NCBI GenBank assembly: GCA_037974965.1
Contig: JBBPFI010000005.1
Coordinates: 2,046,001 to 2,110,000 of the forward strand
Direction: 5' to 3'
Length of the DNA: 64,000 nucleotides
Source of the DNA: Dacryopinax spathularia
Taxonomy: Eukaryota; Basidiomycota; Dacrymycetes; Dacrymycetales; Dacrymycetaceae
Made by a program: the position numbers and the translations under genes. The notes below the pieces were generated by a model, which saw only the letters and a program-made list of their open reading frames with translations, made no database searches and was not told the origin of the DNA. Every line of letters begins with the position of its first letter. The stretch's first letter is position 1. Below are positions 1 to 64,000 of the stretch, piece by piece.

Positions 1-907
1 AAACTCGATCGGTTTCAGGGGACCAAATAGCCCTCTCCTACCAAGCTGTTGGGCTCTACTTCCCCTGCAAGGCGCCCTAAGGAAAATGGGATTTACGACC
101 TTCTGTTGGCTTCCTCTTCTGTATCATAGAAGAAAATGCAGTTCCTTGATGTCGGCGAGATCGAGACCATGGTTTCATGTTCGTCTTCTTTGATCCACTC
201 GGCTAGGTTGGGCGGCGTCGTGATGCATCTCCAGCCGTCGCCCGCGACCGTCGTTGGATGGATCCATTCAGCCTATGCACTCAACTTCCATGCTTCGGCT
301 ATACCTGGCGCAGTCTTGCGGACCGTTGCCTGGAGCGCAAATGGGGTGCGAAGTCCATCCTCGGATATCTTCTCCAATGTATCGCAAGCTGTGCGGTGAG
401 CTCTCATCTGTCGGCCGGCGATGCTGAAAGGCCCACTTCCTTCATGCTTCTATTTCCTGTGCACACTAAACGAGGCCGGCATAGGAAGACAAGAAGCAAA
501 TGCCCCCCATACCCCATCGGGCACTGGGTAACTCTAGCATACGATGTCGCCGCCATCGTGTGGGCGTCTCCGACTGATGCCCGTACGGCTTGGAACCGAT
601 GCGATGGTTCTGCCCTCGTATTGTTCAGCGGGATTATGGGGACCATTCATGGCTTGCTCAAAGGCTCGCCGAGTTGATTCATCGACATTGAGTAGGTCCA
701 ACTTGTATCACGCTCTTACCAGTCGATACTCGTTGATCTTCGGTCAACGGCCGGGCAGCCATCGCAGCCTTGGTCAATGGTACAGCTTGCCAGGCAGTCG
801 CAAAAGGTATAAAGCCAGGCTCCAAGACCGTCCAAACTCTTCAGCGAGCTCAGTCCTAACAGCAAGCATCCACAGCCGTCTTCCAGCCCTCGATCCTCTC
901 TGACAAG
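1..907. other. Left-edge region without a recognised gene
   Basis: Short overlapping open frames occur on both strands, up to 179 codons on the minus strand, but none resembles a known family or shows a convincing exon chain. The last 100 bases are the promoter of the small secreted protein gene that starts at 908. A gene continuing from the left of the window cannot be excluded. Confidence 0.5.
808..814 (+). promoter_or_regulatory. TATA-box-like element of the secreted protein gene
   Basis: TATAAAG lies about 94-100 bases before the ATG at 908, in a region free of long open frames. The spacing is plausible for a fungal promoter of a strongly or conditionally expressed gene. The assignment rests on the motif and position only. 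Confidence 0.45.
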
Positions 908-1457
908 ATGATGTTCACCGCCGTCCTCGCTGCCTTCGCTGCTCTGCCATTCATGGTCCAGGGTGCTGCCCTCGAAAAGCGCTCCATCCTGGGTTTCGAC
1001 ACTTTCGGCGAGACCAGTAAGTCTTCCCCTGCAACGGTGACCTTTCCCATTTAACCTCTCTTCAGGCTGCAACGGCTTCGAAGAGTTCATCCATATCACG
1101 CAGCAGGGTGCCAACTCGAACACTTTCCCAGGCCCCAGGTGATTACCTTTTCGCACACAAAATATCGGGTTTAATGTATCTTCCGTAGGGCCTCTTTCAA
1201 GGTCATTGAGAGCGATGGGGACTGTAAGCAGGTGCTTATTTCGAATGGTGATCATACTAACTCCGCCTTAGGTGAGGCTATTCTCTGGACTGGAGACTTC
1301 ACTGGCACCAAGGTCACCCTCCCCAAAGAAGCCTTGACCGTCGGCACTTGCTTCGGTGGCGCTGGTGGCGAATCTTTCAACTCATTCGACATCCGTAAGC
1401 AAATCACTTCATCAGGGAGCTCACCTAGCTTACAAACTCCGGACAGACTGCTTCTGA
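908..1457 (+). CDS. Small secreted protein, four exons
   Basis: I read exons 908-1016, 1066-1138, 1189-1394 and 1429-1457, which join in frame to about 138 residues. The protein opens with a typical signal peptide (MMFTAVLAAFAALPFMVQG) followed at once by ALEKR, a dibasic Kex2-type processing site, so the mature protein probably starts near residue 26. The mature part has Cys residues near its start (SCNGFEEF), in the middle (DGDCKQ, GTCFGG) and at the extreme end (TDCF), which could form disulfides. No enzyme motif is visible. The size, signal peptide and even Cys spacing fit the broad class of fungal small secreted proteins, whose functions are mostly unknown. The last exon of 29 bases depends on a 34-base intron, the least certain border. 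A TATA-like box lies upstream. Confidence 0.7.
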
Positions 1458-2040
1458 GAGATGTGATTCACTACACTGCCGTCTGGCGACGCGAGATGAA
1501 GTCGTCATGGCAAGCCTGTCATGTGTAGCATCGATGCTGTTGTACTGGCATGTCTTGTTGTGTTGAAATGAATGTGGTGTTACGCGATTGCTACGATGGT
1601 ATAAGAGCGGCTGCACATCGTCCGAAATCCTGCGCGTTTCAGTGCCATGGTGCCCGCCAAAAGTCCAGCCCGCCACTAGTATCCCATACCCAGCTTATAC
1701 CGGTCCGATGGCGGAGTTAGGGGAGAGCACGCAGCATCTTGTTGGTCGACTGCAGCCGTCGCCGCCGAATGCATGAACAGGGAGGTTCATCTAAAACCAC
1801 GAGGTTATCAATAGAATGATAAGGGTTTGGACCGGAAGCACTGCAACTGACCCCGTCTCTTATTAGTCCAAAATTCATTATCGCGTGGCACCTAGACTCG
1901 GACTTTCACGGCACTCTGCTCAGCGACCGGCTTATCATGACCCGTGAACTGTGCGCCTACGCGATGTGGGTCAGTCCAGCGTATCAGGCTAGGAGCACGT
2001 CTCTCTCTACTACCATCGTCCTGCTTGTGTGCGCCAAACA
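1458..2040. other. Intergenic, 3' of secreted protein and 5' of hydrolase
   Basis: About 580 bases hold no frame that I can support as a gene. The stretch should contain the 3' untranslated region of the secreted protein gene and the promoter of the hydrolase gene. I see no repeat or structural RNA. Confidence 0.5.
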
Positions 2041-3122
2041 ATGACGACAACACAAGGGGCCAAACCAATACCATTCGTGGAGAAGCCGACTACCTTTGGT
2101 CCAGACGATACAAACGCACAGTGGCACGAGTATCCTAGTGGGCTGGTTGACCTTTCGCGACCTGTCGAGGGGTTGGCGGCTTTGAACGAGGGACCTGAGC
2201 TTGGGCCAGGAGCGTTTGAGGTAGATTGCGATGGCGGTAGAAGAATCAGGATCGCTGGCAAGAAAGCTGCACTGGTGGTGATAGACATGCAGAAGTACGC
2301 TTGGACCGTCTAACAGGCGTACCCTTCGACTAACCAAACCCGCCAGCTTCTTTTTGTCCCCGAAACTAAGGGATCATCCACTCGGTCTCAAGGCTGTTGA
2401 TCCATTACTTGCTATCGTGCCAAAGCTTCGCGAGCTAGGAGTTACTATTCTGTGGGTGTAAGTGGCCGTGCTTCCACCAGCACGCTTCGCCCTGACTTTC
2501 ATGCAGGAACTGGGGCTTGACGACAGAGACAGTACCGACGTTGCCGGCAGCCGTCCAGAGGACGTTCGCACGCACCAAAGCAGTACCCGGTGCTGACGGC
2601 CCGGAGGCTGGATTCGGTGCCTATTTGGGGCCTGAACATGGCAGACTCCTCTTCCGCGGTGAGCCGAACTCGGATCTCTATGGACCTTTGCAAGTGGAGT
2701 ACGAAAAGGGCAAGGCGGCTGGTACCGATGTGTGGATCCACAAAGACAGGTGTGTCCTGATCCAAGCCGGATACCATGAGTTTCATGCTAATGTGTTGTA
2801 GAATGAGTGGCATATGGGGCAAAGGAACGCCGCTAGAGGAGTATCTGGTGGAACACGATATCAAAACGTTGTTCTGGAGCGGCGTGAATGCGGATCAGTG
2901 TGTCCTGGGCAGCGTCGTCGACGCGTACTCTTTAGGCTACGATATCGTAGCCGTCGAGGACACCATCGCCACTTCCTCACCTGTCGGAGCTAAGGAGAAC
3001 CTTATATACAATAGCATGCGTGTAAGTCGTTCGACCAGCCTTTAGGAGCCGGCTGACGCGATCCTCAGAGCTACGGTTTTGTTACAGATTCACAAAGAAT
3101 CCTTCAGGCAGTCTCTGGCTAA
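2041..3122 (+). CDS. Isochorismatase-family cysteine hydrolase
   Basis: Exons 2041-2294, 2347-2457, 2507-2749, 2802-3021 and 3069-3122 join in frame to about 293 residues. The family signature is clear: the core strand ALVVIDMQNFF carries the catalytic Asp, split by intron 1. A Lys-containing strand follows around IWGKGTPLEEYL, and the nucleophile Cys sits in SGVNADQCVLG, followed by DAYSLGYDIVAVEDTIAT. These match the cysteine hydrolases that cut amide or vinyl-ether bonds (isochorismatase, nicotinamidase, N-carbamoyl hydrolases). The roughly 80-residue N-terminal extension before the core strand is common in fungal paralogues of unknown substrate. The ATG at 2041 was chosen because the preceding in-frame codon at 2029 is GTG. 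There is no signal peptide, so a cytosolic enzyme is likely. The substrate cannot be told from the sequence. Confidence 0.85.
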
Positions 3123-3387
3123 CACCATTCCACCTTACTTCGACTAATCCGCCTCAAGCGGATGTCCCAGCCCGGACGTCTTTATGTAATAACTGCAATA
3201 GAGGCATTATCATATGAAACGGAAACCTGTCCCAATTCTCGCATGAAGCCGGAGCTCTGCTCGCGTATGATCACGTGATTAATTTTGGCGCGTTACATTT
3301 CTCCTTGACCGTCGTCGCCTTCGCTCCTTCTGTTTCGGCTTCTCACACAGCGCTGGTTCAAAACTTCTCGTCCTTCGCAACTCAAAA

Positions 3388-6300
3388 ATGTCTTACGCAT
3401 ACGAAACTGATGAGTTGTACTACGGAGAACATGGGCCTGGGTCTGGTTCTGACGATCTCATCAACGAGATTAACTACCTTCAATCCTCGGACGAGCAGCA
3501 GGGTAAGTATATGCGCTCCAACTTGCCATGAATGCGCAATTTACGTGTTTTCAGGTCAATCGTCTCCCTCGCCTTCATTCGGTAGTTTTCAGCCTGCATA
3601 CTCTGCTCCTCAGCAATACGCCTACTACCAAGGCCAGGCCCAGCAAGGGTATTATCCTGCGTCAAATCTTCCAGCTGCCTTCCACGGCCCGCCTTCCAGC
3701 TCGTCCTCTGACAGCGGATATGACCAAACGGGTCTAGCTCCAGTCTCGTACCATGCGTCAGAGGCTCATTTTGGGCCGATTCCAAACGATTCAGGCGCAT
3801 ATATGCGCCAACAGGGCATCTCAGCACCGGTCACAGCAACGCGTCAGCCAGAAGCTATGCATGTCGCAACCCAACGTCCGCGCAATCAACACGGCATTAC
3901 TCTCCGGCCTGTATCTGCACTTCGTACGTACTACCAATCGCGATGAGGACGCTCCCATTCATGTTTGGGCAGCGGATATTTACCGGGGCTTGTTCAAGTT
4001 TGGTGTTTTCAATGCGATGCAGTCTCAGTGCTTCGAGACAGTACGTGTCATTCAATTTTGCGTTTAACGAGGTATCTGAGGGTATTTCAGGCGTTCAATC
4101 AAGATGACAACATGGTCGGTACTGGTAACCCCCCAAATCCGTGATACTTACCTGCTGCGATACCCCAGGTGATATCAGGTAGGACACTCATTTCGGCCTG
4201 TTTTCCGCTCCTGATGCTCTTGCAGCACCCACTGGTAGTGGAAAGACTGTCATCTTTGAACTCGCCATCATACGCCTCCTCATGGAGGGCGATTCCGCCG
4301 CAAAATGCGTATACATGGCGCCAACTAAGGTGCGTCTTACCGCTGCTGCTCCGAAGCATGCTTAACAGTCCTTATCAGGCTCTTTGTTCTGAACGGTTCC
4401 AGGATTGGACGAATAAGTTCCAAGGGCTCGGCATAAGCTGTATGAACCAGGCTGAATGGGACTTCACGTTTGCTGATCTTCTCGCAGGCTGCGAACTCAC
4501 CGGCGACACCATGGAGACAGGCAGAAACGCGTGGGGACGAGCCAAAAATAGTACCATCATGTAGGGCTTGGCCAGCTTCCGCATCGTGGATGAGGTTGAC
4601 GCTTTCTTAGTATTACTACGCCGGAGAAATGGGACTCTCTCACTCGAAACTGGTACGCACAGCATCTGACAAGAGCCAATGTGTCAACTCATAGCGTCCA
4701 GGTCCGATAATAGTACCATCCTTGCCCAAATGAACCTCTTCCTGGTAGATGAGGTAAGTGACAACTCAGTCAATACGGGAGTGGCTCATGCGTGCGTCAG
4801 GTTCATATACTTAACGAGCTTCGCGGGAGTACTCTGGAGGTTTGTCTCGCCCGTATGCGCTCTAAAGGATCAAGCGTGCGCTTCATACTCGTGTCGGCCA
4901 CCGTGCCGAACGTCGACGATGTGGCTGCTTGGATTGGCGATGCCAGTGGCGGAGACGACGAGCAGCCAGCAAAGGTCATGAAGGTATGATGAACCAATAC
5001 CATGTTGCCGTGGCACTGACATCATAAAAGTTTGGCGAAGAGTTCCGGCCTTGCCCTATCAAACGATACGTTTACGGCTTTCAACGGAAAAGCGGGGCTA
5101 GTGACTACCAATTCAACGCCTCATTGGATTACAAGGTTTTCTCCCTTCTCCGTGATCATGTTCAACGGAAGCCGGCACTCGTATTCTGTGCCACCAGAAA
5201 AGGTCTTGTCACTCGCTTTACCTTCCCTATATGCACTGATGCGTTCAAGGCGTCTTGTCAACTGCGGAACAGATCGTGAAAGAATACAAGGTGCTGTTGG
5301 ATTCGAAAGAAGAATTGCCTTGGCCCGTTCCGCAGCGGTGGGTGGCCGGTTCTGCGAAGTTGATTGCGTTAAAGGGGAAGCAGTGTTGACCGCACGTTCC
5401 ATGACAAGACCCTCCACGGTAAGCTAGCTCAGCTCCGCAGGCACATATGTACTGATGCGCTTCAGAATTGGCATGCTACGGCGTCGGTGTTCATCACGCC
5501 GGTTGTAGCCTTCAGGATCGTAAGGCCATCGAACAGTTATTCACCCAGAAACAGCTATATGTGGTTGTCTGCACATCTGTAAGAACAATCCGAATAAGAC
5601 CCCTCAGAGCGCTGATTCTCGCTTCCAGACCCTGGCTGTTGGTGTAAACTTCCGTAAGAAGTTTGCGCTTCTATTACATGTCGTATGATTGATGTCAAAA
5701 CAGCTGCCCACACGGTCGTCATTAAAGGCACCAAGCAATGGACGGACAAGGGCTGGGTAGAATATTCCGACCTCGACATTATGCAGATGGTTGGCAGGGC
5801 TGTAAGTATCCCTACTCCCACGACGTGTACCACGCATAATCCTGACCACGGTCAACAGGGTCGCCCTCAATTCGATAATGAAGGGGTCGCCGTCATTATA
5901 ACGGAAAGCTCACAAGAGGCGCGATACAATGCGCTTACGTCGGGAAGGACGTTCCTCGAGAGCTCTCTCCACCTCGCTCTGACTGAGCACATCAACTCAG
6001 AGATCAAGCTCGGCACAATTTCCAGCACCGCAACCGCTCGAAGATGGATCAGGAGCTCATTCTTATTCCAGCGAATTCAGAAGAACCCAAGACACTACTG
6101 CGTCGGAAAAGATGAGACGCAAAGCTGGGAAGCGCGCTTAGAGGAGCTAGTTGACGAGTCGTTAAAGAAACTCGAAGCAGCCGAGCTCATCTTTGTCGAC
6201 AATGATGGACAGGACATATCGACGACGGAGTACGGTAACGTCATGTGTCGTTATTACATAAGATTCAACACGGTATGTCCAGCACGTTAGAGCCTTTTCT

Positions 6301-9300
6301 GTCTCTAAACAACATGTCAGATGTGTCTTATCCTTCAGCTGCCGGAAAAGATAGGCCTACGTGAAATGGTGAGCGGAGAATCGTCAGCAATCATCCCTTC
6401 GACTGACACTTCTTCCAGCTAGAAACGATCTCAAACGCCGCAGAGTACGCATGCCGCGTATGAATCCGACCTGGGTCTAATCTCTCAAACTAGGTTTCAG
6501 GATGTGCGCCTGCGAAGCGGAGAAAAAACCGTCAGCTAGGTTTATTTTCACGTGAGCGAGACTGACCACCCGCACAGATGCTGGAGACTTTGAGTATGGA
6601 GAGCAGCATACGCTTCAAGCCTCAAAAGGTATTGCGATTGTGATGATCTCACGTATAGAAATATGACTTCTGGCCAGATCCTCAAACCTGCCGATAAAGT
6701 CTTCTTGCTTATCCAAGCCGTCTTGGGAGGAGTCAGTCTTAACAGTCCCGAGTGGAAGACGCAAGACTCGCAGGCACCTCACCTGGAAGCTCTTGCGATC
6801 TTCAAGCATGCACCTAAACTGGCAAGAGGTACACGGAACTCCCTCTCTCGGTCCAGTCCACTATTAATGAGGTATTTCAGCTATAGCCGACGTAGGTATC
6901 CTGAAGAGCAACGGCTATCACATCAAATATGGACTGGAACTGTGGGTCCTCAATCTATCACACCGTACACTCGGGTTTCAATACCCCACAGGATGAGAAG
7001 CTTGAATGCGCGAACGTGGGAAGATCGACCCGGCGTATTAAAACAGGTCGATCAGATAGGAGAGAAGTAGTAAGTAATGTATAACATGATCGCGTCCATC
7101 AAGTTGACAACGCCACCAGTCTTAATGTACGATCTTCGCGCTTGGGATTCGGTCGATTAACGTCCTGGTGCAGACCCTGTACCTCGGCGACATTAAAGAC
7201 ATCGCATCATTGCGTCGTACGCCGGCGCAGAGGATTGAATCGGTAAGCGATGCTTGAACTCATGCGCTGTCCTTGGCTCACCGGCAGACAGTTGTTGAAC
7301 CGTAATCCGCCATTCGGGCGAAACGTCCTGAACGCGGTCAAAGCAATTCCAGAGTATACCCTGTCGGTAGAGGAAGTCTCTGTCAAGCCTTCATCGAACA
7401 ACCGGCCCGTCCGCGCCAAACTGCAGATCACGGTCTCCGCAGTATGCGAAACAGGAAAACAGAAAAAGGGCAAGAGTGCCATCGCAGGGATGACCTCCAT
7501 ATTGGCGCTAACGTCCGACATGGAGGTTATCGACTATCGTCGAATACCGTACCGCCCGTCTCCGCTCCCATTACATCGAGAGAGACTCACATTCGCTGTA
7601 GGACTAAGGCCCTCTTGGAAGAAGACCGCTCTTACGAGATTGACGCCTTCTTAGCTAAACCGAGTCAAGTTGTGACGGTCTCGATAAGCTCGGTGCGTGG
7701 CATATACCAACCTGGTACCTGTCTCTTAATCTGAAGCAGGAAAACTTCGCCGGTCTTACTGTAGTCTCTGAATACAAGCCCGGGCTGTTGCCTTCCCAGT
7801 ATCCCACCATGGACACACGGCCAGGTAGGGGCGATAACGGCACCATACAAGATCAACCCCCCGAAGGAGAAGCTGTTGATGATGCAGACTATCTGGACCT
7901 GACGATCGACGATGACGATCTCTCTCGTATGAGCTCTGTTCGGGGGCGGCGTATGTCATTAACTAATGTCCTGCTAGACCTCGATAGCGGAACGGCGAAG
8001 GCTAGCAATCGCAGCCTCCCTGCAAAAAATAAAAGGCCTTCTTCGGTTGCGGGGAAGGGCCGAGGACGCCTCCAATCGGAACCGTACGTCTTCACGTTGC
8101 TTGGGGGGCATGCCGAAATGAATACCTAACGTGTAACAGCTCCACCAACAGAAAACCTCCGACGATTGGCAAGACTCGACGAGTAACCGGACGAGCCGGT
8201 CGAGCACCCCCTTCTTCTGGTCCGGAAACAGGTCTCCGTGGAGGCAACCGCCCCGTAGCGAGTCTACCCTTGAAGGCAGAAGGTACCGAGTCGGACTCCG
8301 CCTTCGTTCAGCCGCCTCACACTGCGTCCAAGCGAGGGCGAGCGCCTACCACGAAAGCGGTTCCCTTAGCTACGAAAGGTGTGGCTCGGTTTGATCCGAT
8401 TTCTGGGAAGTCTGCATTCAGGAACAAAAGGCCATCCTCTGACGACGAGGATGAGCTGCCTGATGTCGACTCTGCGATTCGAGATGCTATGGCTTCACGC
8501 GAACCTAATGACTCAACGGATGATGGCTCGCAGGAGGCGCTTCCTCAAACTACGAAAGTGGAAGCTCTCTCCCCATCCGCTGTCCTCCAAACACCTCCGC
8601 AAAGGGGCACTCGTAAGCTCAATAAGACTGATGAAGGCTCACATAAGCGATCCCCAGATTCTTGGACTTGGAGCCCCTCTCCACCGTCGAAGCGGCAACG
8701 AGTGGATGGGCCGAAGCCCACAGCAGCAGATCCCCCTCCGCTGGTCTCCGAGCCGGGTAGTGCTAGGTCGGGTAAACTAGCTGCTTTCAGAAATCCTCTT
8801 GTCCGTCCGTCAGCCTTCCAAGAGTTCTCTGCCACTAGGGATTTATCGTCGAAGACCGAGCAACTTTCTCCTAAGAGAGACTCGCCGCGAGAGACCGTCA
8901 CACCTCTGTTCCTGCCAGATTCTGACGAGGCGACGATGTGCTTTCAGCCTGTCAAGGAATACACCAGCTCAGATCCTAATCTGCCTTTCGATACCGGCTC
9001 GGACCTTATTTTGCCTACGTCCACTGACAACAAGTGCGAAATACTGCCTCTCGAAGGAGTCGATGAGACCTTTTCCGACTCGGGAGCGTTCGATGATGTG
9101 ATGAACGAGGACATCCTGGATGAGACACACATCGACGAAGACATCTCTGCTGTGCCTGATGTTCTTGACGATGGCGTAGGTGAATCTATACCCGAGGCAG
9201 ACTTTAACTCTACTGCTGGGACCAACTGGAAAGGGTCAAGCGACTCATATACCGAAGAGACTAGACTTGTCGCCCATCCTGCTGAACTGGATACAACAGA

Positions 9301-9505
9301 CGCTGCGACGAACGATCTGATGGAGCCCGTCAACTTCGGCAGCGGCTCAACCAGCAGCAGACTCCCTTCCTCGAATCCCGAGGTCGGCAAGACTCAGACT
9401 CGGGAAGATGAGTTCATGTTCGACGACGAGACCACCGAGATAGACGACGCTGCCTTTGCCGAGTTTGACGAATGGCTGACGGATGGGCACAACCTCCCAA
9501 ACTAA
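3388..9505 (+). CDS. HFM1: Meiotic ATP-dependent DNA helicase Mer3/HFM1
   Basis: This is an SF2 Ski2-like helicase of the Mer3/HFM1 family, which promotes meiotic crossover formation by unwinding and extending recombination intermediates. The start ATG at 3388 begins MSYAYETDELYY. After a low-complexity N-terminus come RGLFKFGVFNAMQSQCF, the Walker A motif SAPTGSGKT (around 4225-4250), APTKALCSERF, ELTGDT, TTPEKWDSLTR, the DEVH box (split by an intron between DE and VH near 4754/4800), LVSATVPN, and later CATRKG, GVGVHHAG, STLAVGVNFPAH and QMVGRAGRPQF. A winged-helix part and a Sec63-like domain follow (about 6660-7730). A long acidic, Ser-rich tail of some 570 residues runs to the stop at 9503-9505. 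I see about 25 short introns and a protein of roughly 1,500-1,600 residues. Exons are unusually small near the ATP-binding motif. No break was found. Imp4 lies convergent downstream. Confidence 0.9.
4169..4178 (+). other. HFM1: 10-base microexon inside the Mer3 Walker A region
   Basis: A ten-base exon (GTGATATCAG) is needed to join ...NQDDNM in the 24-base exon 4091-4114 to the P-loop exon. It restores NMVISAPTGSGKT, the conserved sequence ahead of motif I. The flanking introns are about 54 and 45 bases with GT and AG ends. The upstream donor GTCGGT is weak. Confidence 0.7.
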
Positions 9506-9823
9506 GCATAGCTAGAGTATTCCGTTCCGAGCCACGTATTGCTCGCTTTATATGCCTTTTCTTGTTCCCGCTATGCCCGCTGTTTGTACGATAGATCGAT
9601 GCACAAGTAATGCACACGTACAGACGTAAGCCTGCCCTGAATGTCCTGGTCGCGGCAAGCTCTTCTCCCGCAGACAGAGCAACCAAACCCAGGCAAGCCC
9701 GAAACTGAGAAGAGGCATAAAAGTACACATTACTGCGAAAATGTGATACTATACAATGCATACCGTACTGAACCACAATCTAACAAACGCCACCAAGACC
9801 GGCTGAGAAAGAGAGAATGCAAC
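9506..9823. other. Convergent 3' spacer between Mer3 and Imp4
   Basis: This spacer of about 320 bases separates two stop codons on opposite strands, so it holds both 3' ends. Nothing else was recognised. Confidence 0.6.
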
Positions 9824-10959
9824 TCAGAGCTGCCTCCGCTTCTTCGCCGTCCTCGTATAATTCGTCAACACCCACTCCTTCTCTGCTTCGTTCTGCTCAA
9901 TAGTGCCCAGGCGGATCTCGTACGCTACACAAGCATGAGATTAGATCTGTATAGCTCCATATAGTGAGAACACGCACGTTTCATCTCGAATCTTGGGCCG
10001 ACTTCGGCGAGTTCTACGGTTTTGTGCGATGTGCGGACGAAGACGTGGTGCCTTATCCACTTGTCAGCCTTGTCGCTCACGGAAAAGAGGGGAGAGAATG
10101 GAGAGCGGATGAGTGGACGGACAGACTCACCGGAACGAGATAAAATCGCTCTCATTAACAAAGCTCATCACCCGCCTACTATCCTCCTTCGGCACGGGGA
10201 ACAGATACCTAAGCGCATCCGCCACCCTCTTCCCCAGCTTGCTCGAGAAACCCTCAAAGACCAAATGCGGATACTGCTCGCTTACCGTGCTCTCCGAGTA
10301 AGCGGCAATATCGTGTCGCAGCGCCACGTTGTGCAGCGTAAAGTAGAGAGTGGGGCCGTGTGGGAAGTGGGAGAGGATGAGCGCGTCGGGCGTGCCGCGG
10401 TGCTCGTGGATGATGAGGAGGTCGGTTATGTCGTTGGACCGGCAGGCGGCGGCGAGCTCGGAGACGACGTAGTTGCCTCGGTTGATGCGGTGCGAGTTGG
10501 GGAAGACGAGTCGCATTTCCTGGCAGTTGGGTCAGTACTGGTGGTTCGAGAGCGGGGGAGGAAGGACGGACCTTGGCGAATTGTTGTAGGCGAGAGCTCG
10601 GATCGCGCGAGGTGGTGATGACGATCTTGGGATCCTGGATCCCAGCCCTCGAATACTCGCTGTCCACATGCGTCTCCGGTTCTACCCAAACAAACAAACC
10701 ATCAGCCATTTCTCCCCTCACCGGGCCCGACACGGCCAGTGCGGTAGGGCAAACACGCACCAGTCTGCGCCTGATCGAATATCAAATCCCTCCCCAGCCG
10801 CTCCGCCTCCTTCCTCATCTCCCCCGGTACGACCTTGCCCGCAGCGAGCGCATCCTTCAGTTTTTGCTTGCGCTCGAAGGTCTGGCGTTCTTGTGATTCT
10901 TGGGCTTTGCGGTACAGGTATTCGCGGCGTTCGCGCACTTGGCGTCGGATCTGGAACAT
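9824..10959 (-). CDS. IMP4: U3 snoRNP protein Imp4 (Brix domain)
   Basis: Imp4 is part of the small-subunit processome and helps U3 snoRNA pair with the pre-rRNA in the nucleolus. The protein starts MFQIRRQVRERREYLYRKAQ, close to the family N-terminus. It continues with the DPKIVITTSRDPSSRL strand, LVFPNSHRINRGNY, LLIIHEHRGTPDALILSHFP, GPTLYFTLHNVALRHDI, GFSSKLGKRVADALRYLFP, HHVFVRTSHKTVELAEVGPRFE and a basic end (TRTAKKRRQL) with the stop at 9824-9826. This matches the full Brix domain from start to finish. Four or five introns of 50-80 bases interrupt it. The ATG at 10957-10959 was chosen for family agreement. An upstream ATG near 11017 followed by a splice donor could instead add a non-coding or tiny first exon. 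The length is about 300 residues, as expected. Confidence 0.93.
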
Positions 10960-11434
10960 TGCTAAGTACAGTCAGTTTGATGGGAAGTGAATTGGTGGAC
11001 TGACCATGATGATGGTATTTTTGAAGTGTGACAATGACTTGCAAATTCCTCCCTTGCAGCGACCAAAAGTTGTCAGGGTCCAACGGAAGCGCGGAGTACG
11101 GGAATACTAGTGACCGGGGAATAGCGGGAGCAATGCCTCTTCTTCCCAACCAAGGTGCCATATGACGTCGGGTCACAACGGACTGAGAGAGGCTGAGAGA
11201 GAGGGAAGGCTGCCCATCCAAACGCGGGATCAGACGACCGAATGAGGCAGGTGAACCGCCCACTTCCGTTGTCCGTCCCACACCCTCCCTTCCCCTCCTC
11301 CTCCTCCTCCTCTTGACCTTACTAGAGAGCTCATCATCATCTCATCTGGTTCATCTTGCTTTCCTTAGTATACCTCGCTCGTTTGTTGCTGACTCGTACT
11401 TTCATAGCCAGCGACGGCTTTCGACTAGCCCAAC
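10960..11434. other. Divergent promoter region between Imp4 and DUF3429 gene
   Basis: This spacer of about 470 bases lies between two genes read outward, so it should hold both promoters. It includes a CT-rich run near 11280-11315 just before the plus-strand gene, a common feature of fungal core promoters. No other element was recognised. Confidence 0.55.
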
Positions 11435-13484
11435 ATGCTCCCTATCGCTAGACTAGGCCTGCTTCGGGCGGGTCCAGCAATGCGCGGGGCTCATCCAGTG
11501 CGTCGCATTTCCCAGCCACCTGCCCACACAACCACAGCAGCTGACACCCATCTGAGCAGTCTCTAGGCTTGCGAGGTCCGTCCTACACCATTCTGCTAGG
11601 AAAGAGCGATCATGTGCTGATGGAAGTGGGGATGTAGTCGCTCGCCTTACTCCTCCAGCCGTCTTGTCCTATCAGCTTAAGATCGCCCGTGGGTATGCGG
11701 ATGACAAGCACCCGGCCAGGACGACCACTACTAAGGTGCCTCCGACCGACTCGCCTCTCGAGGAGCTTCTGCCTGCTGTGCGTCCCTTGTCCCACTTTCC
11801 CACACTCCCTCTTGTTGACAATGGGGATATAGGTGACCAGTGCGAGGAAAGAGGCCCGTGCTAGTTCGTCTAGTCCTACATCAGAAGGAACGAGCATATA
11901 CTGATGTTATCTTCACATAGTTGCGGGTGATATTGCTCGCACGATTGCTGGTCGTGACCCCACGGCTGTGTCGCGTGAGCCGCAGGCTTCGAGCACGGCA
12001 GGTGGAGATGAGATGATCGAGGACTTTGTACGTCCTCCGAACATGCTGGTTGGAATGATGTTGAGCGGGAAGATCTAGGCCTCGATCACCGCTTCTATTG
12101 CCGCTGAGGTGCCTAAGCCTGTTCTCTACTCCGGTCTCATCGGTGCGTACGATTTTGACGGCCCCTACTGGCATAATCTGATGGGCTACGTATTCGCCAG
12201 GCGCTGCGCCCTACCTGGGAACCGCCGCCGCGACCATCTGGTACGCGCGCCAAGCCGGCCTCGCCTTCTCCGGCGGCCTGGCGGGCGCAACCGTCTCCCC
12301 CGAAACGGCCATGGCGATCCTGAACGGCTGCGTTCACCTGCAAGTAACGTACGGCGCCGTCCTGCTCTCTTTCCTCGGTGCGCTCCACTGGGGGATGGAG
12401 ATTGCGCAGTATGGCGGCGAGCAGGGTTATCGTCGGTTGTTGCTCGGTATGGCGCCCGTCGCTTTTGGCTGGAGCACGCTCGCGTTCGAACCGACTTTTG
12501 CCCTTGCCTTGCAGTGGTTTGGGTTTACGGCTATGGTAGGCCTCGTCTTCCGCGTCTCTCGAGAGGGGCACGGCTGATGAGGGGTGATAGTGGTACGCGG
12601 ATCTCCAGGCGACGAACGCGGGGTGGACACCCAGGTGGTTCAGCCAATACCGGTTCTACCTCTCCGTCCTCATCGGTGTCTGGTATGTTCCTCCTCTCCC
12701 CTCTCTTCCCCTTCCCTCTCTTCCCCTCCCCTCTCTTCCCCACCTCACCCCTCCTTGCTCCTCCGCCTCCCCTCCTTGCTCCTCCACCTCCCTTTTCTCC
12801 CCATCCTTTTTATTTCCCTCAGACCGGAACAGAATTAACTCGTCCTGCTCCGCAGCATGATCTCCACCCTAGCCGGTATGAACTTCTTCGGCGCCTGGAC
12901 GGGCCAGTCCGAGCGCACGCACAAAGTCGACGAGATCGCCGAGCGTCAACGGTCTTCCCCTGGCCGTGTAGAGGGGGAATACGACGGCGAAGTCGAGGCT
13001 CTTGACGGTGACGAGCTGGGGTCGGACCATTATGTCGTCCTGAAGTCGCTTGCCGATGAGGAAGAGGGCGAGGGCGAGGGCGAAGAAGAAGAGTCGGCCG
13101 AGGGCGAGGAAGGCGCTGCTGAGGGCGAAGGCGAGGAAGGCGAGGAGGGAGAAGAAGTGAGCGAGGAGAAGAAGAAGATGGACGCTGCGGCGGCGGGGAC
13201 GGACGAGGGCGAGGGTCCTGAGGCTGGTGCGACTAGCAAGGGCGGGACGGCGGCGCCCCCGCAGGAAAAGCATGATAAGCAGGTAGAGAAGGACGTTAAG
13301 CAGGTGCGTCCCTACTCCTCTGTGCTTCTCCCTGCTCTTCTGCTCTCCCCTTCTCTCCTCTTCTGGGCTCGGCTCGGCTCTGTTATGCGATGCTAGGCGG
13401 TGGATATGAGCTGTTGCTAATGTTTCTGTGTTCTAGGGAGATACCTCTCCAGAAGGGATGAAGCAGGACGTCAAGAAGGAATAA
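11435..13484 (+). CDS. DUF3429-family (TMEM69-like) mitochondrial membrane protein with acidic tail
   Basis: The N-terminus MLPIARLGLLRAGPAMRGAHPVRRI is Arg-rich and free of acidic residues, as in a mitochondrial targeting peptide. The central part is hydrophobic and matches the DUF3429 family: PVLYSGLIG, then GAAPYLGTAAATIWYA, VTYGAVLLSFLGALHWGME, GYRRLLLGMAPVAFGWSTL, a helix ending QWFGFTAM, WYADLQATNAGWTPRWFSQYRFYLSVLIGV and a last helix around MISTLAGMNFFGAW. About five membrane segments are expected. Unlike typical members, it carries a long C-terminal tail that is almost pure Glu/Gly/Ala, then Lys-rich, ending KQDVKKE before the TAA at 13482-13484. The exon borders of the first 700 bases are uncertain. 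The intron at about 12683-12850 is a nearly pure pyrimidine tract. The molecular function of the family is not established. Confidence 0.75.
12683..12800 (+). repeat. Pyrimidine-rich low-complexity intron tract
   Basis: Repeated CCCTCTCTTCC-like and CTTGCTCCTCC-like blocks make an almost pure C/T stretch inside the last large intron of the DUF3429 gene. It looks like slippage-generated low complexity and may help define the 3' splice site. Confidence 0.7.
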
Positions 13485-14099
13485 ACCTCCCTAGCGCAGA
13501 ACCCCTCCAGAGCACGAAAAGTGGCAGCCGCCCTCCACCCTCCTTCACTTCACCTCACATCCCATTCCCATTCCCCATCCTCAAGAGCGAAAAACCCGGC
13601 CCCTGTGTTGGTAGTGGACCTGGGTGCTTGCTTGCGGACTGTTCGTGCTCTGCTCTAAAAATTGAGAGATTGGTGTGCTGCGATGTACATAAAAAGAAGA
13701 ATCGGCCCCCCCTTGGTTTTGTGGGGGGAGAGGGGGTCGGTTGTAATTCCATTCTTTTTCGAAGCGAATTTGGTGGGAGGCGTGGGCGGGTTGCTCGATC
13801 CGGTAGGGCGGATTGGGACGGCGGTCTTCCTTACAGTGCTTCCTTCCAGGGTAGGACGATCCCGCCGTTTTTGCTGGTGGCCACGGTCTAGGGAAAGCCG
13901 CCTCCAATATGTGTCTCCAGGCAGCGCCTAGAGATGATCAATGCTTAGAGGGAAGTGCGGTTCCCGTCAACAACAATCACGTGTTCCCCACTGCACATGA
14001 AGGAAGACCTCATGCAAGGGTCCCGACCAAAAAGTATGTAGCAGTAACCAACTAGTTAGTTACTGAGATAACTTCCTCTAATAGCTCCTCGTCCGGTCG
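13485..14099. other. Intergenic region before Qri7
   Basis: About 615 bases hold the 3' untranslated part of the DUF3429 gene and the promoter of the next gene. Open frames of about 90-110 codons here are not family-like. No RNA gene was seen. Confidence 0.5.
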
Positions 14100-15619
14100 A
14101 TGAAGATACCCTCTCTACCGTCATGCTTAACTCATAGTCACACCGCCTCTTATGGCCGCAGTACTACGCTGCGTATGGCCCGAGCCTTGAGCTCCACCGC
14201 GACTGGAGGAACCAGCAAACCATTCACCGTCCTCGCCCTCGAAAGCTCAGCAGACGACACCTGCGCCGCCATCGTCCGCTCCGACCGTCGAATCCTGTCC
14301 AACGTCGTCCTCAAACAAGGTCACATGTGCGTCCCTCATCCCCTTTCTCCCCTTGCCCATCCTTCGCTCCACCTAACCTGAAAACTAACGAAACGAAACC
14401 ATGGGCAGACACAAGAAATACTCGGGCATCCAACCCCGGCTCGCGATCCTTTCCCATACGGAGCAGATGCCCTTTGCCGTCCGATCCGCGCTGGACCAGG
14501 CTGGGCTGGGTATGGGTGAGGTTGATGGGGTGGCGTTTACGCAGGGGCCGGGGATGGGAGGATGCTTGGCGGTGGGGTGTAATGCTGCTAAGACTTTGGC
14601 TGCGGCGCTGGGGAAACCGCTGGTGGGGGTGAACCATATGGTGCGTCTTCTCTTTCTCTCTCCCCGTCTCGCTGGTTGGGGAAGATGTAGCTGATAGAGA
14701 GTAGAGAGCGCACGCGCTGACGGTGATGCTCACTGAGCCCCGCCCACCGGCATTCCCGTACCTGGCGTTATTGGTCAGCGGAGGACATACGATGCTCGTC
14801 CTGGTGCGGAGCGAGGAGTCGTACGAGCTCATCTCACAAACAGTGGACGAAGCGATCGGGTACGTTCTCCCCATCCCCCGGCTATCCATCCTTCTTTCTG
14901 ACGGGGAGGAGCAGGAGGACATTCGACCATGTAGCCGATATGCTCGGCCTTGAATGGGGCACCCGAGGGCTCGGGGCTGCACTCGAGCAGTGTGCGAGCA
15001 CCCATTCGGACTCCAGCAAGGATGCAGTGCAGGTCAGCTTGCCCAGGAGCATGCGCGGGAGTCTGGAAATGTCGTTCTGCGGCCTCCGGTCGGCCGTACA
15101 ACGTCTCATAGAAGACATCAAGCAGCGCGAGGGCGGGAAGCTCCCTCCGGAGGCGCAGGCGGCCATAGCTGCTAAGTACGTTGTTCCTGCTGTCAAGGAG
15201 GGATGGAGCTAATGGAGGGCAGGTTTCAGGAAGTCGCTGTTGACCAGCTTGCTGAGAAGCTTCAACGTGCTCTGAAGGAATGTCGGAGACGGGGCGTGCT
15301 TCCTACGGCTATTGTCGCTTCTGGCGGAGTGGCGAGTAACCTCTACCTACGCGAACAGTGCGTCCCTCCCCCCCCTGCTCTCTCATCCTTGCATGGCTGA
15401 CTCGGAGCCAGGCTGTGTAAAGCCGCCGAAGACGGCGCGGTCCATCAGCCCTTGCCGGTCTATTACCCGCCTCTGGAGCTGTGTACCGATAATGCGGTCA
15501 TGATCGCTTGGGCCTCTATGGGCCGGTTTATGAAGGGCGATACGGACTCGTATGACCTTAGACCGCTGCCGGAGTGGAAGATCGATATGGAGCGGCCTGT
15601 CAAGGCGCTTGACGAGTAG
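14100..15619 (+). CDS. QRI7: Mitochondrial tRNA t6A synthesis protein Qri7/OSGEPL1 (TsaD family)
   Basis: This TsaD/Kae1 family ASKHA ATPase transfers the threonyl-carbamoyl group to A37 of ANN-decoding tRNAs. The N-terminal presequence ([20 protein letters not shown]..., basic and hydroxyl-rich) points to the mitochondrial member. After it come [15 protein letters not shown], the metal-binding His pair in [13 protein letters not shown] and [74 protein letters not shown] and [10 protein letters not shown], ending ALDE with TAG at 15617-15619. All expected motifs are present in order. The ATG at 14100 gives the best targeting peptide. Five or six short introns interrupt the frame. The GH78-like gene is convergent only 60 bases downstream, so their 3' ends probably overlap. 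Confidence 0.92.
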
Positions 15620-15679
15620 CAGCGAACGGGCTGAGCAATCTGAAGACATTTCTCGTGTTTGATCGCGAGCCTGGTCGAC

Positions 15680-17951
15680 CTACTTGGAGGAAGGCACAAA
15701 CCTCAAGGACACCTTGCCTCCTTGACTCAGCAAACTCCCGCTATCTGCCAGCAGGTCGTGCGCCCCAACCGGTGTCCAGCCACCGATGGTAATCCTCCCG
15801 TTCGTCCCGGGCGGCGTATCCAACTCCACCACCAAACTTCCATTCCCCATCGTCCAGCTCGCCCCGAACCACCCGAGAGCAGTCTCGAACCCTCCCTCAA
15901 CATGTTCCAACCCCGAGAAATGCGGCCCAAAAGACCAGTCTCTCCCCGAGGGCGAAGTGACTTGCAGGCCGAGGACGTAGTACGTCAGCGCGGAAGTGGG
16001 TCCGCTGGACCAACCATGGGAGTGGGAGGTGTAGGCAGGGTCGTAGTTGTATCCTCTGTAGGAACGGTAGCTGTACGGAATAATGTATATCAGTAATTCG
16101 TCTCTCTTCCTTGTTTGGAGGGGAGACGTACTAGAGCGAACCGTTTGCGGTGAAGCCTTCGAGTAAGGTGGACTGGACTGAGAGATTGGTGTTGACCATG
16201 TAACCCCATGTGCGGCGCAGGAGGTCCATGGCGATACTGTCGTCGCCAGCTTCGAAGTGCGCCATCAACTGCAGCGCTTATTAGCAGCCATGCAGCCAGC
16301 CTTCAGATATTCAGTTCTCACCTCGAAGCCGGATATGAACGGCGAAATCGTATCAGGCAGCTCAGGCAGGATCGGCCCCAGGTCGTTCCAGTTTTCCGTC
16401 AGCTTCCGGCTGATCGATGCTGTCTGTGAGCTGTTCAGGGTGATATTGTACAGAACAGCGAGGGAGTTGGCGTCCTGCGGATGGAGCGTGGTGGTCTCGT
16501 TGTCCCGGTACAGACCAGCATCTACGTCCCATAGCAGGTCGTTGTACGTGTACTTCAGGGCTGTGGCGTTCTTCGACCAGGAGGAGGCGAGCGAGGTGTC
16601 GTTCAAGTATCCGGCTAGATCGACGCTGTTCGTCAGCACCTGGACCAGCTGTCAGGCGGGTTTGCGGGAAGAAACGGAAATGCTGACCTTGTACAAAAGA
16701 ACGTTGGCTTCGGAGTTATGTCCTCCCGGTCCGAGTCTCGCCCAGTCTCGCAATCCCGTCTGGTTCATCAATCCACTAGAATCGACCTTCCCCTCCAAAT
16801 ACGCAACCGCCTTGGTATAGTTCGTCCATACCGTCTGCAACCAGTCGAGATCTCCCGAGTACAGGTAGTAGTTATGGGCGCCTATGAGCGTCCATGCGTG
16901 ATATGTGTCGGATCCGGTTTGCGAAAGGGGCGGGCCGGATTCGGGCGAGGCGCCGGTGTTCGGGTCCTGCGCTGCGAACATGGTTGACAATGCGTTTTTG
17001 GTAGGGAGGAGGTCGTTCGTTGATACAAACTGCGTTGGTACTGCGATTCCCATGTCGCCTGCATAGCGATCAGCGGCAGTCATACGAGAATCCATCTGGT
17101 CGTACCTGGCCAAACAGCTCGATCTCTCTTCGCTCCATCGACGATGATTGGTCCAGCAACTCCGAGTGTAGCGTTGTTCGCCCATCCTAGCAACCCTTAA
17201 GCACAAAATGGTTTCTCTCACACATCTAGCTCACCTGGCGAAGCTACGAAGGGCACTTGACGACCGGTGTCCAGAGGAACGGTATTCGTCTGAACCGTAT
17301 ATGCTCCAGCATACCAGATCCGGTTTAACAGCTCATCATTGCTGTAGAAGTAGCCGGAGTAATTCCTCATGTGGGTCCAATGTGGCATGAACGAGATAGA
17401 GACAGAGACGTTTGAGAACGACACTGGCACATCGCCGTTGTTGACGAGTGTAAGATAGCGGAAACCACCACGCAGCCATTCGGACGGTTGCGTCCACAGA
17501 CCGACGGGCAGCGGTTGAGGGAGGTCATACGCGCCGTCATACGACATGTTTGCGGACGGGTAGGAAGAATCATCAGAGATCGGGCCAATGAAGATTGGCG
17601 ATTCTGTGAACGTCATAGAGAGCGCAGCGCCAGCTCTGGATTGCCCAATGTCAAGGGTGACCAGGCCACCAACCTATGTTCATGAGCCTAGCTCTTCCCA
17701 AATGAGGTCATCCATACCTCTTTGCCAAAGTCCAGAGCGACCCAGTCACCCTTGTTTTGCAATGTCGCGGTCGCCGACTCTGCCGCGAGGTTCCCAGTGC
17801 CGAGAACATCGCCATTTGTTCGTGCTACGCTCACTGGACGAAGGACGCGAGAGGCAGGCGCAAGGTTAAACGCATCCCATGGACCAGCAGGTGCCGTCGC
17901 TCTTAGTAGAATCAGCCAGGCAGCAAAGAAAGATAGTGCCTTGCCCAGCAT
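15680..17951 (-). CDS. Secreted GH78-like (alpha-L-rhamnosidase type) six-hairpin glycosidase
   Basis: The ATG at 17949-17951 opens a signal peptide (MLGKALSFFAAWLILLRAT). The N-terminal beta-rich part includes FGKEV, GGLVTLDIGQSRAGAALS and EWLRGGFRYLTLVN. The helical barrel follows, with MRNYSGYFYSNDELLNRIWYAG, QTNTVPLDTGRQ, then PIIVDGAKRDRAVWPGDMG, which matches the general-acid region of fungal GH78-type enzymes. Further on come GSDTYHAWTLIGAHNYYLYSG, DWARLGPGGHNSEAN and the C-terminal SHSHGWSSGPTSALTYYVLG. Many N-glycosylation sites (NYS, NAT, NQT, NET, NSS) fit secretion. About eight short introns are present. The likely substrate is alpha-L-rhamnosyl or a related sugar on plant or microbial glycans, but specificity cannot be read. 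The length of roughly 650 residues is normal for the fungal type. Confidence 0.8.
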
Positions 17952-18523
17952 CCTGAAGGTGGCTTCTCCAGGTTGACGACCGATCCAAGCCACAGCAAAT
18001 GCGAGGCGCTATCGACATGATATATGCCGCTCATCTAACCAGCCAGTTCGCAACACTCTCCAGAAGCAGTCAAGAATTCGGCAAAGGAGGTCATGTGCGC
18101 TTTGTGAGTAACTTCTTCAATACAAGGAGTACGCGAACACGAAATCATTGGAGCGGAAAGAGGTAGACGAAGACCGAAATGTGACGAAGCATGTGCAACG
18201 CGTTAGGCAATGGCGCGTTGTTGCACCGAAGCGGACAAATGCTTCCCCGAAGGGAAGGACCACCAGCTACAAAAAGCCTTGTCTTTTGAGTAGCTCCATT
18301 GTAGACAAATCATATACTTATGCATTACGAAGCGTAAGGACAGTGTCATAACATGAACAGAAACGTATCAGCTCCAAATTACCATATACATCCAGAGTAT
18401 CACAAGCCATGACGAAGAGCAAAAGGAAACAAAGCAAGAAATCGTGAAACACAATAAACGACACTAACAATACCCCACGAAGCCCACCAAACGAAGACTG
18501 AGCAAAGCTTTGCGTCTGACCTT
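17952..18523. other. Intergenic between GH78-like gene and kinesin
   Basis: About 570 bases contain the promoter of the GH78-like gene at the left and the 3' end of the kinesin gene at the right. Nothing further was recognised. Confidence 0.5.
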
Positions 18524-21500
18524 CTACATGCAGACGAACTTGGACTTCCGCTTCTGCATGTCTTCCATCCGCTGATCGAGTAGAGCCCGTGCCCGCTCGC
18601 GGGCCTTGCGCTCCTCGTCCAGCTTGCGCTCAGCAGCCTGTTTCTCCTCCTGCATGGAACGGCGGAGCCTGGCGGAATCTTCCTGAGCATCACGAAGCTG
18701 GGTCTGCAGAGACTGGATCTGGGCATTCAGCGCGTCACGCTCTTTAGCCAGGTCAGTGGATTGCATGCGGGACTTGCGCACTGGGAAGGGTTTCTCAATG
18801 GTGCGAACAACAATTGGGGCAAGAGTTGACTTACGATGACGCTCGGCATCATGCAGCTCATTCTCCAGACCCTGGACCAATTGCACGTTGGCCTGCAGAT
18901 CAGCCTCACAGTGTTCGAGCTGCTTCTCCAGAGTCTTGATCATCATCTGGGATTCCTGATACAGATTCGTGAGATCTTCATATTGTTGCTGAAGGGCGCT
19001 CCCATCCGTGGCATTGGTTGCTAAAGTATCCTTCAAAGACGCCGCGCCGGATTGTAACTGCTCAGAAGGCGCTTCTGAGCGGAAGTCGTCCGACTCGTAC
19101 GACATGCGAGGCACAATCGACTTTCCAGAATCCAGATCAACAGGAACGGGGGGAGGAGGGATAGTGGGAGGAGGCGACGGCGGAGGAAGCTTCTTCGTCA
19201 GGCTGTTGAGCCTGTTAAGGGGGAGTGAAAGCGTATGCAGAGGGTGAATAGCAGATCCGTTGGGCGTGAGTTCCATTTGGGCAATCTTGGGCGTGGTCAC
19301 CTGAGCTAGCTGCTCATGCAGCTCCTTCACAACGCTTTCACGCTTGCTCATCTCGGCCGCAAGCAAGTCCTTCTCGTCCTTGGCGCGATGGAGCTGCTCC
19401 TGCGTCTCCGCCAAAGCAGCGCGATGCCGTTCAAGCTCTTGGACGAGTGAATCTCGCTTGCTTGCCTCCTTGACCAGGCGACTCTGTTCCTCCGTTGTAC
19501 GCTTCAGTTCGGCTTCGAGCTTCTCAGCACGTGCCTTCGCCGCCTCCGACTCAGCACGAAGCCCAGACAATTCGGAGTACAGCTTCGTGATGACGGACTG
19601 CTTGGTCTGAATGTCCTCCTCGTGGGTAGCCAAGATTTGCTCTTTTTCCGCTTCGGCCTGAGAGACTTGAGCAGCCAGCTCACGGACCTGGTCAGCGAGC
19701 AGGTCGTGCGCCCTACGGACCGTCTCAAGTTCCGAAGCTTGCAGTGTCTGCAGCTCTGCCAGAGCCTGAGAATGCTGATCGCGCAGTTCAGCAATAGCTG
19801 CTTCGTGCTCCAGACGGCTATGTTCGAGAGCCTCCTGGCCAGCTTGTTGAGCGGCAATGGCATCTTGGCGAGCCTCTTGCACAGCAGCCTGGTGATCGGC
19901 GCTCATGGAAAGAATAGTTCGTCCGTGATCTTGGATCTGCTTCTGGAGCGCTGCGGCATGCTCTTCCCGAATCTCCTCGAGATGATCGTCGTGCTCCTGC
20001 TGCTTACGCTCCAGGATTTGATCGTATTTCTGGTTGAGGATCTGCTCAACCTCACGTGCCTTCTTGTCAGCGGCGCGAGCAACGGCCTCCTCACGAGACT
20101 TCTGAAGATCCGCAAGCGTCGCGGCGTGTTGTTCCTTCAAACGAGCGATGTTCGCCTCTACTTCCTCCCGGAGTTTGGCCATTGACGCTTCATGCTCTTC
20201 TCGGCTGCGAGCCAGCGAAGCTTTGAGCCTCTCCACCTCAGCGTCCTTCTCTTCCTGGAGACGTGCCGCGATGTTTGCATGCTCTGCCTTTAAGCGAGCC
20301 AAGGCGGAGGCGTGCTCCTCTTCCTTGCTTGAAATAGCACGAGCGTGCTCGGCTTTGAGCCTTTCAGAATCTTCCTTCCAAGCAGCCTCACGACGCTCAA
20401 GCGCGGCCGCTTGCTCCTGGCGGAGTTGCTGTATAGTTTCCAGGTGGGACGCTTGTTCCTCCGTCATCTCGGTCAGGGTGCCTTCACGAACCATATCGGC
20501 TTCCTTCAGCTGTTCTGCATGATCCTCCTTCATCCTGGCAATCTGTGCGGAGATCTCTTCATCTTTGCGGCGGAGGACATCCTGGTGCTCAGCGCGCAGC
20601 TTGTCCAACGACTGAGCGTGCTCATCTTCCATTGCCTCCCGGGCGGTTGTGAGATCTGCTTCACGGCGACGAAGGTCCGCGATCGTTGCGTTGAGATCCT
20701 CGTGCTGATCCTCGGCGCTGCGCAGCTTGCTCCTGAGGCTTTCGAGTTCCGTAGAGAGCTGCAAGTTCTGCTGACGAGCCTCTTCGACCATGTTCTCGTA
20801 CTTCTCCTCAGTGCTCCTTAGCTTATCATGAAGGGCCTCCATCTCGGTGGCCATGTTCAGAGCTTGATCGCGTGAGACAGTGGTGAGATCTTCGCACTGC
20901 TTCGTCATCCTCGCCAGCTTGGTAGAAACGGATTCGAGCTCAGCGTTGAGGGCCTCGACTTCCTCGCGATGACTCGACTCCTTCTGAGCCATAGAACGAA
21001 GCAGTTCGGCATGGCGGAAAGCAGCGGATTCCGAGTCGGTGGGTGAAGAGCTCATGGAGGACTGCTGACGCTGATGCATGGGTGATGGAGTGGCTTCTTC
21101 AGCCGCGGGAGTAGGCGGAACCTCAATCTGGACTTCTTTGATCTCGTCTTTGTCTTCATCCTCCTGGACCACAGTAAGGCCGGAGGAAGTGGGAGTCATG
21201 CTGGCACCACCGGAGGCGTTCTTGAGAGCGATCTCAAGGGCGGTGATCTCCGCTTCCCTGGACATGAGGGCCTATAAATCTCATTAGAATGGTATTAAAT
21301 GATAGGTGCGACCATGCACTGACCTCCTGGAGACGCATAACCTCGCTTTCGAGAGCACGAACCGAGCGTTCTTCCGAATGGCTAGGCGGCAAGCTGCCCA
21401 TCGAATACCTCGGGCTCGGCGGACCCGCCAAGAGCCTCGCACTCCCATTCGCCGGCAGGCTCATCCGCGGACTAGGCGGCGACAACGCCGACAGCGAATA

Positions 21501-24500
21501 CCTCGGCGACGGCGGCGATCTCATCTCCCTAGAAGTCGATATGCTCAGGCTGCCGTGCTGCCCGTGCCCGTTCGGCGAGACGGGCGAAAAGAGTCCTCCA
21601 CTCTGCAGGGACATGGACCCATTCGGCGTATGCGTGTGGGTGTGCGTGTGCGTATAGGGCACTGCACTGCTGCTGATAGGGGGAGTCGAGGGCCACGCAG
21701 GCCGCAAGGAGAGCTCCTGCGCAAGCGACTGCTGTGATTGCGATTGCGACCTTGCCCGGAGCTGATCTGACGAGGCCGCGGACCGAAAAGACCGTGGGCC
21801 TGCGCTGCTGGTGCTGTCCTTCCTGGGCGTATGCTGCGGCCGCCTGCCGAGGAGAAGGCTGTTGCGCTCGCCTTCGGAGCCGTCGCTTGGTTCGGGGGTG
21901 GGGAGGTCCATGGACGGGTCGGGTGAACCGGTCTTGCGTGGTTGGAGGGGAGACTGAGACTGCAGCAGCGAGAGCTGGGAAGTGAGGGAGGAGATCTCCG
22001 AGAGCGCGGACTCGTACTTGGCGCGCATGGCAGCCAGGTCGGAGAGAGCAGTCGTATGCTCCATCCTGAGCGCTGCCAACTGCACCTGAGCCGCAGCCTG
22101 AGCAGAATCAGCAGCAGGGGAAGCAGCGTCGATGCCCCTATCGACTTTCTCCTCCTGCTCCTCCGCACGCTGTTTCTCCAGCTCGTCCTTCTCCTTCTCA
22201 GCCTCCGCAACCCGACTCTCCAACGCCCGTACGCGCTCTTCCCGCTCCTCAAGCTCCTCCATAAGCCTACGCATCTCACTATCTTTCTCCCCGTCCCCAG
22301 CCCCGAGGACTTCGACCCTCCGCTCAAGACGGGCAACTTCCTCGTCCCGCTCTTTGAGCGAGTCTTCGAGTTCTTCGACGGCATGGCGGAGATCGGCGAT
22401 ACTCTCGTCAGAGCGCTGCAGGCGGACTTCGAGATCGGTTATGTAGGCTGCGGTGGCGGCTTCTTCCTCCCTATGCCTGGAGATCTGCGCACGCAGGTCG
22501 GAGACTACACCGCCGTGGTCGGTGCTGCTCTCCTCGAGCAAGCGGAGTTTCTGCTCCAAGTCCTGGACGTATCGCTGCCACGGCTGTCAGTCCACAAGTA
22601 GGAGAAGAAAGGAAGGAGAGAAGTGCGGACCTCGGTCGACCCCTCCCGCTCGGAGAGCTTTGTCACCCTCGCCCGGAGCTCCTCGACCATTTGCTCCGCT
22701 CTCGCGCGCTTCCGCTGTTCCTCCTCGAGCTCGGCCTCTTTCTCGTCGAACATGGCGTTCGTGTGGTCCTGCGAGCGCGAACGCGAAAGGGTGAGCATCA
22801 ATCCCCTCTCAGAGTGTAGCTTGCGGGGGCAAAAGGGCAGGTGGCCCCAAGCAGGGATAAGTAGGGGTAAAGTGAACAATGCAGAGTGGACAGATGGCAG
22901 GAAATGCGAAGTTGACAGGGAGAGAAGTGCGGGGTAAGCGTAAAGGGAGCAAGGGCAGAAGAGTTGCTTCCGACCAAACAGCCGAGACAACCCAACTCCC
23001 TCCCCTCTCATCTGACTGCCCTACACCGACCCTGCCGCGCTCTCAAGCCCGCTCCTTCCCCACCCTAGCCCAAGCTCAGCCGAGCATACACCGGCCTCAC
23101 CCCAGCCCCGGCCCAGCAAAAACCGGAGCCAGACCTGCAAACCCAGCCCGACGCAGAAAAGCAGAACCAACAACAAGAAGAAAGGAAAGGAAAGGCAGAG
23201 AAACATGGACGCACCAGCGCAACCCTGGCCAACTTCAACTCCACCTCCAGCGCGCCCATCCGTCTCTCATACTCCTCCACGACAGGCGCGACAATCTCCG
23301 CATATTTCCTCTTCTCCCTCTCTTCCGCCCCTCCCTGCCCTCCCTGCGCAGCGCCCTGCTCAGCAGCAAGCGCGAGCTCCTGCTTCAGCCTGTCGATCTC
23401 CGCCATCCTGGCGCTGTACATGGAGGCGAGCTCCTCGTGTGCCCTCTGCAGGTTTGCCAGCTGGGCCGCTTCCGCTCCTCCTCCTCCTGGACCAGAGGCA
23501 GAAGGAGCAGCGACCGCTCCCCCAGCTTTGAGCGCCTCGATCTCCTTCCTCAGCTTTGTGACTTGCGCTTGGAGCCAGTCGATATCCCCCCAGCCTTCTT
23601 CCCTCAGTTCTTGCTTGACGACATTCTTGATCCCCCTTGCCCGCGCTGCGTACTTGAGCGTATTCAGCGTCTCCGAAAGGTTATACTCCGCAGGGGCGAC
23701 GCAAGCGAGCATAAGCGTATGGGCGTTCCCGCCCAGCGAGTCTTGTAGGAGTCGAGTGAGCTTGGAGTCGCGGTATGGCACGTGGGTCTGGGAGGAGTTG
23801 GAGGAGGCGTGGATGGGGAGGGAGGCTAGCGCGGAAATTACGTTCCCTAGCGCTAGGAGACCAGAGTTGATCGAGATGCCTTCTTTGATTCGCTCGCCTT
23901 GCGCGGCGGTGCGTTTCAACTAGCAAGGGCGTCAGCGTCATCCACATCCTAGTTCCCACCCCACACTCCACCAGCTTGCGCGAAGCAAGGCAGAGCGAGG
24001 CAGAGGCAGGAAGAGGAACGAAGGAAAAGAAGAAGAACGCACCCTCTCACTCCCCGCCAAATCCACAAAATGGAATTTACTAGTAACAACCACCCATCCC
24101 CCCTCGTCCTCACCCTCATCTCCTCTCCCCTCCCTCCCGTCTCTCCCGTCTCTCCCGTCTCTTCCGAAGTCGCGAGATGGGGGGAGAGGACTAACCCGGC
24201 CAGGCGTCATGATTCCGCTCGTCCGTGGCTTGAGGGTGTTGGAGCCTACTACGCTGCTCGGCCGGCCGAATGCGGGCGACGTAGCTCGTAAAGCTGCGCT
24301 GCTCGGCCTTGCCAGCCGGCTTGGTGGTGCCGGGGAAGTCCGGCCCGACCCTGGTGAGCGCAAGCTGCCGAACGAGCTCGGCGGAGGAGGCGATATGGCC
24401 CGCGCCGCTGAGGAGAGGTTGGGGGAGGGAGGTGCATGGGTTGAGCTGGGGGCGTGCAGCGGGCGACGTTGGGTGAGTGTGAGGGAGAAGATTGCGTGTG

Positions 24501-25532
24501 AGCGGGAGGACTGGGCGTTCATGTCTGTTTCGTTTGTCCGCCTTAGGGCGGAGCCGTGGCGGAGCAGACTGTTCGCAAGGGCGTCAGCATGTGTTCCACG
24601 AGCGGCCAGAAGCTGAGACAGAAGGAGAGCAAGAGGGAGAGAGGGAGGGAAAGACAGAATAGAGAGAGAGAGAGAGAGAGAGAGAGAAGGACGCACTTCA
24701 ACACATCCCCCACACTCCGCACAGAAACCTCCTTCAACCCCTCCCACCTAATCCTCCCCTCCCTATCCTCCCTAATCAGCACCTCCCGCCTCCCCTCCCC
24801 CTCCTCAACAAGCAAATCAATAAGGTCCTCATTATACAGCTCCACATAGGCGACTTTCGCCTCGAAGCCCGCTCCTCCCCCTCCATTCCCTGCCCCTCCT
24901 CCTCCCTTAGCCGGGTCAGGCAAGCGGCTGAAAATCGCATGCAGAGCGCGGGGGATTATACCCGAGCTGGGTGGGGGTTGGGAGCCGATAGACGGGGGAG
25001 GCAGGTCAGGTCCCGTCATGGAATACGTCTTCCCCGAACTGGTCTGGCCATAAGCGAGTATAGTGCAGTTGAACCCCTCCAAAAACCTCTGCACAAGCGG
25101 GTCTGCCGCTAAGCTGTAGACTTCGGCTTGGGAGGAGGAAGGGCCGAGAACGCGGTCGAACGTGAAAGATTGTTTTTGACCGCCTGGCACTGCTGGGCCT
25201 GCTGGGGTTAGGCCGGAGGGAGCGGGGCCGGAGAGGGAGGAGATTGTTGATGTTGATGCGCTGGATTGGTGCGATGAGCTGGTGGAGGAGGGGTCGACGA
25301 GGACTGTTGTGCTCGAGGAAGGGAGGACGGCGGTGCGCTGGAAACGGGTGGGGATGGTGGCGTCTTGCGAGGTTGGGGGGCGGATGCGGACGGCTGCGAG
25401 TAGGCGTTAGTATTGGAGTAGGGTGGTGAGCAGGCAGGAGGAGAGAGCGGAGAATGGGGATGGGGACGGGAGGGAGGGGGACGTACCGACTTGCACGCTC
25501 GTCGCTGTAGATTTGTCTTTCTTGTCCGCCAT
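18524..25532 (-). CDS. Kinesin-4 family motor with very long coiled-coil tail
   Basis: The ATG at 25530-25532 starts MADKKDKS, followed by VQVAVRIRPP and [21 protein letters not shown]. The P-loop reads [13 protein letters not shown] (around 25030-25050). Next come [73 protein letters not shown] and [17 protein letters not shown]. The last motifs and the neck [14 protein letters not shown] identify kinesin-4 (KIF4/KIF21), plus-end motors that control microtubule length in spindles or cargo transport. The stalk is about 1,500 residues of heptads rich in E, R, A and Q, ending RKSKFVCM with the stop at 18524. The whole protein is about 2,000 residues, longer than most KIF4 proteins. Oddities are a disordered insert of about 115 residues between the two switch motifs and one intron of about 440 bases (near 22,771-23,212) where others are about 60-150. 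Confidence 0.88.
24661..24687. repeat. (AG)n microsatellite in a kinesin intron
   Basis: About 13 AG units lie in a purine-rich stretch (CT on the coding strand) between the exon ending RSVGDVLK and the exon starting SLLRHGS. On the coding strand it forms part of the polypyrimidine tract of that intron. Confidence 0.9.
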
Positions 25533-26786
25533 CTCGTCCGTCGTCGTCTTCGTCGAGTTCGAGTAGAGTAGGAGGTAAAGAGCGAGTGAAGGGGGTTATG
25601 ATACTGATATCAAAGGTGTTCGAGGTGAGACGCTACGAGGTGATGGTGGGGTGGTGGTGGGGTGGTGGTGAGAGGGCGGTGAAGGACGGTGTATGCGTGA
25701 AAAGTGGAATCGCGGATGGAGGTATCACTCTTGGGTATCAGCACTCCCAGTCCTCTCTCTCTCGCAGTCCTCTGCTTGACGTCTATGTACGACGAGGGAG
25801 GGTCGTCGTTGTCGAGCACAAAGGACGCGAACCCGAAGTCGAACCCGAGCGAGCGTCGACGAGGAAGAGCGGGGAGGTGAGGAGGTGAGGAAGAAGAGGA
25901 AGGGGCGTGAGTAAAGGGCGCGTCGTTGTGCTGCGCTCTGTTGTGTTGTGAGCCCGTACCCGCGCGGATAAGGAAGCGTAGAAGGAAGGAAGGGAAAGAA
26001 GCTGAACCTCCTCAGAAGCAGAGAAGGAGCGCTGGTCGTCGGGGAAGCGTCCACGCTGTCGGCGTGCGAACGGGACCCTTTCGCTTTCGCTCTTTCCCTG
26101 CTCTTCTCTTTTGCTCAAGCTCGTTGGTTGCTTTGCTTTGAGCAACGTAAAAAGCGCGAGCTGACGGCAGCACACGCAAAATCCCTCGCCGATGTGATAT
26201 CCAAACAACGCCCCTCCTCCCCCGTGGCGTCAGCCCCAGACGCCGGACGCGCCGACGGGTGTGATATGCGCGAAATGATAGATGCTCCCGCTCTGATCCG
26301 AAGAAGGGACCGTCGTCATGCACCTGCGCGCGCTTGAAAGCGGGGTTGCTAGGGGACAAAAAATTATTGTCATTCAGGGGATTTTGGGGTGCGATGATTA
26401 TCATTCTACCTGTTGGTAATTGATTATTGTCTATGCTCCAGCTGGAGGAGTTCTCAACGCTGCACGATCTGTGTATGCACAGACGCGTCGACGCGTACAA
26501 CCGAGCGGAGGAATGTGATCTCGCAAGAGTAAGACAATCACTGGAATGTTTAGACAGTTTTAGGGTCTCCTTTGCCCATCGAGAGTGAGATCGGTCTTCT
26601 GCTGAATTCGTGGGCGTATATTTTCTTTTTGCTCTTATACGCGCTCGTCTGCCTCTTTTTTCTTGTGGCTGCTTGGTTTTGGTCGTCCATCATCCCCCGC
26701 TCGCCCTCCTCCTCCCGCTCCCAATCCTTCGCCCGCGAGCTACGAAAACTACAAGACCCTCCCTATTGTCCTGTACACCCGGCTGG
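25533..26786. other. Kinesin promoter and region before the palindrome array
   Basis: The first part is the 5' region of the kinesin gene. A plus-strand open frame from 26572 encodes a strongly hydrophobic stretch (YIFFLLLYALVCLFFLVAAWF) but it has no ATG before residue 80, so I do not call a gene. If it is real it would need an upstream spliced start exon. No other feature was found. Confidence 0.45.
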
Positions 26787-28490
26787 TCATGCCCAGCAGC
26801 TCCAGTCTCACCTTATGAGCAAACGCTCATATCAACAAAGTGTGATAGCTGAAGCTGCTGCGTACGTCACCCCCCCCCCCCCCCCCCCCCCACCCCACGC
26901 CTCCGCACTCGTACCCGTTCTTCCACTAGTGGGCTCACCAGCCTCTCGTCAGCTCAGCGTCGGGTGTTGCTCTCATACGCAGGAGTCATTCCCCTGCCTG
27001 ATATGAGCAGCGCTCATATCTGATGAAGCTGAGAACTGGCTCCTGCGTAGCTGGGTCGTTACCCCTACCCCCGATCATCTTCTCCCTCTCTGACGCCTGG
27101 ACCCTGGTCAACGGCTTACCTCTAGCGCCGACTGTCATACCCAGCAAGCCCCGCCACTGGCATATGCGAGCAAAGCTCGTATGCATCCTGGGGATAATAC
27201 AGGTCTTGCTGGGTATTTCCGTCCTTCGCGCTCTCTTGTATGCAAGCCGCGCACTAGCCTGTCAGGTGCTGCTCTCCTACGCAGGAGGTACGCCATAATC
27301 GCTATGAGCACCGCTCATATGGCGATCGTTGTTGCAGCTCCTACGTAGGTGGGTCGCTACCTTAAATCTTCTGTCGATCTGTCATCTGATAGAAGGCTTG
27401 ACTCTAGTGGCGACTGTCATACCCAGCAAGCCCTGCCCCTGGCATATGCGAGCAAAGCTCGTATGCATCCTCGGGATAATACAGGTCTTGCTGGGTATTT
27501 CCGTCGTTGGCTCGCTCCTCCCATCCTTCGCGCTGCTTGGAAACAGGCGGCACTCTAGCTTGTGAGGTGCTGCTCTCCTACGTCGGAATCCTTCCCTGTG
27601 GTCGATATGAGCGGTGCTCGTATACCATCAAGGGTTGTGGGCGCTCCTACGTAGTTGGGTCGCTACCCCGGATCACCTTGTTCTTTACTGGTCGTCCGGT
27701 CGACGGCTTACCTCCAGCGCCGACTGTCATACCCAGCAAGCCCTGGCCCTGGCATATGCGAGCAAAGCTCGTATGCATCTTCGGGATAATACAGGTCTTG
27801 CTGGGTATTTCCGTCGTTGGCTCGCTTCTCCCATCCTTCGCGCTACTTGGAAACAGGCGGCTCTCTAGCTTGTGAGGTGCTGCTCTCCTACGTCGGAGTC
27901 CTACCCTGTGGTCGATATGAGCGCTGCTCGTATACCATCAAGGGTCGTGAGCGCTCCTGCGTAGGTGGGTCGCTACCCGTGAACTGCTTCTCCCGGTGCC
28001 GTCTGGTCAAGAGTCTGACTCTGACGCTGCTCTCCTTTCCAGCAACGACCATCCCGACGCTCCACGGACGCTCTCGCCCCTTGAACGGAAACGGAAACGA
28101 CTGTCGTTCCCAGCGGCTGCTCGTGGATGGCCGTGAGTGATGCTCACGTTGGCTTCCATTTGAACGCTGTGCTGCTGGGCACCTCGGTCACCATGCCATA
28201 TCCGCATCTTCTCCCTGTACGCTCGCTGACCCATCCATGATTGTATGCACCGGCAGGACTGTCAAACTCAGCGGGTCTGATCCCCTACTTGTGCAGCCTC
28301 CCGTCTCATCCATAGGTTGAGGAGACACCTGCTGGGTTTCACGGCGTGCTCGCACTTCGAGTATCGAACACCCCCGAGCTCCCAGCACGTCCCATAGCGG
28401 CCCTCATGACACCCAGCACCTGCCATCTGTGCATATGCGAGCACCCGATTCGGCATATTGCGCCATACGCATAACGTGCTGGGTCTCCGA
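26787..28490. repeat. Tandem array of nested palindromes (about 282/310-base period)
   Basis: Three near-copies of one module, each exactly 78 bases, lie at 27138-27215, 27420-27497 and 27730-27807. Each has outer arms TACCCAGCAAG and CTTGCTGGGTA around an inner hairpin with the loop AAA (GCGAGC AAA GCTCGT). A second module alternates with it, with outer arms like TACGCAGGAG / CTCCTGCGTA around an inner TATGAGC-n3-GCTCATA hairpin. Copies of that module are centred near 27010, 27312, 27617 and 27922. The second and third copies (27420-27660 and 27730-27970) differ at only about ten sites, so duplication is recent. Diverged, partly inverted copies of the first module lie at about 28330-28388 and 28411-28484, and a rough one at 26787-26865. 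The period of 310 is not a multiple of three, so the open frames inside are not a tandem coding repeat. No transposase is near. Confidence 0.85.
26870..26891. repeat. Poly-C tract of 22 bases
   Basis: An uninterrupted run of 22 C residues lies just inside the left part of the palindrome array. Such G/C homopolymers are unstable in replication and could form quadruplex or i-motif structures. It may also be imprecisely assembled. Confidence 0.9.
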
Positions 28491-29929
28491 CGCAGCGCTC
28501 CTTTTCTCCTACATAGGCTTGTCTTTTCCCTCAAACATCTTAACTTGGATCTTCTTCCGGGCGGACGTGTCACTCAGCGCCTTTTCCCTCCTGCACATGA
28601 GACTACCTCTCTCATAATACTTGTGCGTTATCGGAAGAAGCGAAGGCGCTCGGTTTCACGCTGTCGTCCCGGCTTGCTCTCGCTCGCTTGATCGGGACTC
28701 CTCGCCTTCAAAGACAGGGGTTCATCCCAAGTCCCCGCAGTGCCCTCTCCATCTTCTGAACGCGCCGCAATCATTGATGGAGTCTCGTACACTCCGCGGA
28801 CGCTTGAGATCATCCTCCGTCGTTTTCTGGCATCTCGATCGGCCGTCTTCCCTTGACAAGGACCCTCGTTCCTTGGGGAGGAGGACTGTGAAACGCAGTA
28901 GCTGTGAGTTGGCCGCTATGAACTCGCTTCACATACATCGGTGATTATCTCGCTGCTGCCTTTCACTTTGACCGCCATACCCCGCTGCGTGCTTCTTAGC
29001 CATTCAGCGTCGTACGACTGCTTGACCGCCTCCCTCCCGGCGCGCTCGCATACACGGGGGACGGCAGCTGCCGACACCCCTTATAAGCCCTGTTCATGGA
29101 ATGATGGACCGTCCAGTCGCGGATCTCGCCCGCTGCGGTGTGTCTTGTCCCCACTAACGGGCGGACTGCCCCCTCGCGACTTGGGGTGATACCAAGCGCC
29201 TGTCAACTCGGCCCATGAGCTTTCGCATCCTCATCTCTGCTGGATTAAAGGCGCCGCTTGGCATTACCCTGACGCCGCCCAACCTTCCGTATCCTTCCCA
29301 GCTTGAATCTTCTTCAGACAAGATTGCGCCCGTTTATGCTCTGCATCGGACCCCTGGTGTTACTTTCAGGCTCAGATCCGATACCCAGCGGATCTTTTCG
29401 GCCGAGATTGAGAAACCTTCCTCATTGGATCGGTATGAGAAACGCTGGGTGTTCGACCTGACGCTTGCTCGTCTGCTTTTCTCTCCAACGGGCACTTCCA
29501 CTCGAGGAGATCTTGTCATACCAGGCGTCTGCAATTTGAGGCCTGATAATCGTTTTCTCATCCTGGCCAGGGAATTGACAGCCGCTTTATATGATCTGAG
29601 TCTGCCCTATATCGTTGTCGTGCAGGTAGCCTTCAACGCTTTGCCTGACAATTTCTTGTTAGGCTTAGTCTTCCTTCTAGCGTTCGTCTCATCACCAAAA
29701 TCTGAACGCGAGATGGTGGAACCCCAGCTGCACCGGGGTTGGCAAGACGTCCATATACTGTTGACGTAGCTTTGTCAATATCTCACAGCTGGGCGTCCAT
29801 CATGTGCACCTCCAAATAATATTCGCCTCCATAAAAGTGCAAACGTGTCCTGGATCTCAACGAACTGTGTGGGGAGCAATTAGCGTACTTCGCAGGTCTG
29901 TACCACTCTCGCCGGCCCTTCTGGTAATA
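28491..29929. other. Gene-poor region between the array and Ipk1
   Basis: The longest frame is 184 codons starting at an ATG at 29215 (MSFRILISAGLKAPLG...), with a hydrophobic C-terminal stretch (YIVVVQVAFNAL, LLGLVFLLAFVSS). It matches no family I know and shows no obvious introns, unlike its neighbours. It may be a chance frame in diverged repeat DNA or a young gene. The last 150 bases are the Ipk1 promoter. Confidence 0.4.
29215..29769 (+). CDS. Hypothetical 184-residue ORF, doubtful
   Basis: This single uninterrupted frame begins MSFRILISAGLK and ends HILLT. A middle part is rich in charged and Arg residues (FRLRSDTQRIF, SLDRYEKRWVFDLTLARLL), and a hydrophobic segment follows near residue 140-165 that could cross a membrane. 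No known domain was recognised, and the codon use is not clearly gene-like. It sits between the palindrome array and Ipk1. I list it because of its length and ATG start. A random frame in GC-moderate DNA is an equal possibility. Confidence 0.2.
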   Translation: MSFRILISAGLKAPLGITLTPPNLPYPSQLESSSDKIAPVYALHRTPGVTFRLRSDTQRIFSAEIEKPSSLDRYEKRWVFDLTLARLLFSPTGTSTRGDLVIPGVCNLRPDNRFLILARELTAALYDLSLPYIVVVQVAFNALPDNFLLGLVFLLAFVSSPKSEREMVEPQLHRGWQDVHILLT

Positions 29930-31411
29930 ATGGCTGCACGTGACTTTTGCATTCCAAGAGCGCCCCGATCACCTGACCTGCTCGTCCCCGACCCTCACGC
30001 ATTCACCTGCATGTCCATCCCCTCACCATCATCATCATCATCGTCCACTGCAGCGACCCCCTTCCCTCCCCTGACTGCCACCTCTCCCAAGGACTGGGCA
30101 TACGTAGCAGAAGGCGCCTCCTCTCTCGTGTGCACATCCCGAGGTCCGCAGTCCCCCTTCTTAGGATATGTACTGCGACTACACAAGGACACCCTCATTT
30201 CCTCAAACCAACCGACTTCGGCAAACAGAGGACAAGATGAAGAACAAATAGACACCCTCGCCTGGCAAGCGCACGTAATCCGGCCCCTCCTCCCGCCAAA
30301 TAGCATCCCACAGCTCTCGCGCGTCCTGCTGGATCCCGCATGGCTAGCGCAACTCAGCCAGCTCGTCGAATCCTCCCGTCCTCCATTCCGCCGAGCAGTA
30401 GACCGAGTGGACCTAGCAGCGACGGCTGCCCTGATGGCACCAGACCTGATAGGAAGTGAAGGGTTAGCGGTGGAGATCAAGGTGCGCTCCTTCTTCTCTC
30501 GCTGCTTCTTGAGAGAGGAACTGACGACGCCTAGCCGAAATGGGGCTTTATGCCTGATCCTCGCTGGCTCTCGGATACCACGAGGGAGCTGAAGACCAGA
30601 TATTGTCGGAACTGCATGTTGCGCGCTGTTCGAGCGCTTTCTACACCATCGACTTCGGCTGGCCCGGCTAGGCAGGAGCAGACATGGGAGAGGAGATATT
30701 GCCCGCTGGACTTGTTCTCTGGCGATGAGGGGAGGGTCAGAAAGGCGCTTGAGGGGATGTGGGACGAGTGGATCGTCACGAGAGGGCAGGGGAACGTGTT
30801 TCGGGTGTTCAACGAGGGGAAGAGAGTAGATCCAACATCCGTGCGTCGCGCTCGCTGACCCGCTTGCATGCCTTGACTGACAATCTGGGTTGTAGGTCGG
30901 CGCACTGGAAGAGCTCACACGAACGCTCGGCGCGGACGACGCGAAACAGCCCTTGATTGACCGACTACTACCTGCACTGTTGAACAGCCCCATCCTCTCA
31001 AGACTCAAGCACCTTCAGCGCACACTCGATCCCTACAATATCGAAGGGCTCTCCGCCATGCTCCGCTCCCTCCCTCCCCCAGCCGAGGCCAGCGTAATGC
31101 AAACCGAGCCAACTCTCGAGGAGTGGCACGCTTTTGTTCTTGCGTACCAATCAGGTCAGGAACCGGCGGATGAGATGGCCAGGGCGAGATACTGGTTGTT
31201 GGCTTATGCGCTTAGTGCGGTGTTCAAGGATTGCTCTATTATCGTTGGACTTCCTGCTGCTCATCCTCGTCCCACCGAGCCTGCCCCAATATCATGGGTG
31301 ATCGATACCGATGCCAAGCCAGTACGGAGGTTCGAGAAGTGGTTGAAGCAGGATCAGGAGATATGTGAGGCGTTCAAAGGGTTGGAGGTGGGCTGGACGT
31401 GCCAAGAGTGA
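29930..31411 (+). CDS. IPK1: Inositol-pentakisphosphate 2-kinase (Ipk1)
   Basis: The enzyme phosphorylates inositol pentakisphosphate at position 2 to make phytate (InsP6), a cofactor for mRNA export and signalling. Exons 29930-30481, 30535-30840 and 30896-31411 keep frame and give about 457 residues. Family motifs are the N-lobe DWAYVAEGASSLV, the catalytic-loop and metal region EIKPKWGFMPDP (split by intron 1), the zinc-binding segment RYCRNCMLRAVRAL, the YCPLDLFSG block, and late in the protein IIVGLPAA and WVIDTDAKPVRRFEKW, which resembles the conserved DLD-type end. The N-terminus up to residue about 50 is low complexity, so a start at a later ATG (30011) is possible. No upstream exon is needed. 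The stop TGA is at 31409-31411. It is the only gene between the array and the transporter. Confidence 0.88.
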
Positions 31412-32060
31412 ATGGACTGGTTTTACTACAGGGAGTCGTCCCCAGGATAGCGATGTACTGAGGTTCTTTGCTAGTGCCTGACTGCTGTATCTCTAGGTCT
31501 CATAACGCGGTGTCATCCTGTGGCTCGATTGCATAGTGCATCGGACAGAGGCTGTCGTCCGACCTGTCATTCTCATCTCGCCATCGAGTTGGCCTCGAGC
31601 CAGGCAGGAATCGCACCGGCGAATCCCGCTTCCCACGATCTCTTTCCCCTTCTGGCGTGAACAGGCACCAAGATGAGTCGCCTTGACACCCCGGATCCAG
31701 ATAAATCCCAACCCTGTCAAACCAGTCAAGATCCAGATAACCCTTCCCCAATTCATCCTCAATCGGGCGCTAGGGTCCTCGTTCTCTCATTGGTCCATCG
31801 AGCGCTAACGTTAGGCGACAATGTTCTCCCGCGATTACCTTATCGGGCGGTTTGGATCGATTGGGCTATGAACTCCTTCCTTCTCGATTGTATGCAGAAG
31901 CACTTTGAGGGCGGGGAGAGACCGATAAGAAGCAGGAGGGGACGCCAGCGGCGATGGCGTCCTTCCACGGCTACTCGTCCTTCTTGTCAGGCCCGTTCTT
32001 TCTTCTACCTGTTACTCGGGCTCTTGCGCTTCTCGACGTTACCTGTGAATAGAGTTGAAG
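31412..32060. other. Intergenic between Ipk1 and the amino-acid transporter
   Basis: About 650 bases. An 11-base direct repeat (GATCCAGATAA) occurs twice 36 bases apart (31694 and 31730). Frames of up to about 170 codons here overlap the transporter's first exon in another phase and are not family-like. Promoter sequence of the transporter is expected. Confidence 0.5.
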
Positions 32061-33701
32061 ATGGCCGACTACGAGAAGAAAGGAGCACACCATCATGTTA
32101 CTGTTGGCCATGCACTCAAGAGCGTCACTTCACTCCGGAGTGCAAGGGAGGACGGTGCGGACCGGTCGTCGTACGTCGCTCACGATGTGTTCGGTGATGA
32201 GGAGGGCGCGCAGGTACGCTCTTCAGCACGTCTGTCGGTATTGTCGCTGACGCTGTGGACAGATCAAATACCGCACCCTCGGCTGGCACTTCGTCTCATT
32301 CTTCATGATCGCCGAGATCGTCTCGAACGGAATGCTCTCCCTCCCCTCATCCCTGGCAGTAGTCGGCATCGTCCCCGGCGTAATCCTCATCATCTTCCTC
32401 GGCATATTTGCGACATACACCGCTGTCCTCCTGATCGACTTCAAGCTCAATCATCCTGAGGTGCATAATATGGGCGACGCGGGGATGCTCATCTTCGGTC
32501 CTATCGGGAGGGAGATCTTGAGTTTCGGGACGATCGTGTTCGCCATCTGTGCCGCGGGCAGCGAGCTCCTATCGGGCCAACAGGCGTTGAGCACGCTCTC
32601 GAATCAAGGGCTTTGCGCTGTCGATTTGGTGATAATCTTCACCGCCGCGAGCTTCCTCCTCGCCCTGCCGAGGACGCTGGACAGGCTATCTTGGCTGGGA
32701 TTGGCGAGCTTTGTGACGATCTTCATTGCTGGCGTTGTCGCTATGATTGGTGCCGGGCAGAGCGCGGTGCCGGGGAGGGAGATCAACGCGACCATCAGCG
32801 GGGACTTCTATACCAGCTTCCTGTCTATCACCAACCCGGTGTTCGCATATGTGAGCATCGGAGCCTCTCGTGCTTGTCGCTAGCTGACTGTTTGGGTAGG
32901 CTGGTCATTTCATGTTGTGAGTATTCGCACTCATGTTCCGTGAACCTAGCTGACCGCAATGCAGCTTTCCGCTTGTATCAGAGATGCACACTCCTCGTGA
33001 CGCCTACAAGTCAGCGTACTTCCTGCAAGGCTTCGCCACAACCTGTATGCCAACTCTGCCTCATCCCCATAGACTGAGCTGACGAGAGCTTGCACAGTCT
33101 ACGTGGTTTTCGCCGTCGTCTGCTACTGCTACATCGGCAACACCGTCGCCTCCCCCGTCCTCTTCTCCCTAAACGAAGTCTGGTCCAAAGCGTCCTTCGG
33201 CATCGGCCTCGCCAACTTCCTCGTCGCAGCCGGCCTCTACTCGCACACCGCCGCAAAGCTCCTCTTCATCCGGTTCTTCCGGGGCAGCAAGCATCTGCAC
33301 GAGCATACCGTGTTCGGCTGGGCATGCTGGGTCGGCCTCGTCCTCCTCGCCAATGTCATCGCGTGCATCTTCAGCATTGCCGTGCCTGTGTTCTCGTATA
33401 TTATCGGGATCACGGCCGCGCTGTTCGCAAGTTGGTACACGTACGGCATCGCCGGTTTCTTCTGGCTGTTCGACGCCTACCACTTGGGCGGAGGAAGGCA
33501 AGCGTGGTATCGCCAGCCCATCCGGTTCGCCATCGCGCTGTTTACGATATTGGCGGGCGCCTTTATCTGCGTCGCGGGTATATACGTCTCGATTAAGGTA
33601 TGTGTTCTGCTTCTGCAGTCAAGAGTTGGAAGCTGACTCGAGGGCAGCTTATCGTGGTATCATATCAACAGGGCGTAATTGGCGCCCCCTTCACCTGCTA
33701 G
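32061..33701 (+). CDS. AAAP-family amino-acid transporter
   Basis: This is an amino acid/auxin permease family member, similar to fungal neutral or aromatic amino-acid permeases such as Neurospora Mtr. The cytosolic N-terminus (MADYEKKGAHHHVTVG) ends in DVFGDEEGAQIKYRTLGW, the usual lead into helix 1. Eleven hydrophobic helices follow, among them FFMIAEIVSNGMLSLPSSLA with the family's unwound first helix, then VILIIFLGIFATYTAVLLI, ILSFGTIVFAICAAGSELL, LVIIFTAASFLLALP and FVTIFIAGVVAMIGAG. Next are SITNPVFAYAGHFMFFPLVSEM, VVFAVVCYCYIGNTVASPV, WVGLVLLANVIACIFSIAVPVF and IALFTILAGAFICVAGIYVSIK. It ends QQGVIGAPFTC with TAG at 33699-33701, the typical family C-terminus. Exons include one of 17 bases (32900-32916). 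The ATG at 32061 is the first in frame. It sits at the plasma membrane or possibly the vacuole. Confidence 0.9.
32900..32916 (+). other. 17-base microexon of the amino-acid transporter
   Basis: The exon encodes GHFM of the conserved FAYAGHFMFFPL helix. It is flanked by introns of about 47 and 48 bases with clear CTGAC branch-like sites. Without it the helix motif cannot be restored. Confidence 0.8.
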
Positions 33702-34417
33702 ACAAATGGACTGCATTGTGGCTGTATTACTGGGTTTCAAGAATTTAGAGCGAGCTAATAGATGGACGGAATTAACATACTGACAGATGCCTTTCAAGAT
33801 GCTTGGCGCGAAAACCGATCAGACGCGAGTGTGGGCTGAAACGCTCTGCTCTCTGATATCGAGCAGAAGACAGTACCAGCTGCATCAAGAGAATTTGACC
33901 GTGCATGGAGCACCTTCACCCAATGTGAATATGTGTGAAAGTGCTCCATGCATGTCTTTTTTTTGCAGCTAGACTTGATCCCTCTTGTAATGCATGAAAT
34001 GATGTGCTACACAAAAAGACCTCATCCAGCAGTACCTTGTGATTTGGCAACCACCTCCAGCCTTTGGTTTGCCATCCGAAAGAGATCAGGATGGTACAAC
34101 TAGAGTAATACCATTGCCTGGCACCCTCTTCTGGCGCAGTCCCATACAATCCCTCAACCTCATATCGCAGTTTGCCAAAAAAGATCGATGTGGGAATAAT
34201 GTGGTATTGCAATAAAAAATAACTAACAGAAACACCTGTGAACAAAAAAGGAGGACAAGCGAACATGCAGGGGTACTAGAAAGCATTAGTTATGCATTAC
34301 AGTGCAATGTCATTGAAAGGTTTGTAACAAGAACGTCTGCTCACCGCCCTCAGGGAGTACGGAAGAATGAGTCCAATGAACAGCTTGAAAGGAAGAAGGC
34401 GGGTAGGATGTACGAGG
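33702..34417. other. Convergent spacer between transporter and Cdc4 gene
   Basis: The stops of two genes face each other across 716 bases. The interval is AT-richer than its surroundings and contains the long hairpin listed separately. No coding frame is supported. Confidence 0.5.
33901..33953. repeat. Long hairpin-forming inverted repeat
   Basis: Arms at 33903-33919 and 33935-33951 are complementary at 16 of 17 positions around a 15-base loop. Flanking bases extend the pairing by one T-A and one G-T. It lies about 200 bases past the transporter stop. It could be a 3' RNA structure, a small-RNA precursor or a foldback remnant. Confidence 0.8.
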
Positions 34418-37400
34418 CTACATCTCCATCGTATCCCCCCATCCCCGATTCCCGCGACTACCGCTCCCTCTGCTCGAAGTCGCTCGCAAATCGGGGGATG
34501 AAGCCCTCGGCAACAGGCTCGGGCCAGTGAACCCAAGGAAGGACCGCACCCTCGGTGCAGGAGTAGGCGTCGTATGCTCCCACGGCTCCACCTCCTGTAT
34601 CTCATCCGACTCTTCACCGTCCACTTCCACAGGACGGCTGGTGGTAAGACCAAGACCTTTGGCTTGTGTGCGAGCGAGTGAGCGAGAGCGCTGCGGTGCT
34701 GGCTCGGACTCGGGACGCATGTCGATGTCTTCTTCTACGTCGAGCTCGTCTTCCGCGTCTGTGATGTAGGACTGGGCAAGGGACATGGCTTCGTCCTCGT
34801 CCTGCTCCCGCACTCTGCGGCGAAGATAAGGATCAGAAGCGGCCTTCTCCTTCCCTCTCCCTTGGCGAGAACCCGGTTCGTCGTCATACGACGCTTCCTG
34901 CTCGTGTGACTGCTCGCGATCCAGGTCCTCCTCCTCTTCCAGATCAGGGCCGACATCGCTCTCCTCGCTAATATCGCTCGCATCATCATCCAGGACATCA
35001 TCCTCGATCATAGCGCCATCCTCGTCCCGCTCCGCACCCCACTCAAACACGTCCAAGAACGTCTCTTGGCCCCGATTGCAAGCGCTGACGACCCTCCGAC
35101 CCCAGCCGGCCACTTGCCATACCCCGCCGACGTCGGTAAGCAGGTCGCGCCGCCATTCGCCTTTATCCGCGTCCCACATCTTGAGACTGCCTTCGCTCCC
35201 ACTCAGGACGCGGAACTCGTCGTGTAGGAAACAGGTGATGGCGGCTGGATGACCGGTGAGGGTATGCAGCAGCTGGCCGGTGGTAGGGGACCAGACGCGC
35301 AGAGTAGAGTCTGCAGCGGCGGAGATGAGCTGAGTAGGCCGAACGGAGAGGAGTCCAACGAGCGACGTATGCCCAGCGAGGGAATGCAAACACTGCCCTG
35401 TTTGAAGAGACCAGATACGGACGGTGCCGTCCATCGAGCCGGAGGCGCACTGTTCCCGGACGGGGTCGAGCGCGACGCTGTAGACTGCCGACACGTATTA
35501 TTTCTCCATCCGCATGGAGAGGATCCGGAGAGGACTCACCTTTCTGCGCATGTCCTGACAGGACGAAGCGACACTCGCCAGTGGCCATATCCCATACCCG
35601 GACGGTGCAGTCATAGCTGCCGGAGACCAGCGTCCTTCCCTTCGCCACAAGCGCACGCACTGCGCTCGTGTGGCCGGCGAACATGCGGACATGGAATGGA
35701 TTGCGGTTCGGTTCATCCTACGTCGTTGTCAGCCAGTATTCAAAGAGCCACAGTAAAGGAAAGGTAGGGAGAGAAGAAGATTAAAGGATTCACGACATAC
35801 CCTGTCAGTGTGATCCGGCTCCGTCGTCCCCGGACTCTTGTACTCCTGCTCTCCCTCTCTCGGGAGATACCACAACCTCAGCGTGTTATCTCTACTGCCA
35901 GTGATAATCATCCTCCTCCTCGGCCACGCGCCCTTCTCGCCCTTCTCCACGATCTGCAAGCACCTCACAGTGCTCGTATGACCCGCGAATACATGGGTGT
36001 TCGTCCCTGTTCTTAGGTCCCATACTCGGACTGTACGATCGGTGGAACCGGATACAAGCGTGTTGTGTACGAATTGGAGCGCCCACACACCGCCCGAGTG
36101 GCCGTTCAGGGTTTGGGTGAGCATGCCTGTTACTGGGGAGTGGACGTGGATCGTGTGCTCGTCCGAGGCGGAGACGATACGCGTTGAGGAGATCTGGAGG
36201 CATGTGACGACTGTCTGGGTCGGGAGGGGGATGGTGAGCTGTGATGGAGGTTGAGTGAGTGCTTGCTGCAGACGCAGGCGGTAGCGGAGAAGCGTCTTCA
36301 GTGGGTGTGGTGGGCGAATTGTGGGCGGGTAGTCTGTTGGTGCTCGTTGGTGGAAGCTGAGCCTCATCGACGGCGGGAGCGAGGTCCGGGAGGGCTCTTC
36401 GAACCAGAGCTTATACTGCTTTAGCAGGCTGCGCCAGAGCGGACCTTCGTTCTCGATCAGGTCGCGCCAGTTGCGGCATACGCGGCAGCATCGGAGGAGG
36501 GAGCGGAGGTCGAGGTACTGGAGGATCTGGAGGGAGAGCTCCGTGGGCAGGAGGGTGAGGAAGTCGCGCGACAGGGCGGGGGTGATGAACCCGTCAGCGG
36601 CACGGAGGACCGTGAGCGGGGAGAGCTTGATGAGGGAGAGGAGGACGTGTGTTTGGAGTTGGGCGGGGAGTTGCGAGTACTGCGTGAGCAGCGTAGGGAG
36701 GGACATGAGCGTCTGAAGCGGGAGGATCGGCAGCTCTGGCGGGCTGTTCGAGTACGTCGTCGTCACCGTCGAGCTCTCCGCCTGAGCAGGCTCGCTCACG
36801 CTAGGCGGGGGCGAGTTGCTCGGCGAAGGCAGTGGGTGTAACCCAGGTCCATTCGTTACTCCATGCGTCTGGAGATGCAGCGCACGCGCCTTCTTCCTCG
36901 GCGGGGAAGGTGGAGGAGGCGAAGGCGGCCCCTCGCTCATCCTCACATCCCCCTGCGTGCTCGTACTCACGTTCAACGAGCTCGCAGCCTGCGTGCTCAG
37001 TTGCGAACACGCGCCCACACTCTGCCCCCGCTGCTGCTGCTGCTCAGCGTTGTTGTTATTGCTCAGCATCCGTTTCCTCCCCTTGCCACCACTGCTGCCC
37101 GAGCTACCGGGCGTAGGCGCGCCCTGCGACTCACGCAGGGAGCGCTCGACCGCTTCCTCGCTCTCTGCATCACGCCGGACGCGCACCCAGCTCTCCCCTC
37201 GCTCGTGGGACGATCGAAGCTCGGCCTCTGCTACGCCCGGGTCGCCAGAATGATACTTCGCCCTAACACCAGGGAGGAAGTACGCCTGTGCTTGGGCCGG
37301 TAATGGCGCGTGCAGCAGGGGGTAGTTGGGCGGTGAGATGAGAGTAGGGATGACGCGTTGCGTCGGCGACAATGGCGTGAGATGCGGGTACAACGTCCCA

Positions 37401-37652
37401 GGCGAAGGAGGCAGCGGCAGAGGGATAGGAGGATAAACAGTCGTCTGCGTCGTCGTTGTCGTCACACTACCCCATCCAAGTTCAATCAGTACGACAAACG
37501 ACGCGTAACACGCATGTATGCGCGCTAAAATGGACGTACACGGTCGTCGTTGTCGAGGGGAGCAGCGTAAGCGTGGGTACTGGCTGCTGCCCCTCTCTCT
37601 GGTGATGCACCTGGCCCTGCTGCTGCTGGTGCAGGGCTGCGTCTGCGTCCAT
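34418..37652 (-). CDS. CDC4: SCF ubiquitin ligase F-box/WD40 protein Cdc4
   Basis: Cdc4 (Fbw7) is the substrate receptor of the SCF E3 ligase and brings phosphorylated cyclins, CDK inhibitors and transcription factors to ubiquitination in the nucleus. The first exon starts MDADAALHQQQQGQ at 37652 and splices after LLPSTTTTV to a frame beginning VTTTTTQTTV. A long Pro/Ser-rich region follows with a basic stretch (PPRKKARAL). Next are a helical dimerisation-like region, the F-box (LLPTELSLQILQYLDLRSLL, CRVCRNWRDLIENEG), and a WD40 propeller with VSASDEHTIHVHSP, GSTDRTVRVWDLRTG, ITGSRDNTLRLWYL, HVRMFAGHTSAVRAL, GSYDCTVRVWDMATG, SGSMDGTVRIWSLQTG and SAAADSTLRVWSPTTG. An acidic C-terminus of about 200 residues follows and ends DTMEM. 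HTSAVRAL and the Arg positions in the blades are typical of Cdc4. About 1,000 residues with three or four introns. Confidence 0.88.
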
Positions 37653-38833
37653 CGTTCGATGACCCAGTTTTAGCAAGTATAAATTAGAGTTGTGCAAGGG
37701 TTCGGTCGGTGCTGGATGGCGTTCTGGTGAAAGGTGATGGGAAGTCAGGCCGTGCTGATGGTCGTAGTTGGTATAAATGCAGTCAAAGGCCAAATGAGCA
37801 GTCAGAGAGGCGTCACACCCAGCCAAAGTGAAGGGGTGGTAGGTGACAAGCAGGCTGGGTGAGCAGGGTGAGGATGGTGACGAGTGGACAGAAGGGGAGT
37901 GAGGAGGGAGGAGGGAGCGGGAGACGCGCGCGGTGTGAGCGATGAGGGCGCAATCGCCCGCCTTCGTCCGCCTCTCTGCTGCCACTACTGCCGAGAGCAC
38001 AGCGAATAATCCAGTCATACACGTGATCCGTACACATGCCTCAATCCCTGCATCCTTACGTGCGACATTACACCACCACCAAAAGCCAGCAAGACAAAGG
38101 CCACCACCCTGTCAAGTGAGGCAGTGCCCTCCTTTGTTCTTGCATTCCGACGCATGGGCCTCCTTCTGCAGCAGGGGATGATGGTTACTATGCGATATCC
38201 TTACCATACCCGCATTACTCTCTATCAGAGCGCTTGATGAACTCGGTTAGCAAAACCCCTTGCAACTAGTACTGGGGACGTTTGGCTGCTAGGGGACGCG
38301 AGACGACAAGCGCCCTGTCTCTGATACACCTCAGTCAACCCTCTTTCACAACGCGTGGTTCAGCCCAGCCATCCCAGCCACGCATCTGCTTCATATGTTC
38401 CAAACATCGCTATTTTTGCCAATTTTTCTTCTTGTGTGCGCTGTTGGAGCTCTCACGCTAGGGGGGAGGAGCTCCAAAATTGAGACCTGAAGGACTGGCT
38501 GGTTGCTGGAGTGGCGTATCCAGTCTGAACGTGCGTGAAGCAGCCGTTTGGGGCCAGAGAGGTACGCGGCGCGCCTTGACGGCTTTCTTTTTTGCCAAAC
38601 CATGATATATCATTAGTACACACTCGTACAATAAGACGGCCTTTTGACTGGAGTCACGTCTTGACGGGTTCATCTGAGCTGTGCAAAATAAAAATGAAGG
38701 CGAAAAAGCCAACCACAACCAACAAAGCAGAATGAAAGAGATAACGAAGTCAAACCACCTCAACACGCATCATACCACGCCTCACCCACATGCTAAGTCC
38801 GGCCTCGCGGAAGGTTGACATGCCCCGCAGCCT
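37653..38833. other. Cdc4 promoter and spacer to the next gene
   Basis: About 1.2 kb without a supported gene. The right-hand part is the 3' end of the Q-rich gene and the left-hand part is the promoter of the Cdc4-type gene. Short frames are unconvincing. No repeats stand out. Confidence 0.5.
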
Positions 38834-41800
38834 CTAATGATCCCTATGCCTTGTCTCCTCATCCTCCAGCGCCTTCCTCTTCCTCACCAGCTGGCTCATA
38901 ACGCGTTTCTCATGCATCTGTACATCCGACAAATGATTCGGAAGCGGAAAGCACTCCAATCAGCCACGTTCACACACCCTCCTAAGGGGGCCCAGGGCAA
39001 GCAAGAGAGACGCACCTCCTGCATCTTGAGCTTCTGCAGCCTGTACCAGTTCATGCTCTTCCCGAGCGTCTTGACGAGTATATGCACAGGCGTGTCGATC
39101 CCCGGATCACCTTGTTTCCACCCGGCGGGCTTGACGACCCGCGTGTACTTGGGCTCGATGAAGTCTTCCCGCTTTACGTCCGGGAACCGCTGGACGTATT
39201 CGTCCAGTGGGAAAAAGCCTTTCTTTTTGATCAGGGCGTCTTCCATCCGCTGCTCGATGACGGGCGAGAGCTCGTTGTAGGTCACCCAGACGTGCGCGGG
39301 CGGGAGGATCGCAGCGGCGTCGTTTGAGCCGGTGGTGATGATCCGGTTCAGCGTCTCGGCGATGGCGACCACGGAGCGGTCTTCAAGATCGCCAGGGTCG
39401 AAGGGCGAAGTGGTGGAAATATGAATAGTGCGGCCTATATGCATGTTCAGCAGACTTTCAGACGCATATATGCTGGACATACGGTTCATATCCCAATGAC
39501 TGAGCCAGATACCAACGAGCATGGACCCAGCGGGCGCAAAGATCCTCGTCCTGCGGATATTTGCGAAAAGCCAGTCTTCATCCTTGACCACCTTGCCCGT
39601 CCGTTCGCCGATCGTCGTCGTCTTACCTCGTCTCGGGCTGCCATCAGGTCAGCTATATCCACAGAAGGGCAGGGAGAAAGGAGAAGGAATAAGAGAAAGA
39701 AGTGGACGCACCGATTCTTAGCCCAAGTCAACGCCAAATACTTCCTCTGCCCCGAATACGTCTCATCCCGCATGACGAAATCCCTCGCCGGCCAGCCATG
39801 CTGCAGAATCTTCTCCTGAATATCCTTGAACGTCTTCAACCCCAACGGTGACTCGGCATCGCTGTCCAGGATCTCGGGCACGGCCATGCGGAGCACGTTC
39901 TCTTTCCAGAGGTTTTCGCAGGCGTTGAGGACGGTCTCGATTTGGAGTTCTTGGTCGACGTCGTCCGGGACTTCCCAGACGGCTAGTTCGAGTTCGCCGG
40001 TTCCCAACCTATTCGAACACGCAGTCAGCACCACTCTACCATCTCTTTTGCACTTCCCAACTCGACAGAGCGAGCGCACAGAAGGATGAATGGCAGAAAG
40101 GAAGGAATGGAAGGACGCACCTCGCATGACTCAAATTACACGTCTTCCTCCCCTCATCAAACAACTCCTTACACCTCCATTTCCCGACCCCAAGCCTCCC
40201 ACTCCCACCACCACAATCCGAGCACCGCTTATACTTCTCCGTACACGGCAAGCACACAACCTCCACGGCAAACATGAGCGCTGCGCCTTCCCGCCTGGGC
40301 ACTATCCCGCCCCGCCCACGAGTGCGGAGGCAGACATCGCATACTGTCGGAAGTGTGCAGTCTTCAGTCTGCTTGACGCGTTTGCGCACACCCTGTTGGG
40401 CGGGTACGGCAGGTGCGCAGGCAGAACAGAGATAATGCATGTCGAACGGCTCGTCAAGCTCTTGTTTCGTCCCCCTCAAGAGGAGCTTCGCGATGCCCGC
40501 TCCGCACTGAGCGCAGGAAGCGAGCTGCTCAAGTAAGAGCTTCTTGCTCCTCTTCGTAGTGGGAATAATAGTGGGCTGTGCTTGCTGACCCGCACCGACA
40601 CTGCTCCCCCCCGTGTTCCCCGACCCAGAGCCAGAGCCAGACCCGGTAGAGGAAGGGACCAGCGCCATCTCCGGACTCTGGCCGACACTTGCCGACCCGG
40701 ACCTACTGCCACTCGCGCTCGCCCCTGCCCCCGCTGAGGGAGGTGAGAGTTGCGCGAGCGAAGGTGCACTAGGCGTAGGCTCGAAACCCCCTGCACTGGC
40801 GATACTCGAGATGAGCGCTTTGGTCTGGTCGAATATGCTCGCCGGGGCGCCGTTGTGTATCTGCCCCAGGCCCGGTATGCCACCTGACTGAGTAGCCCCG
40901 CTTCCGGCAGTGGCGGCTCTGTGGTCCTCGGCCACTCCTCCGGTAGGAGCAGAAGGCGAGCCCTTGCCGCTCCCGCCCGAGTCGTCCACCAACAGCTCTT
41001 CGGGACTGGGCAGTTCCTCGCCGACGGGTGTATCGCCCGGTGGAGCGGGGGGAGGGACGTAACTAGGCTCGTTCTGCAGGAGCTCGGCGAGGATATCGTC
41101 GAATGCTGCGTCGTCCACTCCGAGCGGGAACGAGGGGTCCGCAAGGCCAAGGTTGAGCGAAGAGAGGTTCATCGCGCTCCCCCCTACCGACTGGCCCAAC
41201 TGCGCTTGCTGCTGCTGTTGCTGTTGCTGATTTTGTTGTTGATCTTGCTGCTGATTGTTCGAGGAGCCTGAAGGCGGAGGAGGAGTCGAGCCGGAGAGCC
41301 AACCAGCCTGCATATTCGCCTGCAGGAAATTGAGCGGGAAATTCGAGAAGTCGAAGTTCGGTCCTCCGTTCCCTGCCGACTGGCCAGGTTGGTCCGTCGC
41401 GGGGTACGCGAGCGAGGCTGCTCCTCCGCGGGCGTAGTAGGCGTTCCCGGAGTGCTGGGGTGCGAGCGGCCCCTGCGAGCCGGGCGAGCCATTTGCGCCT
41501 GGTGGGGTGGGACCGTTGTTCCCTGCTTGGGCAGGACCGCCGGCGCTGTTCGGTACTGCTCCTCCGACGGCTGCGAGCGAAGCTTGGGTTTGTAGATGTG
41601 CGAGTGCGAGCTCGGCCTCCCTCTCCTTCCGTTTCTCAGCTGCGATCTGTAACTCCAATTCCCTAAGCTTGATCGTCTCCCTCGCCAGCTCCAGCCTGAC
41701 CCTTTGTTCTTCGATCGACGACGCCGACGCTTGGGGTTGTTGTGGTTGTTGCTGAGGTTGTTGTTGCTGCTGAGGTTGGGGAGGGAGAGTGGAGTAGGAG

Positions 41801-41874
41801 AGGGAGGGGTCGAACGGGGTAGTGTATTGCGGCATCCAGGGGATACCGCTGGCGTTGTTTTGGGTTGGGTCCAT
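38834..41874 (-). CDS. Q-rich protein with Cys-rich (zinc-binding-like) domain, function unknown
   Basis: I do not recognise the family. The ATG at 41872-41874 begins MDPTQNNASGIPWMPQY. A helical segment (EEQRVRLELARETIKLRELELQ) follows a polyQ/P stretch, then long Gly/Ser/Gln-rich disorder with a second polyQ tract. Near residue 440 a basic RSKK leads to a Cys-rich part with pairs CAQCG, YLCSACAP, VCDVCLR, VCLPCTEKYKRCSDCG and later WRCKE. That spacing suggests several zinc knuckles. The last 330 residues look folded: LGTGELELAVWEVPDD, KILQHGWPARDFVMRDETYSG, FAPAGSMLVGIWLSHWDMN, HVWVTYNELSPVIEQRMED, VKPAGWKQGDPGIDTP, and an end KLKMQE joined by splicing to MHEKRVMSQLVRKRK and TAG at 38834-38836. 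About 915 residues. The layout suggests a nuclear or RNA-binding regulator, as an inference only. Confidence 0.75.
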
Positions 41875-43085
41875 CGTTGTTTGGTCGGGGGAGGGAGCCC
41901 GAGGAGGACGGCGGAGGGGAGAGAGAGGAGGACGAGGACGAGTTGCTAGCGAGCTAGCTGTTGTTGCTGACTCGGACGACAATGATTTCGAGAATGACAG
42001 TATCGAGGTGGACGTTCAGAGCCAATGTAGATCCGACCAGAGGAAGACCACGTCACCCAGCCAAGTACAGAGCAAGAGGAGAGGTTGTCGTCACCCGGCC
42101 GCCTTGGACAGGACTGAGACTGAGAACGGTGAACGGGACGACCGGCGCAGCAGCACAGGACAGGTTCCAATTCTAGCGCGGGGTCCCTATCGAACGGATA
42201 TTGCAGTGCCCCGTTCTTCTCTTCTTCGCACGGTGAAATGGTTGGCGTAAGCAGGTAAGCAACAAGCAATAATCAATCGAGTCGATAACTGTTACAAGTA
42301 TGTAGGAGGTCTGCAAGGAGTGAATAGTCCTTCGAGCAGACTGCTAAGAAGGCCACTACGACTGACACCCGCGATACCCGCCATCCCCGCCCACACCCAC
42401 CTCTCTCTGTGAGAGTGCCCGGTCCCTTCGTCCGCCGAAACAGCCCGGCGGCCATTCTGCCAATCTGCGGCACACACAACGCGCGTCTCACGCCGGGAAG
42501 CAGTGGCAGTGCTCTCATTACTTCACCCTCACCGGGAAGGATGACTAACCGGCCATTCGGCCCTCCCTTCCTGCTTCCTTCCTCCTGCTCCTGCGAAGGG
42601 GAAGATTGATGACTCATCATGAATGAGCCAACTATACCACTCCCTGTCCGTCCCTTCGAACTCCTTCTGGTCTGCGCAGCACTGCTTTCAGAGAGAGGGG
42701 AAAACTGTACCGTTTGAAATGCGGGGAATGGCCGAGGGTCGGCGATGGTTGCCTTTTAGGGGAAGATGAGTCGGAGGAAGCGCTCGCCCGTTGCCACAAA
42801 CTTGCAATGATCAGAGGAAGATGATTGTCCATAGCAACAAGTCGTGGAGAGTTGTAGAGCGCGGTCAATGCCTCCCTCAGCAGCAGTACATAACTCAAGA
42901 GGCGTTTGAAGCGCTCCTACCGTTAACATTCTGCTTACCAAAATAAGCGCCCGCGAAGCCCTAAGCCGGTGGAGACATCGGCCAAGCATTATGATCGCGC
43001 ATGCAACGGGTCATTGTCCTCATATTATCATTTCATAAGCCCTGCACATCCAGCCCCATACGGGCAACCCAAATGAAAAGAAAAA
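41875..43085. other. Promoter of the Q-rich gene and 3' spacer of the GH92 gene
   Basis: About 1.2 kb between two minus-strand genes. Only short, family-less frames appear. The part near 41,900-42,200 should be the promoter of the Q-rich gene. No repeats or RNA genes were recognised. Confidence 0.5.
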
Positions 43086-46018
43086 TCAAAACCCGCCCGT
43101 AACGATACTAGGCGGCAAATCCCCCTCCCCCGTCCCCCAGCTCCCCGGCTCGCTCCCCAACACAAGCTCCAACTTCCCTCCCTGGGAGAAAATAGAATGA
43201 TCGATCCAGTTCTTCGTGTAGGTCTTCCCGTTCAGCGTGGCGGAAGTTATGTATTTGTTAGTGGTGGCGCCGTCCCAGTTTTGGGCGGTGATTTGGGCGG
43301 TGGTGCCGGTGGAGGGGTTGGTTATTGTTATGCTTGGGAAGAGGGGGGTGGAGAGGAGGTAGGTGTTTTGCCCTATTAGGAGGAGATCAGTGTGTGTGTG
43401 TGGGGGGAGAAGAGTAGGGAAAGCGCTTGCCTGCGACGGGGAACAACCCCAGGCTCGCCCAAACGACATACGACCCCATAGCGCCACTATCATCGTTCCC
43501 CGGCAACCCATTCGTGCTCGTATTAAAGTAATTATTCAACGTCGTAAGCACCCGATCGACAGTCTTGTCCGGCCGGCCGGCGTAGTTATACAGGAACGTA
43601 GGAAGAAACCCGGGCTCGTCACCGATGTCGCTGTAGGAGTGCTCGAAGAGCGTGTCGAGCCGGGAGATGAAGGTCGATGTGCCGCCCATGAGGTTGTCGA
43701 TTAGGTATTGCATGTTGTGCGGGAAGTAGAAGGAGTATTGCCCTGTATCGCGGTCAGAAGGGGTAGACGACGGTAAAATGCGATGACGACTTACAGGAAG
43801 ACGCTTCGTAGAACTCGCCCTATGCAGATTGGTGAGAAGTTTCAATGGAGCGATCAGGCTTACTCACCCCTTCAGGATTGAGGTAACAGCTCGTATGCCC
43901 CAAGACGGGCGAGCAGAACCTCGGATCTACATACATGAACGAGCCATTCTACTCACATTCAGAACGTTACTAGCATACGACCCGAGAGACTCACCGAGTA
44001 CCGCGGTTGAATGAATCCAGTGAAACCATCGCTCTCGACAGCCGAATCCCAGATGTTTACGGCGTCCATCGACTTGTTTAGGTAGTACTCGTACGTCTTG
44101 GTATCACCCAACCCCTTGGCGATCAGGGCGATTCCGAAATCGTTGTATGCGTACTCGAGCAGACGGGAAGCGCTCCTATGAACCCATTTAGCGCCAAGTC
44201 CCTAAATCATCAGCGAAGTACGGACCTTCCCACTGTACTACCAGGACTCATCGGATCGGACGTGTCATTGACGGGAATGTAACCCAATTTCGCTCGACTC
44301 GAGATACCGCCTCGTCCTTCCAAGCCCCAAAGGTACGGCTCGACAGTCGCGTCCTTCAGCACGGCGGCATAGCCGTCGTCCCAGTTGATACCGGCTGAGA
44401 TGCCCTTGACGTAAGAATCAGACAGTAGACTGTCGGCATTACTTCCCTATCGGTTGTCACTCAGTGACTCGTGGACTTATGGGTACGATTGCTTACTCCT
44501 TGAGTGTATCCCATATCCGTCGACATCCGGCAGTCTGGCAACCACCCGGTATGCCTGTACACATCGATCACTGCCCGAACCACCTCTGCCTGTGCGCCAG
44601 GCTGTAAGATCGTCCATAACGGATGAACAACACGGAACGAGTCCCAAATGCAGTAGTAAGAATCGTAGTACGGCTCAGTCGAGTCCGGCCAAAGCGGGTT
44701 GTCGCCCGTCAGGTTCATAGGTGAGATGAACGATCGATACAGCGATGACCAGAAGAGCGTCTGCAGCTCGGACGAGACGCCGGTCGAATCGACCTGGATG
44801 TTGGTGAGCAGGTCGTTCCATGTTGCGCGAGCGGTTGAGCGGGTGATGTCGAACGAGGCGGATGTGACCGATGGGATTTCGGACTCGGCGTAGGAACAGG
44901 CTTTGCCTGTGGACATCCAGGAGATGCCGATGCGAGCGAGGATGGAGGTCGTGTCGTTTCCGAACTGGAACAGCGCACCCAATTGATCGCCTGATTACGT
45001 GTTAGATACGTATTATCCGCTGTAGACATATTTACCCGCAGAACCACCGCTGCTAAGGGAAGTAGCGCCAATCTCGATATCGCCGTTCTCGTAGATCGCA
45101 TAGTTTTGGACATTCGGCACGTCCATACAGAAATAGACGTTGTAAGATCCAACGCCGAAACTGGGAAGATATTCTCCACTTCCGGTAATACGTGTGATCG
45201 TCTGACCCTGCTGGGGCTGGGACATCCGCACGATGTTCAGGCTACCGTTGCCTTGGAACGAATGGGAGAGATCGTTCGTAAGGTCGAACAGCAATACAGG
45301 CGAGCTGATCGACGTATTGGTCGTGACCCGGTGCAGTGCAGCGTGGTTCGTCGTTGTGACCTCAGCGGTGTACCCATTTTGCAGACCAATCGAAAAATAT
45401 CCCGGACTTCCAGCTGGACAAAGCGGTTAGGATGATTCCATGTGAACTGTGATATACCACCTACTGGCAGAGTTCTCAACCCGTGGAACAACGCGACTGG
45501 ACTCGTCCGTTACGCAACTAGTGAGGTCACCGGAGCAGACGATGGGTAGGACTTTGAACTGCCCCATGCTTGGTCCGCCTCCGGTGCCATCATCGTGCAA
45601 GGGCGAGATACCGCTGTTGAGAGGGAAGCTTCAGTATATAGACCCGGGTATGACACAAGACATACCGTATTGGAGACCCATCTGAAACGAAGCCGCCTTG
45701 ATTGTCGCTAGAGTCGCAGTCCGCGACAGCTTTTACCGGTGCATAAGGGCTGTTCGTTGGTAAGACGGTGTCATACCAAAACGCGATATCGGGCACATAC
45801 AGGGTTGATCCAGCAAAGACATGTCCACCGTTGCTGGTCCCAATAAAGGGGTCAACTACGAAGGGTCAGAGCAGTCGAAGGGTATAGACGTTCGATAACT
45901 CACCGAATCTTGCCGGGTCTGGATCAGCTCTAATCACAAGCCCACTCGCGGCCTGCGAATGCAGCAATAGAGCAAGCAAGGCCGCTCCAGTCTTTCGTCC
46001 CCGAGACAGTAGCATCAT
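43086..46018 (-). CDS. Secreted GH92 alpha-mannosidase
   Basis: GH92 enzymes are calcium-dependent exo-alpha-mannosidases that trim N-glycans or fungal mannans. Two adjacent ATGs (46018 and 46015) open a signal peptide (MMLLSRGRKTGAALLALLLHSQAASG). The mature start DPARFVDPFIGTSNGGHVFAG is the usual GH92 N-terminus. It is followed by ISPLHDDGTGGGPSMGQF, ALHRVTTNTSISSPVLLFDL and a beta-sandwich ending IGISWMSTGKACSYAE. The barrel contains LQTLFWSSLYRSFISPMN, EPYYDSYYCIWDSFRVVHPL, IDVYRHTGWLPDCRMS, SYVKGISAGINWDDGYAAVL, RLLEYAYNDFGIALIAKG, SSWQYSFYFPHNMQYLID, GLPGNDDSGAMGSYVVW and SLGLFPVAG. The C-terminal beta part ends PSIVTGGF at TGA 43086-43088. About 12 short introns are present. The conserved WDSFR, GLPGNDD and NDFGIA blocks are intact, so the enzyme is probably active. 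About 800 residues. Confidence 0.9.
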
Positions 46019-46611
46019 CTTTGCTAGGAGCAGACACAAGCCGGCATTTCGAAACTGGCCAGCAGAGGGAGTGGTTCATATAGGCCGCGGCTGCCCGTGC
46101 CTGTGTGCTCGAGGCGGCTGGCCGGTTCATTGTGCGATGGGCCATGTCACATGGGGATGTTGGATGTTGGAATGTTGGAATGTTCCTCAGTCTCGGCGAG
46201 TTCGAACATGGACTCTATTCGGGATGTGGGTACAGAGATGCTCACGAGAACACGTTCCTCATTGTCCTGCGGTTTGTTGAGGTCATAGCGAAGCAGAGAC
46301 ATGCGGGGAAGAAGTCGCGTTCCAACGCTTTCGAAGGTAAGGGACGCGAGGTTCGGCTTGCCGAAAACGCTTCTTTCGCGCTCGAGCACACGACAACAGC
46401 GTCAGCCGTACGTTGAGATCAAGTATCAACTTCCTTCTAAATACAACATGTTTATATTTCGACAATATTAGGTCGACCTGCCGACCACATAGGAGAACCA
46501 GATATATCTGTGGACATATGGGGAACCCCAGAAAAAACAGAAGAGAAATACGGAAGAGTCCACGAAGAAGGCGCTAGCAAAGGAGGAACATCCTGCCGAC
46601 TGCCCGAATGC
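46019..46611. other. Spacer between GH92 gene and SH3 membrane protein gene
   Basis: About 590 bases holding the GH92 promoter. A short local repeat (TTGGATGTTGGAATGTTGGAATGTT-like) occurs near 46,155-46,180. Nothing else was recognised. Confidence 0.5.
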
Positions 46612-48201
46612 TCAGCGCTGGGAAGGTGACAGGCCGAGGCATTCGGCTGGCACGACGCCCTTCTCCAGCATGCCACCTGTCGGGCCAGGTCCGACACGCT
46701 CCACCATGGCCCAACCGTCTTCGAAGACTTCAATCACCCTAACGCGCTCACCGATCGTGATTGGAAGCTCGTCGGGAAGCTGGGGACTGTAGGTCGTCAA
46801 GACGGTTTTGAATGTCGCTTGAGCAGGTGACAAAGACGGAGGAGGAGGAGCAAGACCATAGGGTGCGACGGAAGGTGGGGCATTGTCGGCGCTCAGCCGA
46901 GTCGGCTGGGGTGGAGACGTGCTCGGTGCAAACACCGGATACGGTCCGACCATGGTAGTCGCCATCGGAGGAGGCTGAGGTGCACGAATCTGAACAGGTC
47001 GAACCATATCTGCCGTAGGCCGCTTAGTCACATTGCTCGTCGGCGAGCGCGGAGAAGGCGGTTGAGGCGGAAGAGCAGCGGGAAGAGGGGCCATGGGCGC
47101 AACAACGTTCGCGTTGAGCCTTCTAGCGACTTCTGCCTCGACCTTCTCATTCGAGCCAGCCCGTTTCGGTGCATTATACGAAGCGAGTCCTTCCTCCCAT
47201 TGCGCACGCTCACGGCGGCGACGAGCAAGGCAGAGCTTGCGAAGAACGAAAAGAATGATGAAGATGCCCACAGCCGCCGAACCGACGATGATGCCTGGCA
47301 GGTTTAGTTAGACAAACATAGGACGCGAGGTAGTGGCGCAACGCACCAATTAATGCAGGCTGGCTCAAGCCCGATGAAGTTGCCGAGCCATGAGCGGTCG
47401 CATTGTCCAAGGCATTCCCGCTTGCAGATGGAGAGGCTGCAGCGGATGTGATCGGTAGTGTGGGCGGAAGTGACGAAGTGGTAGGAGTGTTGAGGCCGCG
47501 CGCAGTGGCAGACGAAGTGGGTGTAGTGGAAGTGGTAGAAGTAGTCGAGGTAGAGGAAGTGGTTGATGACGTCGTGGTGGTACTGCGGGTAGTCGAGCTC
47601 AACCCCGTGGACGAGCTGGTTGTTGTCCCAGCAGGCCTCGTGCTGGCTGCCCGGGCAGTAGTTGACGTTGCCGTCGTCGTAGTGGCTCTAGCAGGTGTGG
47701 ATGTTGCCCCTCCAACACCAAGGATGCTACCCAGCTCCGACGTCAAGAACCCTCCGATTCCTCCATCGCCGCCATTGCTTCCTGCCTGTCCAGGCAACGC
47801 ATTTCCCACATTCGCAACTGCTCCAGGCAGACCAGCTGTCGTTTTCGGCTCATCGAGAGCGGAGGGAGACGAAAGCGCTGCGTTTGGGTCCAGCCCGGCC
47901 GCAGCTGCTGGCGCAGGAGCCATTGTTGATTTCGATTTCTTGGATTTTCTTCTTCTTCCCTTGGCCGTTACAGTTGGTTTACAGAGTTTGGTACAGGCTG
48001 ACAAAAGAGAGGGTAGATGCGAGACGCAGTCTCGGCGTTGGGAGGACAGCCGTTGAGGGTGGTGAGGTACAGGTTAGAGGGGAAAGGGGTATAGAGGACA
48101 TCCAGCAAAGGCGGGAAAAGGACGAGCGTACTACCGAATTGATATGTTGCAGACGATGGCAACGCGGTCACCGTCGACCGACGCGTCGCGCTGACGACCA
48201 T
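46612..48201 (-). CDS. Single-pass membrane protein with Thr/Ser-rich ectodomain and cytosolic SH3 domain
   Basis: A possible first exon starts at the ATG at 48199-48201 (MVVSATRRSTVTALPSSATY) and splices over about 130 bases to ACTKLCKPTVTAKGRRRK. The internal ATG near 47,923 (MAPAPAAAAGLD) is a simpler start. Then comes a mucin-like stretch very rich in Thr and Ser (about 47,440-47,700), expected to be O-mannosylated. A transmembrane helix, GIIVGSAAVGIFIILFVLRKL, is split by an intron, followed by a basic stop-transfer (CLARRRRERAQ). A Pro-rich cytosolic region leads to a C-terminal SH3 domain (YSPQLPDELPITIGERVRVIEVFEDGWAMVER, ending GVVPAECLGLSPSQR). This architecture is shared by fungal SH3 membrane proteins that act as sensors or scaffolds at the cell surface (compare Fus1, Sho1). 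I see no classical signal peptide, so the N-terminus is uncertain. Confidence 0.72.
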
Positions 48202-50896
48202 GGAACCACTACTCCGCACGGCTCTTCAACACTTCCATATGCACCTTAGCGCCAACTCATACTACAACTCTAATCGCTCATTGGCTGTCTATGCGCAGTT
48301 TTAGTGCATTCGCTGATGCAAACTCGACATTGCTGATGGGCCACATCAGTTGAAGCGACCCCAACCTCGTGCACAATGAAAGCGCTATATCGACCGACCC
48401 ACTTTTTGCAGCCGCAGCAGAGCGCGTCGCGTCGCCTCCCCTTTTGTCGCTTCACCGCCTCACAGAAGCAAGGCGACCAAGAATAACCCGCCACTTCCTC
48501 ACTCACATCGCCACGGCAAAGTGGTTGTCATTCATACCATTCTCCAGCTAAACAAAATCAGGGCTACTTATTTTGATTCGGATGGTCTTGTTTGCATTCT
48601 CCGGCAAGGCGACCCTGTCGACGGCTTCACACCGTTTCTCCTCAGGACAAGCAGTGCTCCGGCTTGAAGAACGCTTTGGTATAGCAGCCGTACTACGCTC
48701 GCTGGCCAAGACCGATCCCCAGCTACCCTGATGGTGCGGCAAGGCAGGCATCGCTCCTGTTGACATTCCCGATAGCAACCGCGACTGAGGCTCAACCCTG
48801 AAGCCGGGCAAACGCAACACAAGCATGGCAAGCCGGCGGACTATTGCCCGATACCCTGCATCTTCTACAGCAAATACTGTAACTGCCACATGACCGCATA
48901 GGAAAGGGTAGTACTGGGCGGTGCATGACGAGGTTCGGTGTTGCCGCGTACATCGATCAGTGGCCGACCTTCTAGTGGCGCCAATTTCGGCAGCATTCAT
49001 TATTACCGCGCTAGTGCGAAGCACTGATTAGCCCAGGCGATGCTTCCTACCTGGTGCGTTTCTCCGAACTGCGCTCCTATTCGCTTCTCATCGACATTCA
49101 GAAACAATCGAGGGTGCATTCGCCTATCGTTATTCGGACAGCAGCCTTTGGCAATGATTAGAGGAAGAAGGTGTTCTTGCGCATCAATTATGCGAAAAGG
49201 CGCCACAGCAATCGCGCTAGGCGAAATTTTGTCCCACTCACCCGAGCGGTGATGGATGTTGATCATGGTCTTGTTGCACACATGAGCACGCCAGAATCGG
49301 ATGTGGCTCCCGCCGAAGTGCCACTGAGAAGTTGGCACTGATAGCAGGCGCTCGCTTCTTGCTGGATCGTGCTCTATCGTGATCGATGCTTCTATCGCGT
49401 GGAGGTGGCCGCTTCCCGACGTAAGGGCAATCTACTGCGACCAAAGAGTAGCTGATTTGTCTCTCGATAGACAAACCCAATAATGACTCTAAACTATCAA
49501 GTCGTCCACTCTGCCATCATTTGACACCGCTGCCGTTAGTCCAAGGAGGGGGGTGGGGTTGTTATCGCGTGAAAAGAAGGCATACTCAAGCAATACTCAC
49601 AGGGTTCAACGTATTCAACGGTTCTCACTAACAAGACGCCACGACCGGCTTCGCACGCGCGAGGTGGCTGGCCAACCTTGCCTGAGGCGCTTGGGACCCG
49701 CTCGGCAAGGGACACGGCACCCCGCATTATGAAGTGGACCGGGTCCGGGCCAGCATTCCGGGAAAACCACCGAGCCAATGGCGATTGGGCCCCTGAAATC
49801 GTGGACGTCGCTTGAGCTCGATAAGGGCGCGGCCGTTACGAAATTCCCCATATTCCAGCCACGGGTGTTTTCCTAAACGGATTACCGGTGGTGGCTGCAG
49901 TACGCCGCAGGACGAATCGCTTGGAGCATCCTCGTACCACAACTCGTCCGTATCGGCTTGTCCTGGATGCATCGTGTTGCTGAAACGGGATTCAGGGAAA
50001 CAGAGTGGATTGTTATGATACATGCTGTTACCCCTCGGTGTTGATTGCGGTATGTGGACTATAGCAAGGAATGGAAGCCCGATATCAGCACCAACTGCGA
50101 TCAATAAGGGAAAGAGCCGCCACGAAGAGGAGACGCCGCGGGCGCTGTGGCCCAACGGAAGCGAATAAGATTCCCTGTGGTCGAGACGCCGCTGGGCATG
50201 AACAGACTTCGATCAGCCGTAATGATTGAACATGCCTCCGCTCGGGATCAAACCCACTCAGGGCGCAGGTTGAGGAGGAGGTGGATGTATGACCGCGACA
50301 GACTCCGCTTCTTCGGTATGTTGGCTCCTTAACAATGGGACTGCTAAGACGAGGAAGCTATTGGCTTATTGTCGTGCCGAAGCATACCGTGGCAACGCCG
50401 GTGGACGCTGCTTAATGACTGGAATGTCATCGGACTGAACCCTACATCGGTCTACTCATGGGACACCTGACGTCAATCGACAATCAGCCATACCTCACCC
50501 CTTGGGTTTCTCCTCTGCTTCTTCTTCATACTCTACGGTGGACTCACATACATTCCCGAGCCTCGGCGCTCAGTCCATCAGTTGAACCTCAGGTCCACAT
50601 TCGCAATGTGTACTCGGAATGCGAAGATGAGCGATGGAGGAACACATTGCGTGTTATCGCATGACCTCGATGCTCCTGCCCACCTGTTTGTGTCTTCTGT
50701 GTCTTCTCACGTTATGGTCCAAGAGATATATAACTCCCTGCCCTATCTGGTATGCAACCTCATCCATTCCCCCTCCCCTTCTCCCATTCCTCACCCCGTC
50801 CCCTACATTACCCTTCCCCCTACTTCCCCTTCTCTCTTTCCCTTTCGGTCTTCGCAATACAACTCGCCCTCCTCCACGATTACCTTCTGCTCAACA
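48202..50896. other. 2.7-kb gene-poor region
   Basis: This is the longest stretch without a supported gene. The longest frame, on the minus strand at 49727-50155 (up to 142 codons), contains an ATG-initiated piece, MYHNNPLCFPESRFSN, that resembles nothing known. Other frames are short and overlap each other on both strands. The part before 50897 is the cyclin promoter with a CT-rich run at about 50,760-50,850. A non-coding RNA or a rapidly evolving gene could be hidden here. Confidence 0.45.
50760..50855 (+). promoter_or_regulatory. CT-rich promoter tract before the cyclin gene
   Basis: A run dominated by C and T (CCCCTCCCCTTCTCCC-like, then CCCTTCTCTCTTTCCC) lies 40-140 bases ahead of the cyclin start codon. 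Such pyrimidine blocks commonly mark transcription start regions in fungi. Position and composition are the only evidence. Confidence 0.4.
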
Positions 50897-52141
50897 ATGG
50901 CTCGCTCGACCCCCTACCACGCTTCTCTCGTCGACCGCTCTGAGCACTCGCCGGAGCTCCTCAAGCTCCTCTACCATACGGAGGTCAGCCGCCAGATGAT
51001 TGGTACGCAACTACTTTATAAGGGGAGGGTCATATCCTGATGTCTTCCTCAGTCTGGCTCGCTGAGAAGACCAAGGCGCTGATCCCTTGCGCCGCTGAGG
51101 CAACACTCCTGCCTTCGCCTCCCCATACCCCGCCTAAGGCCACCGCTCCCCTCTTCACCCGCCAACTTCCATCTCTTGAGCGCTTCATCCGCTCCCTGGT
51201 TGAGCGCTCCAGGGTACACACAGCTACTCTGCTGAGCACCGCGGTCTACCTCGATCGCATTGCTGCACGCATTCCAAAGGGCGGCGAGGGTGAGTACACG
51301 GTCTACACGGGTCAAGCTGGTGTACTGACAGGGTAATCCAGGTCTTCCCGACACTTGCCACCGTATATTCCTCGCTACGCTCATCGTTGCTTCCAAAGCG
51401 CTGAATGATTCTTCGCCCAAGAACAGCCACTGGGTCGAGTATGCGAGGTTCTTCACGGCGGCGGACGTGATCATGATGGAGAAGCAACTGCTTGCGCTTC
51501 TGGACTACAATCTGCTCTTCACTGAAGCCGAGCTTACGGATCAGCTCAAGCCGTTCCTACCTTCCCCTTCGGTACAGACGGCCCCTGCGAAACCGGCCAC
51601 CCCCGCTCGCTCGACGGCGTCTCGCAACCTCTACCTCGACGCCACGCCTCCCGCCCTCGAACGCAGCAACTCGGCTTCTTCCCTCTCCAGTGTCGGCACA
51701 CCATCATCGACTGGCCCGCGCACTCCTCTGGACGGCTACGCTCCGTCGTCATACGTATCGTCTCCATCGCCCATGCGGAGCCTGTCGGAGGACAAGCTGG
51801 CACGATTCTGCCTTTCGCCCTCACCTGTCAAGGTGGAGGGTCGGCGACCAGCCTCTGCCCTGAAGGCACCACCACCCGCGCTCCGCAAGCTGTCTTCAGT
51901 GACAAACCTCGCATACTCACCCTACCCGAAGCCTTACGAGACACCATCAAGATGCTCTCCCCGTTCCCGCTCTGCTCTTTCCTCAGCCAGCGTACCCACA
52001 CTTGCTCGCGCCGAGACATTCCTCGACCGCCTGATCTGCAAGAGGACGAAGAAGTACGTCAACAACGAGAATGCTTCCCTTCTGATGGACGTCGAACACG
52101 ACGATGTATTCCTGCAAAACCCGGCTGTCGTTGTCCTCTAA
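50897..52141 (+). CDS. Pcl/Pho80-type cyclin
   Basis: Exons 50897-51002, 51053-51289 and 51342-52141 join in frame to about 380 residues. The protein starts MARSTPYHASLVDRSEH. It has a single N-terminal cyclin box of the Pho80/Pcl type: LERFIRSLVERSRVHTATLLSTAVYLDRIA, then CHRIFLATLIVASKALNDSSPKNSHWVEYARFF, and VIMMEKQLLALLDYNLLFTEAEL. The conserved Lys-Ala and the NxxWxxY pattern match cyclins that bind Pho85/Cdk5-like kinases. In yeasts these control the G1 start, polarity and nutrient signalling. The C-terminal half is Ser/Pro-rich with many SP and TP sites, likely phosphorylated, and ends DVFLQNPAVVVL. The ATG at 50897 follows a pyrimidine-rich promoter. Which Pcl subtype it is cannot be decided; the spacing in the box looks closest to Pcl1/2. 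Confidence 0.85.
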
Positions 52142-52817
52142 GCGGCGTATCGCCCTTGCCGACAAATCCCTCACTGTATCAACAAGCCACCGTGTCTCCA
52201 TATGCACCCCCTACCCTACTTGAGTCTCTAAAAGCTTACTCTATGGCGTCCTAAAATCCCGGTTTTTGAATTTCGACCGTTTTCTTTCGTTTCTCTCTTC
52301 TGCATTCTTCCTATTTGCGCGCTTGCGCGCTGCCGCTCCTTTGACTTGAGTCGCTCGTTTGCATATTATTCGGAGGACCTAGCGTTCTCCTTGTCTCGTC
52401 TATATGGTCGTTTCAAATTGTTTTGGTTGAGCTGGCCTAGTGCCGCTCGCTTGTATTCCCTCTGCTGCTTACATTACCATTTGCATCGCATTGCGGTTAT
52501 CCAAGTTTGGTGTAGTTAAAAGTCCTGTCGAACCTACTGTGTCCTTAGTAACGTATCTGTCTCATTAGTCGGGCTTCAATGCAAATTGCGATTGATCCAC
52601 AAAGGAATGACTCGTGGTGCTTGCACGCCAATCTCGCCATGCCTGATGATCGTCTAATCATACCAGTGCGGGGGAGTGTTGGTGATCGATTACCGCCGCG
52701 ACATTGGCGTCGATAGGGTTTGCGCGCCGTGTACAAGCTCGCCAATTGGTACCACCGCTTGGCTCGAAACAACCATCGATACAGACACCGAGTCGCACCT
52801 GTTCTGTCTCTCGGATC
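52142..52817. other. Cyclin 3' region and NatB-subunit promoter
   Basis: About 675 bases. The first half is T-rich and looks like a long 3' untranslated region. No coding frame is supported. Confidence 0.55.
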
Positions 52818-53585
52818 ATGTCTATCTTACGGCCATTCCGAGCAACGGATTTGTTCAGGTTTAATAACATGTGAGCACCACAGTTCCTCGGCTGGTTACC
52901 GATCCCTACCAGTCGCTCATTCCAATCGCTCCAGCAACCTCGATCCCTGGACAGAGACGGTGTGTGCAACCCCACCCCATGGATCCCTTGCCGAGATATT
53001 GATAACACTCCCAGTACAGCATATCCTTCTATCTCTCCTATCTGTCAAGATGGCCCGACATGTGCTATGTCCAGGAGGCTCCAAACGGCCGATTGATGGG
53101 CTATGGTATGCGCCTTGTTGCGAGACGTGGGGCTGCTCACCGATCTGGTGTCGGACAGTGCTGGGTAAAGCAGAGGGAGCCGGACAGGAGTTCCACGGGC
53201 ATGTTACCGCGATTACCGTCTCGCCACAATACCGTCGACTCGGCTTGGCTCGAGGAATGATGCGCTTGATCGAGCAGATCTCTGACGAAGTCTACCACGC
53301 CTACTTCGTCGATCTGTTCGTGCGATGCAAGAATAGAGTTGCGAAGGAGATGTATGAGGGGATGGGATACAGTGTCTGGAGACGAATAATTGGGTATTAT
53401 GGGACGGGCATGGGAGCAGGAAAGGACGATGAGGATGCTTTCGGTGCGCCCACTGTATTCGGCATATCGACCGTCGCGCTGACCCCAGTTCAGACATGCG
53501 AAAACCGCTGAGCAGAGATGTCGCCCGACGCTCAGTACGTGCGAACGGAGAATCCGTACATGTCAGTGCACACAGCGTCTCTTAA
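52818..53585 (+). CDS. NAT3: N-terminal acetyltransferase B catalytic subunit Naa20/Nat3
   Basis: This GNAT-fold enzyme transfers acetyl from acetyl-CoA to the N-terminal Met of proteins starting MD, ME, MN or MQ, as the NatB complex with Naa25 at the ribosome. Exons 52818-52870, 52935-52961 (27 bases), 53020-53105, 53159-53443 and 53494-53585 give about 180 residues. Visible family features are MSILRPFRATDLFRFNNINLDPWTETV, SFYLSYLSRWPDMCYVQEAP, MGYVLGKAEG, HVTAITVSPQYRRLGLARGMM (the acetyl-CoA pyrophosphate loop QYRRLGLA), YFVDLFVRCKNRVAKEMYEGMGY and RRIIGYYG. The end is DMRKPLSRD plus a short tail. The small size and splicing of the first 80 bases make this gene easy to miss in automated calls. 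It converges on the DPP5 gene 141 bases downstream. Confidence 0.9.
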
Positions 53586-53726
53586 TGTGCAAGAATGGAT
53601 GTCCGACTGAAACAATGTTGTTGTACCATAATGAATGCAATTCGAGCGGTTTTGATGCTCCCGCATACATGGGTCCCATGTGGCATGCTTAAGGCTACAA
53701 AGGCGGTTCGGTGCAAGATGATTATC

Positions 53727-56700
53727 CTAGTCAAGCCATTTCGCGAACCACTCGAAGATCTCGAAATGCCACTTCACACTGCAAACGTTGGTCAGAAGGC
53801 AGTCACAAACGCAGCTGGCAGTCTCATACCTGTTACCTGGGTCCAAGACCCAATGGTTCTCCTCAGGGAAGACCACAAGGCGTGTCGGCACTCCCATACG
53901 CTGGTTCGAGTGGAAGGCGCCAATACCTTCTGTGACCGGAAGACGGTAGTCCTGCACAGACATGATCAGCAGTGGCGGGGGCAACGAACTGCAGCGTACC
54001 TTCTCGCCGTGGAAGATCAGCATAGGGATGTGCCATTTCTCGACGAACTTGGCAGGGTTGTACTTCTCTACGAGGTCCGCGCTCTTCCAAGGAGGACCAC
54101 CGAATTCATGGTCGAACTGCATGGTGGTCAGCATGAGATACGGCGTCTGCTAAGAGCGGCTTACGAAGAACAGCTCATCCGTGACGAAGCCATTGGCGCG
54201 GGTGTCGAACACCTGAAACCTGGGCTCAGCTCGTGTCTCTGGAACATCTCCAAACCACCTACGCCGTCGTGGCAAACAAGCGCCTTGAACTTGAAGTCGA
54301 ACTCAGGGTGTCCAGCGATCCAGCTAAGACAAACCTGTCAGTGACCGTACATATATGCACAGTACGATGAAGCCTTACTTGATAGCATAACCACCCCATG
54401 ATGCACCAGCCGCGACTGTCCGCTCCGGATCGATCTGTCGCGCAATCGTCAATTATGCGCCCGTCTTTACGAGCTCGTACAACTCACCTCAGGGTACAAT
54501 CGCAGCACTTCCTTATAACCAGCTTGAAGGTCGACGAAAGGTTTTCCACCCCAGTCTTGAGCGATCTACGATGACTTGAGCCCAACAGTTGAAGAAGGAT
54601 GAGAGGTTGGCTTACAGCGTCGGTCAGATCTGGCGAAGAGAAGCGGTCAGCACACCGGAATTGTTACGACTGATGACTGGCGCACCTTGGCCAAAGGTGG
54701 TCGACCCAGTTGGGTTGACGGTAACAGTCACGTAGCCCTGTTGCGCGAAGACTGGAAAACATAAGAAAAGATTATAATCCACAACATTCGTCTGCGAACG
54801 AACCATTTGGGTTCCACCGCGTAGACCAAGAATCCTCCCAAGCACCTATTGTATTCCCCCCGATGTCAGCACATCCCACACTTAAAAAAGCTAATGATAT
54901 CGTACCCTGCGGTCCACCATGGATCAAGAACGCCATCGGCCATTCAGCCTTAGCACCCTTCTTGAACCCCGGCGGGAGGTTGACCCATCCCTGGATCTTC
55001 TTCCCCTCTGCGCCTTTGAACCAGAACTCATGCCCAGGGCTAAGAGTCTTTCCTGTACTGGAGTTAGCTACCGTGCGAAGTGGGAAGGAAGAGAGGGATG
55101 TACCGGCCAGCTTCTTAGCGCTGAAATGCGTGACTTGGTGGATCTTGCTGCCTGCTTTGTTCCGGACGTAGACTTCGGGTGGGTGGGTGAGGCTGCTCTG
55201 GGAGAAGAGGACACGGCCGTCGACCAGGGGTTGGACGCCAGTGACGGTGTGTTCTTCGATCAGCGGAACAGGGACGACCTCGACGGAGGTGTTGGAGGAC
55301 GGAGTCTCCGGCAGGGGGATGGAGAAGAGCTTGACACGAGCATTTTCTCCAGCCAGGGCGAAGACGGAGGCGTCGTCCGGCGAGAACTGCGGGATAATCA
55401 GCGGTGGGCAGCGTTGAGCGCTTCAGCATGATTGCTTACAAGCAGAGCGGATGGCGAGATGTCCCACTGCTCCGTCACACCAAACCGGATGTCCTTCTCC
55501 AAGTCATATACCATCACGCGAGCCCTGCAACCAGTCAGCGCCAAAGTGCTACTGAGAGAATGACACTTACCGATCAGACTCATACCCATCCTCCCTCAGC
55601 TCAGCCCAAACGACCTTCTTCCCGTCGTTGCTAAAAACAGGCGTATGCGTCGCGCCCTGCTTGCCGGTCGTCAGCTGTCGAGGCGGCTCCCCGCCACCAA
55701 CAGGGACGATATACACCTGCGCGCGATAATGTCAGACTCTCACGCGAGCGGGAAAGAGAGACGTGGACGCGACCAACATTCTGACGCGTGTGCCAGGCGT
55801 ACGGCAGGTCGGGATCTTTCGCCGTGTAGACGAGATGCGTTCCAGAGAGGTCGTAGTCGTCTGTCCCTCCAAAGGGCTCGACAGGCGTATACTGTTGGAT
55901 ACGGCCTGGTCAGCCAACAAACCGGACGAAGGGCAACATAATCTGACAACGCACATGTTTCGTCCCCTTGAGAGGGGCGAAATAAGTCGGCCCAAGCGCC
56001 CATTTTTGCCCTCCGAGCGGGCCGGAGCTCTTCAGGCTCACCGTGTACAGCTGACTTTCTTTCCCGGGTGTAGTCCAGGTATCCCAGTGCCTGGGATATC
56101 CGGACTCGTATACCCGAGCGCTCGTCCCGCTCCCGGCTTTGGACCGCTCCTTATCCAGATCAGGAGTGTTGTACAGGTCTCCGTCTTCCCACGTATATGC
56201 GGAGAAAGCGAGCACGCCAGACTTGTACTTGAAGTTTGAAGCCGTGCTGGGTGGGAGGTGCCCAACGAACACCGGTGAGGTGGGGGCGATGGACAAGGGC
56301 TCGGCGGTGTAGTTCAGCGAGACGGCGTAGATCGCTTGCCCGTTCGACTCGGAGACGACGTGTGCGAGGGTACGGTCGTCTAGCCAGAAAGCCTCGCCGC
56401 CATTGAGCACTGGGAAGGTGGCGGGTATGGCAGCCTCGTCCAGGGAGGTGATGAAGATGGTCGAGTTCATCCTTCACGAGGTCAGACTAGGTCAACAGCC
56501 GTCGGAGCAATATACGCACTTCCTTGCCTCGAACGAGTACTCCGAGACTGGTACAAATGCCAAATCCCCCGCTGGGTTGGCCACGGGTGCCCCAGGCCTG
56601 GGCAGGGCCAGCATGTCCGCCGGACTGAGAATATCATGACCCTCCTTGAGTGCGAACGTCTTATTCGAGGGCGCATACACCCTCGAAGGTGTTACGCTGC

Positions 56701-56749
56701 TCATTGGCAGTTGAGGGAGTAAGAACGAGAGCTGAGTTGGCCAACGCAT
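53727..56749 (-). CDS. Dipeptidyl-peptidase V-like serine peptidase (S9 family)
   Basis: An alpha/beta-hydrolase peptidase with an N-terminal beta-propeller. After MRWPTQLSFLLPQLPMSSVT (start at 56749, with upstream and downstream ATGs also possible, such as 56704) come PGAPVANPAGDLAFVPVSEYSFE, IFITSLDEA, VLAFSAYTWEDGDLYNTPD, YDLSGTHLVYTAKDPDLP, TPVFSNDGKKVVWAEL, and FSPDDASVFALAGEN. The catalytic part has WPMAFLIHGGPQGAWEDSW, GYVTVTVNPTGSTTFGQ, the nucleophile Ser in VAAGASWGGYAINW, the Asp in GEKDYRLPVTEG and the His in FPEENHWVLDPGN, ending WFAKWLD with TAG at 53727-53729. Fungal DPP5 is normally secreted and cuts X-Ala dipeptides. The N-terminus here is only weakly signal-like, so localisation is uncertain. 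About ten introns are present. The length, around 750 residues, is normal. Confidence 0.87.
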
Positions 56750-57023
56750 CGTTGTAATGCTGTTGTTGGCGTTCAGGGCGTTGGTTGAATGAACGCCGTG
56801 GGGGGAACGTATGGACGACCGAAACGGTCCCTTATGAGGCACGCTCACCCCGCATGGCGGCCAATCAACCAACGTCATTTCGGTTTTGTAACGGTGGCCA
56901 CCACAAATCCAAGACTAGAGTGATAATCGACGCAGCATCGTTCGTATCCAAGCACAACCAGTTCACTACAATGGTACATCTAGCTGTACAATGACTCCAT
57001 GGCGCACCCATCCATCCTTCGGC

Positions 57024-57647
57024 TCATGCTGACTCCCCCTTCTTGTGCCGTGGCGGCCTCTTCCCATGCGTATCCGGATCGTCAGGCTTGAGGTTCAGCT
57101 CCTTCCTCCTCTTCTCGAAAGTCAACAGCCCCTCACAAAACGCATCCTCCGTCACACCCTCCTCATCGTCCACCAATATAAACGTCACTCCGAGCTGCTC
57201 GACCTCTTTATTCCGGCTCTCGTCGTCGAAGAATAGCATGTCGTGGCAGGCCACTCCTGTAAGCTTGGCGAGTTGTCGCATATGCTTCAGCTTTGATCCG
57301 GGATACATTTGCGCGTTCACGATGTTGTCCATCAACGTCGTCCCGTCTTCTAGTTGCAGGAGTCGGAGGACTGCAGCCGCTCGGTCGGGTGTGCTCGTCC
57401 TGCTGGCAATAGCGATCTGGCACTTCAACACATCCCGTATATACGTGAAGACCTTCGGAACGTCGGGGAATAGGCGGATCTCGTAGCCTCGTCGGTCTAT
57501 GGCGGAGTTGTGTGGCTTTGAGTACTTGTATGGACCGCCGTAGGAGTGAGTGTCGATCCATAGCGGCCAGAGGGTGTAGTCGAGGTCGAAGACGACAAGC
57601 TTGGGTATATGCTTGAGTTTGGGTAATGTGGCGAACGTGAGGGTCAT
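57024..57647 (-). CDS. MDP1: Magnesium-dependent phosphatase 1 (HAD superfamily)
   Basis: An intron-free frame of 207 residues beginning MTLTFATLPKLKHIPK. The HAD nucleophile motif is LVVFDLDYTLWPLW (DxDxT). It is followed by GGPYKYSKPHNSAIDRRG, LFPDVPKVFTYIRDVLKCQIAIASRTSTPDRA with the second-motif Ser/Thr, the KLKHMRQLAKLTG segment with the conserved Lys, and FFDDESRNKEVEQLGVTFILV with the acidic motif. The C-terminus is extended and basic. MDP1 enzymes are cytosolic Mg-dependent phosphatases that act on phosphotyrosine-like and, in mammals, fructosamine-6-phosphate substrates, so protein or sugar repair is a fair guess. It stands divergent to the apyrase gene, sharing a 395-base promoter region. 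The ATG at 57645-57647 is preceded by only short in-frame sequence. Confidence 0.92.
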   Translation of the reverse strand: MTLTFATLPKLKHIPKLVVFDLDYTLWPLWIDTHSYGGPYKYSKPHNSAIDRRGYEIRLFPDVPKVFTYIRDVLKCQIAIASRTSTPDRAAAVLRLLQLEDGTTLMDNIVNAQMYPGSKLKHMRQLAKLTGVACHDMLFFDDESRNKEVEQLGVTFILVDDEEGVTEDAFCEGLLTFEKRRKELNLKPDDPDTHGKRPPRHKKGESA

Positions 57648-58042
57648 GTTGGAGGTATAGCTCTATGTAGGTGGAAGAAAGAGAGCAGACAGGAGAGATT
57701 GCAAACCGGCCTAAGTGATAAATGTAAGCGCTGAGCACTGATGCGTGTCGACTCACTTCGCTGGTCGTGAAGATAATCCGGCTGCAACTCCGTGAGCCGA
57801 GCGGGTGAACCCTGAAGTCGCGTGGGCTCAGCCACAGCCACACTCCGCCCGTCCTGCTCGGCCGTCCCCAATCGCCCAGCCCCGTCGTCCGCCCGCAAAG
57901 AGACTGTCAAACTACCCGCTCGACATCACTCCCTTCTCATCATCCTCTATCCTGTGCTCATCTTCCCTCCTCTCGTCTTCTTCCCGTCTCCTCATCTCAC
58001 TGCTGGGTTATCGGGCAGACGCTGGAGGGTCGACACTAGGAT
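57648..58042. other. Shared divergent promoter of MDP1 and the apyrase
   Basis: The 395-base interval between two divergent start codons must hold both promoters. A CT-rich block (about 57,930-57,990) precedes the apyrase start. No other element was recognised. Confidence 0.55.
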
Positions 58043-60351
58043 ATGCCACCTCCTACCCAGTCAGACCCATGGCTACAATCAAGACGGTTCGGAATCGTCA
58101 TCGACGCAGGCTCATCCGGGTCAAGGCTCCAGATCTATTCCTGGAAAGATGCGAGAGTAGAGAGGACAGAACGAAAAGGCGCCGAGTTGGCCACTCTACC
58201 ACGGGTGGAGAAGGGGACGAAAAACTCGGATGATTGGGTTGCGAAGATTGAGCCTGGTGCGTGCGACTCTTGCTTGCTGTTACGGCAATACGCGCACACG
58301 AGGGGGCTGACAATATGCCAGGCATCTCGTCTTATGCACTGGAACCGTCCTTGGTTGGGCCGTATCTCTCGCCGCTCCTCAAACATGCTCAAAATCAAAT
58401 CCCGCCGTCGTTGCATGATTCCACGCCGATATACCTGCTCGCGACAGCAGGCATGCGGCTACTCGGCCCGGAACAGCAGTCGCAGATCATCGACGCGGCT
58501 TGCACGTTCATCAAGTTCCATTCCAACTTCAAGGTCGAACCTGCGTCCCCCGAAGGGCCCTGCGGAGGGAGTATACGCGTGATCTCGGGTGAGGACGAGG
58601 GGTTGTACGGCTGGATCGCGGTCAATTATCTTTTGGATGGGTTCTCGACGCGCGATGGGCAGCGAGCGACATATGGGTTCTTGGATATGGGCGGCGCGTC
58701 GACCCAGATTGCGTTCGAACCCGGAGCAGAGTACAGGAAGAACCCATCGGTACCGCTCATGGACGTCCGGCTCCGACTGCTCGATGGCGAAGAACTGCAC
58801 CACCAGGTCTTCGTCACCACCTGGCTGGGATACGGGACGAACCAGGCGAGGGAACGATATGTCGGCAGTATCGTCTCTCACTGGGACGAGATGAACCATC
58901 TAGAAGAGGATTCCCCGGCCGATGTGGTGCCGGACCCTTGTCTACCAAAAGACCTCACTCTGTACGAAGCGCCCGTCTACCTCGGACCAGCTTCCGAACA
59001 TTCGAAAAAGCCGCATACGCTAAAAGGAACCGGATCCTTCCCCAAATGCGTCGAGCTGGTCGAGCCGCTGCTGAACAAAGATGCGCCTTGTCCGGACACG
59101 CACTGTCTGTTCAACGGCGTGTCTGTCCCTCCTATCGACTTCTCGGTATCAAGGTTCATTGGCGTCTCCGAATACTGGTACTCGTCAGAACACGTGTTCG
59201 GCCTTGGCGGTGCGTATGACTTTGTACAATATGAACGGGCCGCCACCGAGTTCTGTTCGAAAGACTGGGACACTATCCTGGCCGACCACTTTGCATCGAA
59301 GTCGGCCCTGACACCGACTTCAACCGATGTCCGCGTTCACAGCCGTGATGTCGACCTGGCTCGTCTGGAGCTGCAATGCTTCAAGGCCGCGTGGTTAGTG
59401 AACGTCCTGCATGAAGGCATCGGTCTTCCTCGCATTGTCGATCCAGGCGGCAACTCCACCTACGGTAGCCAGAGTTCGAGTGATCGGGTTAGCAACAAGG
59501 CGGACCAAAAGGGATTAGGCGCACCAGCTTTCCAAAGCTTGGATAGCGTAGGCGATACGGCGATTACATGGACACTCGGCATGATGGTACTGGAGGCCGT
59601 CAACGAGATCCCGTCCACCTACATCGGTACCCCCTCCGTTGGCGATCTGAACACATATCCGGACTTCGATGACGATGACGACGGCTTTCTCGGTGATATC
59701 GAAGATACGCTCAAGGAGCACTTACACCCTTCCCTTACACGGCCCATATACGGCTTCTCGCCAATATCGGTCATCTTCTTCAGCCTCCTCATGCTCGTCG
59801 TGCTGTACGTGTTCCGTGGGAAGCTCAAAGCTGTGTACCGCAAGATTTTCCGGTCTCGCGGTGGCTACGATTACGCTCAAGCATACGCGATGGAGGCGGG
59901 AGGCATGAACGGCATCAGCGATCTGGACTCGCCACCGTTGACCCCGTATCCCAACGGTTCGGCACAATCCAAGTCCCTTCCCGCCTTCATGCGGCGTGCT
60001 CTGCGACGACTGCGACGCACCGTCTTAGGGACCTCGTCGCCTCGCTTACCACCGGAGCCAACACTGAGACCGACGCGCCCCGGCCCTTCGATATTACAAC
60101 CGAACAATACGTCTGGATACCAGCAAGGACGGCTCACACCGTTTGGCGCCGCCTCCAATGCGGGCATGGTCCAACGTACCGCCTCCCCTGCAACAGTAGC
60201 TGAAACTGCTACTCCACCTTCGCCTACTCGCTCAAGCGCCCTTAATCCCAGCTTGCCCGCCCTGTCACTGTCACGAAATGCCTCTCAGGTGAACCTCACC
60301 ACAATAATTCCTCGTGCATCATCTTTTGTCCGTGGGGGCGCCCCGCGATGA
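58043..60351 (+). CDS. Golgi apyrase, GDA1/CD39 family (Ynd1-like)
   Basis: Exons 58043-58256 and 58322-60351 join to about 747 residues. The enzyme hydrolyses nucleoside di- and triphosphates in the Golgi lumen, removing GDP/UDP left by glycosyltransferases. Apyrase conserved regions are present: FGIVIDAGSSGSRLQIYSW (ACR1), IYLLATAGMRLL (ACR2), GEDEGLYGWIAVNYLLD (ACR3), TYGFLDMGGASTQIAFE (ACR4) and FGLGGAYDFVQYE nearer the centre. There is no N-terminal anchor. One membrane helix lies late (PISVIFFSLLMLVVLYVFRG, around residue 560), followed by a basic cytosolic tail of about 180 residues rich in Arg, Pro and Ser. A single C-terminal helix is the arrangement of yeast Ynd1 rather than Gda1. 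The ATG at 58043 is supported by the short distance to ACR1. Confidence 0.9.
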
Positions 60352-60511
60352 GTTTCTTGTCCCAACTATCTGGACTTTATTGGACTCGCAAGTCTGTACT
60401 TGATTAGCATCGTGGCTTTACAATACTGTAACAACAACCATCAATAGAATGATATCCCTGATGATTTTCATGTCCGGATCTAATGAACAGCCCGACAAAA
60501 CCTGACCGACA

Positions 60512-63025
60512 TCAAAGCTTCTTCCCCGCATTAGGTCGGGTCAACGTGCCCGTAGCACGTCTCTCTGGTGCAGTCTTTACCTCCTGAGGAAGCGGTCTCT
60601 TCGCCTCCATTGCCGCTTGACGAGAACTCCGTACAGCCATGATCTTGTTGACCCACTCGCTGGGCGGGGGAATCGATAAGAGTTGTGCTGCTTTCTGGTG
60701 TATGTCTTCCTCTTGCGCTGCAAGCTCTGCAGAGAGCTCATCGTCAGGCCCGGAGCAAGCAGGAATAGTCGACCTTTCGAAACGGTATCCTGCCCTCCAA
60801 GCCAGTGCTTGTAGTGCCGCCTCCGGGACGAGGACGTCGATACAGAACTGGACCTCATAAGTGAGCCTGGAGATCAGACCATGAATGTGTTACCTACCTG
60901 CAGTCGTTCCGCATCACTAAGCGCTTCATAGGCCTGGCAGCCTGTAGGACGAGGCGACTTGGACGCCCCCGTTTTAGCAACGCAGACCAGGGGCAACGAC
61001 GACGGGTCGCTCTTCTTCCCCTCCTCCCTTTCAGACTGACTGTCGACTAAGGTGTCCTGCTCTGTCGATTCGGCGCTCATTGTGTCCGGTAGGTCCTTGC
61101 CATGTTCAACCACCGGGCTCTCAGGTTCGCCCATCGCCCAGCGCAGAACCTCCCTCCGGATGGTTGCCCGTTCGTCGCGCTCAAATGCTCCCATCTCCGT
61201 TCCGAATGTAGCCAGGTTTTTTCGGTCACGCCCCCCTTTGAAGAACGCTTCGCAGCGCGAAAGGGTAGGCAGGTATTTGCAATGTATCGTCCACTGAAGA
61301 ACGACGCGGATATATCGAAGCAGTTCCGGTATGGAAAGATCGAGCACACCGCGAATATCGGCCGGTGCTTCTGGGATTGGGTCTGGCGTTATCGCTCTAA
61401 ATGTGTTGTCATCATCGTCCAACTCGTCGTCTGCCTGATTAGTGAACTCGCCCAACTGCCACAAGTTCAGCTTGAATGGGACATACATGGACATTAGCTT
61501 ACCTTGCAACTGACGAAGCCGTCCTCCTCCTGCGCAAAGAACTCGTCCCGTTTTAGATGCCCGAATGTTCGGTCCATGTACTCCACTCGATAGCGAGCAA
61601 ACTTTCCCCGTCCCTTCGACGCTGTGGCGGGCTCGAACGCATGGATTACAGCCGGCCAGTAAAAGGTCGTTCTGTCGCGCGCGAGCACCAGCTCTCCCGG
61701 AATGTCTAGCCTGAATTGATCGTCAGTCCAGATCATGTCGTGTACCCCGATAGACGCACATAGCATCCGGCGTAGTCTCATTCCGAATTTCCTCTCGACT
61801 GACCAGCTCCTTACGTCCATCCTCGACTCTTCTACGTCGCGTTGTCTTGGAACTCTGTGGACTCGACCCACCGGCCGCGCGCAGCTCCTCGACCGAAGGG
61901 AAGGTCGGCGGTGGTTCGAATATCGCGTCCTCCATTTCGGGCAGATCGTCCCGCGCATGTATCATACGAGATCGAATGAGAGCCGCCTCGAAGCGTGACG
62001 CGAGTGCTTTCGTCCGCTTTGGAGAAAGGCCGGTTCTGTTGCGTGTCATGAAGGTGTTGCTGTCGAAACGTGGCTGCGAGGTAGTTGGATTGGCGAACGT
62101 TCGGATGTTGTCTTGAGATGGTTGCACGAGACTTATTGACCGCGAGGCCCCTTTACCATCGTCACCGACCACCTGCAGAAGGAGCGGGTTTTTCCAGCTC
62201 TCGGACTTCACCTACAGAGGTGTAAGACGAGTTTAACACGCATATATGTAGCATGCGTACCTCCGCCGGCCACCAATAACAACCATTCCCTCCTTCCCCA
62301 CTCACAATCGGAAGTCCCGCACCGTCAAGCAGGACCCATACAACCCCCTCTAGATCTTCTCGTCTCCACACATCTTCCCGCACCGTGCCTTTCACCTTCG
62401 TAGGACTCGATGCACCTGGCATAGGAGGGCTCGTCAACGAAGTCTTGGAGCTTCGTTCTGCTAGCCGACTTCGTTTGGATGGCGTCAGCGGCGACTCCCA
62501 AGTGGTGGCATTAGCGCGTCGTTTAGATGGGGAAGTTTGGGGTGTGGCGGTTAAGGGCGACAAAGGCGACGAGCCTTGCATAGATCTTGAAGGGCGACGA
62601 GAAGCTGGAGTGGCGTTGGGCGAGACTTCGGTTTTAACCAGAGACATGTCCATCACCATGGTGGTTTGAGAAGAGGAAGGAGCGGCCTCCAGGTCAGATC
62701 GCGAAGTGGTGGGTTGCGAAGTTAATCTCGATAACAGCGCTCGTGCTTTGCGGGCAGCCTTCCCATAACCGACTCGGTGATGACTCGTATCCAATGTTCT
62801 CAGAACGACTCCATCTTGAGATGAGCGCGCAGACTCATTCTGCCGCTGCACCTCCATGGACGGCTCGTCGCCCTCCTCATCCGACGAGTCAATCTGCTCC
62901 TTGACCTTCAAGGATGCTCTCCTGGCCGCCCCGCGCTGTGACGGAACGCGTTGAGCGTTTACTGTGGGTGTTGGCTGCGGTTCGGGAGAGGGCGAGAGGG
63001 ATGATATTGAGCTGGAGTCGTCCAT
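60512..63025 (-). CDS. Protein with two PWWP-like modules, probable chromatin factor
   Basis: I do not recognise a named family. The ATG at 63023-63025 starts MDDSSSISSLSPSPEP, then a disordered, basic Ser/Pro-rich region with SPTK and TPSKRSR patches. A first PWWP-like segment reads GCYWWPAEV joined by splicing to VKSESWKNPLLLQVVGDDG. A second starts DIPGELVLARDRTTFYWPAVIHAF and continues KFARYRVEYMDRTFGHLKRDEFF, a Tudor/PWWP-type strand pattern. After it come an acidic stretch, a helical part (LSIPELLRYIRVVLQWTIHCKY, FGTEMGAFERDERATIRREVLRWA), and a C-terminal block VLVPEAALQALAWRAGY ending PNAGKKL with TGA at 60512-60514. PWWP folds bind methylated histone tails with DNA, which suggests a chromatin reader. 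About 770 residues in five exons. An extra 5' exon may exist in the acidic frame upstream. It is convergent with the apyrase gene. Confidence 0.72.
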
Positions 63026-64000
63026 GACTATGGACCCGTCTGGTGGAGGATGACGATGGACGACAATGAGGAGCGCGTAGGGGACAATGAAGGGGACCGT
63101 GTCTCATACGCGACTCAGGTCCACGCCCTCGCCCAATTGACGGTCTGCCTTCCCCAACACCGTACCCTTGTACAGGTTCGTCTTCTTCCTCGTCGACCCT
63201 CTCTTCCTCATCTTCAAGGACCCCGTGCTCATCATTGGCTATCTCTTCTTCCTCTTCGCCCCACTCTTCCCTATCTTCATCCCATTCTTCCCCATGTTCG
63301 TCCAGTTCATCGCTTGCTTCATCTATGCCATCTGCATCTCCAGGTAACATCGAGGTGGCCGCCGGAGCAGGAGCTGATAGCTGCATGCCATACGTAGTTG
63401 CATAGTTGGTCAGGAGTAGCCGAGTACACTGGAATGTGCTGCTATATCTAATGATCAATTGAGCACGCGAGTGCAAATAGAGAAAAGTCATAATGTATGA
63501 ACTTCAAGAGCTGCGCATATGTTGCACGTTGCAAGCCATTTGGGGGGAGAGATGAAAGGTCTGTGACAAGCACTTCTTTTTTCCACTCGACCTTGTTTGC
63601 GAACTTGGAGACATAACCGAGCACCTGAATTGGGTATTTGCTCAGCCGACTCTGGTATGTACACAAGAAAAAGGCCAGAATACCTTTTCCTCTACAATTA
63701 GAACCACAAATTGGCAGGGCTCTCCCCTAAATTCTGTTGTGTCCACATAGTTTCCCTGTCAGACATATCGCGGCTTGGCAGGGTGGACAACATACATGTG
63801 AGTGACTTGGGCTAGAGCACTGTGTTAGCCAAGGAGCAGAGTTGTAATCACGGACTGTTCACAGCTATCTGCTGCATCAGGAAACGTGCTTTAAATATAT
63901 AGGGTAGCTAGTAGGGAGCCTAGCAATGCTGTAATGACATAGGCTAGAAGATCCCTATGTTGCCTATGCAGCCCATGATATGAAAAAGGGCCCTATGCTG
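63026..64000. other. Right-edge region with acidic minus-strand frame
   Basis: A minus-strand frame (63491-62889) contains MQLSAPAPAATSMLPGDADG followed by a strongly acidic stretch (about 45 residues, mostly Glu and Asp) and a splice donor (GTACAAG) near 63,176. It could be an upstream exon of the PWWP-like gene, but I found no acceptor that keeps frame with its ATG. From about 63,500 the DNA is AT-richer, with small CCTATG/CATAGG repeats toward 64,000 and no supported frame. Possibly the edge of an old repeat. Confidence 0.4.

Follow-up and report, generated by a model that had tools for sequence, protein, structure and literature searches.

A single 2.7-kb locus at 26.78-29.46 kb of the 64-kb window (the whole stretch of DNA analysed here, C5:2046001-2110000 in an assembly of 29.2 Mb and 24 contigs) contains an array of about 15 related hairpins, all in the same orientation. 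The 11 clear hairpins are related to each other, and their pairing is preserved while their sequences change. It is quite probable that this array is maintained by selection on the fold, and the fold appears, with less assurance, to act as RNA. Co-changing hairpin sides are expected if the folded shape, probably that of an RNA, is what matters. The array is flanked by a kinesin gene (Pfam Kinesin) on the minus strand, with a start codon placed by eye near 25532, and an inositol-pentakisphosphate 2-kinase gene on the plus strand. The pyrimidine-rich stretch that precedes the first hairpin (Table 1) includes a segment, 26650-26749, that ranks by pyrimidine content in the top 1.3% among the 100-nt stretches of the window. 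It is compatible with a putative promoter region of a plus-strand transcript. A run of about 20 C residues, possibly assembly-sensitive, is found at 26870-26892, right after the first hairpin, B0.

Alignment places the 11 clear members, each of ~95 nt, in one family spanning positions 26781 to 28494, and a covariance model adds four weak members that reach 29458. Both outer arms align across all 11 modules. They also align over an inner hairpin that carries GAGC/GCTC, or a variant close to it, except for Y, which has a clear outer stem and an inner hairpin that differs from the common one, and Z, which combines an exact outer stem with a divergent inner part. The centre-to-centre distances between these members range from 134 to 219, with 7 of the 10 intervals falling at 147-165. 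An earlier note on this DNA had described a 78-base module. The sequence confirms it, precisely at 27138, 27420, and 27730 and with unchanged arms, and shows an array larger than the one described; the repeat search reproduces the spacings of 282 and 310. The second nested-hairpin module of that note is likewise confirmed, although only its first copy has exact arms on both sides. The two modules had been considered two different double-hairpin structures, whereas the A and B types align within one hairpin family (11 clear and four weak members), and their strict alternation is seen in the seven copies in the middle and not elsewhere in the array.

Table 1. Hairpin modules and associated features of the array (coordinates in the window; z, folding energy relative to dinucleotide-shuffled sequences)
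Feature	Coordinates	Strand	Evidence or description	z
Pyrimidine-rich stretch	26600..26780	+	Immediately 5' of first hairpin; 0.72 pyrimidine at 26650-26749	
B0, first member	26781..26871	+	Alignment; model, 56.6 bits (in training set)	-5.76
B1	26966..27055	+	Repeat search, alignment, model	-3.28
A1 (78-base core 27138-27215)	27128..27223	+	Repeat search, alignment, model	-3.88
B2	27266..27354	+	Repeat search, alignment, model	-2.84
Most recent duplication	27381..27989	+	27381-27679 vs 27691-27989, 299 bases, 91% identity; repeat search	
A2 (core 27420-27497)	27410..27505	+	Repeat search, alignment, model	-5.18
B3	27567..27660	+	Repeat search, alignment, model	-2.48
A3 (core 27730-27807)	27720..27815	+	Repeat search, alignment, model	-5.02
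B4	27877..27970	+	Repeat search, alignment, model	-3.57
X	28098..28187	+	Alignment, model	-3.21
Y	28257..28344	+	Alignment, model	-2.47 on +, -0.23 on -
Z	28403..28494	+	Alignment, model, outer-core pattern	-1.49
W1, weak	28561..28654	+	Outside model training; 10.7 bits, E 1.2 in 64 kb	-3.24
W2, possible member	28715..28815	+	Palindrome scan, 36.4 at 28765	-1.55 on +, -3.11 on -
W3	28882..28969	+	Outside model training; 18.2 bits, E 0.016 in 64 kb	-2.25
W5, weak	29180..29270	+	Outside model training; 12.6 bits, E 0.39	-2.5
W6, weak	29372..29458	+	Outside model training; 10.4 bits, E 1.4	-5.72

The covariance model, trained on the 11 clear members and run unfiltered over the window, recovers all 11 (necessarily, as they are its training set) and, with lower scores, also hits 10 of them on the reverse strand. 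Ranked by bits, W1, W3, W5, and W6 make up four of the six top matches that are left, all on the plus strand and directly downstream of Z (within 1 kb); the other two are found outside the array, at 17073 and 53274 (10.8 bits). Individually, the four downstream matches are weak, with E values of 0.016 to 1.4 in 64 kb. W6 carries the exact ACCCAGC...GCTGGGT outer core, as seen in a pattern search. The W2 palindrome, located between W1 and W3, was missed by the model in the window scan. A search pattern derived from the modules, W3 included, gives six matches and hence does not provide independent evidence. An alignment that includes the W members misplaces the arms, and these members are excluded from the covariation counts given below. 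Two more candidates were set aside: W4 (29020-29140), proposed from the pitch, has a z of +1.22 on the plus strand and 7 of 22 arm bases paired, and was rejected; W7 (29510-29585), spotted by eye, has a z of -1.15 on the plus strand and is not claimed as a member.

Searches of Rfam show no matches over 26000-29400 at E values up to 10 and none in the whole window at the gathering threshold, and ARAGORN finds no tRNA. Scans for bacterial-type promoters and terminators gave nothing useful. DNA searches of the organism's own genome (heuristic, with the best candidates scored) return the array locus alone, and so the search for copies proposed earlier found no second locus there. This does not fit a dispersed transposon or satellite, for which further genome copies would be expected. 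The exact inner core has three occurrences in the genome, all of them within the array, and the ACCCAGC...GCTGGGT pattern is found at 10 genome places, five in the array and five scattered, compared with nine for a reversed control. One of the scattered places, C4:750944-751007, is ~0.5 kb from a Dicer_dimer match (C4:750130-750438); it probably lies within or beside the gene with this domain, and the proximity is likely due to chance. A pattern scan of viral contigs was far too loose to inform, returning at least 119 stretches. Among the open frames of the array, three have no Pfam match and the fourth has one at chance level (E 0.079, below the cut-off), and for two of them a word-limited search of 5.8 billion proteins returned no homologue. 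The array looks non-coding. The module ends were inspected by eye for the H, ACA, C, and D boxes of H/ACA or C/D snoRNAs. On the minus strand some modules are followed by an ACA, but neither the spacing nor the remaining boxes match, and these classes were rejected.

The case for selection on the fold comes from covariation. An alignment of the 11 members, built without regard to structure and then submitted to RNAalifold, yields a consensus with a 12-pair outer stem and part of the inner stem, with compensated change in 10 of 18 pairs. A 20-pair structure, written following this consensus, was used for the counts. In the 11 members, 90.7% of its cells pair. In shuffle tests, which are inflated by kinship among the members, change on both sides is found in 9 of the 20 pairs (reached by 5 of 500 shuffles), the double-change cells number 27 versus 10.7 expected (0 of 500), and the covariation score is 0.416 versus 0.199 in shuffles (0 of 500 reach it). 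Because the A copies and B3/B4 are near-duplicates, the counts were repeated with a set of eight members freed of near-duplicates. This gives 90.0% of cells paired and 10 of 19 pairs doubly changed (2 of 500 shuffles), with a score that again none of the 500 shuffles reaches. Sliding one side by 1 to 3 columns lowers the pairing to 21-49% of cells, a control that favours the 20-pair structure because the latter derives from the same consensus. The description in the earlier note of an apparently undescribed structured repeat is borne out to this extent: the repeat has no Rfam match, no second locus was found in its own genome, and its pairing is maintained by compensating changes.

The A type is far better conserved than most of its adjoining spacers. 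Pairwise identities among A1 to A3 are 95.8, 94.8, and 96.9%, as opposed to 53, 59, and 64% for the preceding (B-to-A) spacers and 50, 50, and 95% for the following (A-to-B) ones, where the 95% value reflects the recent duplication; five of the six comparisons fall at 50-64%. The B modules, the recent pair aside, are 66-72% identical. Within the recent duplication, A shows 3 differences in 96 bases versus 24 in 203 for the rest (Fisher p 0.016), but within that rest the A-B spacer has only 3 differences in 61 bases, and the B module has 7 in 94.

Folding of the units on both strands, another check suggested earlier, also points to structure. With z calculated against 200 dinucleotide shuffles per module (and 60 shuffles for each of 120 random control windows), values of -2.47 or lower are found for 10 of the 11 modules on the plus strand and 8 of the 11 on the minus strand, compared with 1 of the 120 random windows on the plus strand. 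For the ten stretches with their centres between modules, z lies between -2.24 and +1.54. For the seven downstream stretches, z on the plus strand is at or below -2.5 in W1, W5, and W6 and above it in W2, W3, W4, and W7.

Strand preference was assessed over 18 stretches, W4 and W7 included. In favour of the plus strand, the best 22-nt arm forms more pairs there in 13 of them, fewer in 2, and equal numbers in 3 (10 versus 2 with recent duplicates merged); in the controls, it has more pairs on the plus strand in 51 of 120 windows and fewer in 66 of 120. On the plus strand, 17 to 21 of the 22 arm bases are paired in 17 of the 18 stretches, a weak test, since 22.5% of control windows reach 17. In-arm transitions, 49 G-U versus 25 A-C overall, also favour the plus strand, as does the pyrimidine-rich stretch ahead of the first hairpin. 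On the opposite side, mismatches flanked by pairs comprise 18 G-U versus 14 A-C. The energy of single stretches is lower on the plus strand in 10 and on the minus strand in 8 (mean z of -3.02 and -2.76, respectively), and the fold of the entire 26700-29600 region is more stable on the minus strand (-1170.7 versus -1090.2 kcal/mol on plus). In this 2.9-kb fold, 12 of 16 modules pair mainly internally on the plus strand and 13 of 16 on the minus strand. The strand evidence is mixed, and a plus-strand RNA is predicted to be somewhat more likely.

The array might represent one non-coding RNA locus of ~15 tandemly duplicated ~95-nt hairpins. A transcript would be made from the plus strand, each hairpin would fold independently, and Dicer would cut the hairpins into small RNAs that Argonaute would take up, in the manner of a polycistronic miRNA-like cluster. 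Domain searches of the genome show matches to PIWI (PF02171) at four places and to Dicer_dimer (PF03368) at two, together with ten RdRP matches on contigs C6, C12, and C18. Because the genome has these Argonaute, Dicer, and RdRP matches, a miRNA-like hairpin cluster is favoured, and, combined with the arm pairing on the plus strand, they make a Dicer-fed cluster the simplest mechanism. However, the conserved apical hairpin counts against Dicer processing, as does the fact that no target enrichment was visible with the one arm sequence searched. Taken from the plus-strand hairpins through Dicer and Argonaute, the full chain is a tentative proposal that stays clearly short of probable. A broader possibility, which we rate a little higher without calling it probable, is that the locus represents a new class of fungal non-coding RNA genes: a single-locus transcript with ~15 covarying paralogous hairpins, either diced or serving as a multivalent protein scaffold, and without a relative among the searched families.

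A structured long non-coding RNA could also act whole, its hairpins gathering many copies of one RNA-binding protein instead of serving as Dicer precursors. The outer stem and the GAGC/GCTC apical hairpin kept in both the A and B types, the conservation of the A modules across loop and stems, and the internal pairing of most modules in the 2.9-kb fold on either strand are consistent with such a scaffold, but Y and Z do not have the common inner hairpin. We consider it somewhat unlikely and, on present predictions, would favour the miRNA-like cluster, followed by the scaffold RNA. An element acting as DNA, with cruciforms or bound palindromes at near-nucleosome pitch (e.g., an origin, a recombination or chromatin element, or an old dyad satellite), is unlikely. 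The spacing of the module centres would fit it, as would the strong pairing on both strands, the 10-to-8 split of the energies, and the 18-to-14 ratio of pair-flanked mismatches. On the other hand, the best arm is better paired on the plus strand in 13 of the 15 untied stretches, a single locus was found, between two ordinary genes, and the large internal loops would probably make poor cruciforms. Among the four roles suggested in the earlier note, a structured RNA array and a source of double-stranded RNA remain the best and the DNA-level ones are less favoured; its interpretation is, overall, partly supported.

Selfish or neutral tandem duplication, with functionless hairpins upheld by template switching in replication, seems quite improbable. 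Tandem duplication is evident in the array, and template switching is reported to be able to generate and repair stems and to produce compensating changes of several bases at once (PMC8794818). Such a process leaves unexplained why the A modules are 95-97% identical next to spacers at 50-64% in five of six comparisons, unless conversion were confined to the hairpins. Both DNA cruciforms and neutral template switching are less likely than the RNA readings. Least credible of all, and rejected, is the interpretation of the modules as repeated exons or part of a protein gene. By eye, most left arms contain a splice-like CAG and most right arms a GT, but TCG replaces CAG in B3 and B4, the A-type GTATTT is a weak donor, and the open frames of the array have neither domains above the cut-off nor, in the two searched, homologues.

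Protein-binding stem-loops are repeated in multi-hairpin long non-coding RNAs such as the Xist A-repeats and roX. The array resembles these in having short stem-loops repeated in one (here predicted) transcript, but no Rfam relation was found for it, and the host, the pitch, and the fold are different. As far as partial descriptions of dyad-symmetry satellite DNA go, the array shares with it near-nucleosome-length tandem repeats with inverted repeats and differs in being one 2.7-kb locus with covarying stems between two ordinary genes. Apart from the housekeeping families, basidiomycetes have, to our knowledge, few described structured non-coding RNAs. Several related intergenic hairpins in the same orientation, with well-paired ~22-nt arms, are a feature common to the array and to miRNA clusters or fungal milRNA precursors, and the genome has the Dicer and Argonaute matches; what sets the array apart is its ~15 related hairpins and the conserved apical hairpin in the A type. 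In Coprinopsis, six predicted milRNAs are reported to lie near one another on a single contig, and milR-12c, one of the milRNAs of that paper, to match rDNA (PMC6145500). A term search of the main text of a fungal re-analysis (PMC9757828) finds none of the words cluster, tandem, and polycistron. An array of comparable kind was not met in the available parts of these two milRNA papers, nor does a tandem hairpin array in Dacrymycetes appear among the titles listed in a narrow-term search of the open-access literature. Having many diverged covarying paralogues at one locus, the array provides an internal record of hairpin RNA evolution and, within a Dacrymycete, a well-defined locus to target by small-RNA sequencing and deletion.

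Two other stable hairpins are found in the window. An isolated near-perfect one at 33860-33990, with two nested inverted repeats (MFE of -49.8 on the plus and -56.9 on the minus strand), is the strongest palindrome of the window in the scan (51.9) and is located downstream of a minus-strand gene labelled by eye as WD-repeat/F-box-like. A DNA search found no second copy of it, and it looks like a single pre-miRNA-like hairpin. The window also encodes a Mg-dependent phosphatase, with 78% identity to Calocera cornea and 76% to C. viscosa, both of the class Dacrymycetes, as the best named among 120 listed of 884 matches; the other matches listed show 35-49% identity, apart from one metagenome protein at 79%. 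These identities make the fungus probably a Dacrymycete, though neither of these two Calocera species. Just 3' of the phosphatase gene, at 56770-56885, is a long stable hairpin with an MFE of -56.3 on the plus and -52.2 on the minus strand.
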